From Chloroflexota bacterium (GTDB lineage Bacteria > Chloroflexota > Anaerolineae > UBA4142 > SHND01), in contig JAKOPZ010000217.1 of assembly GCA_029778615.1 (NCBI GenBank), positions 1 to 53,506 of the forward strand: DNA of 53,506 nucleotides, in the 5' to 3' direction. Every line of letters begins with the position of its first letter. The stretch's first letter is position 1. Shown here piece after piece: positions 1 to 53,506 of this stretch. A program made the position numbers and the translations under genes. Under the pieces are notes generated by a model. It was not told the DNA's origin. It saw only the letters and a list, made by a program, of their open reading frames with translations, and ran no database searches.

Positions 1-683
1 CACATTCAACTCGTTCCCCGTTTCCCATTTCACACGCACGAGATTTTTGTTGCCAGCAAATTTCGCGTTGAAACGGGTGAGGGTAACGGCGGTGGGCGCT
101 GCGTCGGATGCCGCGAGCCAATCTGAAAAGGCGATGACATTATTTCGGGTGACGGAACTCGAGTCAAAAGATGTGATCCTGCAGCTGCCGTTCACTCCTG
201 TCATTCGACACAATTTGGAAGAGGCAGTCGGGGTAAAGTTTGGCGTTGGCAATGTGAGGTTCACGTTAAAGCCCGTCGCCGTTCCACCGCTGCTGTTCAA
301 GCCCTCGATGCTCCAGTAATAACCTGTCTGCCATGTGCTTGGCACACCGGAATAACTTGTGTTCACGCGTTGGATGTTGATGCGCGCAAGGTCGCCTTGT
401 GTTACAACATCAACGGTGACAGGCAAATTGTTTGCGTAAAACGTTTGAGTACCAGTGCCAGTAATTGCTTTGCCGACCGCCGCAGTCCACTGGGCAATTC
501 CAATTGAGGGAATGCCACCGGCAGTCGTAAATTGTCCACCGACATAAAGATTGCCCATGCTCGTAAATGCTAGCGCACTGACACTGCTATCCATACCCGT
601 TCCCAGCGCACTCCATGTTGTGCCATCCCATTTCGCAACGCGACTGCAGCCACTCGTGTAGGAGCCGGCAGAGGTGAAACTTC
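1..683 (-). pseudogene. Out-of-frame continuation of the secreted repeat protein, including its C-terminal module; runs off the window
   Basis: From the second copy of the 41-bp repeat (643-683) the minus strand is open to position 1 without a stop, one frame away from the upstream coding frame. It encodes the rest of repeat 13 (SRVAKWDGTTWSALGTG), repeat 14 (NLYVGGQFTTAGG) and then a module reading TGYYWSIEG, NLTLP, SSVTRNNV, FSDWL and VKWETGNELNV. That module matches the C-terminal part of the protein at 9223-10857 (TGRYWTI, NLTLP, SVTRNNVSSFSDWAV, LKWETGTEVNV). It is therefore the true C-terminus of the gene at 570-2972. Deleting 74 bp restores one reading frame, so either the gene is truly frameshifted or the assembly is wrong here. 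Confidence 0.7.
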
Positions 684-2972
684 GACGGAACGAACGACGA
701 CGGAGCGCGTGGTCATACTGCAGCCACTCGTGTAGGAGCCGGCAGAGGTGAAACTTCCTCCGGCATAAAGATTCCCGCTACTATCAAAAGCGAGGGCGGT
801 TATGTAGCCACTACTCATTCCGGTATCGAGCGCGCTCCACGTTGAGTTTGAAATATTCCACTTGGCAACCCTCGCGCAGCCACTCGAACAACTTCCCGCG
901 CTCGTGAATTGTCCGCCCGCATACAAATTGCTGCCATCCAACGCCAACTTGAACGCGCTGCCCCCGCTCAAGCCAGTGCCAAGCGCGCTCCAGGTTGAGG
1001 TCGCGATATTCCATTTGGCAATGTTCGTGCAATTCAAAGTGCAATTCCCCGCCGCCGTAAAGAATCCACCAACATACAATGTATTCGCGCCATCAAACGC
1101 AAGCGCGTACACAGTGCTGCTGCTGCCAAAGCCGGTGCCGAGGGCACTCCAAGTTGAGTTGCCGGGGTTCCATTTCGCGATAGAAATGCAACCGGTCGTG
1201 CACGCACCGGCAGAGGTAAAAGTTCCCCCCGCATAAAGATTCCCACTACTATCAAAAGCCAGAGCTAGGACAGAACCGTTACTCATTCCTGTACCAAGGG
1301 CACTCCAAGTTGAGGTAAGAGGGTCCCATTTCGCAACGCGATTGCAGCCGTTGGCACTCGTGCAACTACCGGCACCTTCAAATTGCCCACCCACATACAG
1401 ATTTCCCGTACTGTCAAAGGCAAAAGCAGAGACATTAAGCGGGGGATTACTGCTTAAACTGCTCCATGCGGAGGTTATTGGATTCCACTTGGCGAGATAG
1501 TTACAGTTGGCAAGACAAGACCCTGCGCGTATAAAACTCCCTGAAGCATACACATTGTCGCTGCTGTCCACCGCAAAGGCGCCGATACTGCCATTGCTGC
1601 CACCAAAATAACCCATGCCATTCCCCGTCAATGGATTCCAGGTGGAGGACGTGCTGTTCCAGCGCGCGATAAATGGGCAGGCATAACCGCAATTACCCAT
1701 AGTTGTGAACATTCCACCTGCATACAAGTTGCTGCCACTTAATGCAAGAGCCAGCACGGTGTTGCCTGCCCCGCCTTGCATTGGGCTCCAGGTTGACGAC
1801 GAAACGTTCCATTGTGCAATTCGAAAACAGTTTCCGCAACCGGGCGTAAAACTCCCAGCGGCGTACAAGATTCCGCTGCTGTCCAAAGCCAACGCTTCGA
1901 CGGTGTTGCTCCATCCTGTGCCAAGCGCACTCCACGTTAAAGTTGAAGCGTCCCATTTGGCAATCCGATTGCAACCGTTCGCGCTGGTGCATGTTCCCGC
2001 TTGGGTAAAATTTCCTCCGGCGTACACATTGCCGCTGCCGTCAACGGCGATTGCGTAAACTGTATTGTTCACACCTGTGCCAAACGGAGTCCATAAGAAG
2101 CCATTCCATTTGGCAATGCGATTGCACCCGCTGCTGCAATTCCCCGCAAATGTAAAATCACCGCCGGCGTACAAAGCGCCGCCCGAATAGGTCAAAGCAT
2201 AGACGGCACCGAAAACAGCACCGTTGTTGACGAGTTGACTCCATGCTGAGGTCGCGGCGTTCCATCGCACAAGAAAAGCGCACGAGCCACTGCAGCCGGT
2301 CGCTGATACAAATTCGCCTCCAACGTAGAGCGTGCTCGTTCCGTCGAACGCAAGGGCTTGGACAGGACGGTCCACGCCGCTGCCGAGCGCGCTCCATGTC
2401 GAACCATTCCATTTCGCAATGCGATTGCAGCCGGTCGTGCATGTTCCTGCGGTGGTAAAGTCCCCGCCGGCATAAAGATTACCGCTGCCATCAAATGCAA
2501 TTGCCAGCACACGATTATTCATTCCCGTGCCGAGCGCGCTCCATGTAGAACCATTCCACTTGGCAATGCGACTGCAGCCGCTGTTACAATTCCCAGCTGA
2601 TGAAAAATCACCACCTGCGTATAGATTGCCGCTGCTGTCGAACGCCAATGCCCAAACCCAACTACTTACACCTGACCCAAAGAAACTGCTCGCCCAGTTT
2701 TCATTGCCGGGATTCGTGAGCGATTCGGGCGCAAAACGCGGTTGCTCATTTGGACTGCTTACGAGCGTATAGCCCGTTGGGTCAATCGTTGCCGATTGCC
2801 CTTTTGGCAAATTGAGCGTTCCGTCGGGGCGAAGCACATCCGCAATCGGAATACCGTGTGGAGCTTGCGGCGCCACTTCGGCGCGCGCCATCGGCGCGCT
2901 TGATAGTGCGAGCAGGACAAGCGACACAAGTGCCAGCATCGAAAAGAATGGGCGCAGTGTTTTGAATGACAT
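570..2972 (-). CDS. Secreted protein of ~49-residue Cys-pair repeats (beta-propeller/Kelch-like), frame broken near its 3' end
   Basis: The start is ATG 2972, chosen because GGAGG lies 4 bases upstream and a signal peptide follows (MSFK, hydrophobic core, cleavage near PMARA). After about 70 residues comes a tandem array of units of about 49 residues. Each has a Gly-rich strand (NLYAGGDFT type), a Cys pair (CxxGC) and an AKWNGSTWSALGTG-type segment. Thirteen units are visible before the frame ends and one more lies in the continuation. Such repeats normally fold into beta-propellers, and the Cys pairs suggest disulfides in an extracellular protein. The last ~45 residues before the stop at 570 lose the pattern because a 74-bp duplication (second copy 643-683) shifts the frame. 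The repeat pattern resumes in another minus-strand frame down to position 1. Substrate or partner unknown. Confidence 0.75.
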   Translation of the reverse strand: MSFKTLRPFFSMLALVSLVLLALSSAPMARAEVAPQAPHGIPIADVLRPDGTLNLPKGQSATIDPTGYTLVSSPNEQPRFAPESLTNPGNENWASSFFGSGVSSWVWALAFDSSGNLYAGGDFSSAGNCNSGCSRIAKWNGSTWSALGTGMNNRVLAIAFDGSGNLYAGGDFTTAGTCTTGCNRIAKWNGSTWSALGSGVDRPVQALAFDGTSTLYVGGEFVSATGCSGSCAFLVRWNAATSAWSQLVNNGAVFGAVYALTYSGGALYAGGDFTFAGNCSSGCNRIAKWNGFLWTPFGTGVNNTVYAIAVDGSGNVYAGGNFTQAGTCTSANGCNRIAKWDASTLTWSALGTGWSNTVEALALDSSGILYAAGSFTPGCGNCFRIAQWNVSSSTWSPMQGGAGNTVLALALSGSNLYAGGMFTTMGNCGYACPFIARWNSTSSTWNPLTGNGMGYFGGSNGSIGAFAVDSSDNVYASGSFIRAGSCLANCNYLAKWNPITSAWSSLSSNPPLNVSAFAFDSTGNLYVGGQFEGAGSCTSANGCNRVAKWDPLTSTWSALGTGMSNGSVLALAFDSSGNLYAGGTFTSAGACTTGCISIAKWNPGNSTWSALGTGFGSSSTVYALAFDGANTLYVGGFFTAAGNCTLNCTNIAKWNIATSTWSALGTGLSGGSAFKLALDGSNLYAGGQFTSAGSCSSGCARVAKWNISNSTWSALDTGMSSGYITALAFDSSGNLYAGGSFTSAGSYTSGCSMTTRSVVVRSVEVSPLPAPTRVAAVALRNGMAQHGVRWERVWIAVSVR
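643..757. repeat. 41-bp exact direct repeat with 33-bp spacer causing the frameshift
   Basis: Bases 643-683 and 717-757 are identical, offset by 74. The 33 bases between them (684-716) do not resemble the surrounding protein repeats. 74 is not a multiple of three, so reading through both copies shifts the frame. Confidence 0.9.
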
Positions 2973-3094
2973 GATTCCTCCGGCGTGAGACGAACAAGTG
3001 CGGTTTTGAAAAAGCAATACGCGCATTTAACCAGAATTCGCCGCGCGGCGATAGGGTTTTTTCGATACAAAATTCGATACAGATTCCGATACCA

Positions 3095-3123
3095 AAAACC
3101 GCGCCCAGTCGGGACGCGGTTTT
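3095..3123 (-). terminator. Rho-independent terminator downstream of plsY
   Basis: AAAACCGCG (3095-3103) pairs with CGCGGTTTT (3115-3123), and an inner CCC/GGG pairing extends the stem. On the minus strand it ends in a run of five T, as expected for the end of plsY transcription. A second hairpin (3158-3183, GTGAG...CTCAC) overlaps the plsY stop codon. Confidence 0.7.
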
Positions 3124-3168
3124 GTAGTTGTTGCTGTTTGATTCTTGTTCGTACGCGTGAGGGCAAGT

Positions 3169-3786
3169 TCACTTGCTCTCACGTCGCGGCGCGGTCAAAA
3201 ACGCCCACAACGTCGGAAATTTTTGTTTGAGCAAAAGATGGTCGTCCGTTTCGGGATGATGCGTGGTGAGAAACAGTAACGCGAACATTGCCGCAAATAA
3301 AACCGAAACCCACGAAAGGGTCACGAGTCCCGAAACGAACGGCAACAATAACAACGCGACGCGCATCGCCAAAAAATTACTGCGCGTGAGAAAACGCGCG
3401 GCGAGATAAATTATCACCACAAGCGCGAGCGCAATGGGTGAATACACCGCGAGCGCGGCAGCGCCAAGCGTGTTGCCTCGCCCCCCGCGTCCGCGCAGCC
3501 AAATACTCCACCGCGTTCCCACAAACGCCGCAATCACCGTACAGCCAATTTCAAAATCATTCAATCCCAAATAACGCGGCACAAATACCGCGAGCGCGCC
3601 TTTCACTGCTTCCAACAAAAAAACGAGCGCCGCCGTCCAACGATGGACAGACAGCGCCGTATTCAACACGCCAACATTCCCCGAACCCAACGCGCGCAAA
3701 TCTTGTCCCGTCGCGATTTTCGTCAACAGCCACGCGACAGGAATCGAGCCGACGAGGTAACCCGCGAGAATGAACGCGAGGAGCAT
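3169..3786 (-). CDS. plsY: PlsY-family glycerol-3-phosphate acyltransferase, membrane
   Basis: PlsY transfers the acyl group of acyl-phosphate to glycerol 3-phosphate, the first step of phospholipid synthesis. The protein (205 aa) shows the three family signatures: GYLVGSIPVAWLL near the N-terminus with GSGNVGVLN shortly after, EAVKGALAVFVPRYLG, and RGRGGRGNTLGAA. Five or more hydrophobic segments fit the family topology, and the length is usual. GSGNVGVLN differs from the common GSGNxGxTN, so it may be a divergent paralogue. ATG 3786 is chosen because upstream in-frame codons fall inside the 3794-3867 repeat. It follows the HD-domain gene on the same strand. Confidence 0.82.
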   Translation of the reverse strand: MLLAFILAGYLVGSIPVAWLLTKIATGQDLRALGSGNVGVLNTALSVHRWTAALVFLLEAVKGALAVFVPRYLGLNDFEIGCTVIAAFVGTRWSIWLRGRGGRGNTLGAAALAVYSPIALALVVIIYLAARFLTRSNFLAMRVALLLLPFVSGLVTLSWVSVLFAAMFALLFLTTHHPETDDHLLLKQKFPTLWAFLTAPRRESK

Positions 3787-3793
3787 GAATATG

Positions 3794-3867
3794 GGTAGCA
3801 AGTAGTAGGTAGCAGGTAGCAAGTGGCACGTTCCCTAATATCTGCTACTTGCTACTTGCTACTTTTC
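3794..3867. repeat. Intergenic inverted word repeat (GTAGCAAGTAG family), copy 1
   Basis: The left arm repeats GTAGCAAGTAG/GTAGCAGGTAG and the right arm reads TGCTACTTGCTACTTGCTAC, so the two arms can form a long imperfect hairpin. The element fills the gap between the HD gene, whose TAG stop it supplies, and plsY. A closely similar element lies at 19879-19947 in the same gene-to-gene setting. Confidence 0.75.
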
Positions 3868-4500
3868 TCCCCTCACCTCGCGCGTCAACTGATCGAAAAA
3901 TTTTTCCATAAACGCGTGTCGTTCCTCTGCGATTTTTTTCGCCGTTGGGGTAAAAAAACGTTCGCGCAAATGTTTCAGTTTCACGTGGTATTCGTCAACG
4001 GGCGTATGTTGCTCATTATGCTGTTTGCGCGTGGCGACCGCGTTTTCTTTTGGCTCGGTGTACAATTTTTGATTCAGCAGTCCGCAAATCGCGTACGCGC
4101 GCGCGACGCCGATGGCGCCAATCGAATCGAGTTTGTCCGCGTCAAATAAAATTTTTGCTTCCAATGTTTCGGGACGCGTTGTGCCGCGAAAGCGATGCGA
4201 CGCGATGGCTTCGGAAACGCGCGCGGCGAAATTTTCATCTGCGCCATTTTCCAATAAATACACGCGCGCATCCTTCGCGGAAACTTGCGCGTGGTCTATT
4301 TCAGCGTTTCCATGGTCTTCATCGTGCCGCGCAATGTCATGTAACAATGCTGCCGCGCGCACAATTTCCACATCCGCGTTTTCTCGGCGCGCGAGAAATT
4401 CCGCCATTCGCATTACGCGCAAAATATGTTCAAAATCATGCGCGCTGTCCGCGCCATCATAAAACGCGCGCGCGTGTTCGGGAGAGAGAGAGTAGGACAT
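3859..4500 (-). CDS. HD-domain metal-dependent phosphohydrolase
   Basis: A 213-residue soluble protein with the HD-superfamily metal site: His25 (DFEH), the His54-Asp55 doublet (ALLHDIARHD), a further His102 (ASHRFRG) and an Asp in FDADKLDSIGAIG (residues 119-130). This pattern is typical of small YedJ-like HD proteins, which hydrolyse phosphate esters of nucleotides or related compounds. The exact substrate cannot be read from sequence. The ATG at 4500 lies only 7 bases after a perfect TATAAT (4513-4508, minus strand) with no Shine-Dalgarno, so the mRNA may be leaderless. Its stop lies in the word repeat that separates it from plsY. Confidence 0.8.
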   Translation of the reverse strand: MSYSLSPEHARAFYDGADSAHDFEHILRVMRMAEFLARRENADVEIVRAAALLHDIARHDEDHGNAEIDHAQVSAKDARVYLLENGADENFAARVSEAIASHRFRGTTRPETLEAKILFDADKLDSIGAIGVARAYAICGLLNQKLYTEPKENAVATRKQHNEQHTPVDEYHVKLKHLRERFFTPTAKKIAEERHAFMEKFFDQLTREVRGEK

Positions 4501-4507
4501 GCGAGGG

Positions 4508-4513
4508 ATTATA
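4508..4513 (-). promoter_or_regulatory. -10 box (TATAAT) of the HD-domain gene
   Basis: On the minus strand TATAAT is followed by CCCTCGC and then the ATG. No good -35 is visible at 17-bp spacing, where the G-rich repeat begins. Confidence 0.5.
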
Positions 4514-4517
4514 GCAG

Positions 4518-4672
4518 ATTGGAGATGAAAGACCGGAGACTGGAGACTGGAGACTGGGGATTGGGGGATTGGGGGATTGGGTGATTAGGTGATTAGGTGA
4601 TTGGGGATTGGGGATTGGGGGATTAGGTGATTTGTGCATTGCGCATTGTGCATTGTCAATCCGCATTGTCCA
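4518..4672. repeat. Low-complexity G-rich word repeat between divergent HD and acyP genes
   Basis: The plus strand is a chain of short words: GGAGACTGGAGACTGG, then GGGGATTGGGGGATTGGG, then GTGATTAGGTGATTAGG, then words built on GCATTGTGCATTG. It is not CRISPR-like because there are no unique spacers. The many GG/GGG runs on one strand could fold into G-quadruplexes. A short related string (TCCCAATCCCAATC) is at 10903-10918. Confidence 0.8.
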
Positions 4673-4693
4673 TTCCCTTACCTATGCTATAAT
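4666..4693 (+). promoter_or_regulatory. Promoter of acyP (-35 TTGTCC, -10 TATAAT)
   Basis: TTGTCC at 4666-4671, a 16-bp spacer and TATAAT at 4688-4693. The GTG start is 6 bases further on, so transcription should begin at or next to the start codon. Confidence 0.6.
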
Positions 4694-4699
4694 TTTGGC

Positions 4700-4999
4700 G
4701 TGACACAAGAAAAGCAACTGTTACAAAATACCCGCGCGCAAATTGTCGTGCGCGGCATTGTGCAAGGCGTTAATTTTCGCTGGTTCACCCAACGACGCGC
4801 GTCGGACTTGGGCTTGACCGGATTCGTCCGCAATGCGTCAGACGGTTCGGTGCAGGTTACAGTCGAAGGCGCGCGCGGCGCGATTGAACAATTGCTCGAA
4901 ATGCTCCGCGTAGGTCCATCGGCGGCGGTGGTCGAAAGCGTTCAAGTGGAATGGCACGCGCCGTCGGGGGAGTTTAATTCGTTTGAAGTTAGAAGTTAA
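4700..4999 (+). CDS. acyP: Acylphosphatase
   Basis: A 99-residue protein of the usual acylphosphatase size. It shows both family signatures: GIVQGVNFRWF with catalytic Arg27, and GFVRNASDGSVQVTVEG with catalytic Asn45, 18 residues apart as in characterised enzymes. It hydrolyses acyl phosphates such as acetyl or 1,3-bisphosphoglycerate phosphate in the cytosol. The start is GTG 4700: the conserved fold begins soon after (RAQIVVRG), and upstream codons run into the promoter and repeat. The 3' end overlaps the start proposed for the next gene by 17 bases, suggesting co-transcription. Confidence 0.9.
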   Translation: MTQEKQLLQNTRAQIVVRGIVQGVNFRWFTQRRASDLGLTGFVRNASDGSVQVTVEGARGAIEQLLEMLRVGPSAAVVESVQVEWHAPSGEFNSFEVRS

Positions 5000-6314
5000 C
5001 CGCGCCGCACTCCCGCGAGTGGGAGCGCCACAAGCCCAAGCGATTCAGGGCAACCCCGAGCGAATGGCATGGCTCGTCCTTTTTGGGGCGTTTGCTGCAT
5101 GTATTGCGCTTTCTCTCCTTGTTCCCTTTCTCGGCATCCAGTTTTTTCGTTTCTCGACCATCGCACAGCCCGCTTCGGTCCAAGCCGCGCCGCTCACGCC
5201 CGACAAAGTAACGCCCGTGCGCGTCAGTTTGCCAAATGTGACCCTGCCCCTCGCGATTCTCGACCCCACCGATGTCAACGAAAACAGCCGCATCGAAACC
5301 GATACCACCGACAATTCGCGCGCGTTCATGACTTTTTTTGAAAACAGCACCGCGACCATTTACAAGGACGCGCAGATTGCGCTCGACGAGATGCGCCAGC
5401 CGCAATTCGGCGTCAGCGAACAACCGAACCGCATCGTCATTCGACAAACGCGCGGACTCGTACGTTACGGCGTTGCCTCTCCCGTCGCGCTCCCCGGTGA
5501 ATCGAAACCGCGCCCGACGCAGTTTCTGGTGCGTACACCCAATTTTGACGCATGGCTCAATCCCGGCAGTTACGCGTTTACGGTGGATGATACCGGTTCG
5601 CAAATGAGCGTGCGCGAAGGCAGCGCGATTGTGGTTTCTCAAGACGGCGCGCGTCAGACGAATGTGGGACAGGGACAACGGATTGTCTATGACACGCGCG
5701 TTGCGCTTGCCGAGCGCGACCCCTTTCAACCATTGCCTGCCGCGCAAGATTTGATTGTGAACGGCACATTTGGCAGCCCCTTTGATTGTTCGCCCAACGC
5801 CAATACTGCGTGGAAGTGTTACAGCGACCAGGGCGGCGACGGCGGCAACATCAATGGTTCCATTGGTCCCGTCACCAAAGACAATCGCTATGCCATTCAA
5901 ATCAAACGCGAGAACTCGAACCAGAACAGCGCCATCACGGGCATCCGCCAGATCATTGACCGCGACGTGTCCGATTATCGCACGCTGAAACTTTCTGCCG
6001 ATATTCGCGTGGACAGCCACAATCTTTCGGGTGGCGGTTACTTGAGCACCGAGTATCCGCTCATCTTGCGCGTGCGCTATCGCGATGTGAACGGCGACGA
6101 AGCAGAATACGTGCGCGGCTTTTATATTCAGAACGACAATAACAACCCCACCGCGAACGGCGAATTGGAGCCGCAGGGACAATGGATTCCGATTGAATCG
6201 AGCAACCTGCTCGCGCTGCCCGTCAAACCGTTCCGTATTCTCGCCGTCGAAATCTACGCGTCGGGCTGGGACTATGAAAGCTACATCGCCAACGTGAGAT
6301 TACAGGCGGAATAA
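4983..6314 (+). CDS. Membrane-anchored FecR-like protein with C-terminal beta-sandwich
   Basis: The 443-residue product has a short cytosolic N-terminus, one transmembrane helix (about residues 29-55, MAWLVLFGAFAACIALSLLV onward) and a large outside part. Residues ~120-250 resemble the FecR/iron-dicitrate sensor fold (TATIYKDAQIAL, TRGLVRYGV, FLVRTPNFDAWLNPGSYAFTV, REGSAIVVSQ, VGQGQRIVYD). The C-terminal ~190 residues, beginning LIVNGTFGSPFDCS, look like a carbohydrate-binding-type beta sandwich. The TTG at 4983 has GGGGGAG about 10 bases upstream and overlaps acyP. ATG 5064 is the alternative and would start right at the membrane helix. No sigma factor or TonB receptor is nearby, so a classical Fec role is unlikely. 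Confidence 0.65.
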   Translation: MKLEVNRAALPRVGAPQAQAIQGNPERMAWLVLFGAFAACIALSLLVPFLGIQFFRFSTIAQPASVQAAPLTPDKVTPVRVSLPNVTLPLAILDPTDVNENSRIETDTTDNSRAFMTFFENSTATIYKDAQIALDEMRQPQFGVSEQPNRIVIRQTRGLVRYGVASPVALPGESKPRPTQFLVRTPNFDAWLNPGSYAFTVDDTGSQMSVREGSAIVVSQDGARQTNVGQGQRIVYDTRVALAERDPFQPLPAAQDLIVNGTFGSPFDCSPNANTAWKCYSDQGGDGGNINGSIGPVTKDNRYAIQIKRENSNQNSAITGIRQIIDRDVSDYRTLKLSADIRVDSHNLSGGGYLSTEYPLILRVRYRDVNGDEAEYVRGFYIQNDNNNPTANGELEPQGQWIPIESSNLLALPVKPFRILAVEIYASGWDYESYIANVRLQAE

Positions 6315-6325
6315 ATCATCGCGAT

Positions 6326-6571
6326 ATGCCGACAAAACGTATTGGCGAATTTCTTTGTTATTTCGTATCGTATGATTGCGTTGAACCACCTCACATTCCC
6401 ATGGCAAAAGGTAAAGAACGCAACTCGCCCAGTGCGAAATTTTGGTTGAATCCCATCGAATTAAATCGGAATCGCGGACTCACCGCAAATGCCTTGCGCG
6501 ACGCACGAAGAATAGTTGACGAGAACAGAGATTTATTTTTGGAGATGTGGAATGAGCATTGCAACGATTGA
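6326..6571 (+). CDS. DUF4160 family protein
   Basis: An 81-residue protein with the DUF4160 layout: MPTKRIGEFLCYFVSYDCVE (start), EPPHIPM, AKFWLNPIEL, a RGLTANALRDARRIVDENRD helix and LEMWNEH near the end. The family usually reads PPHIHV or PPHFHA, so the second His appears lost here (PPHIPM). DUF4160 genes are commonly followed by a DUF2442 gene, as here, and the pair is often discussed as toxin-antitoxin-like, without a proven mechanism that I know of. The gene starts 11 bases after the FecR-like gene and overlaps the next gene by 20 bases. Confidence 0.75.
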   Translation: MPTKRIGEFLCYFVSYDCVEPPHIPMAKGKERNSPSAKFWLNPIELNRNRGLTANALRDARRIVDENRDLFLEMWNEHCND

Positions 6572-6860
6572 AATACAGCCGCGCGTTTCCGATGTGGAAT
6601 TTTCACTTGACGCGCTCACCGTCCATCTCCAAGACGGACGCGTTGTTTCTGCGCCGCTCGCTTGGTATCCGCGTCTCAGCCACGCAACTCCTGAGGAACG
6701 AAACGAATGGCGCGTGTTTCAGGACAGTGATGCGCGTGACATTATTTTTTGGGAACAGCTGGATGAATTGATTCCGGTTATTGCGTTGCTTACAGGAACA
6801 GCGAGCAGAGGATCACACCGTTCGTTGGAACGTTGGCTGGCGGAACGCAAAGCCAAGTGA
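6552..6860 (+). CDS. DUF2442 family protein
   Basis: About 102 residues from ATG 6552, which has GGAG upstream and lies inside the end of the DUF4160 gene. The family core is clear: LDALTVHLQDGRVVSAPLAW, then YPRLSHATPEERNEWRVF, then IIFWEQLDELIPVIALLTG. A basic tail (SRGSHRSLERWLAERKAK) follows. The family is found as the partner of DUF4160, and translational overlap implies joint expression. Function unknown. A perfect palindromic terminator follows directly. Confidence 0.78.
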   Translation: MSIATIEIQPRVSDVEFSLDALTVHLQDGRVVSAPLAWYPRLSHATPEERNEWRVFQDSDARDIIFWEQLDELIPVIALLTGTASRGSHRSLERWLAERKAK

Positions 6861-6864
6861 AATA

Positions 6865-6894
6865 AAAATTTCGGGACTCGAGTCCCGAAATTTT
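6865..6894. terminator. Bidirectional terminator between DUF2442 and acyl-CoA synthetase
   Basis: A perfect 30-base palindrome centred on CTCGAG with AAAATTTCGGG/CCCGAAATTTT arms. It gives T runs in both directions and serves two convergent genes. Confidence 0.85.
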
Positions 6895-6895
6895 C

Positions 6896-8884
6896 TTATC
6901 TCACCACACTCTGGATTTCCTGCACCGCTTTTGGATTTTCCAACGCGCTGGTATCGCCCGGGTCATGCCCCAAATACACCGCGCGTGCCACACGCCGCAT
7001 AATTTTTGCATTGCGCGTGCGCGGCAAATCGTTCACAAAATAAATCGCTTTGGGTAATAATGCCTTGCCCAATTCATTCGCCAACAACTCGCGTAACTCC
7101 TTCTCGATTTCATCAATTCCCTTGCTACCTGTTTCCCTGTCTCCTTGATACCCCGCCTTCAGCATCACAAAACAAACAACACTCTCCCCCTTCACCTCAT
7201 CCGGCACGCCAATCGCCGCGCTTTCTTGCACGGCGGGATGACGCGCGAGCGCGGATTCCACTTCGGCAGGTCCAAGACGTTTGCCCGCGACTTTGATGAC
7301 ATCATCACTGCGTCCGAGAATGTACCAGAGCCCGTCGTCGTCAATCGCGCAAAAATCGCCGTGCACCCAAACGTTCGGAAAACGCGACCAGTACGTATCG
7401 AGATAGCGCTGTGGGTCATTCCAAAAGCCGCGCGTCATGCCAATCCACGGTTTGCGAATCACAAGTTCGCCTACGCGCCCGCGCACCGAGTTTCCATTTT
7501 CATCCACCACATCCGCGTCCATCCCCGGCAACGGTCCTGCGAACGACGCGGGTTTTTCGGGCGCGAGAAAATTGCCCATCAAAATTCCGCCCGCGATTTC
7601 CGTGCCGCCGGAATAATTGATAATGGGCAGTTGTCCGTTACCGACGGTATGAAATAACCACAGCCATGAGGTGGGATTCCACGGTTCGCCCGTTGATGCA
7701 AACGCGCGCAATGACTTCAACGAATATTTTTTCACAGGTTCGTCTCCATATTTCATCAACGCGCGCACAAAGGTCGGCGCAAGTCCGAGCAGTGAAATGT
7801 TGTGCCGTTCCACCATCGCCCACACGCGATTGGGTGCAGGATAATCGGGCGCGCCATCGTACAAAAACATCGTCGCGCCGAGCAGCAGCGTGCCATAGAC
7901 CTGCCACGGTCCCATCATCCAACCCATGTCCGTCATCCAGTAGAGCGTGTCGGTTGGTTTCACATCGAGACCGTGAAACATGTCTTGCGCGCTCTTGATG
8001 GGAAAGCCGCAATGCGTATGCACCGCGCCTTTGGGTCTGCCCGTCGTGCCGCTCGTGTAAATGAGCATCAGAATATCTTCCGCGTCGGTTCGTTCCGTGC
8101 TCGCGTCTCCTTGCCATTCATCGCCCATCGTCACCACTTCATCCCACCAATAATCGCGCCCTTTAATCATTTCAATTTTGTTTTGCGCGCGCGGTAGGAC
8201 AATTATATGTTTCACACTTGGCGCTTGACGTACTGCCTCATCCGCCGTTTGTTTCATCGGCACAACGTTCCCGCGTCGAAAGGTTCCATCGGCGGTGAAC
8301 AAGGCGCGCGCCTTCGCGTCGTTCAAACGCGTTGCGATGGCGCCTGCGCCATAGCCGCTGAACAATGGCAAAAACACCGCGCCAATTTTGGCGCTCGCCA
8401 AAACCGCAATCACGATTTCGGGAGTCATGGGCATAAACACGCCAATCGCGTCGCCTTTGCCCAAACCGAGCGCGCGCAAGCCGTTCGCCACACTCGTCAC
8501 CTCGCGGTGCAATTGTTTGTATGTCAGTTCGCGCGTCGCGCCCTCTTCGCCTTCCCATTTCACCGCAATCTGACTTTCTTTTTCCGTTCCTTGATACTTG
8601 TCCAAACAGTTGTGAACGATATTCATTTTTCCGCCGACGCACCATTTGGGAAATTGAATCCCGCGCGACAAATCTACAATCTGCGAATACGGTTCATAAA
8701 ATTGAATGTCGAGTGCGCGCAGCATCGTGTCCCAAAACCATGCAACATCGTCGGTAGATTTTTTTTGAAATTCCGCGAGCGTGTTGAATCCGTTGCGCTT
8801 GTAAAATTGATACAAATTGCTTTCGACCATTTGCGCGCGCGAAGGTTTCCACGCGACCTCGCCGCCAAATTCAAATTCTGCCAT
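6896..8884 (-). CDS. AMP-forming acyl-CoA synthetase (acetyl/propionyl-CoA synthetase-like)
   Basis: A 662-residue ANL-superfamily ligase that activates a carboxylate with ATP and CoA through an acyl-adenylate. It shows the P-loop-like A3 motif YTSGTTGRPKGAVHTH, an Acs-type YWMTDMGWMMGPW segment, NYSGGTEIAGG (A5), YILGRSDDVIKVAGKRLGP (A8 hinge) and LPRTRNAKIMRR with the catalytic Lys (A10). The N-terminal part (AWFWDTMLRALDIQFYEPYSQIVD) resembles Acs. Length and motifs fit short-chain acyl-CoA synthetases; acetate versus propionate or another acid cannot be decided. ATG 8884 is preceded by GGAGG; the longer in-frame extension lacks support. Possible role: acetate assimilation. Confidence 0.85.
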   Translation of the reverse strand: MAEFEFGGEVAWKPSRAQMVESNLYQFYKRNGFNTLAEFQKKSTDDVAWFWDTMLRALDIQFYEPYSQIVDLSRGIQFPKWCVGGKMNIVHNCLDKYQGTEKESQIAVKWEGEEGATRELTYKQLHREVTSVANGLRALGLGKGDAIGVFMPMTPEIVIAVLASAKIGAVFLPLFSGYGAGAIATRLNDAKARALFTADGTFRRGNVVPMKQTADEAVRQAPSVKHIIVLPRAQNKIEMIKGRDYWWDEVVTMGDEWQGDASTERTDAEDILMLIYTSGTTGRPKGAVHTHCGFPIKSAQDMFHGLDVKPTDTLYWMTDMGWMMGPWQVYGTLLLGATMFLYDGAPDYPAPNRVWAMVERHNISLLGLAPTFVRALMKYGDEPVKKYSLKSLRAFASTGEPWNPTSWLWLFHTVGNGQLPIINYSGGTEIAGGILMGNFLAPEKPASFAGPLPGMDADVVDENGNSVRGRVGELVIRKPWIGMTRGFWNDPQRYLDTYWSRFPNVWVHGDFCAIDDDGLWYILGRSDDVIKVAGKRLGPAEVESALARHPAVQESAAIGVPDEVKGESVVCFVMLKAGYQGDRETGSKGIDEIEKELRELLANELGKALLPKAIYFVNDLPRTRNAKIMRRVARAVYLGHDPGDTSALENPKAVQEIQSVVR

Positions 8885-8935
8885 CGTCCTGCCTCCTGCG
8901 TGAATTATGGAGAGGAATGGAGAGAATGTCAACGC

Positions 8936-9082
8936 GTCGGGCGATTAGAAATCGCGGCAACGCATAGCGAATTCGACCTACGTCGAATTAACGAATTAAA
9001 CTGTTCCAGTCAACAAAGTGCCTGTTCCGAACATCGTGAGGGATTGACATGGCAACGTGTTGCCGCGAACCATGTTCGCAAC
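8936..9082. repeat. Hairpin repeat element, copy 1 (inverted hairpin ends)
   Basis: It begins GTCGG, then hairpin 1 GCGATT-AGA-AATCGC (8941-8955), GGCAAC, hairpin 2 AATTCGAC-CTAC-GTCGAATT (8970-8989), a linear middle, GTTGCC and hairpin 4 GCGAAC-CAT-GTTCGC (9065-9079). It aligns along its length with 31306-31446 and in part with 34871-35058 and 45407-45460. It fills most of the gap between the acyl-CoA synthetase gene and the next gene. Confidence 0.85.
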
Positions 9083-9145
9083 GAATTGCGATTCGCCGAA
9101 AATTTAACGCCAATGTGAACCATATCCAACGCAAAAAATTTGTCA

Positions 9146-9175
9146 TTGACACGCGCATTTGCGTTGTGCTATAGT
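9146..9175 (+). promoter_or_regulatory. Promoter of the secreted protein gene at 9223
   Basis: TTGACA at 9146-9151, an 18-bp spacer and TATAGT at 9170-9175. This predicts a start near 9182 and a leader of about 40 bases carrying GGAGG before ATG 9223. Confidence 0.7.
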
Positions 9176-9222
9176 TTTCGCAATTTCTGAAATATCTTGC
9201 ATTGCATACATTGGAGGGTATA

Positions 9223-10857
9223 ATGAAAATTCGTTTGCTCCGCCTCAGCGCGTTCGTAGGGCTCGCACTCACCGCGCTGTTTTTGTTTGGGACGGGGACG
9301 GTGCACGCGGCAAATACCTGCACTTGGACGGGGGCTACTAGCACTGATTGGGCAAATGCTAGCAATTGGACAGATTGCGGTGGGATCGCACCGCAGTCTG
9401 CTGACACAGCCATTATTGGAAGTGCATCAAATAACCCAATTATTAGCGCGAACACAACAATTGGCACGGTTACTATCAATAATGGTGGTATTTTGACTTA
9501 TAACGGCGCTGCGGGTGTGACTCTTAGTATTTCCACATTCAACATAAATGATGGTGGCAAGTATGTTCACAACCGTGCAGCAGTAACGCCTCTTAACACC
9601 ACAAGCGGTAGAAACTTTACCTCTAGCAGCACAGTTGAATTGCAGGACTTTAGTGCGCCGTCTAGTACACTTCCGAGTTTTGGAAATCTGACAATCAACT
9701 CTAGTGGAACTATACAAATGTCGGGAAATCTTAGTACTGTGAACGGCACGTTAACCAAAAAAAATTCGGGAGATTTCCGACTGGCTACAACTCAAAGTGT
9801 TGCATTAACTATCACAGGGAACTTGCAATTGCAGTCAGGCACAATGACCGTGCAAAGCTCCAGTACCACAAATACCGCTTCTGTGGATGTCGGTGGCGAT
9901 ATCAGTATAGACCCGAGTTCAACCTTTCAAAGGGGCAGCTCTTCGGGATTGTTGACTCTTAATGTCGGGGGAAATTGGCTGAACAATGGAACATTTACAG
10001 CTGGAAATAGTAACGTTAACTTTAACGGCTCCGGCACCCAAAACCTCACCGCGAATACCTCAACAACATTCAACAACCTGACGGTGAACAACGGCGTAAC
10101 GTTAGTTGAGACTGTCGCAGCAGACAACGTCACCGTTAATGGCACATTGACTAACAATGGCACAATTCGCAAATCGCAAAGCGTGAGCGGGACCGGCGCC
10201 AAGACATTTGGGCTTGCGGGCAAATACAACGGTGCTGACCTTACAATTGACGTTACTACAGTAGGCAGTCTCTCAAACCTGCGGGTTGACCGTTTTGACA
10301 GCAACCATGTGAACGCCGCAACTGCTGAGCAAACTGGGCGCTATTGGACCATCACTGCAGAGGGAAGCAGCTTTGTTACTAACCTCACTCTGCCCCGCAG
10401 CAATCTGGGCACGCCAAGTGTATGCAAATATAGCGGAAGTGGCACGACTTGGAGCTGTGCGAATTCAAGCCAAACGAGCGACAGCGTCACTCGCAACAAT
10501 GTTAGTTCCTTCTCCGATTGGGCTGTCGGTAACAATGCCCCCACCTCCGCCCCGCTCACCAGCTTGACGGGCAAATACAAAGCCGCCAAAAAGTTGGTCC
10601 AGCTCAAATGGGAAACGGGGACCGAAGTGAACGTCATCGGTTTTAACGTCTATCGCGCCACCAAAGCCAACGGCAATTACAAAGTTGTGAACGCGGCGCA
10701 GTTGGACGCAAAAAATCCCGGCAATATTCTCGGCGCGCGCTATGCGTTCCGCGACAAAAAGGTCAAGCCGGGCAAGACCTACTATTACCAAATCGAAATC
10801 GTTCACCCCAACGCAACCAGCGAATTTTCCGATACCCTTCCGGTCAAGACAAAATAA
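9223..10857 (+). CDS. Secreted beta-helix-type surface protein with shared C-terminal module
   Basis: A 544-residue exported protein. ATG 9223 follows GGAGGGTATA, and a signal peptide ends near TVHAA. The start of the mature protein (TCTWTGATSTDWANASNWTD) is a motif of autotransporter-like or S-layer-like surface repeats. Residues ~60-330 are Asn/Thr/Ser/Gly-rich short strands (TVTINNGGILTYNG, NLTVNNGV) typical of parallel beta-helices. The last ~200 residues (TGRYWTI, SVTRNNVSSFSDWAV, LKWETGTEVNVIGFNVYRA) form a fibronectin-III-like module also found in the broken gene at 1-2972. Likely cell-surface or adhesive; no catalytic motif seen. Base composition is more A/T-rich in the repeat part than in the C-terminal module. 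Confidence 0.75.
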   Translation: MKIRLLRLSAFVGLALTALFLFGTGTVHAANTCTWTGATSTDWANASNWTDCGGIAPQSADTAIIGSASNNPIISANTTIGTVTINNGGILTYNGAAGVTLSISTFNINDGGKYVHNRAAVTPLNTTSGRNFTSSSTVELQDFSAPSSTLPSFGNLTINSSGTIQMSGNLSTVNGTLTKKNSGDFRLATTQSVALTITGNLQLQSGTMTVQSSSTTNTASVDVGGDISIDPSSTFQRGSSSGLLTLNVGGNWLNNGTFTAGNSNVNFNGSGTQNLTANTSTTFNNLTVNNGVTLVETVAADNVTVNGTLTNNGTIRKSQSVSGTGAKTFGLAGKYNGADLTIDVTTVGSLSNLRVDRFDSNHVNAATAEQTGRYWTITAEGSSFVTNLTLPRSNLGTPSVCKYSGSGTTWSCANSSQTSDSVTRNNVSSFSDWAVGNNAPTSAPLTSLTGKYKAAKKLVQLKWETGTEVNVIGFNVYRATKANGNYKVVNAAQLDAKNPGNILGARYAFRDKKVKPGKTYYYQIEIVHPNATSEFSDTLPVKTK

Positions 10858-10858
10858 A

Positions 10859-10893
10859 AAGAACCTTCCGGGAACGTGCTCCGGAAGGTTCTT
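10859..10893. terminator. Bidirectional terminator
   Basis: AAGAACCTTCCGG (10859-10871) pairs perfectly with CCGGAAGGTTCTT (10881-10893), followed by a T-rich stretch. It lies between two convergent genes. Confidence 0.88.
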
Positions 10894-10919
10894 GATTTTT
10901 CTATCCCAATCCCAATCAT

Positions 10920-12257
10920 CTATTCCGCGTACGAATCATCTGTTATCTCGAGCGCGCGGTCAATAATCTCCATCCCTTCGTCCAATTCCTCTTTGGTAAT
11001 AATGAGCGGCGGATTGACGAGGATGTTGTTCCAGCGCACGAATGTGAATAAACCATTCTCACGGAAAAATTTATTCACCACCGCCATCGCGCCCATCTCG
11101 GACGCTTTCGCATTATAGGGCGCCATCGGTTCGCGCGTCGCGCGATTTTTTACAATTTCCAAAATCGAAAACATGCCAATGTAGCGCACGTCACCGACCG
11201 ACGGATGTTTCGCTTTTAGCTTTTCGTGCCATTCGCCGAGATACTTGCCCATCTCTCGCGCGCGTTCAATCAAATTGTCTTCTTTATAAACATTGACGCA
11301 CGCAATCGCTGCCGCGCAGCCCATCGCGTGACCGCCATACGTGAGCCCCGCGTACAACACCTTATCGTCAAAATACTTGCCAATCTCTTCGCTCACAATC
11401 GTCGCGCCGAGCGGCAAGTAACTGCTCGTCAAACCTTTTGCAACGGACATGATGTCGGGTTCGATGCCCCAATGATTCACCGCGAACCATTCGCCCGTGC
11501 GTCCGAATCCGCTCATCACTTCATCCGCGATAAACAAAATGCCGTACTTGTCGCACAAATAGCGAATGCCTTGCATGTAGCCATCGGGCGGAATAATGAT
11601 GCCGTTCGTTCCCGTCACGGGCTCCATAATAATCCCCGCAATGTTGTTGGGTCCCTCAAACTGAATCGTATCCTCGACATGATTCAAACAATTCATGTTG
11701 CACGCGTCGGCATGCTCGCACCAGCGACAGCGATAGCGATACGGGTCCATGATACGCACGACGCCGGGGATGCCCGGTTCCGCAGCCCAACGACGCGGGT
11801 CTCCCGTGAGCGTCATCGCGCCCGCCGTGCCGCCGTGATACGAACGATAGCGCGCGATAATTTTTTGTTTGCCCGTCACCATGCGCGCGATTTTGATGGC
11901 GTTCTCGTTCGCTTCCGCGCCGCCCAAAGTGAAAAACGATTTCTTCAAACGCGCGGGCGTGATTTCCGCGAGCATTTCACCCAACACGCCGCGCACCTCA
12001 GTTGCCATGTACGGTGACGCATACGTGAGCGTTTCGGCTTGCGCCTGAATCGCCTTGATGACGCGTTCGTCGCCGTGACCGATGTTCACGCTCATCAACT
12101 GCGAATTCATGTCAATATATTTTTTCCCGTCGGGATCCCAAAAGTACACGCCTTTGGCGCGCGCGACGGGAATCGGATTAAACGCCGCTTGCGCGTTCCA
12201 TTCAAACAGCGTGTACTCTTTATTTAGCCGAACCATTTCGGCAGTGGGCATGGTCAT
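10920..12257 (-). CDS. Class III PLP-dependent aminotransferase
   Basis: A 445-residue fold-type I aminotransferase. The class III signature is complete: GGAEANENAIKIAR, SYHGGTAGAM, LFIADEVMSGFGRTGEW (the Asp binds the PLP ring nitrogen) and SVAKGLTSSYLPLGA with the PLP-binding Lys274. Such enzymes move the amino group of omega-amino acids, taurine or similar amines to a keto acid; the substrate cannot be read. A Cys cluster (RCRWCEHADACNMNC, residues 176-190) lies between the catalytic motifs and might bind a metal. ATG 12257 has GGAG 9 bases upstream and overlaps the stop of the upstream small gene (ATGA), so the two are translationally coupled. Confidence 0.88.
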   Translation of the reverse strand: MTMPTAEMVRLNKEYTLFEWNAQAAFNPIPVARAKGVYFWDPDGKKYIDMNSQLMSVNIGHGDERVIKAIQAQAETLTYASPYMATEVRGVLGEMLAEITPARLKKSFFTLGGAEANENAIKIARMVTGKQKIIARYRSYHGGTAGAMTLTGDPRRWAAEPGIPGVVRIMDPYRYRCRWCEHADACNMNCLNHVEDTIQFEGPNNIAGIIMEPVTGTNGIIIPPDGYMQGIRYLCDKYGILFIADEVMSGFGRTGEWFAVNHWGIEPDIMSVAKGLTSSYLPLGATIVSEEIGKYFDDKVLYAGLTYGGHAMGCAAAIACVNVYKEDNLIERAREMGKYLGEWHEKLKAKHPSVGDVRYIGMFSILEIVKNRATREPMAPYNAKASEMGAMAVVNKFFRENGLFTFVRWNNILVNPPLIITKEELDEGMEIIDRALEITDDSYAE

Positions 12258-12616
12258 TTCTGTTGGCTCCTGAATCGAGTTGGGTCTTGCGCATACAGTT
12301 CTTTCACCCACACCCAACGTGTACGAACATCTGCGAGCTCTTGTTCATCTTGCTCAAAAATCATATCCAAATGCATCGTCCACACGTAAAGTTCGTTCAT
12401 CAAAGAGAGACGTTGCTTTGGCGTTTTCCATGGTCGTTGGCGCACGAGATATTTTTCAATCGTGCTCCAGCGAGCGCGCGTCATCGGAGAGTCATCAGGT
12501 GTGAGTTTTTGGCGATTCACCATGCCCACCATTGTACGTCTTTGATTCACCACGTCAACCGCGAAATAGGGCAAACGCATTTCAAATGGCTCGGCTCGCA
12601 TGAAATAGAATTTCAC
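12254..12616 (-). CDS. Hypothetical protein coupled to the aminotransferase
   Basis: A 120-residue protein that I do not recognise, rich in Arg, Trp and Met (RARWSTIEKYLVRQRPWKTPKQRLSLMNELYVW, quoted here as two motifs: RARWSTIEKYL and LSLMNELYVWTMHLD). No signal peptide or membrane helix. It is kept as real because its TGA overlaps the ATG of the class III aminotransferase on the same strand. Starts at 12601 or 12580 are also possible. It could be a small partner or regulator of the aminotransferase; this is inference from position only. Confidence 0.5.
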   Translation of the reverse strand: MKFYFMRAEPFEMRLPYFAVDVVNQRRTMVGMVNRQKLTPDDSPMTRARWSTIEKYLVRQRPWKTPKQRLSLMNELYVWTMHLDMIFEQDEQELADVRTRWVWVKELYAQDPTRFRSQQK

Positions 12617-12754
12617 GGCTGAAAAAAAACAAAATGCGCTGCATTGAGAAGCGCCGCGCGATTTGTGCGATGCTCTGCATCGCCCCTTTTGTTCAGATGG
12701 CGATTTTAGAATCGTGACATCGAATGCCGTTTCAAATGCATTTGCCCTACCGCG
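12617..12754. other. Intergenic stretch upstream of the small aminotransferase-operon gene
   Basis: No gene is seen. It holds two small hairpins (GCGATG-CTCTG-CATCGC, and CGATT-TTAG-AATCG), but neither matches the repeat family of this window. No convincing promoter was recognised. Confidence 0.4.
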
Positions 12755-12792
12755 AAAAACAAAACGCCCGCGCTGTTCATCACAACGCGGGC
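12755..12792 (-). terminator. Terminator of clpC
   Basis: GCCCGCG (12766-12772) pairs with CGCGGGC (12786-12792). Read on the minus strand the stem is followed by GTTTTGTTTTT, a good T tract, about 30 bases after the clpC stop. Confidence 0.85.
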
Positions 12793-12823
12793 ATCCTCAT
12801 TGCTCATTCCTCAGCGCTCATCC

Positions 12824-15346
12824 CTAATTTAGGGACGGCGCGGTTTCTGCCAATTCTTCCAGCGTCTTTTCAATCGTCAACGCATCGTCAGCGACTAATT
12901 TCACTTGTCCTTCAATCACGTCGGCAATCACTTTGCTGTTGTCTTTGAATTCCCCGGACAAGACGCCTTCCGATAACGGGTCTTCGATGAGCTGTTGAAT
13001 TTTTCGTTTCAACGGGCGCGCGCCGAATTGTTGGTCATAGCCCTCCCGCGCGAGCTGCTCTTTGGCGGCAGTGGTAATTTCGAGTTCGATGGTGTGTTCG
13101 TCCAGACGCGGCTGCAATTGTTTGAGCTGCACGTCCACGATTTGGAGAATGTCGTCTTTGGTTAGCGCGCGGAACACGACCACGCCGTCAATGCGGTTGA
13201 GAAATTCGGGACGGAACAATTTTTTCAATTCGCCCATCAGCTTGTCACGCATCTTGCCGTACGCATCTTCGTTCGCTTTGACTTCGTCCTTTTTCACAGA
13301 GAAACCGAGCGAGCTGTCACGCTGAATCAAGTCTGCGCCAATGTTCGAGGTCATGACAATGATGGTGTTGCGAAAATCCACCTTGCGCCCTTTGGCGTCT
13401 GCCAAATGCCCTTCCTCCAAAATCTGCAAGAGCATGTTGAACGCGTCGGGATGCGCCTTTTCGATTTCGTCTAACAAAACAACAGAGTACGGGCGGCGGC
13501 GAATCGCTTCGGTTAATTGACCGCCTTCTTCATAACCAATGTAGCCGGGCGGCGCGCCAACCAAACGCGCGACGCTGTGTCGTTCCATAAATTCGGACAT
13601 GTCAATTTGAATCAACGTGTCCTCTTTGCCAAACATAAACTCGGCGAGCGTTTTTGCCAGCTCGGACTTGCCAACGCCGGTAGGTCCCAAAAAGATAAAG
13701 GAACCAATCGGACGCTTCGGGTCTTTGAACCCCGCGCGTGCGCGGCGCACCGCTTTGGAAATAATGTTTATCGCGTCTTCTTGCCCGACGATGCGTTCGT
13801 GCAGCGCGCTTTCCATTTTCAAAAGTCGCGTCGTTTCCGCTTCGGAAATTTGCGTAAGCGGCACGCCCGTCCACATCGAGACCACTTCGGCAATATCTTC
13901 CGCGCCCACAATCGGCATTGCCGTATCGGGGTATTCGGTAAAATTCAACTGCGCCTGTTTCAACTTTTCTTTGATTTGGCGTTCGCGATTCTGCAACTCT
14001 ATCGCTTCTTCAAACTCTTCGTCGTTCACCGCTTCTTCTTTGCGCGCTTGAATGGTTTTCAGGTCGTCGTTCAATTCTTCCCACGCGGGCGGCTTGGGCA
14101 CTTTGTACATCCGCACGCGCGACGATGCTTCGTCTATGAGGTCAATCGCTTTGTCCGGGAGGAAACGGTCGGTCACGTATCGCGCCGCGAGATTCGCCGC
14201 GCTGGTCAATGCGTCATCACCAATTTTCAACGCGTGATGTTGTTCGTAGCGTTCGCGCACGCCTTTCAAAATCGCGATGGTTTCTTCAACGCTCGGTTCT
14301 TCAACTTTGACCGGTTGGAAGCGCCGTTCGAGCGCGGCATCGGATTCGATGTGCTTGCGATATTCTTCCATCGTCGTCGCGCCCACACATTGCAATTCGC
14401 CGCGCGCCAACGCGGGTTTCAAAATGTTTGCCGCATCCACCGCGCTGCCCGCCGCGCCCGCGCCGACGACCATGTGCAGTTCGTCAATGAACAAAATTGA
14501 TTTACTGCCTTTGACTTCATCAATCACGCGCTTCATGCGCTCTTCAAATTGACCGCGATAGATTGTGCCTGCAACCAATGAACCGACATCGAGTTGCAGC
14601 ACGCGCTTGTTCAACAATTGCGGCGGCACTTGACTGGAAATAATTCTTTGCGCGAGACCTTCGACGATGGCGGTTTTGCCGACGCCGGGTTCGCCTATCA
14701 ACGCGGGATTATTTTTGGTGCGGCGCGAGAGAATTTGGATGACGCGCTCGATTTCTTTTTGGCGCCCGATGACGGGGTCAAGTTTGTTGTCTTCGGCAAG
14801 TTGCGTGAGGTCAACCGCGAGTTGGTCAAGCAGCGGCGTTTTTGATTCGCCGCGCTTTTTGGATTTCTCGGAAGATTTGCCTTCTTCGGTCTGCGACGGC
14901 GATGCGTTCATCACTTCTTTGGCAAGATTGGAACGCACTTTGTCGGGCGAGACGCCGAGCGATTTCAAAACATTGACGGCGATGCCATCGCCTTCGCGAA
15001 TGAGTCCGAGCAAAAGATGTTCGGTGCCAATGTAATGATGCCCCATGCGGCGCGCTTCATCCACCGCGAGTTCGATGACGCGTTTCGTGCGTGGGGTCAG
15101 CGATAATCTCGTACCGGGCGCGGCTTGCCCGCGTCCGACAATTTCTTCGATCACTTGGCGCACGCGCGTTTGGTCCAATCCCAAATCGCGCAAGACTTTG
15201 GCGGCAAGTCCTTCTTCCTCACGAATAAGTCCCAATAGAATATGTTCGGTGCCAATGTAATTGTGATTCAAGCGCTGCGCCTCTTCTTGCGCGAACGTAA
15301 GCACACGGCGCGCGCGCTTTGTAAATTTGTCGAATTTATCGGACAT
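12824..15346 (-). CDS. clpC: ATP-dependent Clp protease ATP-binding subunit ClpC
   Basis: The 840-residue protein has the full ClpC layout: two N-terminal Clp repeats ([20 protein letters not shown] and the second copy from about residue 84), AAA+ module 1 with Walker A GEPGVGKT near residue 220, a UVR-type middle domain ([17 protein letters not shown] near 440) and AAA+ module 2 with [20 protein letters not shown]. It unfolds substrates for the ClpP peptidase in protein quality control. The start is ATG 15346 with GAGGTG upstream; a GTG directly before is the alternative. It appears monocistronic, with its own terminator. No CtsR or McsAB genes and no recognisable CIRCE site are nearby, so its regulation is open. 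Confidence 0.96.
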
Positions 15347-15729
15347 CACGGTATCACCTCATCCTTACGTACATCAGAAATGCGATTGGGCGTGCGATTC
15401 TCGGCTTGCGATTGCAGCATATTCATACGTGAAAAACAGAAATACAGCTGCCAACCCCTGCGCGAGCCCTGATGTTGGATGCGAAACAAGAGAGATTCTT
15501 ACAAGTCACTTGCAAATTTTGTCAGCATCAAGACGTTCATATACGCGCCCAACTTGCCATCAAAGCAATTGCTACTGATTCTAAAACAAACGCGCCATTC
15601 GCGCCATAGACCACTTGGACGATGCGCGTTCGACGCGAGAGATTTCGTTGGCAGTGAGTTGTGCGCGTTCTTAAAGAGCCAAAAAAGCAAGAACGATAGG
15701 AACCCAAAACATGAACGTACCATCCATTT
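15347..15729. other. Intergenic region upstream of clpC
   Basis: About 380 bases without a convincing gene; small open frames on both strands lack starts with ribosome sites or recognisable motifs. A weak hairpin (CGTTCTT...AAGAACG, about 15669-15698) lies downstream of the M23 gene and could serve as its terminator, although no T run follows. The clpC promoter must be here, but no clear -35/-10 pair stood out. Confidence 0.4.
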
Positions 15730-17019
15730 TCAGAAATGCAAAAAAATTACGGGTGAATATGGGGACCACTGACCCGAGAACATTCCCCTAATTTGATATT
15801 GATTGATGCCATTTGGGTTTCGATGAACAAAGATGCTGCAATCAGGACCATCATCCGCGATTGTCTGAGTTGCTCCGTGATATTCCCACACCTGATAACG
15901 GCTTGCGCCTTCACAGAATTCCAGAGTTGTTTCAGTACTGGCCACACGATAGACAGCTGTAAAGTGTGGTGTAGTATCAGTGCCACGACCGGGCCAGACT
16001 TCAATGTAACGAGGATTCGCGGTTTGTCCACTCTGCGTGTTTCGCGAAAAAATCTGCCAAGTGTGTTGACCGTTTGATTCAGATTGATTGGCACCGCCAA
16101 TTGCCTCGTTATATGTTGGACCTGGCAAATTCGGTCCTCCATTCGGAACAGCGTGCCACTGTCCATTATAAAATTCAGTTGTTATAAATGTTGTATCCCA
16201 GGCTGAATTGGGCGTGTCTGGCGCGGCTCCAAAATGGAGCCAGAGCGAATCTGCAAAGATATTTGTGACGTAAGCAGACGGAAAGTTAGTAGGTGATTGT
16301 TGATTCGAGAGATGGCGAGCGCCTATTGCTGTAGTATTTGGACGCTTACGCTTCGGTGGGTACGCAGCTCCCCCACTCGCTCGTGCATCGTCCCAACGCA
16401 AATCTGGCACAGGTGAATACCAGGTATTGAACCAATTGCCCGGGATTGCACGCACCGGAGAAGGATTTCCACTATATGGACTGGAAGTAGGAACGCCTGT
16501 TCGGGCATCAAAATGCAAATGAATGCCTGCAGTAGATGGGAGCCCCGTTTTGCCACTCGTTCCAATCTGCTGACCTTGGATCACGTTACTTCCCGCAGAT
16601 ACATTACGAGTTGCGAGATGAGCAAAAAAACTATATCTAGCGCCATGTTGAATTCGCACCCAATTTCCATAACCAGGATTATCGAATCCAACATCCAGCA
16701 CAGTCCCATCGGCAGGAGCAAGGACAGGAAAACTGCTTGCCGGTGTTACATCTGTTGCATTAGTATAGTCAATTGCCTTCTCATCTTTCACGACTGTACC
16801 GTTCAAAAGTGTGCGTCGGATATGAGCGCACTGACCCGCTTCATAAGGGGGACGCTCATCAGGCGCACACGAAATTGTCATAGTTCCTGAGAACGGTACG
16901 CGCCAAGCTTCAGACAGATCTATAGCTTCTTCTGTATCCGCATTCAACCAAGAAGCAGTCACCAAAAATCCGGCGGATAGAGGGAAAACCAATCCTATAG
17001 ATACAAATAAACCTTTCAT
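15730..17019 (-). CDS. Secreted M23 (LytM)-type peptidase homologue with atypical metal site
   Basis: A 429-residue protein with an N-terminal signal or anchor (MKGLFVSIGLVFPLSAGFLV) and an M23 beta-lytic domain at residues ~75-175: VLAPADGTVLDVG, NWVRIQHG, YSFFAHLA (catalytic His134) and GIHLHF (His167 and metal ligand His169). The first metal motif, normally HxxxD, reads EKAID here, with Glu80 in place of His. Activity is therefore uncertain. The C-terminal ~230 residues are unrecognised beta-rich sequence with Cys pairs. M23 enzymes cut peptidoglycan cross-bridges outside the membrane. It starts 10 bases after the PsbP-like segment, so the two are probably one operon. The region is visibly more A/T-rich than its neighbours. 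Confidence 0.75.
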   Translation of the reverse strand: MKGLFVSIGLVFPLSAGFLVTASWLNADTEEAIDLSEAWRVPFSGTMTISCAPDERPPYEAGQCAHIRRTLLNGTVVKDEKAIDYTNATDVTPASSFPVLAPADGTVLDVGFDNPGYGNWVRIQHGARYSFFAHLATRNVSAGSNVIQGQQIGTSGKTGLPSTAGIHLHFDARTGVPTSSPYSGNPSPVRAIPGNWFNTWYSPVPDLRWDDARASGGAAYPPKRKRPNTTAIGARHLSNQQSPTNFPSAYVTNIFADSLWLHFGAAPDTPNSAWDTTFITTEFYNGQWHAVPNGGPNLPGPTYNEAIGGANQSESNGQHTWQIFSRNTQSGQTANPRYIEVWPGRGTDTTPHFTAVYRVASTETTLEFCEGASRYQVWEYHGATQTIADDGPDCSIFVHRNPNGINQYQIRGMFSGQWSPYSPVIFLHF

Positions 17020-17029
17020 GTTTCCTGCC

Positions 17030-17428
17030 CTAATGCAAACTAAAACTTGAACTGATTTCGTCGGCTATATTCTCATTCTCCGTGTTTTCCGAAAACACAA
17101 CAATAGTGTACAACCATTTATCCTTCCCAAACGCGTAGGCAATGAATCGCCCATAATCGATCCCCGACCATCGAACAGCTGGAACTTCGGCAATAGTGGA
17201 TTTTTGAATATCTGGAAAAGATGGGTTTGATGCAGGTTCATTCGGATCCTTCAGTGATTCTTGGTAATGCTCAAACCAACTCTCAATGTTTTCATATTTC
17301 TCAAAATCAGGACTAACATGAAGTGAGAATTTAAAGGTACCGTTTGAGGAGAGCCCCTTCGGAAATCCTTTGACAACATAATTTTCGATAATTACATCAA
17401 CATAGAAATCACCAGGTGGTTGATTCAC
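17030..17428 (-). CDS. PsbP/DUF1795-like domain, C-terminal piece of a gene interrupted by in-frame TGA
   Basis: The reading frame is open from just below the TGA at 17498-17500 to the stop at 17030. The only usual start codon is GTG 17428, but coding resemblance begins upstream: codons 17497-17429 read KEYFNDQVGFSFQYPSNWRI, the classic first strands of PsbP-like lipoprotein domains (GFSFxYPxxW). Later segments (VIIENYVV, PAVRWSGIDYGR, WLYTIVVFSENTEN, SSFSLH) fit that fold. A start at 17428 would remove the first two strands. The piece is thus more likely the extracellular domain of the upstream membrane protein, cut off by a stop codon, than an independent gene. It may be non-functional, or the TGA may be an error. 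Confidence 0.5.
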   Translation of the reverse strand: MNQPPGDFYVDVIIENYVVKGFPKGLSSNGTFKFSLHVSPDFEKYENIESWFEHYQESLKDPNEPASNPSFPDIQKSTIAEVPAVRWSGIDYGRFIAYAFGKDKWLYTIVVFSENTENENIADEISSSFSLH

Positions 17429-17497
17429 TGTTTCCTCAATCCTCCAATTGCTTGGATATTGAAATGAAAACCCAACCTGATCATTGAAGTATTCCTT

Positions 17498-17872
17498 TCA
17501 AGTACCGTCATGAGTGATAATCTCAATCTTCCCAGATAGGGGAGCTTCGCCTTCAGCAGGAGGAGTGGGAATCAGAGTAGGCAAGTCAGGTGGTGGTACA
17601 GTGGTTGGAAGTTTATCAATTTGGCTGACATCGAATGTTGGAATAGGCACAGCAGGTGTACCAAAACCAATCGGGGTCAGATTATCTTCTGCTATGGTTG
17701 GAGTAGCTTGCGGGGCAGAAGCCGCTACAAAGAGGGCAGAACTTGCTGGAGCAAAAATTGAAACGCCAATCAAATTTATTCCTAATGCTGCAATTGCTGC
17801 AAAAAGCACCACAGCGACTAGGGTGAGTAGGACAACATTCAAGTTATAGGCACCCTTTTTGTCTCTAGCCAT
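17498..17872 (-). CDS. Single-pass membrane protein with Pro-rich linker, ends at an in-frame TGA
   Basis: ATG 17872 has GGGAG 7 bases upstream. The 124 residues are a short charged N-terminus (MARDKKGAYNLN), one long transmembrane helix (VVLLTLVAVVLFAAIAALGI) and an extracellular Pro/Thr/Ala linker (PTVPPPDLPTLIPTPPAEG) ending KIEIITHDGT. Such linkers normally lead to a folded domain. The same frame continues beyond the TGA (17500-17498) into the PsbP-like domain at 17497-17030, giving 280 codons in all. The simplest reading is one gene, helix plus linker plus domain, with a premature stop. It lies about 100 bases after the S1 gene. Confidence 0.6.
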   Translation of the reverse strand: MARDKKGAYNLNVVLLTLVAVVLFAAIAALGINLIGVSIFAPASSALFVAASAPQATPTIAEDNLTPIGFGTPAVPIPTFDVSQIDKLPTTVPPPDLPTLIPTPPAEGEAPLSGKIEIITHDGT

Positions 17873-17972
17873 CTGATTTCTCCCTTCAAAATCCGTTATC
17901 TCAAGCCAACTAATAGACACATTCCGAAGGCTTCTGCGTGTGTGTTTTCGGGACGCCTTTCCATTCCTCACT

Positions 17973-19313
17973 CTACGATTCTGCTTCTGTTTCCGCCGCT
18001 AATTCTTGCTCGCCTTCCACCGCCTCCTCGCTCCACTCTTCGGCATCCGTCTGTTCATAATCGCCCACGTCTTCATCATTCACACGCTTGAGCGAAAGCC
18101 CCAAACGCCGCTTGGCGGAATCAATTTTAATCACGCGCAGTTGATACGTTTCCCCTTCTTTAACCACTTCTTTTGGATGATTGATGCGTTTATCGGACAA
18201 TTCCGAAACGTGAATCAAACCTTCGATGCCCTCGTCCACGCGCGCAAACGCGCCGAACGAAGCCAGCTTTGTAATCGTCCCATTCACCAATTGCCCGATG
18301 GCGTAATTTTCTTCAATCGTCGTCCAAGGTTCGGGCGTCAAGCGTTTCATCGAAAGCGCGATGCGGTTTTTGTTGCGGTCAATGCCCAACACCTGCACCT
18401 GAACCGTATCGCCCACTTTGACCAATTCATTGGGATTCTGGATTTTTGACCACGAAAGTTCGGAAACGTGAATCAAGCCGTCCAAGCCACCCAAGTCAAC
18501 AAACACACCGAAATCGGCAATGCTCGTCACGGTTCCCGTACGCACATCGCCTTCTTTGATTTCTTCCAGCAAGCGGGTTTTGGCATCACGCCGCACTTCG
18601 CGCATCGCCACGCGTTCGGAAAGAATGAGCCGATTGCGCGCGCGGTCAATTTCGATAATCTTTAGTTTTAGCTTTTTGCCGGTCTGCGCGGCAAGGTCCG
18701 ATTCGGTCAAATCGCGTTCGCCGCGTCCGCGCGAGGCAATTTCCAATTGTGACGCGGGCACAAAGCCGCGAATTTTGCCGACGCGCACAATCAAGCCGCC
18801 TTTGTTGTAACCCGCGACGGGCGCTTCGATAATGGCATCCGCTTTTTGTGTGGCTTCGGCATCGCGCCAATCGCGTTCTTCTTGCGCGCGCGCAATGGAC
18901 AATACCGTGAGTCCGTCTTGGTCTTCGGACTTGATGACGTATGCCAAAATTTCGTCGCCCAGTTGGGGACGCTTGCCTTCGCGCGCGAGCTCTTCTACTT
19001 CGCGCGGCGCGATGATAGCTTCGGACTTGGTTCCAATGTCCACCAAAATTTCATGGGGCGCGGCGCGCACGACGGTACCTTGCACAATATCACCAAATAC
19101 GGGACGTTTGTAGGTATAGTCTGCTTCAGACAAGGATGCCATAAAATTATTGGTGTCCTTGCTGTGGTTCGCTTTCGACATTGCTTTTTTCGGCTTGTTG
19201 TCTTTTGCCGAGCCGCTTTTTCGAGATGATTCTCCTTGGGGCGCCTGGCTCCCGCGAATCGGATCCATCAAATAAACTCCAGCGTGCTGTGGTGACGTAG
19301 CAATTATGTTCAT
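17973..19313 (-). CDS. rpsA: 30S ribosomal protein S1 / S1-domain RNA-binding protein
   Basis: The 446-residue product has four S1 OB-fold repeats, starting near residues 72 (GDIVQGTVVRAAPHEILVDI), 155, 245 (GDVRTGTVTSIADFGVFVDL) and 330 (GQLVNGTITKLASFGAFARV). The third and fourth carry the strong GLIHVSELS signature. The N-terminus is basic and probably disordered, and the C-terminus is very acidic (EEWSEEAVEGEQELAAETEAES region). Four domains is normal for S1 outside proteobacteria. It recruits mRNA to the 30S subunit. ATG 19313 lies a few bases after the predicted transcription start; internal starts at 19268 or at MASLSEADY are possible. Confidence 0.9.
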   Translation of the reverse strand: MNIIATSPQHAGVYLMDPIRGSQAPQGESSRKSGSAKDNKPKKAMSKANHSKDTNNFMASLSEADYTYKRPVFGDIVQGTVVRAAPHEILVDIGTKSEAIIAPREVEELAREGKRPQLGDEILAYVIKSEDQDGLTVLSIARAQEERDWRDAEATQKADAIIEAPVAGYNKGGLIVRVGKIRGFVPASQLEIASRGRGERDLTESDLAAQTGKKLKLKIIEIDRARNRLILSERVAMREVRRDAKTRLLEEIKEGDVRTGTVTSIADFGVFVDLGGLDGLIHVSELSWSKIQNPNELVKVGDTVQVQVLGIDRNKNRIALSMKRLTPEPWTTIEENYAIGQLVNGTITKLASFGAFARVDEGIEGLIHVSELSDKRINHPKEVVKEGETYQLRVIKIDSAKRRLGLSLKRVNDEDVGDYEQTDAEEWSEEAVEGEQELAAETEAES

Positions 19314-19328
19314 GGCTGAACAGAAAAC

Positions 19329-19356
19329 ATTATAGGCGATTTAGTTGATTTGGCAA
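19329..19356 (-). promoter_or_regulatory. Promoter of rpsA
   Basis: On the minus strand TTGCCA (19356-19351), a 16-bp spacer and TATAAT (19334-19329). The expected start is near 19322, about 9 bases before ATG 19313. Confidence 0.65.
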
Positions 19357-19486
19357 CTGACCGAAAGGATACAAGCGCAGTGCGTAATGCATAATGCCCA
19401 ATACATAACACCAAATGCACTTGACGTTTGACGCATGAGGTATACGTCAAATGCGATGGGTCAAATCTTTTTCGACACACACCGCT

Positions 19487-19870
19487 TTAATTGGCAATCG
19501 CAATCGCTTCAATTTCCACCAGCGCGCCTGCCGGAAGCTTTGCCACTTGTACGGTCGAGCGCGCGGGTGGTTGTTCGCCAAAAAATTCCGCGTACACCGC
19601 GTTCATTGCCGCAAAATCGTTCAAGTCGGCAAGAAACACCGTCGTTTTCACAACGCGGCTCAATGAACTCCCCGCTGCATGCAGTACGTGGCTCAAGTTT
19701 GTAAGCACGCGCCGCGTTTGCGCGGTGATGTCGCCTTCGACAATTTTCATCGTCGCAGGGTCGAGCGGAATTTGTCCCGCGGTAAAAATAAAGTCCCCTG
19801 TACGAATCGCTTGCGAATATGGACCAATCGCTTTCGGTGCGTTATCGGTGTGAATGATTCGACGTTCCAT
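19487..19870 (-). CDS. ridA: RidA-family enamine/imine deaminase
   Basis: A 127-residue protein of exact family length. Signature segments are [28 protein letters not shown] at the N-terminus and [39 protein letters not shown] at the C-terminus, including the Arg of PPARST that binds the substrate carboxylate and the terminal Glu. RidA hydrolyses reactive enamine and imine intermediates released by PLP enzymes such as threonine dehydratase. It is a cytosolic trimer in characterised relatives. ATG 19870 has no clear ribosome site. The 5' side is occupied by the second copy of the GTAGCAAG word repeat. Confidence 0.94.
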
Positions 19871-19878
19871 TTGTTTTA

Positions 19879-19947
19879 GAGTAGCAAGTAGCAGGTATCA
19901 GGTAGTGGGAGTTGCCCTTGCTACTTGCTGCCTGCTGTTTGCTACTT
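19879..19947. repeat. Intergenic inverted word repeat (GTAGCAAGTAG family), copy 2
   Basis: Left arm GTAGCAAGTAGCAGGTATCA (19881-19900), right arm CTTGCTACTTGCTGCCTGCT (19918-19937) and on to GCTACTTACTGC. The arms can pair. It lies between the nosD-like gene, whose TAA stop it contains, and ridA, the same arrangement as copy 1 at 3794-3867. Confidence 0.75.
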
Positions 19948-20854
19948 ACTGCGGACAATCTGCAAATGTATTTTCTTCCAACACGATATTGTTTGAATTT
20001 TCCGCGCGACAGTCCATCACGCGATTCCCGTTTGTAAAATTGCCGCTGACGAGCGCCCACGACGCGTGACCGAGCCAGAACGCATAGTTGTTGCGCTGGA
20101 GTTCGTTGCCGATGAAACGATTGTCATGCGAAAACGTGGCTTCGATACCATTCGCCACATTGTCGTTCAACGTGTTCCAATAAAACGCGTTGTTGTGACT
20201 CGCGCGCGCTTCCGTGTTCCCCTGATAAATTCCATCACCCGAAAAATTCGCGGTGTTGCCAATGACGACGCTGTTGTCGCTGTTGACGAGAACAATCCCC
20301 GCCGCTTCGCAACCCGCGTCATGTCCCCATTCGGGACAGCTGCGATTGTTGTAATTTGCCGTGTTGTCTTCGACGCGATTACCCGGCGATTCGAGCAAGC
20401 GAATGCCCCATCCGCGATTGTTGCTTGTGGTGTTGGTGCGTATTGTGTTGCCGCCGCCGTTGACGATTTGAATGCCCTGCACGTTGTTGGAGGCGGTAAC
20501 GTTTTGAATCACCGAATTGGTGACGTTGTGAAACATCACCCCCCCCTTGGGCAGCCAGGTGCCCAGGTCAAGAATGGAATTGTCGTCCACGTAATTGCCA
20601 CTGAAATTGGAATTGCGGACGATGACGTTTGAGGAATCGGCGACGAGCAAGCCGAGGTCAAATCCTTTGACAGTGCAGTTCTGGATAATGACGCCGGTCT
20701 TGTTTTGGACAACGATGCCGGTGTCCGCGCCGTTCCCCGTGATAACGGGTCTGCCTTCGGCTTGGCAGTCAATCACTTGATTGTCTTGCTGGACAATGAT
20801 GGGTTGTGTCGCGGAAGGGAAAATGAAAGTGAGCAAGAGAAAGAGTTCACGCAT
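19946..20854 (-). CDS. Secreted right-handed beta-helix (NosD-type) protein
   Basis: About 302 residues from ATG 20854, with a short hydrophobic signal (MRELFLLLTFIFPSATQ). The body is a chain of beta-helix turns with Asn ladders: GIVVQNKTGVIIQNCTVKGF, NVIVRNSNFSGN, NSVIQNVTASNN, NTIRTNTTSNNRGWGIRLLE, NRVEDNTANYNN and so on. This matches the NosD/CASH carbohydrate-binding or sugar-hydrolase fold found in extracellular proteins. No catalytic site can be assigned. Four Cys residues could form disulfides. No ribosome-binding site is visible; instead a strong hairpin ends 6 bases before the start. Confidence 0.8.
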   Translation of the reverse strand: MRELFLLLTFIFPSATQPIIVQQDNQVIDCQAEGRPVITGNGADTGIVVQNKTGVIIQNCTVKGFDLGLLVADSSNVIVRNSNFSGNYVDDNSILDLGTWLPKGGVMFHNVTNSVIQNVTASNNVQGIQIVNGGGNTIRTNTTSNNRGWGIRLLESPGNRVEDNTANYNNRSCPEWGHDAGCEAAGIVLVNSDNSVVIGNTANFSGDGIYQGNTEARASHNNAFYWNTLNDNVANGIEATFSHDNRFIGNELQRNNYAFWLGHASWALVSGNFTNGNRVMDCRAENSNNIVLEENTFADCPQ

Positions 20855-20860
20855 AAGCAA

Positions 20861-20893
20861 GATGCGCGTCCGGGGAGCACGTGGACGCGCATC
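20861..20893. promoter_or_regulatory. Strong hairpin just upstream of the NosD-like start
   Basis: GATGCGCGTCC (20861-20871) pairs with GGACGCGCATC (20883-20893), an 11-bp perfect stem. It could end transcription of the LysM gene or, being 6 bases from the start codon, control translation of the NosD-like gene. No good T run follows. A second, weaker 9-bp hairpin is at 20918-20958. Confidence 0.5.
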
Positions 20894-21006
20894 TTTATAA
20901 CACAGGAAATGGTTTTTGCAAGCTGCTGGGTCTGTCGTTGCTCCGCAGGGCAGCTTGCATAATCCGTTTAACTGTCACTATTTCAGAGACAAAGTCCATA
21001 ACGCTG

Positions 21007-21948
21007 TTATGGGTTTCCGCATAGATACGTCAGTCCCAAGACGTAGCAAAGATACCGCAAATCATCTCCGTAGTTAGGACCCGTTTCCTTGGGCACCGCT
21101 CGCAGCACCAGATGGTATGGTTCGCCCTGAGTGGACGAGGAAGGGAACAGGGCAAAAGCAAAATTGATTTGATTGCCGTAACACTGCATCACTTGTGATT
21201 GGCTCACTCGCCCGACATTCGCAATGGGAAAGGGAAACCGTTTTCCATCTGCGCCTTCAACCCACAACACAAAGCCCAACGTCTGAGCTTCAGAAGACCC
21301 CATGACGTCTACAACGGGAAGCGCACCGCATCCTTCCGCGAGATTCATGGGCGGCTCGTCATTCCAACGCATAGCGGAAAGAATTTCCGGTGTACCCACT
21401 TCAATGAGTGTGAAATCCAGCGCGTTTGCGCCGGTCCGAATTCCAATTAACTTGGGTGGTGGCTCTAGTGCCAGTGTTGGAGAAATGTCTTCGCCACGGG
21501 CAATAAAGGTCACTCCGTCCGTGTCGCGCAGTGCAAGCACTTTGCGTTTACCTTGTGTCTCCATCGGCGCCTGCAAGGTAATGGACATTTCGCTGCTGAC
21601 AGTAATTTGAAACGATGCTTCAAGACTCACGTTGCGCGTCGAAACCCGCAGGTTTTGCTGTTGTTGATTTTGCTGTTGTTGCTGTGATTGCCCACTTTGC
21701 GAAATGCAAATCACTTCGCCGGGATAAATCACGTTCATCCGCCAATATAATTGCGGATTGAGCGCGAGCAATTGCGATACAGTAGTGCCATAGCGACGCG
21801 CAATTGCCGCGAGCCAATCGCCGTAACGCACAACGTACGTTGTAGCACACCCCGCATGAGCATCCGCGACGCGCGTCGGTTGGAACGCGAGCGCGCTCCA
21901 AAGCAACGCATTAACCACAATTGCCAATAACAGAATTCGATAACGCAT
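21007..21948 (-). CDS. Secreted LysM-domain protein
   Basis: From ATG 21948 (AGGAG 8 bases upstream) the product has 313 residues: a signal peptide (MRYRILLLAIVVNALLWSALA), then one LysM domain (YVVRYGDWLAAIARRYG, QLLALNPQL, NVIYPGEVICI) at about residues 37-82. A Gln-rich linker follows (SQQQQQNQQQQN), and then a beta-rich domain of ~210 residues of unknown type with Cys pairs. LysM binds N-acetylglucosamine polymers such as peptidoglycan, so the protein should sit in the cell wall. It follows the subtilase gene by about 70 bases on the same strand and may be the third gene of the caspase-subtilase unit. Confidence 0.82.
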   Translation of the reverse strand: MRYRILLLAIVVNALLWSALAFQPTRVADAHAGCATTYVVRYGDWLAAIARRYGTTVSQLLALNPQLYWRMNVIYPGEVICISQSGQSQQQQQNQQQQNLRVSTRNVSLEASFQITVSSEMSITLQAPMETQGKRKVLALRDTDGVTFIARGEDISPTLALEPPPKLIGIRTGANALDFTLIEVGTPEILSAMRWNDEPPMNLAEGCGALPVVDVMGSSEAQTLGFVLWVEGADGKRFPFPIANVGRVSQSQVMQCYGNQINFAFALFPSSSTQGEPYHLVLRAVPKETGPNYGDDLRYLCYVLGLTYLCGNP

Positions 21949-22016
21949 GATTGCCGCTCCTTTCATTCACCGCCTCGGGCTTGGCATACAAGCCGAATTA
22001 AGAAACGATTTGATAT

Positions 22017-23414
22017 TCAAATCAATGGCACGATGCTTTGCAAGTCAGGCATGACTCCAATAAGCGGCGCCCCGGCTGGCGGGGGTGCACCATTTTTGAC
22101 AAGCGCGTCACGCATTTGTCTGGAATCCAAATGCGAATTGTGGCGCGCTTCTTGAATGCCTTGAACAACCAACGCAACCCCCGCCACAATCGCCGCCGCG
22201 CTCGAACTGCCGCTGAAATCGTTTCGATACACGTTCGTCGCAAACGGCGCGACATTTGTCGAATCGGTTGTCACCACCTGACTGCCCCACGCATAACAAT
22301 CAATGCGATTGCCAAAATTAGTCTGCAGTACTCTGCCAGACTGGTCAACGAATGGAGGCGCGCCAACCATAATCGCTAGCGTTTCCTCAAAGCTTGCATC
22401 CAAACGATTCAGGGCTGGATTTCCGAAATCGTCTGTCAACGCGTCGAGGTTTTTTCCTGCATTGCCTGCCGCTTCCACCACCACAATGCCGCGCTTGGTC
22501 GCGAGGCGAATCGCGGCGCGTTCCGCGTTGAGCACCTCAACGGGCAGCTCTGACAGAATCCGTCCGCCAATCACCGCGTCAAGGATTTGCACTTCGATTA
22601 ACAAGACACCGCCGCGCCGCAAGGCAGCCAGACCAACCATGATCGCGTTGTAACGGTCAGTCAATCCATTACCGTAATAGTGCGAAACCACTCGGACCGA
22701 GCGCACATGCGGCGCGATACCCACACACTGCCCTACTCCTTCATCCGCGCACACAATGCCCAGAACCGCAGTCCCATGACGGTGCGAAAAATCTTGATTT
22801 ACGCCTGCCATCACAGTAATCCCGTGTGACTTGAAATCTTCGTGGTCAAGTGTCCAGCCCTGCTCAACATCAACAAAACTTTGTCCTTCGCCGCCCCCGC
22901 CGTTGACTCCCCACGCTGCACGAACATCAATACCTTGAGGACTGGGTTCCAGATACGCTTGATTCGCTAATAGAATATCCAGTGCGGTTGGTGTGACAGT
23001 CGGGTCACCCGAAGGCGGGTCAACGTATGCGAGCTCGACGAATTCTTTCCATTCGGAATAGATTTTAGCAAGCTCCTCGTGTGCCCCATCTTCCGGAACC
23101 TGCGCCATATAGTAGCTCAAATAATCGGGCAGTTTAAACGGTGTGTCCAAGGTCGCGTCAGAGACCAGCTCGCGGATTTGCCCCTCTGTTAACGAAAAAC
23201 ACAAAGGTCGCATCTCCAACTGCGGAAAGCGCCGTCGAATGAGTTTCCAGAACGGATCGGTATCCAGAAATTTCTCGTCGAGAAATTTGCCGATAGATTC
23301 ATCATACGGAAAACCAACGTGGTCATGGAATTTGACGACCACATGCGGGCGATAATCATTAGCCGCCTCGCCAAGCGTTGCGAAACTATTCGGTGTGCTT
23401 GTTCGTTCAGTCAC
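22017..23414 (-). CDS. Cytosolic subtilisin-like (S8) serine protease next to a caspase-like protein
   Basis: A 465-residue protein without signal peptide or membrane helix. Residues 1-160 form an unrecognised N-terminal domain (YRPHVVVKFHDHVGFPYDES). The S8 domain follows with Asp182 (FVDVEQGWTLDHEDF), His213 (SHRHGTAVLG), oxyanion Asn318 (VEAAGNAG) and Ser404 (FSGSSSAAAIVAG), so the catalytic triad is complete. Most bacterial subtilases are exported; a signal-less form directly after a caspase homologue (18-base gap) resembles protease pairs seen in bacterial conflict or programmed-death-type operons. It may be activated by, or act on, the caspase protein; this is inference from context. 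Start ATG 23414; a GAGG lies upstream. Confidence 0.82.
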   Translation of the reverse strand: MTERTSTPNSFATLGEAANDYRPHVVVKFHDHVGFPYDESIGKFLDEKFLDTDPFWKLIRRRFPQLEMRPLCFSLTEGQIRELVSDATLDTPFKLPDYLSYYMAQVPEDGAHEELAKIYSEWKEFVELAYVDPPSGDPTVTPTALDILLANQAYLEPSPQGIDVRAAWGVNGGGGEGQSFVDVEQGWTLDHEDFKSHGITVMAGVNQDFSHRHGTAVLGIVCADEGVGQCVGIAPHVRSVRVVSHYYGNGLTDRYNAIMVGLAALRRGGVLLIEVQILDAVIGGRILSELPVEVLNAERAAIRLATKRGIVVVEAAGNAGKNLDALTDDFGNPALNRLDASFEETLAIMVGAPPFVDQSGRVLQTNFGNRIDCYAWGSQVVTTDSTNVAPFATNVYRNDFSGSSSAAAIVAGVALVVQGIQEARHNSHLDSRQMRDALVKNGAPPPAGAPLIGVMPDLQSIVPLI

Positions 23415-23432
23415 GCTTGCCTCCTCTCGCCT

Positions 23433-25619
23433 TTATGGCAAGAAACCTTGAAACCATCCTACAACGCCGCGTCGGAACACGCGTCCACCACTCAACAACA
23501 GCGGCGCGCCGTTATCAAAATCAGATGTCATCGCTGCGTAAAGTGAAATTGGACCAAAGAGCCGCTCCGGAGGTTGGTCCGTATTGAGCTTGCCTCGAAA
23601 AACCAAGCCGAGCGGCGTCGTGGCGTACCAACTGTCTTGCGCAATGAAAATTTGCGAAATCCCAATGGGAACATTGCCCAAAAACAAAACTTGCCCCGTC
23701 GCCCAATCCCGTTTCCAAATTTTGCGTTGCAAGCTGGCGCGGTCCCACGTCGCGAACAAAATGATGGACGACATTCCGGGAACAGCTGTTATTGCAGAAT
23801 AATTGACATTGCTCGGCGGATAATTTGCCGCTCCATTTATCGCATGTACGCTCTGCCAACAATCACCGCCATCAGAGCTATAGTAAAGGTCTGTTCCTTC
23901 CGGCGCGGCGCCCGGACTCGGCGAATCGCCCGGCGCGATGTAAATCAGTCCATTCGCAATCAGCAAACTTGCATTGAGCGTTGCCGCCGTTGGCAAAGTA
24001 ACTTGTTTTTCCTTTTTGCAATGTCCGCGTTCATTCAAACGCTCCCATTGCTTGCCATCAACAGACCGATAGAGCCCAAGTGCGTCGGCGACGCGACTGA
24101 CAATATACAAACGCTCCGGAGAACCCAAGACAGCGAGCGCGCCAAGTTGACGCAGTGGTGAATCCTTGTCCGCAAAATCCCAAGTCGTCCCGTTGTTATC
24201 ACTAACGATTAGTCCCACGGACGCAGTGGTCGCATACAGTTTCTTGGGATTTTCAGTTGAAGCGACAATTGCTTCAATTTTCGAACGGTCACATTTTCCT
24301 GTCGTCACGTCCAGCGCAGGAACCGATATTCGTTCCCAATTTTTTCCATGGTCGCTGCTGCGCCACAAGCCCGTGTCTGATTCATCACAACCTTCATTGG
24401 TCGAGGTCATCACAAAGAGCGTTTCGCCTATACGCGTTATCCATTTGGCATCGCCGCCGAGATATTGCGTACTAATCGGTTTCCACCCTTCCACTTGCGG
24501 TACGCCCGCGCACGCCGAGAGCGTAAGTAAGGCAAGCAACAATACCAACATGTACAGGACTAACTTGAAGCGTTCATACTGCGCCATGTACGGCAGCCAC
24601 GCGCGCGAGAAAAGCGCGGGGCGCTTGGGTTTTGTTTCTGGCTCCGCGCGTTCGTATTTGTTGACGACCAAACTGCCGACCGTAATATCGCCGCCCGCGA
24701 CGAGATTGCCGGTCGCGTTATCGCCAAAGGTTGCGGTGACATTGGTCTGAACGTACTGCACCGCGATGGTGTATTTTGGTTCCGCTTGCAGTTTCGCCGC
24801 ATCACTCGCTTGCGGCGAGGCGCCGCGATAATGCGCGATGGGAAAAGGACCCACGCCTTGCAGAAGCGTGAGCATCGGCTCCTGCACAACATTATCTTTG
24901 GCAGCCGCCGCGCCAACTTGTTGATAGATATAATCGTACAGTTCAAACAGTCCGATGTAACCGCCGCGCGCAGTGACGCCTTGCCCGTTGAGTCCATCAA
25001 TGAGCGCTTGACCGAAATAGGTGTAATCGCGTTTCCAATCAAAAAACGAAGCTTGTGAGGGACGGCTCGCGGTGATGATGGCTTGCCCCTCACCGCGCTG
25101 CAGAATCTCTTGAACAAAATTTTCGTTCGGCGCGGTGCCTGTAAACAGCGCGGGCGAGTTTGCGCCGGCGAGCGTTGGACTCAAGGCGCCCGAAAAACAG
25201 GTGTTGAGAATGACGACGAGTTTGCGGGGTTTGATATTGCGAAGGAGGGTCAGAAATTCATTCTGACTGATGCCGGTGCCGCTTTGGAAACCGGCGGGCG
25301 TTCTTTGAACATCATGCGTGCCGAGACAGTACGCGCCGTTCTCGTCCTGATTTCCATGTCCGCTGAAAAAAATCAGAACGGTATCCGTCGGCAAAGTTTC
25401 TCGCGCGAGAGCTTGCAGCGCGGCAATACATTCTGCGCGCGTCGCGGCGCCATCGGTTTTGAGTTGTACTTGGGAAGAGGGATAAGCGGCAATGCGGGGG
25501 TCACGGAGTGCGGCGGCAACCGCGCGCGCTTCGCGCGCCGTGACCGGCGCATCCAGAGTGGTATCCTGATACGTGCCTACGCCGACAATGAGCGCGCGCC
25601 CCGGCGCGAATTGTGACAT
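23433..25619 (-). CDS. Caspase-like (C14) protease with transmembrane segment and C-terminal BNR-type propeller
   Basis: A 728-residue fusion. Residues 1-260 are a caspase-hemoglobinase fold with the His-Cys dyad intact: His88 in IFFSGHGNQ and Cys141 in VVILNTCFSG. Residues ~295-320 hold a Gly-rich GNLVAGGDITVG strand motif. A transmembrane helix (~352-370) ends in LSACAG, which looks like a lipobox. The C-terminal ~350 residues contain BNR/sialidase-type repeats (LWRSSDHGKNWERI, LIVSDNNGTTWDF, LYRSVDGKQWERL, YYSSDGGDCWQSV) that should form a propeller outside the membrane. The layout suggests a sensor outside and a protease inside. It is the first gene after a good promoter, followed by the subtilase. 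Confidence 0.85.
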   Translation of the reverse strand: MSQFAPGRALIVGVGTYQDTTLDAPVTAREARAVAAALRDPRIAAYPSSQVQLKTDGAATRAECIAALQALARETLPTDTVLIFFSGHGNQDENGAYCLGTHDVQRTPAGFQSGTGISQNEFLTLLRNIKPRKLVVILNTCFSGALSPTLAGANSPALFTGTAPNENFVQEILQRGEGQAIITASRPSQASFFDWKRDYTYFGQALIDGLNGQGVTARGGYIGLFELYDYIYQQVGAAAAKDNVVQEPMLTLLQGVGPFPIAHYRGASPQASDAAKLQAEPKYTIAVQYVQTNVTATFGDNATGNLVAGGDITVGSLVVNKYERAEPETKPKRPALFSRAWLPYMAQYERFKLVLYMLVLLLALLTLSACAGVPQVEGWKPISTQYLGGDAKWITRIGETLFVMTSTNEGCDESDTGLWRSSDHGKNWERISVPALDVTTGKCDRSKIEAIVASTENPKKLYATTASVGLIVSDNNGTTWDFADKDSPLRQLGALAVLGSPERLYIVSRVADALGLYRSVDGKQWERLNERGHCKKEKQVTLPTAATLNASLLIANGLIYIAPGDSPSPGAAPEGTDLYYSSDGGDCWQSVHAINGAANYPPSNVNYSAITAVPGMSSIILFATWDRASLQRKIWKRDWATGQVLFLGNVPIGISQIFIAQDSWYATTPLGLVFRGKLNTDQPPERLFGPISLYAAMTSDFDNGAPLLLSGGRVFRRGVVGWFQGFLP

Positions 25620-25729
25620 TGAATGTTCCTTGATGCGCTCTGATGGCTATTCGTTCAGTTCAATTCAAATAGTCAATTCCGGCGTCAGCCGCATTGCCGC
25701 CGTGTTGTAATCGGTTTGCAATGTTCGAC

Positions 25730-25758
25730 ATTATAGAACGCTCGGCTACGCTTTACAA
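25730..25758 (-). promoter_or_regulatory. Promoter of the caspase-subtilase operon
   Basis: On the minus strand TTGTAA (25758-25753), a 17-bp spacer and TATAAT (25735-25730). The start should be near 25723, leaving a leader of about 100 bases before ATG 25619. Confidence 0.7.
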
Positions 25759-25810
25759 GGGGGGGCGCGCAAATTGTATCGGTCTGGCGCAAAGGTTTTG
25801 ACGCACCGGA

Positions 25811-25844
25811 GCAAAAAAAAAACAGCGCGTTGCAATCACCGCGC
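25811..25844 (-). terminator. Terminator of the histidine kinase operon
   Basis: On the minus strand GCGCG and CGCGC (25844-25840 and 25829-25825) enclose a 10-base loop and are followed by TG and a run of ten T. It lies about 30 bases after the kinase stop. Confidence 0.7.
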
Positions 25845-25871
25845 CGTTCGTTTGAACTGCGGAAAAATCAT

Positions 25872-28800
25872 TTACACTGTCATCCATTCACTCGTGAGCG
25901 CCACTTTGACGCGCTCAAATTCGTCTTGCAGCGCAGGCAGCTGTTGCCGCGCACTGTCAAAATCCTCTGCCTTTGCCAACTTTTCGACCGCCCCCGCCAA
26001 TTCTGCCAGACGCAGCGCGCCCAAACTCCCCGAGCTGCCGCGAATGGCATGTGCCAAAGCGCGTATCTGCCGCACATCCTGCCCCAATATCGCTTGCCTT
26101 AACTCTAGCACACGCTGTCCGGTTTCTTCCAAATAGGAATGCAGCAACTCGTGCACGCCATCCGGATGCTCTGGTGTACTCAACGCGCGCAAACTTGCCA
26201 TCACCGCCGGGTCGAGTGGACCGATGACGTTGCCTGGAGGCAAGACCGAATGGCTTGCAGCTTGCGTTTGCAGCTCCGCGCCGTCGGTGTGCGGCAGCCA
26301 ACGTTCCAACACCGTTCGCAGCGCGTCCAAACGCACCGGCTTGGAGATGTAATCGTCCATTCCTGCCGCGAGACATGCCTCACGGTCGCCTTGCATCGCG
26401 TTCGCGGTCATTGCAATAATCGGCGTGTGTTCGCCGCTTGCCAATTCGTACCGGCGAATCGCGCGGGTCGCCGAGAAACCGTCCAACTCGGGCATTTGGC
26501 AGTCCATCAAAATCAACGCGTACGCGCCGTGCGCGCGCGACACTTGCTTGAGCGCATTCACCGCTTCCACGCCGTTGCCAACCGTCTGGACATATTCGAT
26601 GCCGAGTTTGTGCAATTGCAGCTGCGTCAATTTTTGATTCGCGGCATTGTCTTCGGCGAGCAAAATCGGCGCGTGCGTACGCGCGCGCGGCAGGGGTTCC
26701 GCGCGCGTCGCCAAGTCTGCCAATTCCTCTTCGGTTTGCGCGGGCGCGTTCTTGTCCACTTGCAGCGGCACCACAAACCAAAATGTTGAACCTTTGCCCA
26801 CCACACTCGATACGCCGATGGTGCCGCCCATCATTTCCACCAACCGCTTGCTAATCGCCAAGCCCAAGCCCGTGCCGCCATAACGCCGCGTAATGCTCAT
26901 GTCTGCCTGCGTAAAAGGTTGGAATAAACGCGCGCGCGTTTCATCCGAAATCCCAATGCCACTATCTTGTACCTGCACACGCACGCGAATTTCCTCTGCG
27001 CTGATACTTGCACCGGACGCGTCATTCACTGCATTCTCTGCTGAAATTTCCAAGACCACTTGCCCGTGTTCAGAATACTTTACCGCATTGCTCAACAAAT
27101 TCAACAACACTTGACGCAAGCGTCCCACATCGCCCAAATAACTTTCCGGCAGTGTCGGGTCAATCTTGAACGCGAGCGTCAAGCCCTTGTCACGCGCCGC
27201 CCCCGAAACAATTTCCAACGTCGTCGCCGCCAAACTAGGCAAATGAAATGAAATCGGCTCCAACGTCAAACGTCCCGCTTCAATTTTTGAAAAATCCAAA
27301 ATGTCATTAATGATGGTCAAGAGCGCGTCGCTGGAATGACGCACGATGTTGGCAAACTCGCGCTGCTCGACGGAAAGCGGCGTATCGAGCAGCATCTCGG
27401 ACATGCCGACAATGCTGTTCATCGGCGTACGAATTTCGTGGCTCATCATCGCCAAAAACTCTGACTTCATCCGCGATGCTTCCAATGCCTGGTCGCGCGC
27501 GCGCGCCAAAGCGCGTTCATCGCGTTGGCGTTGAATCGCCGCGCCCAGGGTATTTGCCGCGGCTTGCAGTGCGTCCAACTCCATCGGCGCCCAAGTATGT
27601 TCCCGCGCGCAAATTTCAAAATTGATAAAGCCCCACCATTCGCGCCCTACCATCACGGGCACCACCGCGAGGGTAGAAACGTCACGCGCCAACAAGAGCG
27701 GCTGTTCGCCTGACGGAAAATCATGAACCCTGCCAAAAAGAAATATTCCCTCCGCCAACACCGTTTCCCAGCGCGCAAAGCCCGTGCGCGCGAGCAGCAT
27801 GTTTTCGAGCGCGGGATTTTTCAGCTGCGAGGTCGCGCCCGGCGCGCACCATTCGTACTGCAGCGTCGCGCACACGCCTTCCGCATCGGGACGCGTATTT
27901 TCAAACAAGCACACGCGGTCGGCGTGAACGGTTGAGCCCAAACGCGCGAGCACGCGGTCAATGCGTTCTTGCCACGAGGGCGCGCGCAAAAATGTTTCCG
28001 CCGCATAACGCACCGTTTCAAAAATCGCGTCGCGCCGCCGCAGGATCTGGTCGCTTTCGCGCTGCGCCGTAATGTCAGTCATGTAACCCTGCGTCCACAT
28101 CGGCGCGCCCTGCTCGTCTCTCACAATCACCGCTTCGTCATGAAACCATCGCACACGTCCATCCCGCGCAATCAACCGATACTCGGCGCGAAAAGGTTCC
28201 AACGTTTCGCGGTGCTGCTGGTACGCTTGCCAGACGCGCGCGCGGTCTTGGGGATGCATGATTTGCTGCCACAGATTCAGGTTGCCCAACCATTCTTCTG
28301 CCGCGTAGCCGGTCAGCGTTTCAATCTTCGGACTCATATAGAGCGTTGTGGCAACCGTGTCCAGCGCGTCAATGTACGTCGCAGCGGGCAGTTGTTCAAC
28401 GAGCGTGCGATAGCGCGCTTCGGTGCGCCGCAGTTCGGTTTGAATGCGCTCTTGGTCTTGGAGCGCGCGTTCGAGCAATTGCTGCTGCTCGATTTGTTGA
28501 AGCCGCACGCGTTCCAAATCCACAAAAACGCGTTGACGCAAAGTGTAAATAATAATGGAAAGTAAAAACGCGCCGACGACGACAACGGACGCGTTCACCC
28601 AAAGCGCCGACGCGCCCATTTGCAAAACGACAATGCTCCAACCGACCAATGCCAGCCCCGCGTTGAGAATGTACCAGCGCGCGGAAAGAACAAACACGCC
28701 GAGCCCCACCAAGAGCAGCGCAATGCCGAGCGCTTGGTTCGCGTCCGCAATCATAAAGAGACTAAAGAGTGAGTGCATCGTCGCTGCGAACGCGAGCAGC

Positions 28801-29090
28801 CCCGCAATCCAAAATACCGCGCGCGGAGACAGAGTGCGCCGGCGCAATACAAAACCGAGCACCAAGAGCCCGAGCGACAGCGGCAGAGTAACCGCAATCA
28901 TCCGCCCGCTAAATTCTGCCTGCCAGCCGAACCAATTTGCGAGGACAAAGAGCGCGTAAAAGAGACTCAGCCCGAATGCGACATAGGGCAAATTTTTGGC
29001 TTCGGTCTCGCGCAAAACACGGTCCATGTGAATGGCGGAGGGTGAAGCGCTTGAAAGGGGAGAAAGAACTTGGGAGTTCATGCAGTTCAC
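25872..29090 (-). CDS. Hybrid sensor histidine kinase (membrane, PAS, GAF, HisKA, HATPase, REC, HPt)
   Basis: A 1072-residue phosphorelay protein. Residues ~35-185 hold six hydrophobic helices; a coiled segment (~190-222), PAS domain (~225-345) and GAF domain (~365-520) follow. HisKA has His551 (FLAMMSHEIRTPMNSI). The HATPase has N (LLSNAVKYS), G1 (VQDSGIGI) and G2 (GGTGLGLAISKRL) boxes. A receiver domain has Asp863 (LILMDCQMPELDG), and the HPt domain has His1014 (ALAHAIRGSSGSLG). All phosphotransfer residues are present, so a full His-Asp-His relay is possible; no output regulator is nearby. GTG 29090 overlaps the VWA gene stop (GTGA); ATG 29081 is the alternative. Confidence 0.92.
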   Translation of the reverse strand: MNCMNSQVLSPLSSASPSAIHMDRVLRETEAKNLPYVAFGLSLFYALFVLANWFGWQAEFSGRMIAVTLPLSLGLLVLGFVLRRRTLSPRAVFWIAGLLAFAATMHSLFSLFMIADANQALGIALLLVGLGVFVLSARWYILNAGLALVGWSIVVLQMGASALWVNASVVVVGAFLLSIIIYTLRQRVFVDLERVRLQQIEQQQLLERALQDQERIQTELRRTEARYRTLVEQLPAATYIDALDTVATTLYMSPKIETLTGYAAEEWLGNLNLWQQIMHPQDRARVWQAYQQHRETLEPFRAEYRLIARDGRVRWFHDEAVIVRDEQGAPMWTQGYMTDITAQRESDQILRRRDAIFETVRYAAETFLRAPSWQERIDRVLARLGSTVHADRVCLFENTRPDAEGVCATLQYEWCAPGATSQLKNPALENMLLARTGFARWETVLAEGIFLFGRVHDFPSGEQPLLLARDVSTLAVVPVMVGREWWGFINFEICAREHTWAPMELDALQAAANTLGAAIQRQRDERALARARDQALEASRMKSEFLAMMSHEIRTPMNSIVGMSEMLLDTPLSVEQREFANIVRHSSDALLTIINDILDFSKIEAGRLTLEPISFHLPSLAATTLEIVSGAARDKGLTLAFKIDPTLPESYLGDVGRLRQVLLNLLSNAVKYSEHGQVVLEISAENAVNDASGASISAEEIRVRVQVQDSGIGISDETRARLFQPFTQADMSITRRYGGTGLGLAISKRLVEMMGGTIGVSSVVGKGSTFWFVVPLQVDKNAPAQTEEELADLATRAEPLPRARTHAPILLAEDNAANQKLTQLQLHKLGIEYVQTVGNGVEAVNALKQVSRAHGAYALILMDCQMPELDGFSATRAIRRYELASGEHTPIIAMTANAMQGDREACLAAGMDDYISKPVRLDALRTVLERWLPHTDGAELQTQAASHSVLPPGNVIGPLDPAVMASLRALSTPEHPDGVHELLHSYLEETGQRVLELRQAILGQDVRQIRALAHAIRGSSGSLGALRLAELAGAVEKLAKAEDFDSARQQLPALQDEFERVKVALTSEWMTV

Positions 29091-30328
29091 GTCGGGACGG
29101 CGAGTTCAGTCAAGAGGCGCGCCAATTCTTGGAGCGATGCCAAATTGTGCGCGGGCAAAAAATCATCCACATACGGCAGTGCCGCTTGCAGACCGAGCGT
29201 GAGGGGTTCGTAATCGGCAGAGGCAATCAAGGGATTCAGCCAAATGATGCGGTGAACACTGCGCCGCAAGCGCGCCATTTCATGCGCGAGCAGCTGCGGG
29301 TCGCCGCGGTCCCAGCCATCGCTGATGAGCAATACGACCGCGCCGGGGCGCAGCACGCGCCGCGCCCACACGAAATTAAAAGTCTTGACCGCATCGCCGA
29401 TGCGCGTGCCGCCCGACCAATCCACAACCGAATCGGCAACGCCGCGCAGCGCGCGTTCCACACTGCGCGTCCGCAATTGGCGCGTAATGCGCGTGAGACG
29501 CGTGCCAAACACAAAACATTCCGTCTGTGTCGCGCGCTCCACATCGCGGCGTTCGCGCAGCACGTGGACAAAATGCAGCAACATGCGCGCATAATTTTCC
29601 ATCGAGCCGCTAATGTCGCACAACACGACCAACGGGCGCGGTTTGTAACGCGTTTGCTTCCACGCGGGTTCGATGAGTTCGCCGCCATATTTGAGATTGC
29701 GCCGCATCGTCGTGCGCGCATCAAAAAATTCGTCGCCGCCGCGCACGGTGCGCCGCGTCGCGCGAATGCCGGTGCCCCAGGGCAAGCGACGCATCATTTT
29801 TTTCGCTTGCTCGATTTCGCCGCGCGTGAACGCGCCAAAATCTTTGCGCCGCAGCATCTCCTGCGCGGAATAGGTTTGGATGGTGACGACTTGACCTTTT
29901 TGGAGCGCGTCCGCGTTTTCGAGCGGGGCAACCGATGTGGTCAAAAAACGCGCGGGGGGGGGTGGTTTGACAAAGGCGGGCGTGATGGCGGCAGCAGCGC
30001 GGCGCGCATCCGCCGAATAATCGCGTCGTTTCCAAAACCAATCAAACGCCTGGTCAAACAACGCCAAATCTTCGCGCCGCGCAACCAACACACAACGCGC
30101 CGCATCCTTGACCTGTGCGCGCTGCCCCAAATCAATCACATCAAGCGCGTGGAAAAAATCGTGCACCTGTGTCGCGCTCACGTTGATGCCGAGATGCCGC
30201 AGCAAACGCGCAAAGACGACAATGTTGTGTGTAAGATGAGATTGATCCAACGAGAGAGCGAGCGATAGAGTGACGCGCTCCCTTTCTCGTTCGCGCGCAC
30301 TCTCTCTCGCGCCATCACTTGGTGACAT
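29087..30328 (-). CDS. CoxE-type von Willebrand factor A protein
   Basis: A 413-residue soluble protein of the CoxE/YeiN-like VWA family. The N-terminal ~230 residues are helical and basic (VTIQTYSAQEMLRRKDFGAF, GTGIRATRRTVRGGDEFFD, MRRNLKYGGELIEPAWKQ), a well-conserved signature of CoxE. The VWA domain has a complete MIDAS start DISGSM (Asp238, Ser240, Ser242), then SGGTRIGDAV and ISDGWDRGD. CoxE works with a MoxR ATPase as a chaperone-like pair, best known from maturation of molybdenum CO dehydrogenase. No such dehydrogenase is in the window. It overlaps the MoxR gene by 14 bases. The first 20 residues are a low-complexity Arg/Glu run. Confidence 0.88.
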   Translation of the reverse strand: MSPSDGARESARERERERVTLSLALSLDQSHLTHNIVVFARLLRHLGINVSATQVHDFFHALDVIDLGQRAQVKDAARCVLVARREDLALFDQAFDWFWKRRDYSADARRAAAAITPAFVKPPPPARFLTTSVAPLENADALQKGQVVTIQTYSAQEMLRRKDFGAFTRGEIEQAKKMMRRLPWGTGIRATRRTVRGGDEFFDARTTMRRNLKYGGELIEPAWKQTRYKPRPLVVLCDISGSMENYARMLLHFVHVLRERRDVERATQTECFVFGTRLTRITRQLRTRSVERALRGVADSVVDWSGGTRIGDAVKTFNFVWARRVLRPGAVVLLISDGWDRGDPQLLAHEMARLRRSVHRIIWLNPLIASADYEPLTLGLQAALPYVDDFLPAHNLASLQELARLLTELAVPT

Positions 30329-31235
30329 AACCTAATTCTTGATACTTCTGCGCGCGCGCCGTCAATTCCTTCGCCACGCCGCCGCGCACTTGTTCCACAT
30401 CGTCTTGATATTTCAAAATCACGCCGAGCGTTTCATTCACCGTTTGTTCGTCGAGCGCAGTTTGGTCCAGTGCGGCAAGCGCGCTTGCCCAATCGAGCGT
30501 TTCCGCCACACCGGGCATTTTGTACAAATCGCGGGCGCGCAATTCTTGAATGAACGCAACGACTTGTTCCGCCAAACGCGTGTGCGCGTGCGGCACTTTG
30601 GCGCGCACGATTGTCAATTCTTTATTAAAGTTCGGATAATCAATCCAATAATAGATGCACCGCCGCTTTAATGCGTCATGAACTTCGCGCGTGCGATTCG
30701 ACGTGATGACGACGACGGGCGGATACGTTGCCTTTAACGTTCCCAACTCTGGAATCGTAATTTGCCAATCGCTCAAGAGTTCCAGCAAGTACGCTTCAAA
30801 TTCCGTATCACTACGGTCCACTTCGTCAATCAACAACACGGGCGCGCGTTCACGCGACTCTTCAATCGCTTGCAGCAATGGGCGCTTGATTAAAAATTCC
30901 GCGCTGAAAATATTGGGATGCGTGTGCGGCGCGGCATCGCCTGTGCCGTTGGCTTCGTGCGCGCGCAATTCCAAAAGTTGGCGCGCATAATTCCATTCAT
31001 ACACCGCGTGATTGATGTCGAGTCCTTCATAACACTGCAAGCGAATGAGCTCGGTGTTCAAAAGGGCGGCGAGCACTTTGGCGATTTCGGTCTTGCCCAC
31101 TCCTGCTTCGCCTTCGAGAAAAAGCGGTTTGTTTAATTTCAAAGCGAGAAACGCGGCGGTAACGAGCCCGCGGTCCGCAACATAATTGCGCGACGTGAGT
31201 TGGGCTTCAAGTTCGTTTATGGACTGAGGGAGCAT
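30315..31235 (-). CDS. MoxR-family AAA+ ATPase (CoxD-like)
   Basis: A 306-residue AAA+ protein with Walker A GEAGVGKT (residues 42-49), Walker B VLLIDEVDRSD (~134), sensor 1 VVVITSNRTREVHDAL and arginine-finger region LKRRCIYYWIDYP. This is the typical MoxR/CoxD set and size. MoxR ATPases remodel metal-enzyme or membrane complexes together with VWA proteins such as the next gene. It is the first gene of a three-gene overlapping operon ending in a hybrid kinase. ATG 31235 lies 8 bases after the -10 box without a ribosome site, so translation may begin on a leaderless mRNA. Confidence 0.92.
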   Translation of the reverse strand: MLPQSINELEAQLTSRNYVADRGLVTAAFLALKLNKPLFLEGEAGVGKTEIAKVLAALLNTELIRLQCYEGLDINHAVYEWNYARQLLELRAHEANGTGDAAPHTHPNIFSAEFLIKRPLLQAIEESRERAPVLLIDEVDRSDTEFEAYLLELLSDWQITIPELGTLKATYPPVVVITSNRTREVHDALKRRCIYYWIDYPNFNKELTIVRAKVPHAHTRLAEQVVAFIQELRARDLYKMPGVAETLDWASALAALDQTALDEQTVNETLGVILKYQDDVEQVRGGVAKELTARAQKYQELGYVTK

Positions 31236-31243
31236 GATAAAGG

Positions 31244-31272
31244 ATTATCCTACGCGCAGTATCTTTCGTCAA
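31244..31272 (-). promoter_or_regulatory. Promoter of the MoxR-CoxE-kinase operon
   Basis: On the minus strand TTGACG (31272-31267), exactly 17 bp, then GATAAT (31249-31244), with ATG 31235 eight bases later. Spacing and sequence are close to the sigma-70 consensus. Confidence 0.75.
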
Positions 31273-31305
31273 CCCTTGTTGCGCGAGTTTCAGCGTTGTT
31301 GCAAA

Positions 31306-31446
31306 GTCGGGCGAATGGAATTCGCGGCAACATATAGCCAATTCGACCTACGTCGAATCAACCTGTTTCAGTCAACGCAGTGCCTGTCCCGAACATCATG
31401 AGGGATTGACTTGGCAATGCGTTGCTGCGGTTTCTAACCGCTTGTC
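31306..31446. repeat. Hairpin repeat element, copy 2
   Basis: GTCGG, hairpin GCGAAT-GGA-ATTCGC (31311-31325), GGCAAC, hairpin AATTCGAC-CTAC-GTCGAATC (31340-31359), the conserved middle (TCAGTCAACGCAGTGCCTGT and GAGGGATTGAC), GTTGCT and hairpin GCGGTT-TCT-AACCGC (31427-31441). Relative to copy 1 the outer stems changed on both sides and still pair. It fills the gap between the MoxR promoter and the subtilase stop. Confidence 0.85.
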
Positions 31447-31488
31447 AATGGACTTTGCAACAGCCATGCGCAAGCTTGCCGCACGCGT

Positions 31489-33888
31489 TTATTTTTCCGC
31501 GAGCGCGCGCTGCACCGCCGCGTACGCGTCCACGATGCCGTAACCGACAAAATCATTCGGCGTCGCGTTCGGGTCGCCGCACACAATTTTTTCGCCTGCC
31601 ACACTCGCGGGCTGCGCGGTCTCGCGGATGATTTGTTCCGTCGTGTCAATGTCGCCAATCAATTTCGGGTTCGCCGACCACATCAGCGCGACGACGCCGA
31701 CAATGTGCGGACCTGCCATCGAAGTTCCCGAATTTTCACCGTACGTTCCGCCCGGCAGCGCGGACAAAACGTTCATACCCGGCGCGCCAATGTCCGGTTT
31801 CACGCGCCCGCTGTTATCCGCCAGCACCGGACCGCGACTCGAAAAATCCGCAACATGTTTATTGCGATTCACCGCCGCGACCGAAAACACATCGTCGTAC
31901 AAAGACAATGGCGCGTTGATGGAACTGCACGCGGGTCCGTCATTCCCCGCCGACGCGACGACAAACACGCCCGCGTCACGCAGCGCGCGCACCGCAGGCA
32001 ATAATGCATTGGCATCGCAGCCCTCCACATCCGGGCAGCCCCACGAATTATTCAACACATGCGCGCCGAGATTCGGTTTGCCATCGCGCAGCGCGTCACC
32101 ATTCTGCGGATACGGCGCGAAATTGAATTGCATGCAATCGAGATACAACGCAGGGTTGCCCAAATTGCGCGCGAGATTCACACACGCAATCCATTCCGCA
32201 TCCGGCGCGACGCCGACATTTTTTCCGAGTACGGAACCGAGTGTGTGCGTACCGTGTCCACCAAAATCTTGCGGACTCGCAGAGTGATTCCACGGGTCAA
32301 GCCACGCATAATCATTGCTCCCACTGCGCCCGCGATATTGTTCACGCAATTCGGAATGTGCCCCATCCACACCCGAATCGGATTGCCCAACTACAATGCC
32401 TTGCCCGCGCACATGCAATTCGTTCCACACGCGGTCTGCGCCAATCAACGTCAAATTCCATTCGGGCGTTTGCGGCGCGCTCGTTTCAGTGCCGCGCGAA
32501 ATCGGCAGCGCTTCCGGCAGCGGGCGCATGTGCGGCGAAGGTAACACCCGCGCGACATCTTGGCGCGACGCGAGCCACCATTGCATCGGCAGGTCCGCGT
32601 TCACTTCCAACGCGTTTTCCAAATAGTACGGCGTATACGAAATTCCAAACGCGTCGAGTGAGGCGCGCAAATCGCTTTGGGTTTGCGCCGCGTGTTGTGT
32701 CAATGTGTTGTACACAAACGCGCGGCGTTCGTCATACGCTGCAATGTTTTTTGCCGATGAAACATCCGCTTGCGATTTCATTATCACAAACACGCGGTCA
32801 CCAAAAAATCCGGGTTGTCCCCAAACGAAATACATTGACGCGGCGACAACGGCAAGAACACCCGCGCTTGTCCACACGGGCGCGCGCACACTTGCGCGCG
32901 CCACGCGCTGGCGCAGCAAGAACAAAACAATTCCCAAACTCCACGCCGCCAAAATGACAACGGCTGTCGCGCGCACCACGTACGTCAACACTTCGCCGTC
33001 GCCGAGTGCGGCAAGCAAAATTCCGGCGTTTGGGTCGAGAAACAAATACGGCGCGCCCGCACCGCAAGCAAGCAAGACGAACAAAGCAAATTCGTTTCCG
33101 CGCGCCCACGTTTGCGCGTCGCTCAACGCCAACCCCATCAACATCCATCCAAACGCCGCCAACGCGACCATGAACCAAATCTGCGTCCCCCCGAATCCAA
33201 TCGCGCTGCCCATCACCAGCAACACCGCGCCGACCACAAATCCGCCCAACGTGGTATCCCACCCGGCGCCGCGCGCATCACGCGCCATCCCGCGCAGCCA
33301 CACGCGCGCAATGAGAAAGGTTCCCGCGCACGCAAACGCCAACGCGGCGAGAATCCCCAACAAAACATCTCCGATGGAACCGAGCGCGCCCCACACCAAC
33401 CATGGCACGGACAAGAGAATTCCCAAAGCGACCGCAAGTGCCGCACCCGCCGGCGCGCGTTCGAGCCACGCGCCGCGTCCGGTGAAAAACCAAACTGCAA
33501 CCGCCCAGCTGCCCGCAAGCAGAAATTGCAAGAGGAGCGCAATTTGAGGATACGTGGAAGGAACAAGACGCGTTGGCGCAAGCACGAGCAAGAAAAGCGC
33601 CGCTAGAGCCCACGCGCGAAATGCGGCACGATAGCGCGGCGCGCGCCACCACACCGCGAGCGGCGTCAGCACGACAAGCAGCAGCACACATTGCAGCACC
33701 GCCGCGATGAAATAAATCATGGGCGCGCTTACCTCGCGTTGTAAAAATTCATAAGGTGTTGTTGCTGCGAGGAGGGCAAACGCTTGAATCACGAACGTGA
33801 CGCCGACGACATATACCAACGCCAGAATTGTGATAACCAAACTGAGCCAGTCGCGCCGACTTGGGTTCACGGTTTCATTTGGATTCAT
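31489..33888 (-). CDS. Subtilisin-like protease fused to a polytopic membrane domain
   Basis: About 799 residues from ATG 33888 (MNPNETV). Residues ~10-345 carry roughly ten hydrophobic helices of an unrecognised membrane domain. A linker with Met/Gln-rich sequence leads to an S8 domain with Asp (VVGQSDSGVDGAHSEL), His (FGGHGTHTLGSVLG), oxyanion Asn (VVASAGNDGPACSS) and Ser (YGENSGTSMAGPHIVG), so all catalytic residues are present. The protease should face outside. Subtilases anchored by one helix are common, but a ten-helix N-terminus is unusual and suggests a transporter-like or sensory role. ATG 33888 is preferred over upstream in-frame codons because those add a basic, unlikely extension. 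Confidence 0.82.
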   Translation of the reverse strand: MNPNETVNPSRRDWLSLVITILALVYVVGVTFVIQAFALLAATTPYEFLQREVSAPMIYFIAAVLQCVLLLVVLTPLAVWWRAPRYRAAFRAWALAALFLLVLAPTRLVPSTYPQIALLLQFLLAGSWAVAVWFFTGRGAWLERAPAGAALAVALGILLSVPWLVWGALGSIGDVLLGILAALAFACAGTFLIARVWLRGMARDARGAGWDTTLGGFVVGAVLLVMGSAIGFGGTQIWFMVALAAFGWMLMGLALSDAQTWARGNEFALFVLLACGAGAPYLFLDPNAGILLAALGDGEVLTYVVRATAVVILAAWSLGIVLFLLRQRVARASVRAPVWTSAGVLAVVAASMYFVWGQPGFFGDRVFVIMKSQADVSSAKNIAAYDERRAFVYNTLTQHAAQTQSDLRASLDAFGISYTPYYLENALEVNADLPMQWWLASRQDVARVLPSPHMRPLPEALPISRGTETSAPQTPEWNLTLIGADRVWNELHVRGQGIVVGQSDSGVDGAHSELREQYRGRSGSNDYAWLDPWNHSASPQDFGGHGTHTLGSVLGKNVGVAPDAEWIACVNLARNLGNPALYLDCMQFNFAPYPQNGDALRDGKPNLGAHVLNNSWGCPDVEGCDANALLPAVRALRDAGVFVVASAGNDGPACSSINAPLSLYDDVFSVAAVNRNKHVADFSSRGPVLADNSGRVKPDIGAPGMNVLSALPGGTYGENSGTSMAGPHIVGVVALMWSANPKLIGDIDTTEQIIRETAQPASVAGEKIVCGDPNATPNDFVGYGIVDAYAAVQRALAEK

Positions 33889-34000
33889 TTCGAGTTCGAT
33901 TTCTTTTTGGCAAATTCCTATTCGATTCGAGGACGTACGGTCAAAGCATTCGCAGCGATATTTGCGTAGTAGGTTGACTCGCGAATGCCTCGCCCTTAGT

Positions 34001-34771
34001 CTAACGCGCCGTCCAACCGCCGTCAATCAAAATGGTATGTCCGGTAATCAGCGACGCGGCGGGCGACGCGAGAAAAACCACCGCGCCAGAAACTTCGACC
34101 GGTTCGCCGATGCGATGCAGCGCGGCGATGCGTTGCAATGTGTCCGCGTGAAATTCAGGATTGCTCAAAGCTTCCGCCGTGCCATCAGTGCGAATGAACG
34201 TTGGCGCGACGGCGTTGACATTGATATTGTATTTGCCCCATTCCACCGCAAGACATTTGGTGAGATGCGACACCGCCGCTTTCGACGCGCAATACAACGC
34301 TTCCGTCGGCAGCGCAACAAAGCCCGCTTGCGAGCTCATATTGATAATGCGCCCGTATTTTTGTTCCATCATTACGCGCGCCGCGTACTGACTGCAAAAA
34401 AAAGTGGATTTCAAATTCATCCCAATCGTGAAATCGAAATCCCATTCGGTCATCTCCTCCGCCGGATGAATTGTGCCGTTCCCCGCGTTGTTGACGAGAA
34501 TATCAATGCGCCCGAATTGCGCGCGCGTCTCATTCACCGCGTTCTGTATTTGCTCCAATTTCAAAACATCCATTTGCAGCGGCAGCACGCGGCGTCCCAA
34601 ACTTTCGATTTCGTGAATCAATGCGGACGCGGAATTTTTGTCGCGCAAGCCCAGCGCAATGTCCGCGCCCGCGTGCGCCAGCGCGCGCGCAATGGCGGCG
34701 CCGAGACCGCGCGACGCGGCAGTGACCAGCGCGATTTGTCCGTTCACTTGAAATTGAGGTACAGAGTCCAT
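34001..34771 (-). CDS. SDR-family oxidoreductase (3-oxoacyl-ACP reductase-like)
   Basis: A 256-residue classical short-chain dehydrogenase. It has the NAD(P)-binding TAASRGLG (residues 17-24; the usual first Gly is Ala), NNAG at 94-97, and the catalytic Ser147, Tyr160 and Lys164 (NMSSQAGF, YCASKAA). The C-terminal VFLASPAASLITGHTILIDGGW is typical of FabG-like enzymes that reduce keto groups or oxidise alcohols. Substrate not determinable; the lack of fab genes nearby argues against a core fatty-acid role. ATG 34771 has GGAG 4 bases upstream. The long in-frame extension upstream runs through repeat DNA and is not coding. Confidence 0.9.
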   Translation of the reverse strand: MDSVPQFQVNGQIALVTAASRGLGAAIARALAHAGADIALGLRDKNSASALIHEIESLGRRVLPLQMDVLKLEQIQNAVNETRAQFGRIDILVNNAGNGTIHPAEEMTEWDFDFTIGMNLKSTFFCSQYAARVMMEQKYGRIINMSSQAGFVALPTEALYCASKAAVSHLTKCLAVEWGKYNINVNAVAPTFIRTDGTAEALSNPEFHADTLQRIAALHRIGEPVEVSGAVVFLASPAASLITGHTILIDGGWTAR

Positions 34772-34870
34772 GTGTCTCCTTACCGAACGTGACCGCTTAC
34801 ACATTCGCAACTTGTCGTTATCGTCCAAATTGTAATTGGCGCGCGGTTGTACTGTCAATTCGCCAAAAAC

Positions 34871-35058
34871 GTCGAAACGTCCGCAGGGACGTTTCGCGTA
34901 TCGCTTGTTGCGAATTCCATTCGCCCGACTTGCGCCATAACTTGTTCGGGCGAATCGAATTCGCAACAACTTGTGGCGAAATCGGCCTTTGCCGATTAGT
35001 GAACGCAGGTTCACTTGGCGATGTGTTGGCGCGAATTCCATTCGCCCAGCTTGCGCCA
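34871..35058. repeat. Hairpin repeat element, copy 3 (composite)
   Basis: Hairpin GAAACGTCC-GCAG-GGACGTTTC (34874-34895), inverted end hairpin GCGAAT-TCC-ATTCGC (34910-34924), left end GCGAAT-CGA-ATTCGC (34950-34964), AATCGGC-CTTT-GCCGATT (34980-34997), GTGAAC-GCAG-GTTCAC (34999-35014) and right inverted end GCGAAT-TCC-ATTCGC (35031-35045). The ends are reverse complements of copy 2's left end. It lies between the SDR gene and the tRNA-Trp promoter. Confidence 0.82.
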
Positions 35059-35068
35059 CAGGAAAAGT

Positions 35069-35097
35069 TTGCGAGTGAAATGCGGATATGGTAAAAT
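35069..35097 (+). promoter_or_regulatory. Probable promoter of tRNA-Trp
   Basis: TTGCGA (35069-35074), 17 bp, then TAAAAT (35092-35097), about 40 bases before the tRNA. Confidence 0.5.
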
Positions 35098-35136
35098 GTC
35101 TGCGTCGTATTCAGAGCATTGAACGCGGCGCGGCGT

Positions 35137-35212
35137 AGGGGAGTAGCTCAATTGGCAGAGCATCCGTCTCCAAAGCGGAGGGTTGCGGGTTCAATTCCTG
35201 CCTCCCCTGCCA
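35137..35212 (+). tRNA. tRNA-Trp (anticodon CCA)
   Basis: Acceptor AGGGGAG (35137-35143) pairs with CTCCCCT (35202-35208). The D arm is GCTC...GAGC, the anticodon stem TCCGT/GCGGA carries loop CTCCAAA with anticodon CCA, and the T arm is GCGGG-TTCAATT-CCTGC. Discriminator G and encoded CCA (35210-35212) are present. Confidence 0.96.
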
Positions 35213-35216
35213 CGAG

Positions 35217-35250
35217 AAAAAATCCATCCCAAATCGGGATGGATTTTTTT
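35217..35250 (+). terminator. Terminator after tRNA-Trp
   Basis: AAAAAATCCATCCC pairs with GGGATGGATTTTTT around a 5-base loop, ending in a run of seven T. It also suits the end of the convergent FHA gene. Confidence 0.92.
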
Positions 35251-35271
35251 CATGAATAGGGATGAATGGCG

Positions 35272-35703
35272 TCAACCATGATAGACGATAAACAACTTGC
35301 CGACTTGAATAACCGAGCCCGGGGAAAGCGGCAAAGGTTCTCCGGGCGTGAGGCGGCGATGGTTTAGATACGTTCCATTCGCCGAATTGAGGTCTTCGAT
35401 TTGCCACTCGCCATTCCAAATCAAGCGCACGTGTCGGCGTGAAACCCCGTTCGTCGAACTCGCGCCAAAAGGGGAAAGGTCAATGTCGGGCGCCCAGCCC
35501 GTTTCCCTATCTGTGCGTCCGATTACGAGTTCCACGCGCAGCGGCACATACAACGGCTGATGATTCACCGAAAGTTTCGGCGGCGCAATGGCAGGCGCGT
35601 CCATCGTTTCGGTCATTAGCAAAGACGTGCCGCATCGTTCGCATTCGCGCACTTCGGCGCGATTGCGTTGATTGCAGTTGGGACAAATTTTTATCAGCGC
35701 CAT
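35272..35703 (-). CDS. FHA-domain protein with N-terminal zinc ribbon
   Basis: A 143-residue protein. A zinc ribbon with Cys7, Cys10, Cys21 and Cys24 (CPNCN...CERC) is followed by an FHA domain: VIGRTD with the key Arg, DIDLSPFG, VSRRHVRL (Ser-Arg-His phosphopeptide site), WQIEDLNSANGTYLN and LTPGEPLPLSPGSVIQVG. FHA domains bind phosphothreonine. It is the last gene of an operon with a Ser/Thr kinase (6-base gap) and a PP2C phosphatase, so it probably reads phosphorylation set by that kinase. The zinc ribbon has a counterpart in the PP2C protein. Confidence 0.92.
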   Translation of the reverse strand: MALIKICPNCNQRNRAEVRECERCGTSLLMTETMDAPAIAPPKLSVNHQPLYVPLRVELVIGRTDRETGWAPDIDLSPFGASSTNGVSRRHVRLIWNGEWQIEDLNSANGTYLNHRRLTPGEPLPLSPGSVIQVGKLFIVYHG

Positions 35704-35709
35704 CTCCGG

Positions 35710-37539
35710 TTAGGTGCCGGCATCCAACGCCACGCGAAAACCAACATAGTCATACCGGTTTTCGGGATTAAAGTGTGTGCGGTCAGCCGAACGCACATGC
35801 AAGCTGTCGCTGAACCACGCGCCGCCGCGCAGCGCTTTGTAATAACCCGTCTCGGGTCCGGGCGGATTGGTAGCGGGACTCGTTTGATAATAGTCCGGCT
35901 TGTACCAATCGTTCACCCATTCCCAAACATTCCCTGCCATGTCCCACGCGCCGCATGCGCTCACGCCGTCCGGAAATTCGTCAACGGGCGTCGAGCCGTT
36001 CAGTTTCCCTTCCGCGCAATTCAAACGCGCCGCGTCAAATTCATCGCCCCACGGATAAATGCGCCCGTCGTTACTGCGCGCCGCTTTTTCCCATTCCGCT
36101 TCGGTAGGCAAGCGCACTTGCTTTTCGGTCAAATCACTCGCCCAGCGGCAAAAAACCATCGCGTCGTACCAACTCACATTTGTAATCGGGTGGTCGCTCT
36201 TTTGCGGATAATCAAAAGGCGCGGGTTGATTCGTCGCGCTGGTGAAAATGGTGTACTGCGCGACGGTGATGGGAAATCGGGCAATCCAAAATTCGTCCAG
36301 TTCGATATTGCGCTGCGGCGTTTCGTCCGATTGCAAGTGCGGGTCATCTTGCGGATTACTTCCCATGAGAAAACGTCCCGCAGGCACGCGCACAAATTCA
36401 ATATACTTGCCCAAAGCAATTTGCATGCGCAGTACGCCCTTGACGAGCGTCAGCGACATTTTCGGTTTCGGCGGAAGCACCTGCGTATGTCCATGCAGTG
36501 TGTGCGTCGCATCGTTGGAAGCGGGCGGCATCGCCTCAAACGTTACCGTTGCCGTGCGCGTCAAAACCGCTGGCGGCATTGGCTTCAAGTCCAATTCAAG
36601 TGCGTCGGCGTCGGGCTCTGCTTTCGTTTCGGGCTCTAGTTCCGTTTCTTGTTCCGGTTCACTTGCGGCGGGCGGCGCGGGTGCGGCTTTTGGTGATTCG
36701 AATAAACGCGCGGGTGAAAAGCCAAATGCTTGCAGCATGTCGAGCGCAGTTTGATAACGCTGCTGCGGGTACAAGCCCAACGCTTTTTCGATTATCGTCG
36801 CCGTGCCGAACGAAACGGACGGGTTCAAATCGCGTGCCGTCTTCCACGCGTCAGGATTCAACAAACGCGCGTGAACATCCACCGGCGGCTTGCCGGTCAG
36901 CAGCGTGTACAGCGTCGCGCCAAGCGAATAAATATCCGAGCGCGGGTCGGTGTGTCCCACCTCGCGCGAATATTGTTCCAGCGGCGCGTATTCGGGCGTG
37001 CCAACCCCGCGCAAGAGGGTCAACGTACTGGGGCGTTCGGGGTCCAGCAATTTCACCAGACCAAAATCCACCAACACCACACGGTCGTCCTGCGTGAGAA
37101 TCAAATTGTGCGGCTTGATGTCACGATGAATCACTTTGCGCGCGTGCAAATAGACCAGCGCTTCCAAAATTTGGCGCGTCCAATCCAAAACGAGCGCTTC
37201 GTTTTGCGCGCCGCGTTCTTGAACGAGGTGATGTAAATTTTCCCCCTCAATCAAGTCCATCACAATGTATTCGTATTCTTCATCCGAGAAATAATCGTAA
37301 ATGTGCGGAAGATTCGGATGCGAGAGTTGCGCGAGGATTTGCGCTTCGCGGCGAAATTGGGCGCGCGCTTGCGACATGCCCGCTTCGGTGCCGTTCGGGT
37401 CGGGCGCGCGTTCTTTGACCGCGACAATGCGCCCCAACGAATGGTCGTGCGCGCGATACACCGCGCCCATGCCGCCCTGCCCGAGCATGGACTTGATTTC
37501 GTACCGCTGATACAGCAAATGTCCTTCCGCAAGTCGCAT
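35710..37539 (-). CDS. Ser/Thr protein kinase fused to a formylglycine-generating (SUMF1)-type domain
   Basis: A 609-residue protein. The kinase domain (residues 1-285) has glycine loop GQGGMGAVY, Lys42 (VAVKE), catalytic Asp140 (VIHRDIKPHN), DFG 158-160 and GTPEYAPLEQY, all consistent with activity. A Pro/Glu-rich linker (~290-380) follows. The C-terminal domain (~385-605) is SUMF1/FGE-like: VPAGRFLMGSN, PVTxxxYxxF-like PITVAQYTIF, NVSWYDAMVFCRWA, RLPTEAEWEKAAR, MAGNVWEWVNDW and LRGGAWF. There is no transmembrane helix, so both domains are cytosolic and the second probably serves as a binding module. Operon order is PP2C, kinase, FHA. Confidence 0.93.
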   Translation of the reverse strand: MRLAEGHLLYQRYEIKSMLGQGGMGAVYRAHDHSLGRIVAVKERAPDPNGTEAGMSQARAQFRREAQILAQLSHPNLPHIYDYFSDEEYEYIVMDLIEGENLHHLVQERGAQNEALVLDWTRQILEALVYLHARKVIHRDIKPHNLILTQDDRVVLVDFGLVKLLDPERPSTLTLLRGVGTPEYAPLEQYSREVGHTDPRSDIYSLGATLYTLLTGKPPVDVHARLLNPDAWKTARDLNPSVSFGTATIIEKALGLYPQQRYQTALDMLQAFGFSPARLFESPKAAPAPPAASEPEQETELEPETKAEPDADALELDLKPMPPAVLTRTATVTFEAMPPASNDATHTLHGHTQVLPPKPKMSLTLVKGVLRMQIALGKYIEFVRVPAGRFLMGSNPQDDPHLQSDETPQRNIELDEFWIARFPITVAQYTIFTSATNQPAPFDYPQKSDHPITNVSWYDAMVFCRWASDLTEKQVRLPTEAEWEKAARSNDGRIYPWGDEFDAARLNCAEGKLNGSTPVDEFPDGVSACGAWDMAGNVWEWVNDWYKPDYYQTSPATNPPGPETGYYKALRGGAWFSDSLHVRSADRTHFNPENRYDYVGFRVALDAGT

Positions 37540-37545
37540 GTCAAA

Positions 37546-38715
37546 TCATTCCAGCACGCGCACGACAATGACACTGATATTGTCCGCGCCGCCTGCCGCA
37601 TTGGCGAAACTGACCAATTGCGCGCACGCGCCGCGCGCATCCGACGCATGCGCGAGCACATTTGCAATTTCCGCGTCCGTGACCATTTCCCACAAACCAT
37701 CACAGCACAACACAAGCACATCCCCCGCGCGCAGCGCCAAGCCCTCCGCGTCCGGCGGAAAAATATCGGGCTCGAATCCCGACGCGTCGCCCAAACTTTT
37801 CAGAATCAAATTGCGCTGGGGATGCACGCGCGCTTCTTCATCCGAAATCGCGCCGCGCGCAATCAGCTGTTCCACGTACGAATGGTCGCGCGTCAGACGC
37901 GTGAGTGTTTCGTCGCGATACAAATAGGTGCGGCTGTCGCCCACATTCGCAATATGCGCGTGGTCATCTATTAGCAGTGCCAGTGTGAGCGTGGAACCGA
38001 GCATGATATTGTGCGCGTGCGCGTAGGCGATAATTTTGGTATTGGCTTCCGCAATGGCGGTGCGGAGCGCCTCGCGCACCATATCCTCTGCCGCGCCGGT
38101 TTCTGCGGAATCGGGCGCAAGCACAGACGAGAGCACACGATGCGCGACAGTTTGAATGGTCATCCAGCTTGCCACTTCGCCCGCCTCCGCGCCGCCGATG
38201 CCGTCCGCAATCGCAAACAGTCCGCACACCGGCGCGCCGGTCGCGTGCTGCGCGTTCAATTCCATCACCAATACCGCGTCTTCGTTCGGGTCACCGCGCG
38301 TGCCCCGCGCCAAGCCGGGGTCGCTCAAATATGCCACGTCCAAATGCAGCGCGGGGGCAAGCTGTGGCTGCTCGTCCATGTCGCGCGCGAACGTGTACGT
38401 CAAATCGTCGAGCATAAAGCTCGCCGGCAAAAGCGCGCCATTCGGCGGCGAACGGCGTTCGGTGAGGACAAACGTGCGCGGCGCGGGCAATTCATTTCCG
38501 CAAAAGCCGCAGTGCGTGAGACTGCCTTCGTTTTCCACACCGCAGTTTGGACAGCGCCGCATTTCCGCGACGCGATAGGTGTTGACGCCGTCGTCGGCGG
38601 ATAACACTGCAACGATGGTGTACCGTTCCAACAGCGTTGTGCCAACGACCAGTGGGTCGAGCGCGGCAGCGGCAGACAATTCCGCCGTATCCGGCGCGAG
38701 TTCTTGTTCAGACAT
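37546..38715 (-). CDS. PP2C-type protein phosphatase with N-terminal zinc ribbon
   Basis: About 389 residues. Residues ~25-50 (LLERYTIVAVLSADDGVNTYRV) resemble the first strands of a protein kinase without its Gly loop. A zinc ribbon follows (CPNCGVEN...CGFCG, Cys55, 58, 69, 72). The PP2C domain has the metal residues in GDPNEDAV, FAIADGIGGAEAG, ANVGDSRTYL, LCCDGLWEMV and GGADNISVIVV. It should dephosphorylate the targets of the neighbouring kinase (6-base gap). ATG 38715 lies 11 bases after a TAGAAT box on the minus strand (38732-38727), without a ribosome site. Confidence 0.92.
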   Translation of the reverse strand: MSEQELAPDTAELSAAAALDPLVVGTTLLERYTIVAVLSADDGVNTYRVAEMRRCPNCGVENEGSLTHCGFCGNELPAPRTFVLTERRSPPNGALLPASFMLDDLTYTFARDMDEQPQLAPALHLDVAYLSDPGLARGTRGDPNEDAVLVMELNAQHATGAPVCGLFAIADGIGGAEAGEVASWMTIQTVAHRVLSSVLAPDSAETGAAEDMVREALRTAIAEANTKIIAYAHAHNIMLGSTLTLALLIDDHAHIANVGDSRTYLYRDETLTRLTRDHSYVEQLIARGAISDEEARVHPQRNLILKSLGDASGFEPDIFPPDAEGLALRAGDVLVLCCDGLWEMVTDAEIANVLAHASDARGACAQLVSFANAAGGADNISVIVVRVLE

Positions 38716-38771
38716 GAGCTGCAATTATTCTAACATGAATGCGCGTAATCTCACGCGCCATCTGTCGCGCG

Positions 38772-38801
38772 TTGGCGGGTACTATGGTACTGCGTTAGAA
38801 T
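38772..38801 (+). promoter_or_regulatory. Promoter of the ABC transporter operon
   Basis: TTGGCG (38772-38777), 18 bp, then TAGAAT (38796-38801). ATG 38811 begins 9 bases later, so the mRNA leader is at most a few bases. It is divergent from the PP2C operon promoter about 40 bases away. Confidence 0.5.
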
Positions 38802-38810
38802 ACCGACACC

Positions 38811-39908
38811 ATGACCGGCTGGATTCAATTCCGCAACGTCCACAAAACTTTCCCAACCCCCGCAGGCACTGTCACCGTTCTCAACAACATCACACTCCAA
38901 ATCGAACGCGGCGAATTTGTCGCCATCATCGGCAAATCGGGCAGCGGCAAAAGCACGCTGCTCAATATGCTCACGGGCATTGACCGTCCGACGGCGGGAC
39001 AGGTGCGCGTCGGCGCAACGCGCGTCGAGAGTTTAAGCGAGAACCAAATGGCGCTCTGGCGCGGACAAAACGTTGGCATCGTCTTTCAATTTTTTCAACT
39101 CTTGCCTACGCTCTCACTGCTCGACAATGTGATGCTGCCGATGGATTTTGCAAATCGGTATACGCCGCGCGAACGCACACGCCGCGCGCTGGAACTTTTG
39201 GAAAAGGTCGGGCTGCGCGAACACGCGCAAAAATTGCCCGCCGCGCTTTCGGGCGGACAGCAGCAGCGCGTTGCCATTGCGCGCGCGTTAGCGAACGACC
39301 CGCCCCTCCTCGTCGCCGATGAGCCGACCGGCAACCTCGACTCTGCCGCCGCCGATTCCATTTTTGAATTGTTCACCGCGCTCGTCGCGCAAGGCAAAAC
39401 CGTTGTCATGGTCACGCATGACAATGACCTTGCGCGCCGCGCCACGCGCACCATCGTCGTCGCCGACGGCGAAATTGTCAACACGTACGTCGCGCGCGCG
39501 CTCACCACGCTCAACATCAATCAATTGTCACTCGCCGCCGCACATTTGAAACACCAACTCTATCCGCCGGGCGCGCCCATCCTTCGACAAGGCGATGCCG
39601 CCAACGAATTTTTTATCATCGTGCGCGGCGAATGTGATGTAACGCTTTCGCATCCCGGTGGCGCGGAAATTTTGGTTGACCATCTCGCGCCGGGCGCGTA
39701 CTTTGGTGAAATGGCATTGGTGCGCGGCGGCACTCGCACCGCCAACGTGCGCGCGTGGGAACAATCTGCCGTAGAGGTCATGACGCTCGACCGCGCGCTG
39801 TTTGAAAATCTCGCGCATGAATCGCTCGCGCTCAAACAAGAATTAGAGCGTATCATCGCGGAACGCGCCCTCCGCGCGGCGCGCGTCAACGGGGCAGAAC
39901 GCGCATGA
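38811..39908 (+). CDS. MacB/LolD-type ABC ATPase with C-terminal cyclic-nucleotide-binding domain
   Basis: A 365-residue protein. Residues 1-235 are an ABC ATPase with Walker A GKSGSGKS (41-48), Q-loop VFQFFQLLP, signature LSGGQQQR (147-153), Walker B LLVADEPTGNLD and switch His in VMVTHDND, closest to the MacB/LolD/FtsE group. Residues ~240-350 form a cyclic-nucleotide-binding fold (GDAANEFFIIVRGECDV, then GAYFGEMALVRGGTRTANV, with the FGE and RTA phosphate-cassette residues). This links transport to a second messenger or serves as a regulatory module; the fusion is uncommon. Its TGA overlaps the permease ATG (ATGA). Confidence 0.9.
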   Translation: MTGWIQFRNVHKTFPTPAGTVTVLNNITLQIERGEFVAIIGKSGSGKSTLLNMLTGIDRPTAGQVRVGATRVESLSENQMALWRGQNVGIVFQFFQLLPTLSLLDNVMLPMDFANRYTPRERTRRALELLEKVGLREHAQKLPAALSGGQQQRVAIARALANDPPLLVADEPTGNLDSAAADSIFELFTALVAQGKTVVMVTHDNDLARRATRTIVVADGEIVNTYVARALTTLNINQLSLAAAHLKHQLYPPGAPILRQGDAANEFFIIVRGECDVTLSHPGGAEILVDHLAPGAYFGEMALVRGGTRTANVRAWEQSAVEVMTLDRALFENLAHESLALKQELERIIAERALRAARVNGAERA

Positions 39909-42283
39909 GTCCGCGCTGGCGCAAAATTTTTGGCGACCTCATTGCCAGTCCATCGCGCAGCGCGCTCGTGATTTTGTGCATTGCCATCGGCGTTGTCGCG
40001 GTCGGTGTCATTCAAGGCGCGCGGGAATTGTTGCAAAACACCCTTGCGGCAAGTTTTGCGGCGGCGCAACCCGCAACCATTACGTTCAACCTTTCGCCGT
40101 TTGACGACTCGCTGTTGCATGTCGTGCGGCGCATGGATGGAATCACTTTTGCCGATGCGCGCACCATGTTGAGCGTGCGCGTTCAAACCAACGATGGCGC
40201 GTGGCATGATGCGCAATGGTTTGCGCTGCGCGATTTTCAAAACGCGTCCCTTGACCGCTTGCTGCCCGCACAAGGCGCCTTTCCTCCCCCCGACGGTCAA
40301 ATCGCGCTCGAACGTTCTTCGCTCGCGTTTTTCAATGCACGCGTCGGCGAAAACCTTTTGCTCGAACTCCCCAATGGCAAACAAAAAACTCTCCTGATTG
40401 CAGGCACGGTGCACGACATCGCGCAGCCCTCTGCTTTTTTGACCGGCGCCATGTCCGTCTATACGACGTGCGAAACATGGGCGCGGCTTGGTCTGCCGAA
40501 TGACTATAATCAATTGCTGGTTGGCGCGGACGAAACGCAGCCGCGCGAAACGATTTCCGCGCTTGCTACGCGCGTGCGCGCAGAACTAGAGGCACGCGGG
40601 TATCGCGTTTCTGCCACCATCATTCCGCCCGTCCCCGGACGCCTTTATTTCGCCGATTCCGTCCAGTCCATGATGCTCTTGCTCGGCGCGCTCGGTGTCG
40701 CGTCCGTGTTATCGTCCGCGATTCTCGTGGTGACGACCATGTCCGCACTGCTCGCGCAGCAGCTCCGCGAAATCGGCGTAATGAAAGCAATCGGCGCGTC
40801 GACGCGCACATTGCTGCAAATGTATCTCGCGATGGTGTTGGTGTTGAGTGTGGTCGCGATTGCGCTGGCAATTCCGTTGGGCGCGCTCGGCGCGTACGCG
40901 CTGGTCATCTTTTCGACAGAGGTTTTGAATTTGCTGCCGGTCGCGTTTGCGTGGACGCCAAGTGCGTTACTCTTGCAAATTGGAGTGGGCTTGCTGATTC
41001 CGCTCAGCGCTTCACTCGTCCCGATTCTCTCCGGCAGTCGCATTACAGTGCGCGAGGCGATAACGAATTACGGCTTGCGCGGCGATTTTGGCTCCTCCCG
41101 CTTCGACCGCGTGATTGAAACCCTGCGCGCCCTGCCGCGTCCGCTCCTGCTTTCGTTACGCAACACCTTTCGCCGCAAAGCGCGTTTGGGATTGACGTTG
41201 AGCGCTTTGATTTTGAGCGGGGCGGTGTTCATGGCAGTTGCCGATGTGCGCGCGTCCATGCTTGCGACATTAGAGCAGATGAATAATTTTCGCCGCGCCG
41301 ACGCGGAAATCATTTTGACCCAGCCGCAGCGCGCGGCGCGCATCGAACGCGCGGCGAACGATGTTCCCGGAGTGTCTGCGGTTGAAGCATGGGGTTGGGG
41401 CGAAGCGGATATGCGCCGCGAAAATTCGTCGGACGCGGAGCGCGTGGAAATTTTTGGCGTGCCATTTGCATCGCAGGCATTGAGACCCACGCTGCTGCAA
41501 GGACGCTGGTTCATTGACGCCGACCAGAGCGCGATGGTTGTGGATGCCGAAGTTTTGAAAACAAATCCCACTTTGAAAATCGGCGACCGCGTGATTTTGA
41601 AACGCAACGGGAATGACAGCCGCTGGCAAATTATCGGCGTGACGCGCAGTCGCTTGCGCGGACCGCTCGCGTACGTGCCGTACGCGGCGTGGACGCGCAC
41701 ACAACGCGAAAGCGAAATGACTGAGCGCATCCAAATTTTTACCAACACGCGCGCCCCCAACGCGCAAGCGCAAATTGTGCGCGCGGTGGAACAACAACTC
41801 AAAGCGAACGAGATGAATGTGGCAGCCGCGCAAACGAACGCGAGCGAACGCGCCGCAGACGAATCCAATTTTGAAAGCATCATCGGTTTTTTGAACGCGA
41901 TGGGAATTTTGTTGGCGCTCGTCGGCGGGTTGGGCTTGATGGGCACGATGGGGATGAACGTTTTGGAACGCACGCGCGAAATCGGCGTACTGCGCGCGAT
42001 TGGCGCGCCCACGCCATCGCTTTTGCAAATCGTCCTCGTCGAAGGCATTTTGATTGGCGTATTGAGTTTTCCGTTCGCAGTGCTGCTCTCTGTGCCGTTG
42101 GCGCTGGGATTGAACGATTTGGTGGGGCGCGAATTGTTGCAAGCGAGTTTGGCATTCGCGTTCGCGGAGGAAGGATTCGCGATTTGGTTCACGTTAATTG
42201 TCGGCATCGCCGCGCTCGCGAGCGGTCTGCCCGCGTGGAATGCCATTCGATTGACGGTGCGCAACGCATTGGCGTACGAATAA
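39905..42283 (+). CDS. FtsX/MacB-type ABC permease (two FtsX halves)
   Basis: A 792-residue permease. An N-terminal helix (SALVILCIAIGVVAVGVIQG) is followed by a large extracellular domain and three helices of a first FtsX block (~265-390, with REIGVMKAIGAST). A second N-terminal-like helix, extracellular domain and FtsX block (~655-790, with REIGVLRAIGAPT) follow. The two copies of REIGV-(M/L)-(K/R)-AIGA mark the coupling region contacting the ATPase. Such pairs move lipoproteins, peptides or macrolides, or act in envelope signalling. The substrate is unknown. It is coupled to the ATPase by a 4-base overlap and to the next gene by TAATG. Confidence 0.92.
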   Translation: MSPRWRKIFGDLIASPSRSALVILCIAIGVVAVGVIQGARELLQNTLAASFAAAQPATITFNLSPFDDSLLHVVRRMDGITFADARTMLSVRVQTNDGAWHDAQWFALRDFQNASLDRLLPAQGAFPPPDGQIALERSSLAFFNARVGENLLLELPNGKQKTLLIAGTVHDIAQPSAFLTGAMSVYTTCETWARLGLPNDYNQLLVGADETQPRETISALATRVRAELEARGYRVSATIIPPVPGRLYFADSVQSMMLLLGALGVASVLSSAILVVTTMSALLAQQLREIGVMKAIGASTRTLLQMYLAMVLVLSVVAIALAIPLGALGAYALVIFSTEVLNLLPVAFAWTPSALLLQIGVGLLIPLSASLVPILSGSRITVREAITNYGLRGDFGSSRFDRVIETLRALPRPLLLSLRNTFRRKARLGLTLSALILSGAVFMAVADVRASMLATLEQMNNFRRADAEIILTQPQRAARIERAANDVPGVSAVEAWGWGEADMRRENSSDAERVEIFGVPFASQALRPTLLQGRWFIDADQSAMVVDAEVLKTNPTLKIGDRVILKRNGNDSRWQIIGVTRSRLRGPLAYVPYAAWTRTQRESEMTERIQIFTNTRAPNAQAQIVRAVEQQLKANEMNVAAAQTNASERAADESNFESIIGFLNAMGILLALVGGLGLMGTMGMNVLERTREIGVLRAIGAPTPSLLQIVLVEGILIGVLSFPFAVLLSVPLALGLNDLVGRELLQASLAFAFAEEGFAIWFTLIVGIAALASGLPAWNAIRLTVRNALAYE

Positions 42284-43002
42284 TGAATGGGATGGACATT
42301 TTGGTCGCGCTCGCCATGTTCGTTGCCGCGTTCACGCAAGCGGTCACGGGTTTCGGTTCCGCGTTGGTGGCGATGCCGTTATTGTCCCAAGTGGTCGGCG
42401 TGAAAATTGGCGCGCCGCTCGTTGCCATCGTTTCGCTGCCGATGAATGTGAGCTTGCTGCTTGTACAGCGGCAAGCGTTTCGCTGGCGCGCCGTGTGGCA
42501 GTTGATTCTCGCTGCGCTCGCGGCAATTCCGTTTGGCATTTTGCTCGTCGGCGCGCTGCCTGAAAGAATTGTGTTGTTTGGTCTCGGCGCGTTGTTGGTC
42601 GGCTATGCGGTGTACGCGTGGGTGACGCCGCACTTGCCGGAACTGAAACATCCCGTGTGGATTTTTGTTTTCGGATTCGCGTCGGGACTTTTGGCGGGCG
42701 GCTATAACGTGGGCGGACCTCCGGCGGTGATTTACGGGGCGTGCAAACGTTGGGACGCGAACGCATTTCGCAGCAACTTGCAGGCATTGTTTCTGTTCGA
42801 AAATTTTTTTGTGCTGGGCGGACACCTCGTAAGCGGCACTGTCACCGCCGACGTTTTGAATCGGTTGTGGTACGCCCTGCCCGCGCTGGGCATTGGGATT
42901 GCTCTCGGAATTGCGCTCGACCGTTTCATCCCCGACGCGCTATTTAAAAAACTCGTGCTCGTCTTGTTGATTGCGTTGGGCGCGCGTTTATTGATTGGGT
43001 AA
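42283..43002 (+). CDS. TauE/SafE-family (DUF81) membrane permease
   Basis: A 239-residue polytopic protein, about eight helices. The family hallmarks are near-duplicate halves with GFGSALVAMPLL in the first and FGFASGLLAGGYNVGGPPAVIYG in the second, where GGPP is characteristic. TauE/SafE proteins export sulfite, sulfoacetate or related organic anions. The ATG overlaps the permease stop (TAATG), so it is co-translated with the ABC transporter, an unusual neighbour. The longer in-frame extension into the permease gene is not used. Confidence 0.88.
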   Translation: MNGMDILVALAMFVAAFTQAVTGFGSALVAMPLLSQVVGVKIGAPLVAIVSLPMNVSLLLVQRQAFRWRAVWQLILAALAAIPFGILLVGALPERIVLFGLGALLVGYAVYAWVTPHLPELKHPVWIFVFGFASGLLAGGYNVGGPPAVIYGACKRWDANAFRSNLQALFLFENFFVLGGHLVSGTVTADVLNRLWYALPALGIGIALGIALDRFIPDALFKKLVLVLLIALGARLLIG

Positions 43003-43150
43003 GGACAGCATTCTCGTAGACACAAATCTGTATTGACGGCGGCGGCGCGCAGACCACTCATTGCGTTCTAACACTTGCATCATTTCGACCTAACGCGCGC
43101 GGGCGAAACTGTTTTTTGTAATTGAAATCTACTAACGAACACGAGGAAAA
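43003..43150. other. Intergenic stretch before the S41 gene
   Basis: No gene seen. GAGG lies 5 bases before ATG 43151. No promoter was recognised with confidence. Confidence 0.3.
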
Positions 43151-44446
43151 ATGAAATCGAGATTGAAATATCTTGGTGTTGTCTTTTTGGTCTTGAGCGT
43201 TTTTGTGTTTGGACTGGCAGGCGGCGTATTGTTGGACCGCTATGTGCAGGTGGCGACCGCCGCGTCGGCGGACTCGACGACACAGCCAAACACGAACTTG
43301 ATATTGGAAGCGTGGCGCATCATTGACCAAAATTACGTAGACCGCGCGGCGGTGGAACAACAGCGTTTGACGTACGGCGCGCTCAGCGGCATGGTGGACG
43401 CGCTCGGCGATACGGGGCATACGACGTTCCTTTCGCCGCAAATGCTCAAACAGCAGCAAAATTACACGCGCGGCGAATTTGAAGGCATCGGCGCACAAGT
43501 GGAAAAGAAAGGCGATTACGTCATCATCACCGCACCGATGGACGATTCTCCCGCGCTCAAAGCGGGATTAAAAGCGGGCGACGCGATTCTGCGCGTGAAC
43601 GGCGAAGACATGACAGGCAAGAGCGTCGAATCTGTTATTGACAAAATTATCGGACCGGCGGGGACTCGCGTTGATTTGGTCATCCTCGACGCGAACGACG
43701 GTTCACAAAAAGAAATCACCATCACGCGCGCCCGCATCAAAGTGAACGATGTCTCGTGGGCGCAGGTGCCGGGAACGACGATTGGCGTCGTGCGGATTTC
43801 GGGCTTCAGCGACGGGATTAGCAATGGGCTCAAGACCGCGCTGCAACAAATGAAACAACAAGGACTGACCGGCGTAATTTTGGATTTACGCAACAATCCC
43901 GGCGGCTTGCTCAACGAAGCGGTTACGACGACCAGTCAATTTTTGAGCAAAGGCAATGTGCTGTTGGAAAAAGACGCGCAGGGGAAAATTCAAGAGGTGC
44001 GCGTGGAACCGAACGGCGTCGCCACCGATTTACCGATGGCGGTGCTCGTCAATTACGGCAGCGCGAGCGCGAGCGAAATTGTTTCGGGCGCCCTGCAGGA
44101 CGCGGGACGCGCGCGTTTGATTGGCGAAACAACATTCGGCACTGGCACCGTGCTGAACACCTTTTCCCTTTCGGATGGTTCCGCGCTGCTGCTTGCGACG
44201 TTGGAATGGTTGACGCCGAACGGACGCGTCATTTGGCATCAAGGCATTCAACCCGATGACAAGGTTTCACTGCCTGCCGGCGTCGCGCCGTTGACGCCCG
44301 CGCAGTTGAAAACGATGGACGCGCAAACGTATCGCGCTGCGCGTGATTTGCAAATGCAGCGCGCGGTGGAATGGCTGAGTTGTCCAAATGGAAAATGCGC
44401 GACGGACGCGGCAAAATTTCCGGGTAAACAACAGGTGATTCCGTAA
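43151..44446 (+). CDS. S41 (C-terminal processing) peptidase homologue lacking the usual catalytic Lys
   Basis: A 431-residue exported protein with an N-terminal anchor helix (YLGVVFLVLSVFVFGLAGGV). After a helical bundle (EAWRIIDQNYVD, LGDTGHTTFLSP) comes a PDZ domain (EFEGIGAQVEKKGDYVIITA, SPALKAGLKAGDAILRVNGED). The S41 core has GVILDLRNNPGGLLNEAV and YGSASASEIVSGALQDAGRA with Ser306. The position 25 residues later, Lys in Tsp/CtpA (TFGKG), is Thr331 here (TFGTGTVLN). The rest of the fold is intact, so it may use another base or be a non-catalytic binder. Not in an obvious operon; a terminator follows. Confidence 0.88.
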   Translation: MKSRLKYLGVVFLVLSVFVFGLAGGVLLDRYVQVATAASADSTTQPNTNLILEAWRIIDQNYVDRAAVEQQRLTYGALSGMVDALGDTGHTTFLSPQMLKQQQNYTRGEFEGIGAQVEKKGDYVIITAPMDDSPALKAGLKAGDAILRVNGEDMTGKSVESVIDKIIGPAGTRVDLVILDANDGSQKEITITRARIKVNDVSWAQVPGTTIGVVRISGFSDGISNGLKTALQQMKQQGLTGVILDLRNNPGGLLNEAVTTTSQFLSKGNVLLEKDAQGKIQEVRVEPNGVATDLPMAVLVNYGSASASEIVSGALQDAGRARLIGETTFGTGTVLNTFSLSDGSALLLATLEWLTPNGRVIWHQGIQPDDKVSLPAGVAPLTPAQLKTMDAQTYRAARDLQMQRAVEWLSCPNGKCATDAAKFPGKQQVIP

Positions 44447-44550
44447 ACCGCGCTGTTAAGATAAATTTAACCGCAGCGCGTCATTGAAACAAGAATCTCA
44501 ATCATGCCATAACGCATTGCTGCACAGCCATCTTGATATTGCTTCAAGCC

Positions 44551-44584
44551 AAAAACTCCATGCCCCGTCGGGCTGGAGTTTTTT
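44551..44584 (+). terminator. Terminator of the S41 gene
   Basis: AAAAACTCCA (44551-44560) pairs with TGGAGTTTTT (44574-44583) with inner GCCC/GGGC pairing, followed by more T. It lies about 100 bases after the stop. Confidence 0.85.
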
Positions 44585-44639
44585 GATTGTTGTCATTTTT
44601 TGCAGAATGGATATGCTTGAAGGGATAGGAGGCGTGATG

Positions 44640-45254
44640 ATGAAATTGGTTCTCGTAACAAGCGTTGTGTGCGCGCTCGCGGCGTTTGTGTTGGTCGGCA
44701 CCGCGCGCGCGGACAATGGCGCGAATACTCAACCCGCCACTGCCAGCTACATCAACAATTTGCCCCAAAGCATTCCGGCGCAAAGCGCGCAGTGGTACAA
44801 ATTCGATTACGCGGGCGACAAATCTCAAGTGACCGTGTTGATGCCGAACGGCGCAAATTCGCTGGTCGCGTTCAATGTATTCACCCCCGAACAAGCACAA
44901 TCGTGGTGGGAAAAAAGCACCAAGCCGATTGGACGCGGCACCGCGTATCAAATTGACTGCGAAACCGGTCAAGAAAATTATCTGGGGCAATGCCAGTCCG
45001 ATGATTTGAAATGGGTTGGTGAATTTAATTTCCCCGGCACGTTCTATGTCCAAGTGGTCAATTACAACACCGGCACCGCGAATTTCACTTTGACGATTGC
45101 GGGAACGGGTGTGTTTGTTGCGCCGAGCGCGCCGACTCCGCCGCCCGTTGTGCCGCAAACGAAACCGCTGCTGCCGACCACAGGCGGAATTCCGCCCAAA
45201 GGATTTTTTGCCGGTCCGCGCACGATATTCAATCGGTGGTTGACCGAACCATAA
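44640..45254 (+). CDS. Small secreted protein with pre-peptidase-like beta domain and Pro-rich tail
   Basis: About 204 residues from ATG 44640 (AGGAGG 7 bases upstream; ATG 44637 is an alternative). It has a clear signal peptide (MKLVLVTSVVCALAAFVLVG, cleavage near TARA). A beta-sandwich (~30-140) follows: SIPAQSAQWYKFDYAGDKSQ, VTVLMPNGANSLVAFNVFTP, TFYVQVVNYNTGTANFTLTI. This is reminiscent of bacterial pre-peptidase C-terminal domains. The tail is PAPTPPPV-like, rich in Pro and Thr (PTPPPVVPQTKPLLPTTGG). Two Cys may pair. Function unknown. Single gene between two terminators. Confidence 0.72.
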   Translation: MKLVLVTSVVCALAAFVLVGTARADNGANTQPATASYINNLPQSIPAQSAQWYKFDYAGDKSQVTVLMPNGANSLVAFNVFTPEQAQSWWEKSTKPIGRGTAYQIDCETGQENYLGQCQSDDLKWVGEFNFPGTFYVQVVNYNTGTANFTLTIAGTGVFVAPSAPTPPPVVPQTKPLLPTTGGIPPKGFFAGPRTIFNRWLTEP

Positions 45255-45262
45255 AAAAAAAT

Positions 45263-45298
45263 TTGTCGAGCTATCTTTTGCTCGACAATTTTTTTTGT
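45263..45298 (+). terminator. Terminator after the secreted protein gene
   Basis: TTGTCGAGC (45263-45271) pairs with GCTCGACAA (45280-45288), followed by eight more T. A-rich bases on the other side make it work for the converging tRNA-Glu too. Confidence 0.9.
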
Positions 45299-45371
45299 GC
45301 CGCGTACGGGGTTCGAACCCGTGGTCTCAGCCTTGAGAGGGCTGCGTCCTGGTCCACTAGACGAACGCGGC
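45298..45371 (-). tRNA. tRNA-Glu (anticodon CTC)
   Basis: On the minus strand acceptor GCCGCGT pairs with ACGCGGC, anticodon stem CAGCC/GGCTG carries loop CTCTCAA with anticodon CTC, and the T arm is CGGGTTCGAACCCCG. Discriminator A; CCA is not encoded. Confidence 0.95.
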
Positions 45372-45382
45372 GAACGCGCGAA

Positions 45383-45388
45383 ATTATA
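45383..45388 (-). promoter_or_regulatory. -10 box (TATAAT) of tRNA-Glu
   Basis: A perfect TATAAT on the minus strand 11 bases before the tRNA 5' end. The -35 position falls at the edge of the hairpin repeat (copy 4) and is weak. Confidence 0.55.
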
Positions 45389-45406
45389 TCACGAAAAATT
45401 TATTTC

Positions 45407-45460
45407 GTCGGGCGAATCGAATTCGCCGCAACCGATGGCGAAATCGTCCTACGCCGATTG
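45407..45460. repeat. Hairpin repeat element, copy 4 (left part only)
   Basis: GTCGG, then hairpin GCGAAT-CGA-ATTCGC (45412-45426), CGCAAC, then AATCGTC-CTAC-GCCGATT (45442-45459, one mismatch). The right half seen in copies 1 and 2 is missing. Confidence 0.75.
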
Positions 45461-45509
45461 AGATTTTGTCCAATTTGGAGAATTTTTCAGTCTGCCCAGC
45501 GGTGTCGCG

Positions 45510-47843
45510 TCACGGTTCGATTTGGAGCGGCGCGATGATGTGGTCACTCTGCACACGGAACAAGTCCCAATTCTCTCCGTTTAACGGCAAGCGTTCTATA
45601 TCGCGCGCGCGATATACTCCAAATTCCAAAACATAATTTCCCCACGGCGCGTCGCGCGGAATCTCCAACACCAACGTATCCGTCACCTGCTCATTCGCAT
45701 TCCACAACGTCGTCGGGTACGCATTGTCCAATGGCTGCGCGTCGCGCTGCGCGATGATGTTGCCTTGCGCATCCGTCATATGCGCGAACAAGGTGTAATT
45801 CTCTTGTGGAATTTTGCGCGCTTGGAGCGCCGCGTCCACGCGCAGCACATCCCCCGCTCGCAGCGGCAGCGCGCCTTGCGCGTTCGGCGCAATCGAAATT
45901 TCTTGCGCGTCGCGCTGCACGCGCCAACTCAAATTCAAAAGATTGAACGTGTCGCCCATTTCCACGCGCGCGGGTTCGAGCGGCGGCGTCGGGCGAACAA
46001 ATTTGAATTGTGCGAGCGAGGGCGTAATCGTTTCGCCCTGCGGATTGTGTGCGGGCAAAACGTTCGCGCTGCCAATGCGCGCCATGCCTACCTCAATGCG
46101 TCCGAGCGGCGGATACACGTCCGGCATTTTCACGGGCACGCGATATTCGTCCACCAAAATTTCGTGAGGCTGCCACAAACGCGGCGGTGCAAGCCCATTC
46201 CCCGGCAACGCGTCCCACTGCCCCAACAAATTTCCGCGCGCGTCGTACACGTGAATATACATTTTCAAATCTTGATTTATCGGCGCGTCCGTGCGCCAGT
46301 ACAATTTCAACGGCAGCGCGTTTCCATTCACAAAACGCGGCGCGTCAAAACCGACCAGTTCGGGCTGCGCGTTTCCCGCATCGAAGGTGATATGAACGGG
46401 ATTCGGCACGCGTGCTTGATCGAACATGCGCGGCGGCTGTGCGTACACGGGCGCGATGAGGAGAAATGGCGCGGTGAGCGCAAAGCAAAAAAGCAAGAGC
46501 GCGAACAGAAACGGGAGCGCGTACGAGACGAATGGCGAACGGCGAAGGACGGATGGCGCAATCCAACGCGCGAGCAGTGTGGAAATTTCATACAGTCCGA
46601 ACGCGAGCAAGATTGCCACTGCCGCAAGCGCGGGAAAAATCAAACGCCCTTGCGACGCGTAGGTCAGCAGCGTCCAACGAAGCAGCGCGACAAAAACGAC
46701 GGCGAGATGCAGCGCGGGAATCCACAACAATTTTGGCAGGAGCAATTCCTTGTGGCTGCCCTTGCGTCTAACAAGCCCAATGACCAATCCAATCACTGCG
46801 AGCAGCGAAAAAACATCGAGCGTGGTGTAAACCCATTCGGGCGCAATCACGTTCACGCCGCCAAAATTCCCCCAGAACGAAATGCGAAAACCTTGAAACT
46901 CGTTCAGCAAACCCAACAACGTTTGCGGCGGACGCCCGCCCGCGATTTGCAGCCAGACGTTGAATGCGGTCGCGTCGCCGTACAAAAAATAATTGCGCGC
47001 AAACCACCACACGTCGAGAACGACTAGCGGAATCGCAAACACCAGACACCATATCAAAAAGGACCGCCAACTTTTTTGCTTCCACGCCAAATAACTGATG
47101 ACCGCGCCAACAACCGCGCCGAGCGCGAGATTGCTGACTTTGGTGAGAATGGCGAGTCCGACGAGGATGCCGAGCACGAACACGCGTTGGTTCGAGATTC
47201 CGCGTGTGACGAGACGAATGCTGCCGAACAGCGCGCACGCGGCAAGGAGCGCCGCAAGCGAATCGTTATTCACCGACGCGCTGATAAACAAAAACATTGG
47301 GTTGAAGGCGACGAGTGACGCGGCGAGGAGAGCGAGGGATGGAGCGACAGAGAGAGGGCGAAAGATTTCACGCGCAGCTTTGTATGTCAGAAAAACAGTG
47401 CCGGCGCTGAACAACACAGATAGGAAACGAATCCAATGCACCGCGAGCGTCGTACCGTGCCACGGAAAATCTTCCGCGCGCGTGTGCACCACCATATTCT
47501 TGTTGCCGAACGCGAGCGGCACGCCAATTTGCGCGAACGGATTGCGCCACAAGCGTTCCGGCAAATCGCCGGTGTCAATCCAAAACGTACTCGCGGCGGC
47601 AAGCGCGTAATACAGCGGCGGCTGCCCGCCTTCTTGTTCCCACAATTGTTTGTGTGTCGGGTCCTGCACGGGCAAGCCGTTCCCGCGCGCAAGCCACTGC
47701 ACAAACGGGTAATGCCACAATTCGTCGCCCGCTTCAAAAATGGGCGTGGTGACGGAATACAGCGCGCCGAGCAAAACAAACCACGCGACCAAAACATACA
47801 GCGCGCGTTCACTCGAAAAAAATTTCTTCAGACGCGGCATCAT
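45510..47843 (-). CDS. GT-C (GT39/DUF2142-like) membrane glycosyltransferase with extracellular beta domains
   Basis: A 777-residue integral membrane protein. The N-terminal ~475 residues have about 12 helices and the GT-C layout: a first outside loop with an acidic pair (FEAGDELWHYPFVQWLARG, candidate catalytic Asp), QPPLYYALAA, FISASVNNDSLAALL and WFARNYFLYGD. The ~300 C-terminal residues are two beta-sandwich modules outside the cell (KLYWRTDAPINQDLKMYIHVYD, NYTLFAHMTDAQGNIIAQRDAQP) like those of the two upstream genes. Such enzymes use polyprenyl-phosphate sugars to build cell-surface glycans or glycoproteins. It overlaps the upstream gene by ATGA and is the last gene of the operon. Confidence 0.85.
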   Translation of the reverse strand: MMPRLKKFFSSERALYVLVAWFVLLGALYSVTTPIFEAGDELWHYPFVQWLARGNGLPVQDPTHKQLWEQEGGQPPLYYALAAASTFWIDTGDLPERLWRNPFAQIGVPLAFGNKNMVVHTRAEDFPWHGTTLAVHWIRFLSVLFSAGTVFLTYKAAREIFRPLSVAPSLALLAASLVAFNPMFLFISASVNNDSLAALLAACALFGSIRLVTRGISNQRVFVLGILVGLAILTKVSNLALGAVVGAVISYLAWKQKSWRSFLIWCLVFAIPLVVLDVWWFARNYFLYGDATAFNVWLQIAGGRPPQTLLGLLNEFQGFRISFWGNFGGVNVIAPEWVYTTLDVFSLLAVIGLVIGLVRRKGSHKELLLPKLLWIPALHLAVVFVALLRWTLLTYASQGRLIFPALAAVAILLAFGLYEISTLLARWIAPSVLRRSPFVSYALPFLFALLLFCFALTAPFLLIAPVYAQPPRMFDQARVPNPVHITFDAGNAQPELVGFDAPRFVNGNALPLKLYWRTDAPINQDLKMYIHVYDARGNLLGQWDALPGNGLAPPRLWQPHEILVDEYRVPVKMPDVYPPLGRIEVGMARIGSANVLPAHNPQGETITPSLAQFKFVRPTPPLEPARVEMGDTFNLLNLSWRVQRDAQEISIAPNAQGALPLRAGDVLRVDAALQARKIPQENYTLFAHMTDAQGNIIAQRDAQPLDNAYPTTLWNANEQVTDTLVLEIPRDAPWGNYVLEFGVYRARDIERLPLNGENWDLFRVQSDHIIAPLQIEP

Positions 47844-50584
47844 CGGATTTGAATCGTGTCGTCGAGCATCACGGCATCGTCGGCAATACGCGCGCCGTGC
47901 GCGTCGAACAACGGCACGCGCACATTGCTCGCCTCGTCATACATGCCCACGACAAGCCGATACTCGCCCGCCGCGAGGTCATTCGGTAGATTGACCGTGT
48001 ATTCGTCCGTCACATATTCGCCGGGAAACCAACGGTTGGTCGGGAGCAAATTGTTTTGTGGAATCGAATCACGCTGGGCGCGCAGAACGCCGTTCGCGTC
48101 CACGAGATGCACAAACACTTTATAGCTCGCGCGCGGCGTCGCATTGGCGTTCCAGTACAACGCCAGCGGAATCGTTTCGCCTGCGCGATACTGCGTGCGG
48201 TCCAATTTGTAACCAAGCAGTTGCAGTGCATCACCAAAGAGAACAATCTGCGGATGCGCGATGATGGGCTCGCGAAATTTACGCGTCGTTTGTTGGAGCG
48301 CGATACGCAGCGGCGGGAGTGATTGTCCATCGAGTGAAATGAGAATGCTGGCGTATCCCGCGCTGGCTTGGGGTGGAATAGTGAGGTCTTGACGCGCGCG
48401 CACAATCTGCGCGGGATTGAATGCGGCACCCGCGTTTGGAAACAGTGCGCCGTGATACAGGACTGTTTCCACATCGTTCGCATCGCGCAATTTGATTTCA
48501 AAACTGCCGTCGCCGCGCGCAAGGTTGCCCCACCAACTCGAAAACTCGAACACATCGCCGCCGCGCGGCGCGGGGTTGGAAACGTCATAGCCGAGAAATT
48601 GTGTTTCGCCAAGCGCGGCGCCAAGCGGATGGGGAATTTCAATCCGCGCGGGCGCGGTAGCTTTTCCGGCTGGCTGTACGTTCAACGCGAGCGTGACTGC
48701 GTTGGAATCGCCCACGAGCGGGAGCGCGTCTTGCGAATTGCGCGCGAACGCGGCAAGTTCCAGCGTGTAGGCGCCGGGCGGCGCGTCGGGCGGAATAAAA
48801 AATCCTTGCGCATCGCGCCGTGATAAAGCGGTGCGCGCGATGGGTTGTCCGCCGAACGGGAGCGTTTCCCAGGCGTTCCAAATTTTTTCGGACGCGTCGC
48901 GCAAGGTCCACACCAAGCGCATTTCTTGAAGCGGCGCGTCGTTCGACCAATTCAATTCGATGTTGAGAAAATTTCCGGCTTGCGGTTTTTGGTTTGCTAA
49001 CGCGACGCTTTGCAGTTCATCCCCGTCGCGGAACGCGCGTGTTGTATTTTCTTTTTTCGGCACGGAGATCCGCCACAGCGACGCGTACGGCGTCAAGGAA
49101 AATTGTTCGAGTGAGGCGAGTGTTTCGGTATCGGCGGGGTGACGCGTCAGGTAAATCCCTTGAGGCAATTCCGCGCGCAGCGCGGGTGCGAGGTCGCCCT
49201 GCGGCACAATTTTCAATTGGTCTCGATAAACAATCACTTTGCGCCGTTTCAAATCCGGGCGCACGTGTTCGACCTTTTGAAAATATTCGAGCGGCGTTAA
49301 ATCCTCCCACGGACCGACGAGCGTCGCGTTTTCTTCCAGCGGCTGCGCGAGAATTTCACGCCAGCGCGCGTCCGCTTCATCATTGCCGCTCTGGTCATTG
49401 CGCGCAAAATTTGCCCACAGCAAATAAGCGCACAGTACGACGAGCAAAAATGAAACAAGGGTTGTGAGCGCACGACGCAAAACATCATTCGTCCAACGCG
49501 CGGCGAGCCATTCGAACGCCATCACAAAACCGAGAGCGACAAAAAACAAAAACGTGAGGTACGACGGAATGAAAAAAATTTCGCTGTCCACCACCCAGAA
49601 CACAATTGCGAACGCGGTTTCGGCAAGATGCGCGAGTCCAATCAGCAAGAGCAATTGTCGCGGGGGAAGCGCGGCGGAAAAATTTTTCGGCGCGCGGTTC
49701 ATTGCCAACGCGGCGATACCGATGATTCCGAACGTAAAGCCGATGAACGTAAATTGTTCGGCGAGCAAAGGCAAATACACTTGCATGATGCGCTCCCAAA
49801 TAAAACCGGGCGGACCAAAGCGCAGCCACACCGAAACATTGCTCGCGAGAATCATGTCCGTAAAATTCGACGCGTGATATTCCACGCCCACATCGCTCGC
49901 GCCGCGCAGGGGAATGTACACATACAGCAGCAGCGGCAAAAATAACGCGACAAGCGTTTTCAACAGTTCGCGCGGCTGCAAGAGAATCCGCGCGTTGCTC
50001 CATAACACAAACACCGCGAGCGCGGGCGCAAGCCAAATCATGGTGCGATGATGCGTTAGCGATAATCCGAACGCGAGCGCCACGTACCACAGCGGCACGC
50101 GTCCCATGCGCCACAACATTGCGAGCCACAAAACAAGAACGATGAAAAAAGAATTGAGCGTATAAACATCGGGAATCAGCGCCTGTGACCACTGCACGCG
50201 CGAGACGCCAAACAACGCGGCAAACAAACTTGCCAACAGCGCGTTGAGCCCGAGCGTGCGGAGCGCGAAAAACAATAATACGAGCGTGAGCGCGCCAAAC
50301 AGCCCCGAAAAAACATTCGCGCGATACGCGATGCTGCCGACGGGCATCAACAGCGTCCACAATTTCGCCAAGAGAAAATAGAGCGGATAGCCGGTATGAC
50401 TGACGCCAAGCAAATAAATGTTGGTTTGAAATTCGCCGCCGTCGCCGTCCAGCACGCCGGGCGCGGCAGTGCGCGCGTACAATGCGAACGCGGCGAAAAA
50501 TAAAATAAGCGCGGCAACCACATCCCAATTCAGTTCCAGCGCGCTCAAACCTTGTTCGCGCAAAGAAACGCGCGGCGCGCTCAT
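47840..50584 (-). CDS. DUF2723-type GT-C membrane protein with extracellular beta domains
   Basis: A 914-residue protein. The N-terminal ~415 residues carry about 11 helices and the DUF2723 signature: PGVLDGDGGEFQTNIYLLGV followed by SHTGYPLYFLLAKLWTLLMP and YRANVFSGLFGALT, with the Asp-Gly-Glu loop likely at the active site. Then LWRISVPKKE and further beta-rich extracellular modules, the last (YKVFVHLVDANGVLRAQRDS, WFPGEYVTDEYTVNLP, GEYRLVVGMYDE) homologous to the tails of its two neighbours. DUF2723 proteins include O-mannosyl- and other GT-C transferases. It overlaps both neighbours by 4 bases, so the three are tightly coupled. Confidence 0.86.
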   Translation of the reverse strand: MSAPRVSLREQGLSALELNWDVVAALILFFAAFALYARTAAPGVLDGDGGEFQTNIYLLGVSHTGYPLYFLLAKLWTLLMPVGSIAYRANVFSGLFGALTLVLLFFALRTLGLNALLASLFAALFGVSRVQWSQALIPDVYTLNSFFIVLVLWLAMLWRMGRVPLWYVALAFGLSLTHHRTMIWLAPALAVFVLWSNARILLQPRELLKTLVALFLPLLLYVYIPLRGASDVGVEYHASNFTDMILASNVSVWLRFGPPGFIWERIMQVYLPLLAEQFTFIGFTFGIIGIAALAMNRAPKNFSAALPPRQLLLLIGLAHLAETAFAIVFWVVDSEIFFIPSYLTFLFFVALGFVMAFEWLAARWTNDVLRRALTTLVSFLLVVLCAYLLWANFARNDQSGNDEADARWREILAQPLEENATLVGPWEDLTPLEYFQKVEHVRPDLKRRKVIVYRDQLKIVPQGDLAPALRAELPQGIYLTRHPADTETLASLEQFSLTPYASLWRISVPKKENTTRAFRDGDELQSVALANQKPQAGNFLNIELNWSNDAPLQEMRLVWTLRDASEKIWNAWETLPFGGQPIARTALSRRDAQGFFIPPDAPPGAYTLELAAFARNSQDALPLVGDSNAVTLALNVQPAGKATAPARIEIPHPLGAALGETQFLGYDVSNPAPRGGDVFEFSSWWGNLARGDGSFEIKLRDANDVETVLYHGALFPNAGAAFNPAQIVRARQDLTIPPQASAGYASILISLDGQSLPPLRIALQQTTRKFREPIIAHPQIVLFGDALQLLGYKLDRTQYRAGETIPLALYWNANATPRASYKVFVHLVDANGVLRAQRDSIPQNNLLPTNRWFPGEYVTDEYTVNLPNDLAAGEYRLVVGMYDEASNVRVPLFDAHGARIADDAVMLDDTIQIR

Positions 50585-52521
50585 GGGCAGCCCTCCGGCG
50601 GCGCGTTCACTTGCACATCTCCCAGTGCGACAAAATCATTCTCTGCATTTTTCAGATTCACGCGATTGTCCGGCTCGCCAAATTTGTACGCGCCGACGAT
50701 GACTGTGTATTTTCCACTCCGCGCGCCCGGATTGAGCGGAACGAAAATGGTGTCTTGAAACCATTCGCCCGGTTTCCAGTAAACGGTTGGATACGCGCCG
50801 CGTCCCGGAATCACGTCCTTGTTGCCGGCGACGGTGCCCTGCGCGTTCACCAAATGTGCGAACACGCGATACGTTTCGGAAATGCGTTTGTCCGTTGTCC
50901 AAAAGAGCGTGACGCCCAGTTTGTCGCCGCACGCCAGCGCGCGCGAACCGAGCGCATAGCCGCGCAGTAACATTCCATTTTCAAAATCGGCTTGAATGGG
51001 CGCGCCATATTGTGCGAGCGCGGCAGGGTTGAACGGCGCGGGCTGCGCGTACGCGGGATACGTGTAGGTCAACAAAACAAACGCGGCAAGCGCAATAAAA
51101 AACGCGGTGATGAAAATGGCAACGACGCGTTGCGCGGATGAAAAACTCTTGTGTTTGGCATGTCGAACGGCGTGAGACAGCTCACTTGGCGAAACTGAGA
51201 TTTCTCGCTCCGCTCGAAATGACACATGTGAGGCAATCCGCCAAACGATTTCGCTCCAGCCCAACGCATAGACCAACGCCAGCGTCGCAAGCGCGGGAAA
51301 CAGATAACGCCCTTGGTCGGTGCCGCTCGCGGTGCGAATGAATTGGAGCTGCGCGACAAAAATAAACGCGAGCCAAGCGACCAGCAAGCCGAGCATGACG
51401 AGACGATTCATGCCGAGTTGGTTCCTCAAACGTAAAACGTGAAACGTAAACCCCACGAGCGCAACCACAAATGCGGCGAGAAAAATTGTCAAAAGGATTT
51501 GCGGGAAATCGCCGGGCGTGGGTCCGCCCCAAAAGGTTTGCCACAACCACGGCAAATTGATTTGCGTCAGTTCCGCGAGCGTGAGCGGCGCATCGCGCGG
51601 CGGCAGCGCGGACGCCGCAATCAGTTTGTATGCGAGCGGGTCGCCGTACAAAATTTGATTGCGGAGGAAATACCATGCGTCGAGTACAAGAATCGGGAGC
51701 GAAAAGTAAAAGCCGAAACGTAAAACGTGAAATGCAAAACGTGAAAGGTTGCGCGGCGGTGATTGACGCCAAGCGAGATAGGTAATGAAAAGGAAAACGA
51801 TGGGGAGCAAACCGAGCGCGGTGGTTTTGGTGAGAATCGCCAGCGCGACGAGCGTTCCCAGTGCCGTGAGCGATTTCCAATTTGAATTCCATTGTCCGAG
51901 CAAAATTTTTGCCATAGCCAAAAATGCGAGCGTGCAGAACGCGACGAGCGGAATATCATTCGAGACCAGCGCGCTTGCAAACAAGAACGACGGATTGAAC
52001 GCGGCAAGCGCCGTCGCCGCGAGCGCGAGATAATTTTGCGCGGGAAACAATGTGAGCGTGAGCGCGTAGAGCGCATACACACACACCAGCCCGAACAGTA
52101 TCGTCACACCGCGCGCCAGATGCACCGCGAGCGTGGTGCGCGCGTACGGAAAATGTTCGGCGTCGAAATGAAAATACAAATTGCGTCCACAGCACGCGAG
52201 ATCGCCTTCGAACGATTGCGCGGGATTGCGCTGCAAGCGGCTTGCAAAATCGCGCGTGTCAACCGGTGAAATCACAAGCGCGGCGAGCGCATAATACAAC
52301 GGCGGCTGCCAACCTTGATGTCCCGCTTCCCCCCCCCCCTGTTGAAACGCTTGCACAGGCAGCGCGCGTTGGTCGGCGATGAATTTGGCAAAACGAAAAT
52401 GGTCGTCTTCGTCAGGACCTTCAAAAATTGGAACGAGGAGGGACGTGGTCAGTGCCAAAAGCGCAAAGACACCCAGCAGAAAAACGAGATACGGGTCAAA
52501 ACGACGCAAGGGGTTGCTCAC
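50581..52521 (-). CDS. GT-C (GT39/DUF2142-like) membrane glycosyltransferase carrying in-frame repeat insertions
   Basis: A 646-residue paralogue of the enzyme at 45510-47843: FEGPDEDDHFRFAKFIADQ first loop with acidic residues, QPPLYYALAALV, LFASALVSNDIPLVAF, WYFLRNQILYGDP, and one C-terminal beta module (YRVFAHLVNAQGTVAGNKDV, SGKYTVIVGAYKFGE). About 12 helices. Three loop segments are unlike the paralogue and read as translated DNA repeats: FAFHVLRFGF, FTFHVLRLR and SHVSFRAEREISVSPSEL. They lie in frame, and the gene remains open throughout. It starts 27 bases after the hydrolase gene and ends overlapping the DUF2723 gene (ATGA). Confidence 0.85.
   Translation of the reverse strand: MSNPLRRFDPYLVFLLGVFALLALTTSLLVPIFEGPDEDDHFRFAKFIADQRALPVQAFQQGGGEAGHQGWQPPLYYALAALVISPVDTRDFASRLQRNPAQSFEGDLACCGRNLYFHFDAEHFPYARTTLAVHLARGVTILFGLVCVYALYALTLTLFPAQNYLALAATALAAFNPSFLFASALVSNDIPLVAFCTLAFLAMAKILLGQWNSNWKSLTALGTLVALAILTKTTALGLLPIVFLFITYLAWRQSPPRNLSRFAFHVLRFGFYFSLPILVLDAWYFLRNQILYGDPLAYKLIAASALPPRDAPLTLAELTQINLPWLWQTFWGGPTPGDFPQILLTIFLAAFVVALVGFTFHVLRLRNQLGMNRLVMLGLLVAWLAFIFVAQLQFIRTASGTDQGRYLFPALATLALVYALGWSEIVWRIASHVSFRAEREISVSPSELSHAVRHAKHKSFSSAQRVVAIFITAFFIALAAFVLLTYTYPAYAQPAPFNPAALAQYGAPIQADFENGMLLRGYALGSRALACGDKLGVTLFWTTDKRISETYRVFAHLVNAQGTVAGNKDVIPGRGAYPTVYWKPGEWFQDTIFVPLNPGARSGKYTVIVGAYKFGEPDNRVNLKNAENDFVALGDVQVNAPPEGCP
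51140..51235. repeat. Word-type repeat inserted in frame in the glycosyltransferase gene
   Basis: Contains TGAGATTTCTCGCTCCGCTC followed by GAAATGAC and a flanking TGTCGAACGGCGTGAGAC stretch. It encodes SHVSFRAEREISVSPSELSH (minus strand), which the paralogous enzyme lacks. From memory, near-identical words recur in intergenic DNA of many Chloroflexota and other genomes. Confidence 0.55.
51428..51732. repeat. Two in-frame copies of a 17-mer word in the glycosyltransferase gene
   Basis: AAACGTAAAACGTGAAA occurs at 51428-51444 and at 51716-51732, 288 bases (96 codons) apart and in the same frame. The surrounding bases continue the pattern (ACGTAAACC; ATGCAAAACGTGAAAGG). They encode FTFHVLRLR and FAFHVLRFG. 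Confidence 0.75.
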
Positions 52522-52548
52522 AACGAATGGGGTGACGGAGAACGAAAA

Positions 52549-53409
52549 TTATATCCGCGCCGCGTCATTCACTAAATTTACGCGCGCGGCGTTCGTGTCG
52601 GATTCGGGGCGCGGCAGACAAAAATCGGACACGATTTTTATAAACGACGCGGGGTCTTCCAACTGCGGCATGTGTCCCGCGTTTTTTATCAACGCGAGTT
52701 CCGCGTTCGGAATCTCGGCGGCGATTTCTTGCGCGCGTCCGCTCGGCGCAAGATGGTCGCGTTCGCCCCAAATCAATAATGTCGGCGCGCGCGGCGTTTG
52801 CTCTTTTGGGACCGCGCTCAAACCGGTTTGACGCATAAGCGCGACAAAGCCGCGCGAGGCGCGCTGAGATTCGGAAATGCTTTCGGCAGTCGCAAAAGAC
52901 GGATTCCCGAACGCGCGCCGAATGCTGTTTTCTGAAAACGCCTGACGTCGAATCAATTCGAACACCGGAGAGAATGCCGGCGCGGCGAGCACGCGGCGCG
53001 CCAGCGCGGGCAGCGCGGGAATTTTTCCGCCGTCGGCGAGGAGCAAATGCGTTACACGTTCGGGATGCGCGCTCGCGTACAGGCGCGCCAATCCTGCGCC
53101 GAACGAATTGCCGACGAACGCCGCGCGCGGCATCCCCACCAATTCTTGTACGCGGGCGAGCCACTCGACCAATTCCGCGAACGACGCGTTGGGCAATTCC
53201 ACCGTACCACCAAAGCGCGGCAAATCCGGCGCGACAACTTGGAACGAATCGGCGAGCGTTTCCCAAACAGTGTGCCAATGCCAATACGCGTCGCCCATGC
53301 CGCCGTGAACGAGAAATAAATTCGGGCGTTCAGCTTGGTGCGGAGCGTTTCGCCACACCCGCACCTGCCGCGCCGCAATGCGAATCAATTCGGGCTGAAT
53401 TTTTGCCAT
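52549..53409 (-). CDS. Alpha/beta-hydrolase
   Basis: A 286-residue soluble hydrolase with the full triad: nucleophile Ser102 (VGNSFGAG), Asp218 (LLIWGERDHLAPS) and His246 (IKNAGHMPQLEDP). The oxyanion-hole motif is LFLVHGGMGD. The family covers esterases, lipases, C-C hydrolases and haloperoxidase-like proteins; nothing specific to one reaction is visible. No signal peptide, so cytosolic. It is the first visible gene of the glycosyltransferase operon, 27 bases ahead of the next gene. The 97 bases upstream to the window end hold no promoter that I could assign with confidence. Confidence 0.9.
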   Translation of the reverse strand: MAKIQPELIRIAARQVRVWRNAPHQAERPNLFLVHGGMGDAYWHWHTVWETLADSFQVVAPDLPRFGGTVELPNASFAELVEWLARVQELVGMPRAAFVGNSFGAGLARLYASAHPERVTHLLLADGGKIPALPALARRVLAAPAFSPVFELIRRQAFSENSIRRAFGNPSFATAESISESQRASRGFVALMRQTGLSAVPKEQTPRAPTLLIWGERDHLAPSGRAQEIAAEIPNAELALIKNAGHMPQLEDPASFIKIVSDFCLPRPESDTNAARVNLVNDAARI

Positions 53410-53506
53410 GATACCGGCGGAAAGATTGGGATGAACATTTGTCGCAAATTTAACATTTACTTAAGAATTTCGTTTTAAGGTGTTGAGATACAAGCTTATA
53501 ACCTAA

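Follow-up and report, generated by a model that had tools for sequence, protein, structure and literature searches.

EACC1–caspase systems are two-gene membrane conflict systems (Kaur et al. 2020, PMC7159879). Herein, the N-terminal caspase is constant and the C-terminal domains vary, some proteins containing a transmembrane (TM) helix and an extracellular PBP sensor (PMC7159879). Metacaspases in which a TM helix is combined with an extracellular receptor domain (CHASE2, ANF) are known as well (PMC3501461). A TIR messenger activates a caspase-like protease according to Rousset et al. 2025 (as cited in PMC12799240), and in the Canu caspase–nuclease and trypsin–nuclease pairs, the defense protease activates a co-encoded enzyme precursor (PMC12799240). 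TM caspases with outside sensors, TIR-to-caspase signaling, and protease-activated precursors are, in other words, already known separately. The TIR–caspase system is known as type IV Thoeris, a name also found in other papers. The intracellular subtilisins of Bacillus carry a short inhibitory N-terminal extension.

The window, i.e., the whole stretch of DNA analyzed here, comprises 53,506 nucleotides of contig JAKOPZ010000217.1 from a Chloroflexota bacterium of the class Anaerolineae (assembly GCA_029778615.1, 6.0 Mb). Judged from sequence, its three-gene operon is a derived form rather than a typical representative of a cassette found in other Anaerolineae: the three slots and their order are the same, with a caspase exchanged for a TIR domain and a subtilase for an M36-like peptidase. 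The features are as follows (window coordinates).

25872-29090: hybrid histidine kinase gene, upstream of the receptor gene
25730..25758, minus strand: sigma-70-like promoter TTGTAA-17-TATAAT, 10/12 matches
23433..25619, minus strand: gene of the caspase–TM–BNR propeller receptor, 728 aa, intact
24855..25619, minus strand: caspase (C14) domain, residues 1-255, with His88/Cys141
24621..24854, minus strand: cytosolic linker, V/G/N-rich beta-repeat and basic juxtamembrane stretch, residues 256-333
24507..24563, minus strand: single TM helix, residues 353-371
23436..24506, minus strand: extracytoplasmic BNR/sortilin-like propeller, residues 372-728
22017..23414, minus strand: subtilase (S8) gene, 465 aa, intact, signal-less
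23010..23414, minus strand: probable pro-domain of the subtilase, residues 1-135
22080..22937, minus strand: catalytic domain of the subtilase, residues 160-445
21007..21966, minus strand: gene of the secreted LysM protein, intact, third in the operon

The sequence-only reading had described a promoter followed by a caspase–TM–BNR gene, a subtilase gene, and a LysM gene, and all of these are found where it had placed them. The receptor and subtilase genes are separated by 18 bases and the subtilase and LysM genes by 50 bases. The promoter-like site lies ~110 bases ahead of the receptor ATG. Four such sites occur in 5.2 kb, compared with 3.1 expected by chance; the promoter is plausible by its position upstream of the receptor gene alone and not by number. 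The neighbors of the operon resemble housekeeping genes and not a defense island, which is a point against reading it as a conflict system. Among the PADLOC models, the generic caspase model alone matches, and none was found for the subtilase or the LysM protein. One TIR gene is present in the genome, away from the operon, and none within it. Further upstream, beside the hybrid histidine kinase gene, a MoxR-like ATPase and a vWA-like (CoxE-type) gene are observed (29087-31235); in other conflict systems, MoxR and vWA proteins form the core pair, and the pair of the window, read by eye, appears to be of the plain kind.

The caspase domain is matched by PF00656 at receptor residues 7-212 with 36.5 bits, which is above the cut-off, and both His88 and Cys141 are present, in agreement with the intact caspase fold recognized earlier. 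By family match and His–Cys dyad, the domain belongs to the C14 clan and is a predicted protease. An Asn stands two residues before Cys141, the position at which metacaspases have an acidic residue. Members of the caspase family elsewhere in these genomes are fused to TCAD2, EAD7, EAD10, or TIR. TCAD2/EAD-type domains belong to the vocabulary of conflict systems in Kaur et al. 2020 (PMC7159879). The genome's second caspase (L074:12031-13368, contig C258) is 47% identical to that of the window and ends in a TCAD2 domain, as a conflict-system partner protein.

With the EACC1–caspase system, the window shares a membrane-associated N-terminal caspase that matches NF047832 at 103 bits. However, its upstream gene encodes the hybrid histidine kinase and not an EACC1 TM protein, and its protease and LysM partners are unmentioned in the PMC7159879 account of that system. 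Membership was rejected since a 5′ EACC1 gene is missing and the NF047832 score of 103.1 bits falls below the cut-off of 140 bits.

The caspase is followed by the cytosolic linker, of which the basic juxtamembrane stretch is predicted, with low confidence, to be disordered. The charge flanking the TM helix is +3 before and neutral after it, and from this bias, an N-in, C-out topology is predicted. The helix ends with an internal, lipobox-like LSAC motif (24510-24521, residues 367-370), which does not occur in the TIR relatives; processing at this site would split the caspase from the propeller. The C-terminal region matches Sortilin-Vps10/BNR with scores below the curated cut-offs. Four of its cysteines (411, 443, 534, and 587) are conserved in 8/8 aligned relatives, which suits a location outside the cell. 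The structure model of the propeller is of low confidence, and most of its closest fold matches are propellers; since few sequences were usable, the structure models are poor (mean pLDDT 48.8 and 47.4), and their fold matches lend weak support only. In combining a cytosolic caspase and an outside sensor in one chain, the receptor resembles the CHASE2/ANF metacaspases. It differs from them in the fold of the sensor, and the PMC3501461 passages on them mention no conserved protease–LysM operon.

The homology of the receptor to TIR–TM–propeller proteins extends through the TM helix and amounts to 27-31% over 330-390 aa (E 1e-25 to 1e-41). The genes of these relatives are found in 11 other Anaerolineae genomes on one contig in the order TIR–TM–propeller, M36-like peptidase, and LysM protein, all on one strand and with most gaps between -10 and about 130 bases. 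The cassette peptidase consists of 1036-1187 aa without a visible signal peptide and in several cases contains FTP/PepSY-type pro-regions. HExxH and the glutamate of the downstream EGY are present in 12/12 readable peptidases, and a simple motif search places the TIR glutamate at the expected position in 10/13. In four genomes (L086, L088, L090, and L191), a caspase–TIR gene that has kept His and Cys follows the cassette; these genes tie a caspase to this receptor type independently of the window. A TIR–nSTAND1–WD40 gene (L086:16487-19900) is located 7 bases past one of them.

Compared with this cassette, the window has the homologous TM–propeller and, in third position, a LysM protein with the family C-terminal domain. 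At its N terminus, a caspase is found instead of a TIR domain, and the second gene does not encode an M36-like HExxH peptidase, for which the window genome as a whole gives no match. A literature search, with most subscription journals outside its scope, returned no description of the cassette or of the window combination, and the cassette is, thus, apparently undescribed. Type IV Thoeris (as cited in PMC12799240) likewise has TIR and caspase in one pathway, which may also hold for the four caspase–TIR relatives. It differs in that the window operon is without TIR and that the relatives possess a transmembrane propeller, a peptidase, and a LysM protein; the window was not assigned to it, as a TIR messenger synthase is missing from the operon.

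Among 396 Anaerolineae genomes, the peptidase family occurs in 13 and the LysM family, counted by a match beyond the LysM motif, in 12, with both in 11 (hypergeometric P about 1e-18, which overstates the evidence because the genomes are related). The peptidase genomes not counted for LysM are G227, which has the C-terminal domain only, and G240, where the sequence ends at a contig edge. The sole LysM-family genome without the peptidase is that of the window, where the subtilase fills this position. Because the three slots are conserved and the peptidase and LysM families coincide, the three genes very probably work together. The operon as a functional system, as proposed from the sequence alone, is in this respect borne out by linkage, through positional homologues with TIR and M36-like proteins in the slots; conservation of the caspase–subtilase pair itself is not. 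This pair was found in no other genome searched, so that the proposed check of synteny across relatives turned out negative. Nor was the statement that caspases and subtilases recur together in conflict operons recovered for this pairing, and where Kaur et al. 2020 mention a subtilisin, which they do once, the subject is NucA–trypsin systems.

The propeller tree places the window within the TIR-bearing group, for which reason the caspase in the receptor slot is probably derived, and TIR plus metallopeptidase looks like the ancestral arrangement. In both the propeller and the LysM tree, the window is located on long branches, and its exact sister was not placed.

The LysM protein, which the earlier reading named only briefly, is a constant core member of the cassette. 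That of the window consists of a signal segment and a conserved, family-specific C-terminal domain (residues 109-319) and aligns along most of its sequence with the cassette LysM proteins (22-27%, lowest E 1e-16). Within the order to which the window genome belongs, no other member carries this LysM family at full length. Such partners, the propeller, the housekeeping neighbors, and the often filamentous habit of Anaerolineae would also fit an operon that serves envelope upkeep or development instead of defense, e.g., in wall turnover, filament fragmentation, or cell–cell contact, with protease and caspase performing regulated processing without death. This is considered unlikely, as the sporadic spread (peptidase in 13/396 genomes, and absent together with the LysM family from five genomes of the same genus) is more typical of conflict systems, and the TIR and caspase heads, as well as the TIR–nSTAND1–WD40 gene beside one copy, are more conflict-like.

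The subtilase has the triad Asp182/His213/Ser404 and the oxyanion Asn318, is matched by PF00082 above the cut-off, and shows no visible signal peptide, as the earlier reading had it. By triad and oxyanion Asn, it is assigned to the subtilases (S8). Translation starts at a GTG with AGGAGG just ahead, i.e., a strong ribosome-binding site, and a stop codon upstream of the start leaves scarcely any room for a signal peptide. The folds nearest to the catalytic domain are subtilisins, with the intracellular ones first. The N-terminal domain, which had been called unknown, is indeed present but most likely a pro-domain: a profile comparison links part of residues 1-135 to the N-terminal region of secreted relatives (95% probability), and the N termini of some of these weakly match Pfam Peptidase_S8_N and the fervidolysin pro-domain. 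A Pfam search with the subtilase N terminus alone gave no match, and a low-confidence model of this region shows a beta-alpha-beta-alpha-beta-alpha arrangement. Most simply, the sequence would be read as an enzyme with a pro-domain that has lost its export signal. The best matches in sequence and fold, the intracellular subtilisins of Bacillus (2x8j, 7xr8, and 7y6m), are also signal-less S8 enzymes; in contrast to the window subtilase with its pro-domain-like region of ~135 residues and its caspase operon, they do not stand in a caspase operon.

It could be argued that the subtilase is a bystander that by chance replaced a lost peptidase gene, so that receptor and LysM protein alone cooperate. 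Its nearest relatives are unlinked to caspases, and the arrangement is known from one genome only. This seems improbable given the spacing of 18 bases, the strong ribosome-binding site, and the location between receptor and LysM protein; in addition, the slot elsewhere holds another signal-less, pro-region-bearing peptidase, and the catalytic residues are kept. In viral contigs, a close subtilase was not found, only distant ones. Subtilase relatives at L064 and L066 adjoin a LysM gene but were not counted since the similarity is confined to the LysM motif. Near the closest full-length relative, a TM protein with TPRs and a V/G/N-rich repeat resembling the one in the window linker is encoded (L064:3308-4843).

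Compartments predicted from signals place the propeller and the LysM protein outside and the caspase or TIR head and the protease inside. Linkage, compartments, and active-site competence rest on sequence, and the order of events and their outcome are what we infer. With a probability of roughly 45%, the locus would constitute one transmembrane sensing and proteolysis unit, a rewired cassette that leads from outside sensing via caspase and protease to arrest or death. Herein, the propeller and the peptidoglycan-bound LysM protein would detect an envelope event, with phage adsorption or injection, wall damage, or a rival's effector as candidates. Clustering of receptors would join caspase domains and activate them, and the caspase would remove or disable the pro-domain of the cytosolic subtilase or, alternatively, free itself from the membrane. 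Unrestrained proteolysis would then cause the cell to stop or die. Both the subtilase and the M36-like peptidase are signal-less, and enzymes of both types are normally produced as zymogens; this agrees with a protease step in the cytosol. The principle of a protease activating a precursor is shared with Canu, whose partner is a nuclease and which is without a membrane receptor, whereas the partner in the window is a second protease.

The main difficulty of this relay is that the peptidase occurs without an adjoining caspase, so that a caspase-to-protease step is unneeded in the core cassette. Since the latter mostly has no separate caspase, the protease must be controllable by the TIR head too. 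A further point against the relay is that the caspase–subtilase form is confined to one genome. In addition, the linker between pro-domain and catalytic domain of the subtilase contains no Lys or Arg, and an orthocaspase-like basic specificity would, hence, not cleave there. The main rival reverses the order: the protease, held by its pro-domain in the cytosol, would be set off inside and cut the basic juxtamembrane linker, so that the head, caspase or TIR, would come free and act as a soluble effector. Across the family, the protease is more regularly present than the caspase, and the stretch to be cut is basic and predicted, at low confidence, to be disordered. As the propeller and the LysM protein would be left without an obvious role, this order is regarded as unlikely.

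Returning to the relay that starts outside, a broader version, held more tentatively, is a receptor system shaped like Toll signaling, in which a propeller and a wall-bound partner stand outside, a TIR or caspase head inside, and a protease precursor in the cytosol. In either version, the TIR head of the relatives would pass the signal to caspase–TIR through contact between TIR domains or via a nucleotide messenger. The window would represent a short circuit in which a subtilase replaces the metallopeptidase and the receptor carries the caspase as part of its own chain, which makes the TIR–caspase relay unneeded. If true, this would place TIR upstream of caspase and caspase upstream of protease. 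Most work on bacterial caspases and TIR proteins concerns systems that sense within the cell. The swap of TIR and caspase heads with two unrelated, alternating proteases offers a ready experiment on the order of steps and on whether a surface signal can drive a bacterial caspase–protease cascade.

The copies of the cassette vary in completeness. A scan of genome contigs returned only five loci; a phylum-wide propeller search, in which generic BNR matches swamped the results, gave no further full-length receptor, and plasmids yielded caspase domains only and no M36-like peptidase. Incomplete copies include L092 with broken frames, L192, which is cut by a contig end, and G128 and G131, which are split over contigs. 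A few cassettes carry the LysM-family C-terminal domain without a LysM motif. One copy (L092/L125) lies in a complete chromosome (Anaerolineae bacterium SSC4), where the broken frames of peptidase and LysM protein reflect decay or sequencing error. A SIR2-like gene (L192:4806-6002) is located directly upstream of one TIR–propeller cassette. In two further cassettes of one genus, the LysM proteins comprise ~500 aa (L220:8715-10208, L221:9015-10508, and L219) and apparently contain a second copy of the C-terminal domain.
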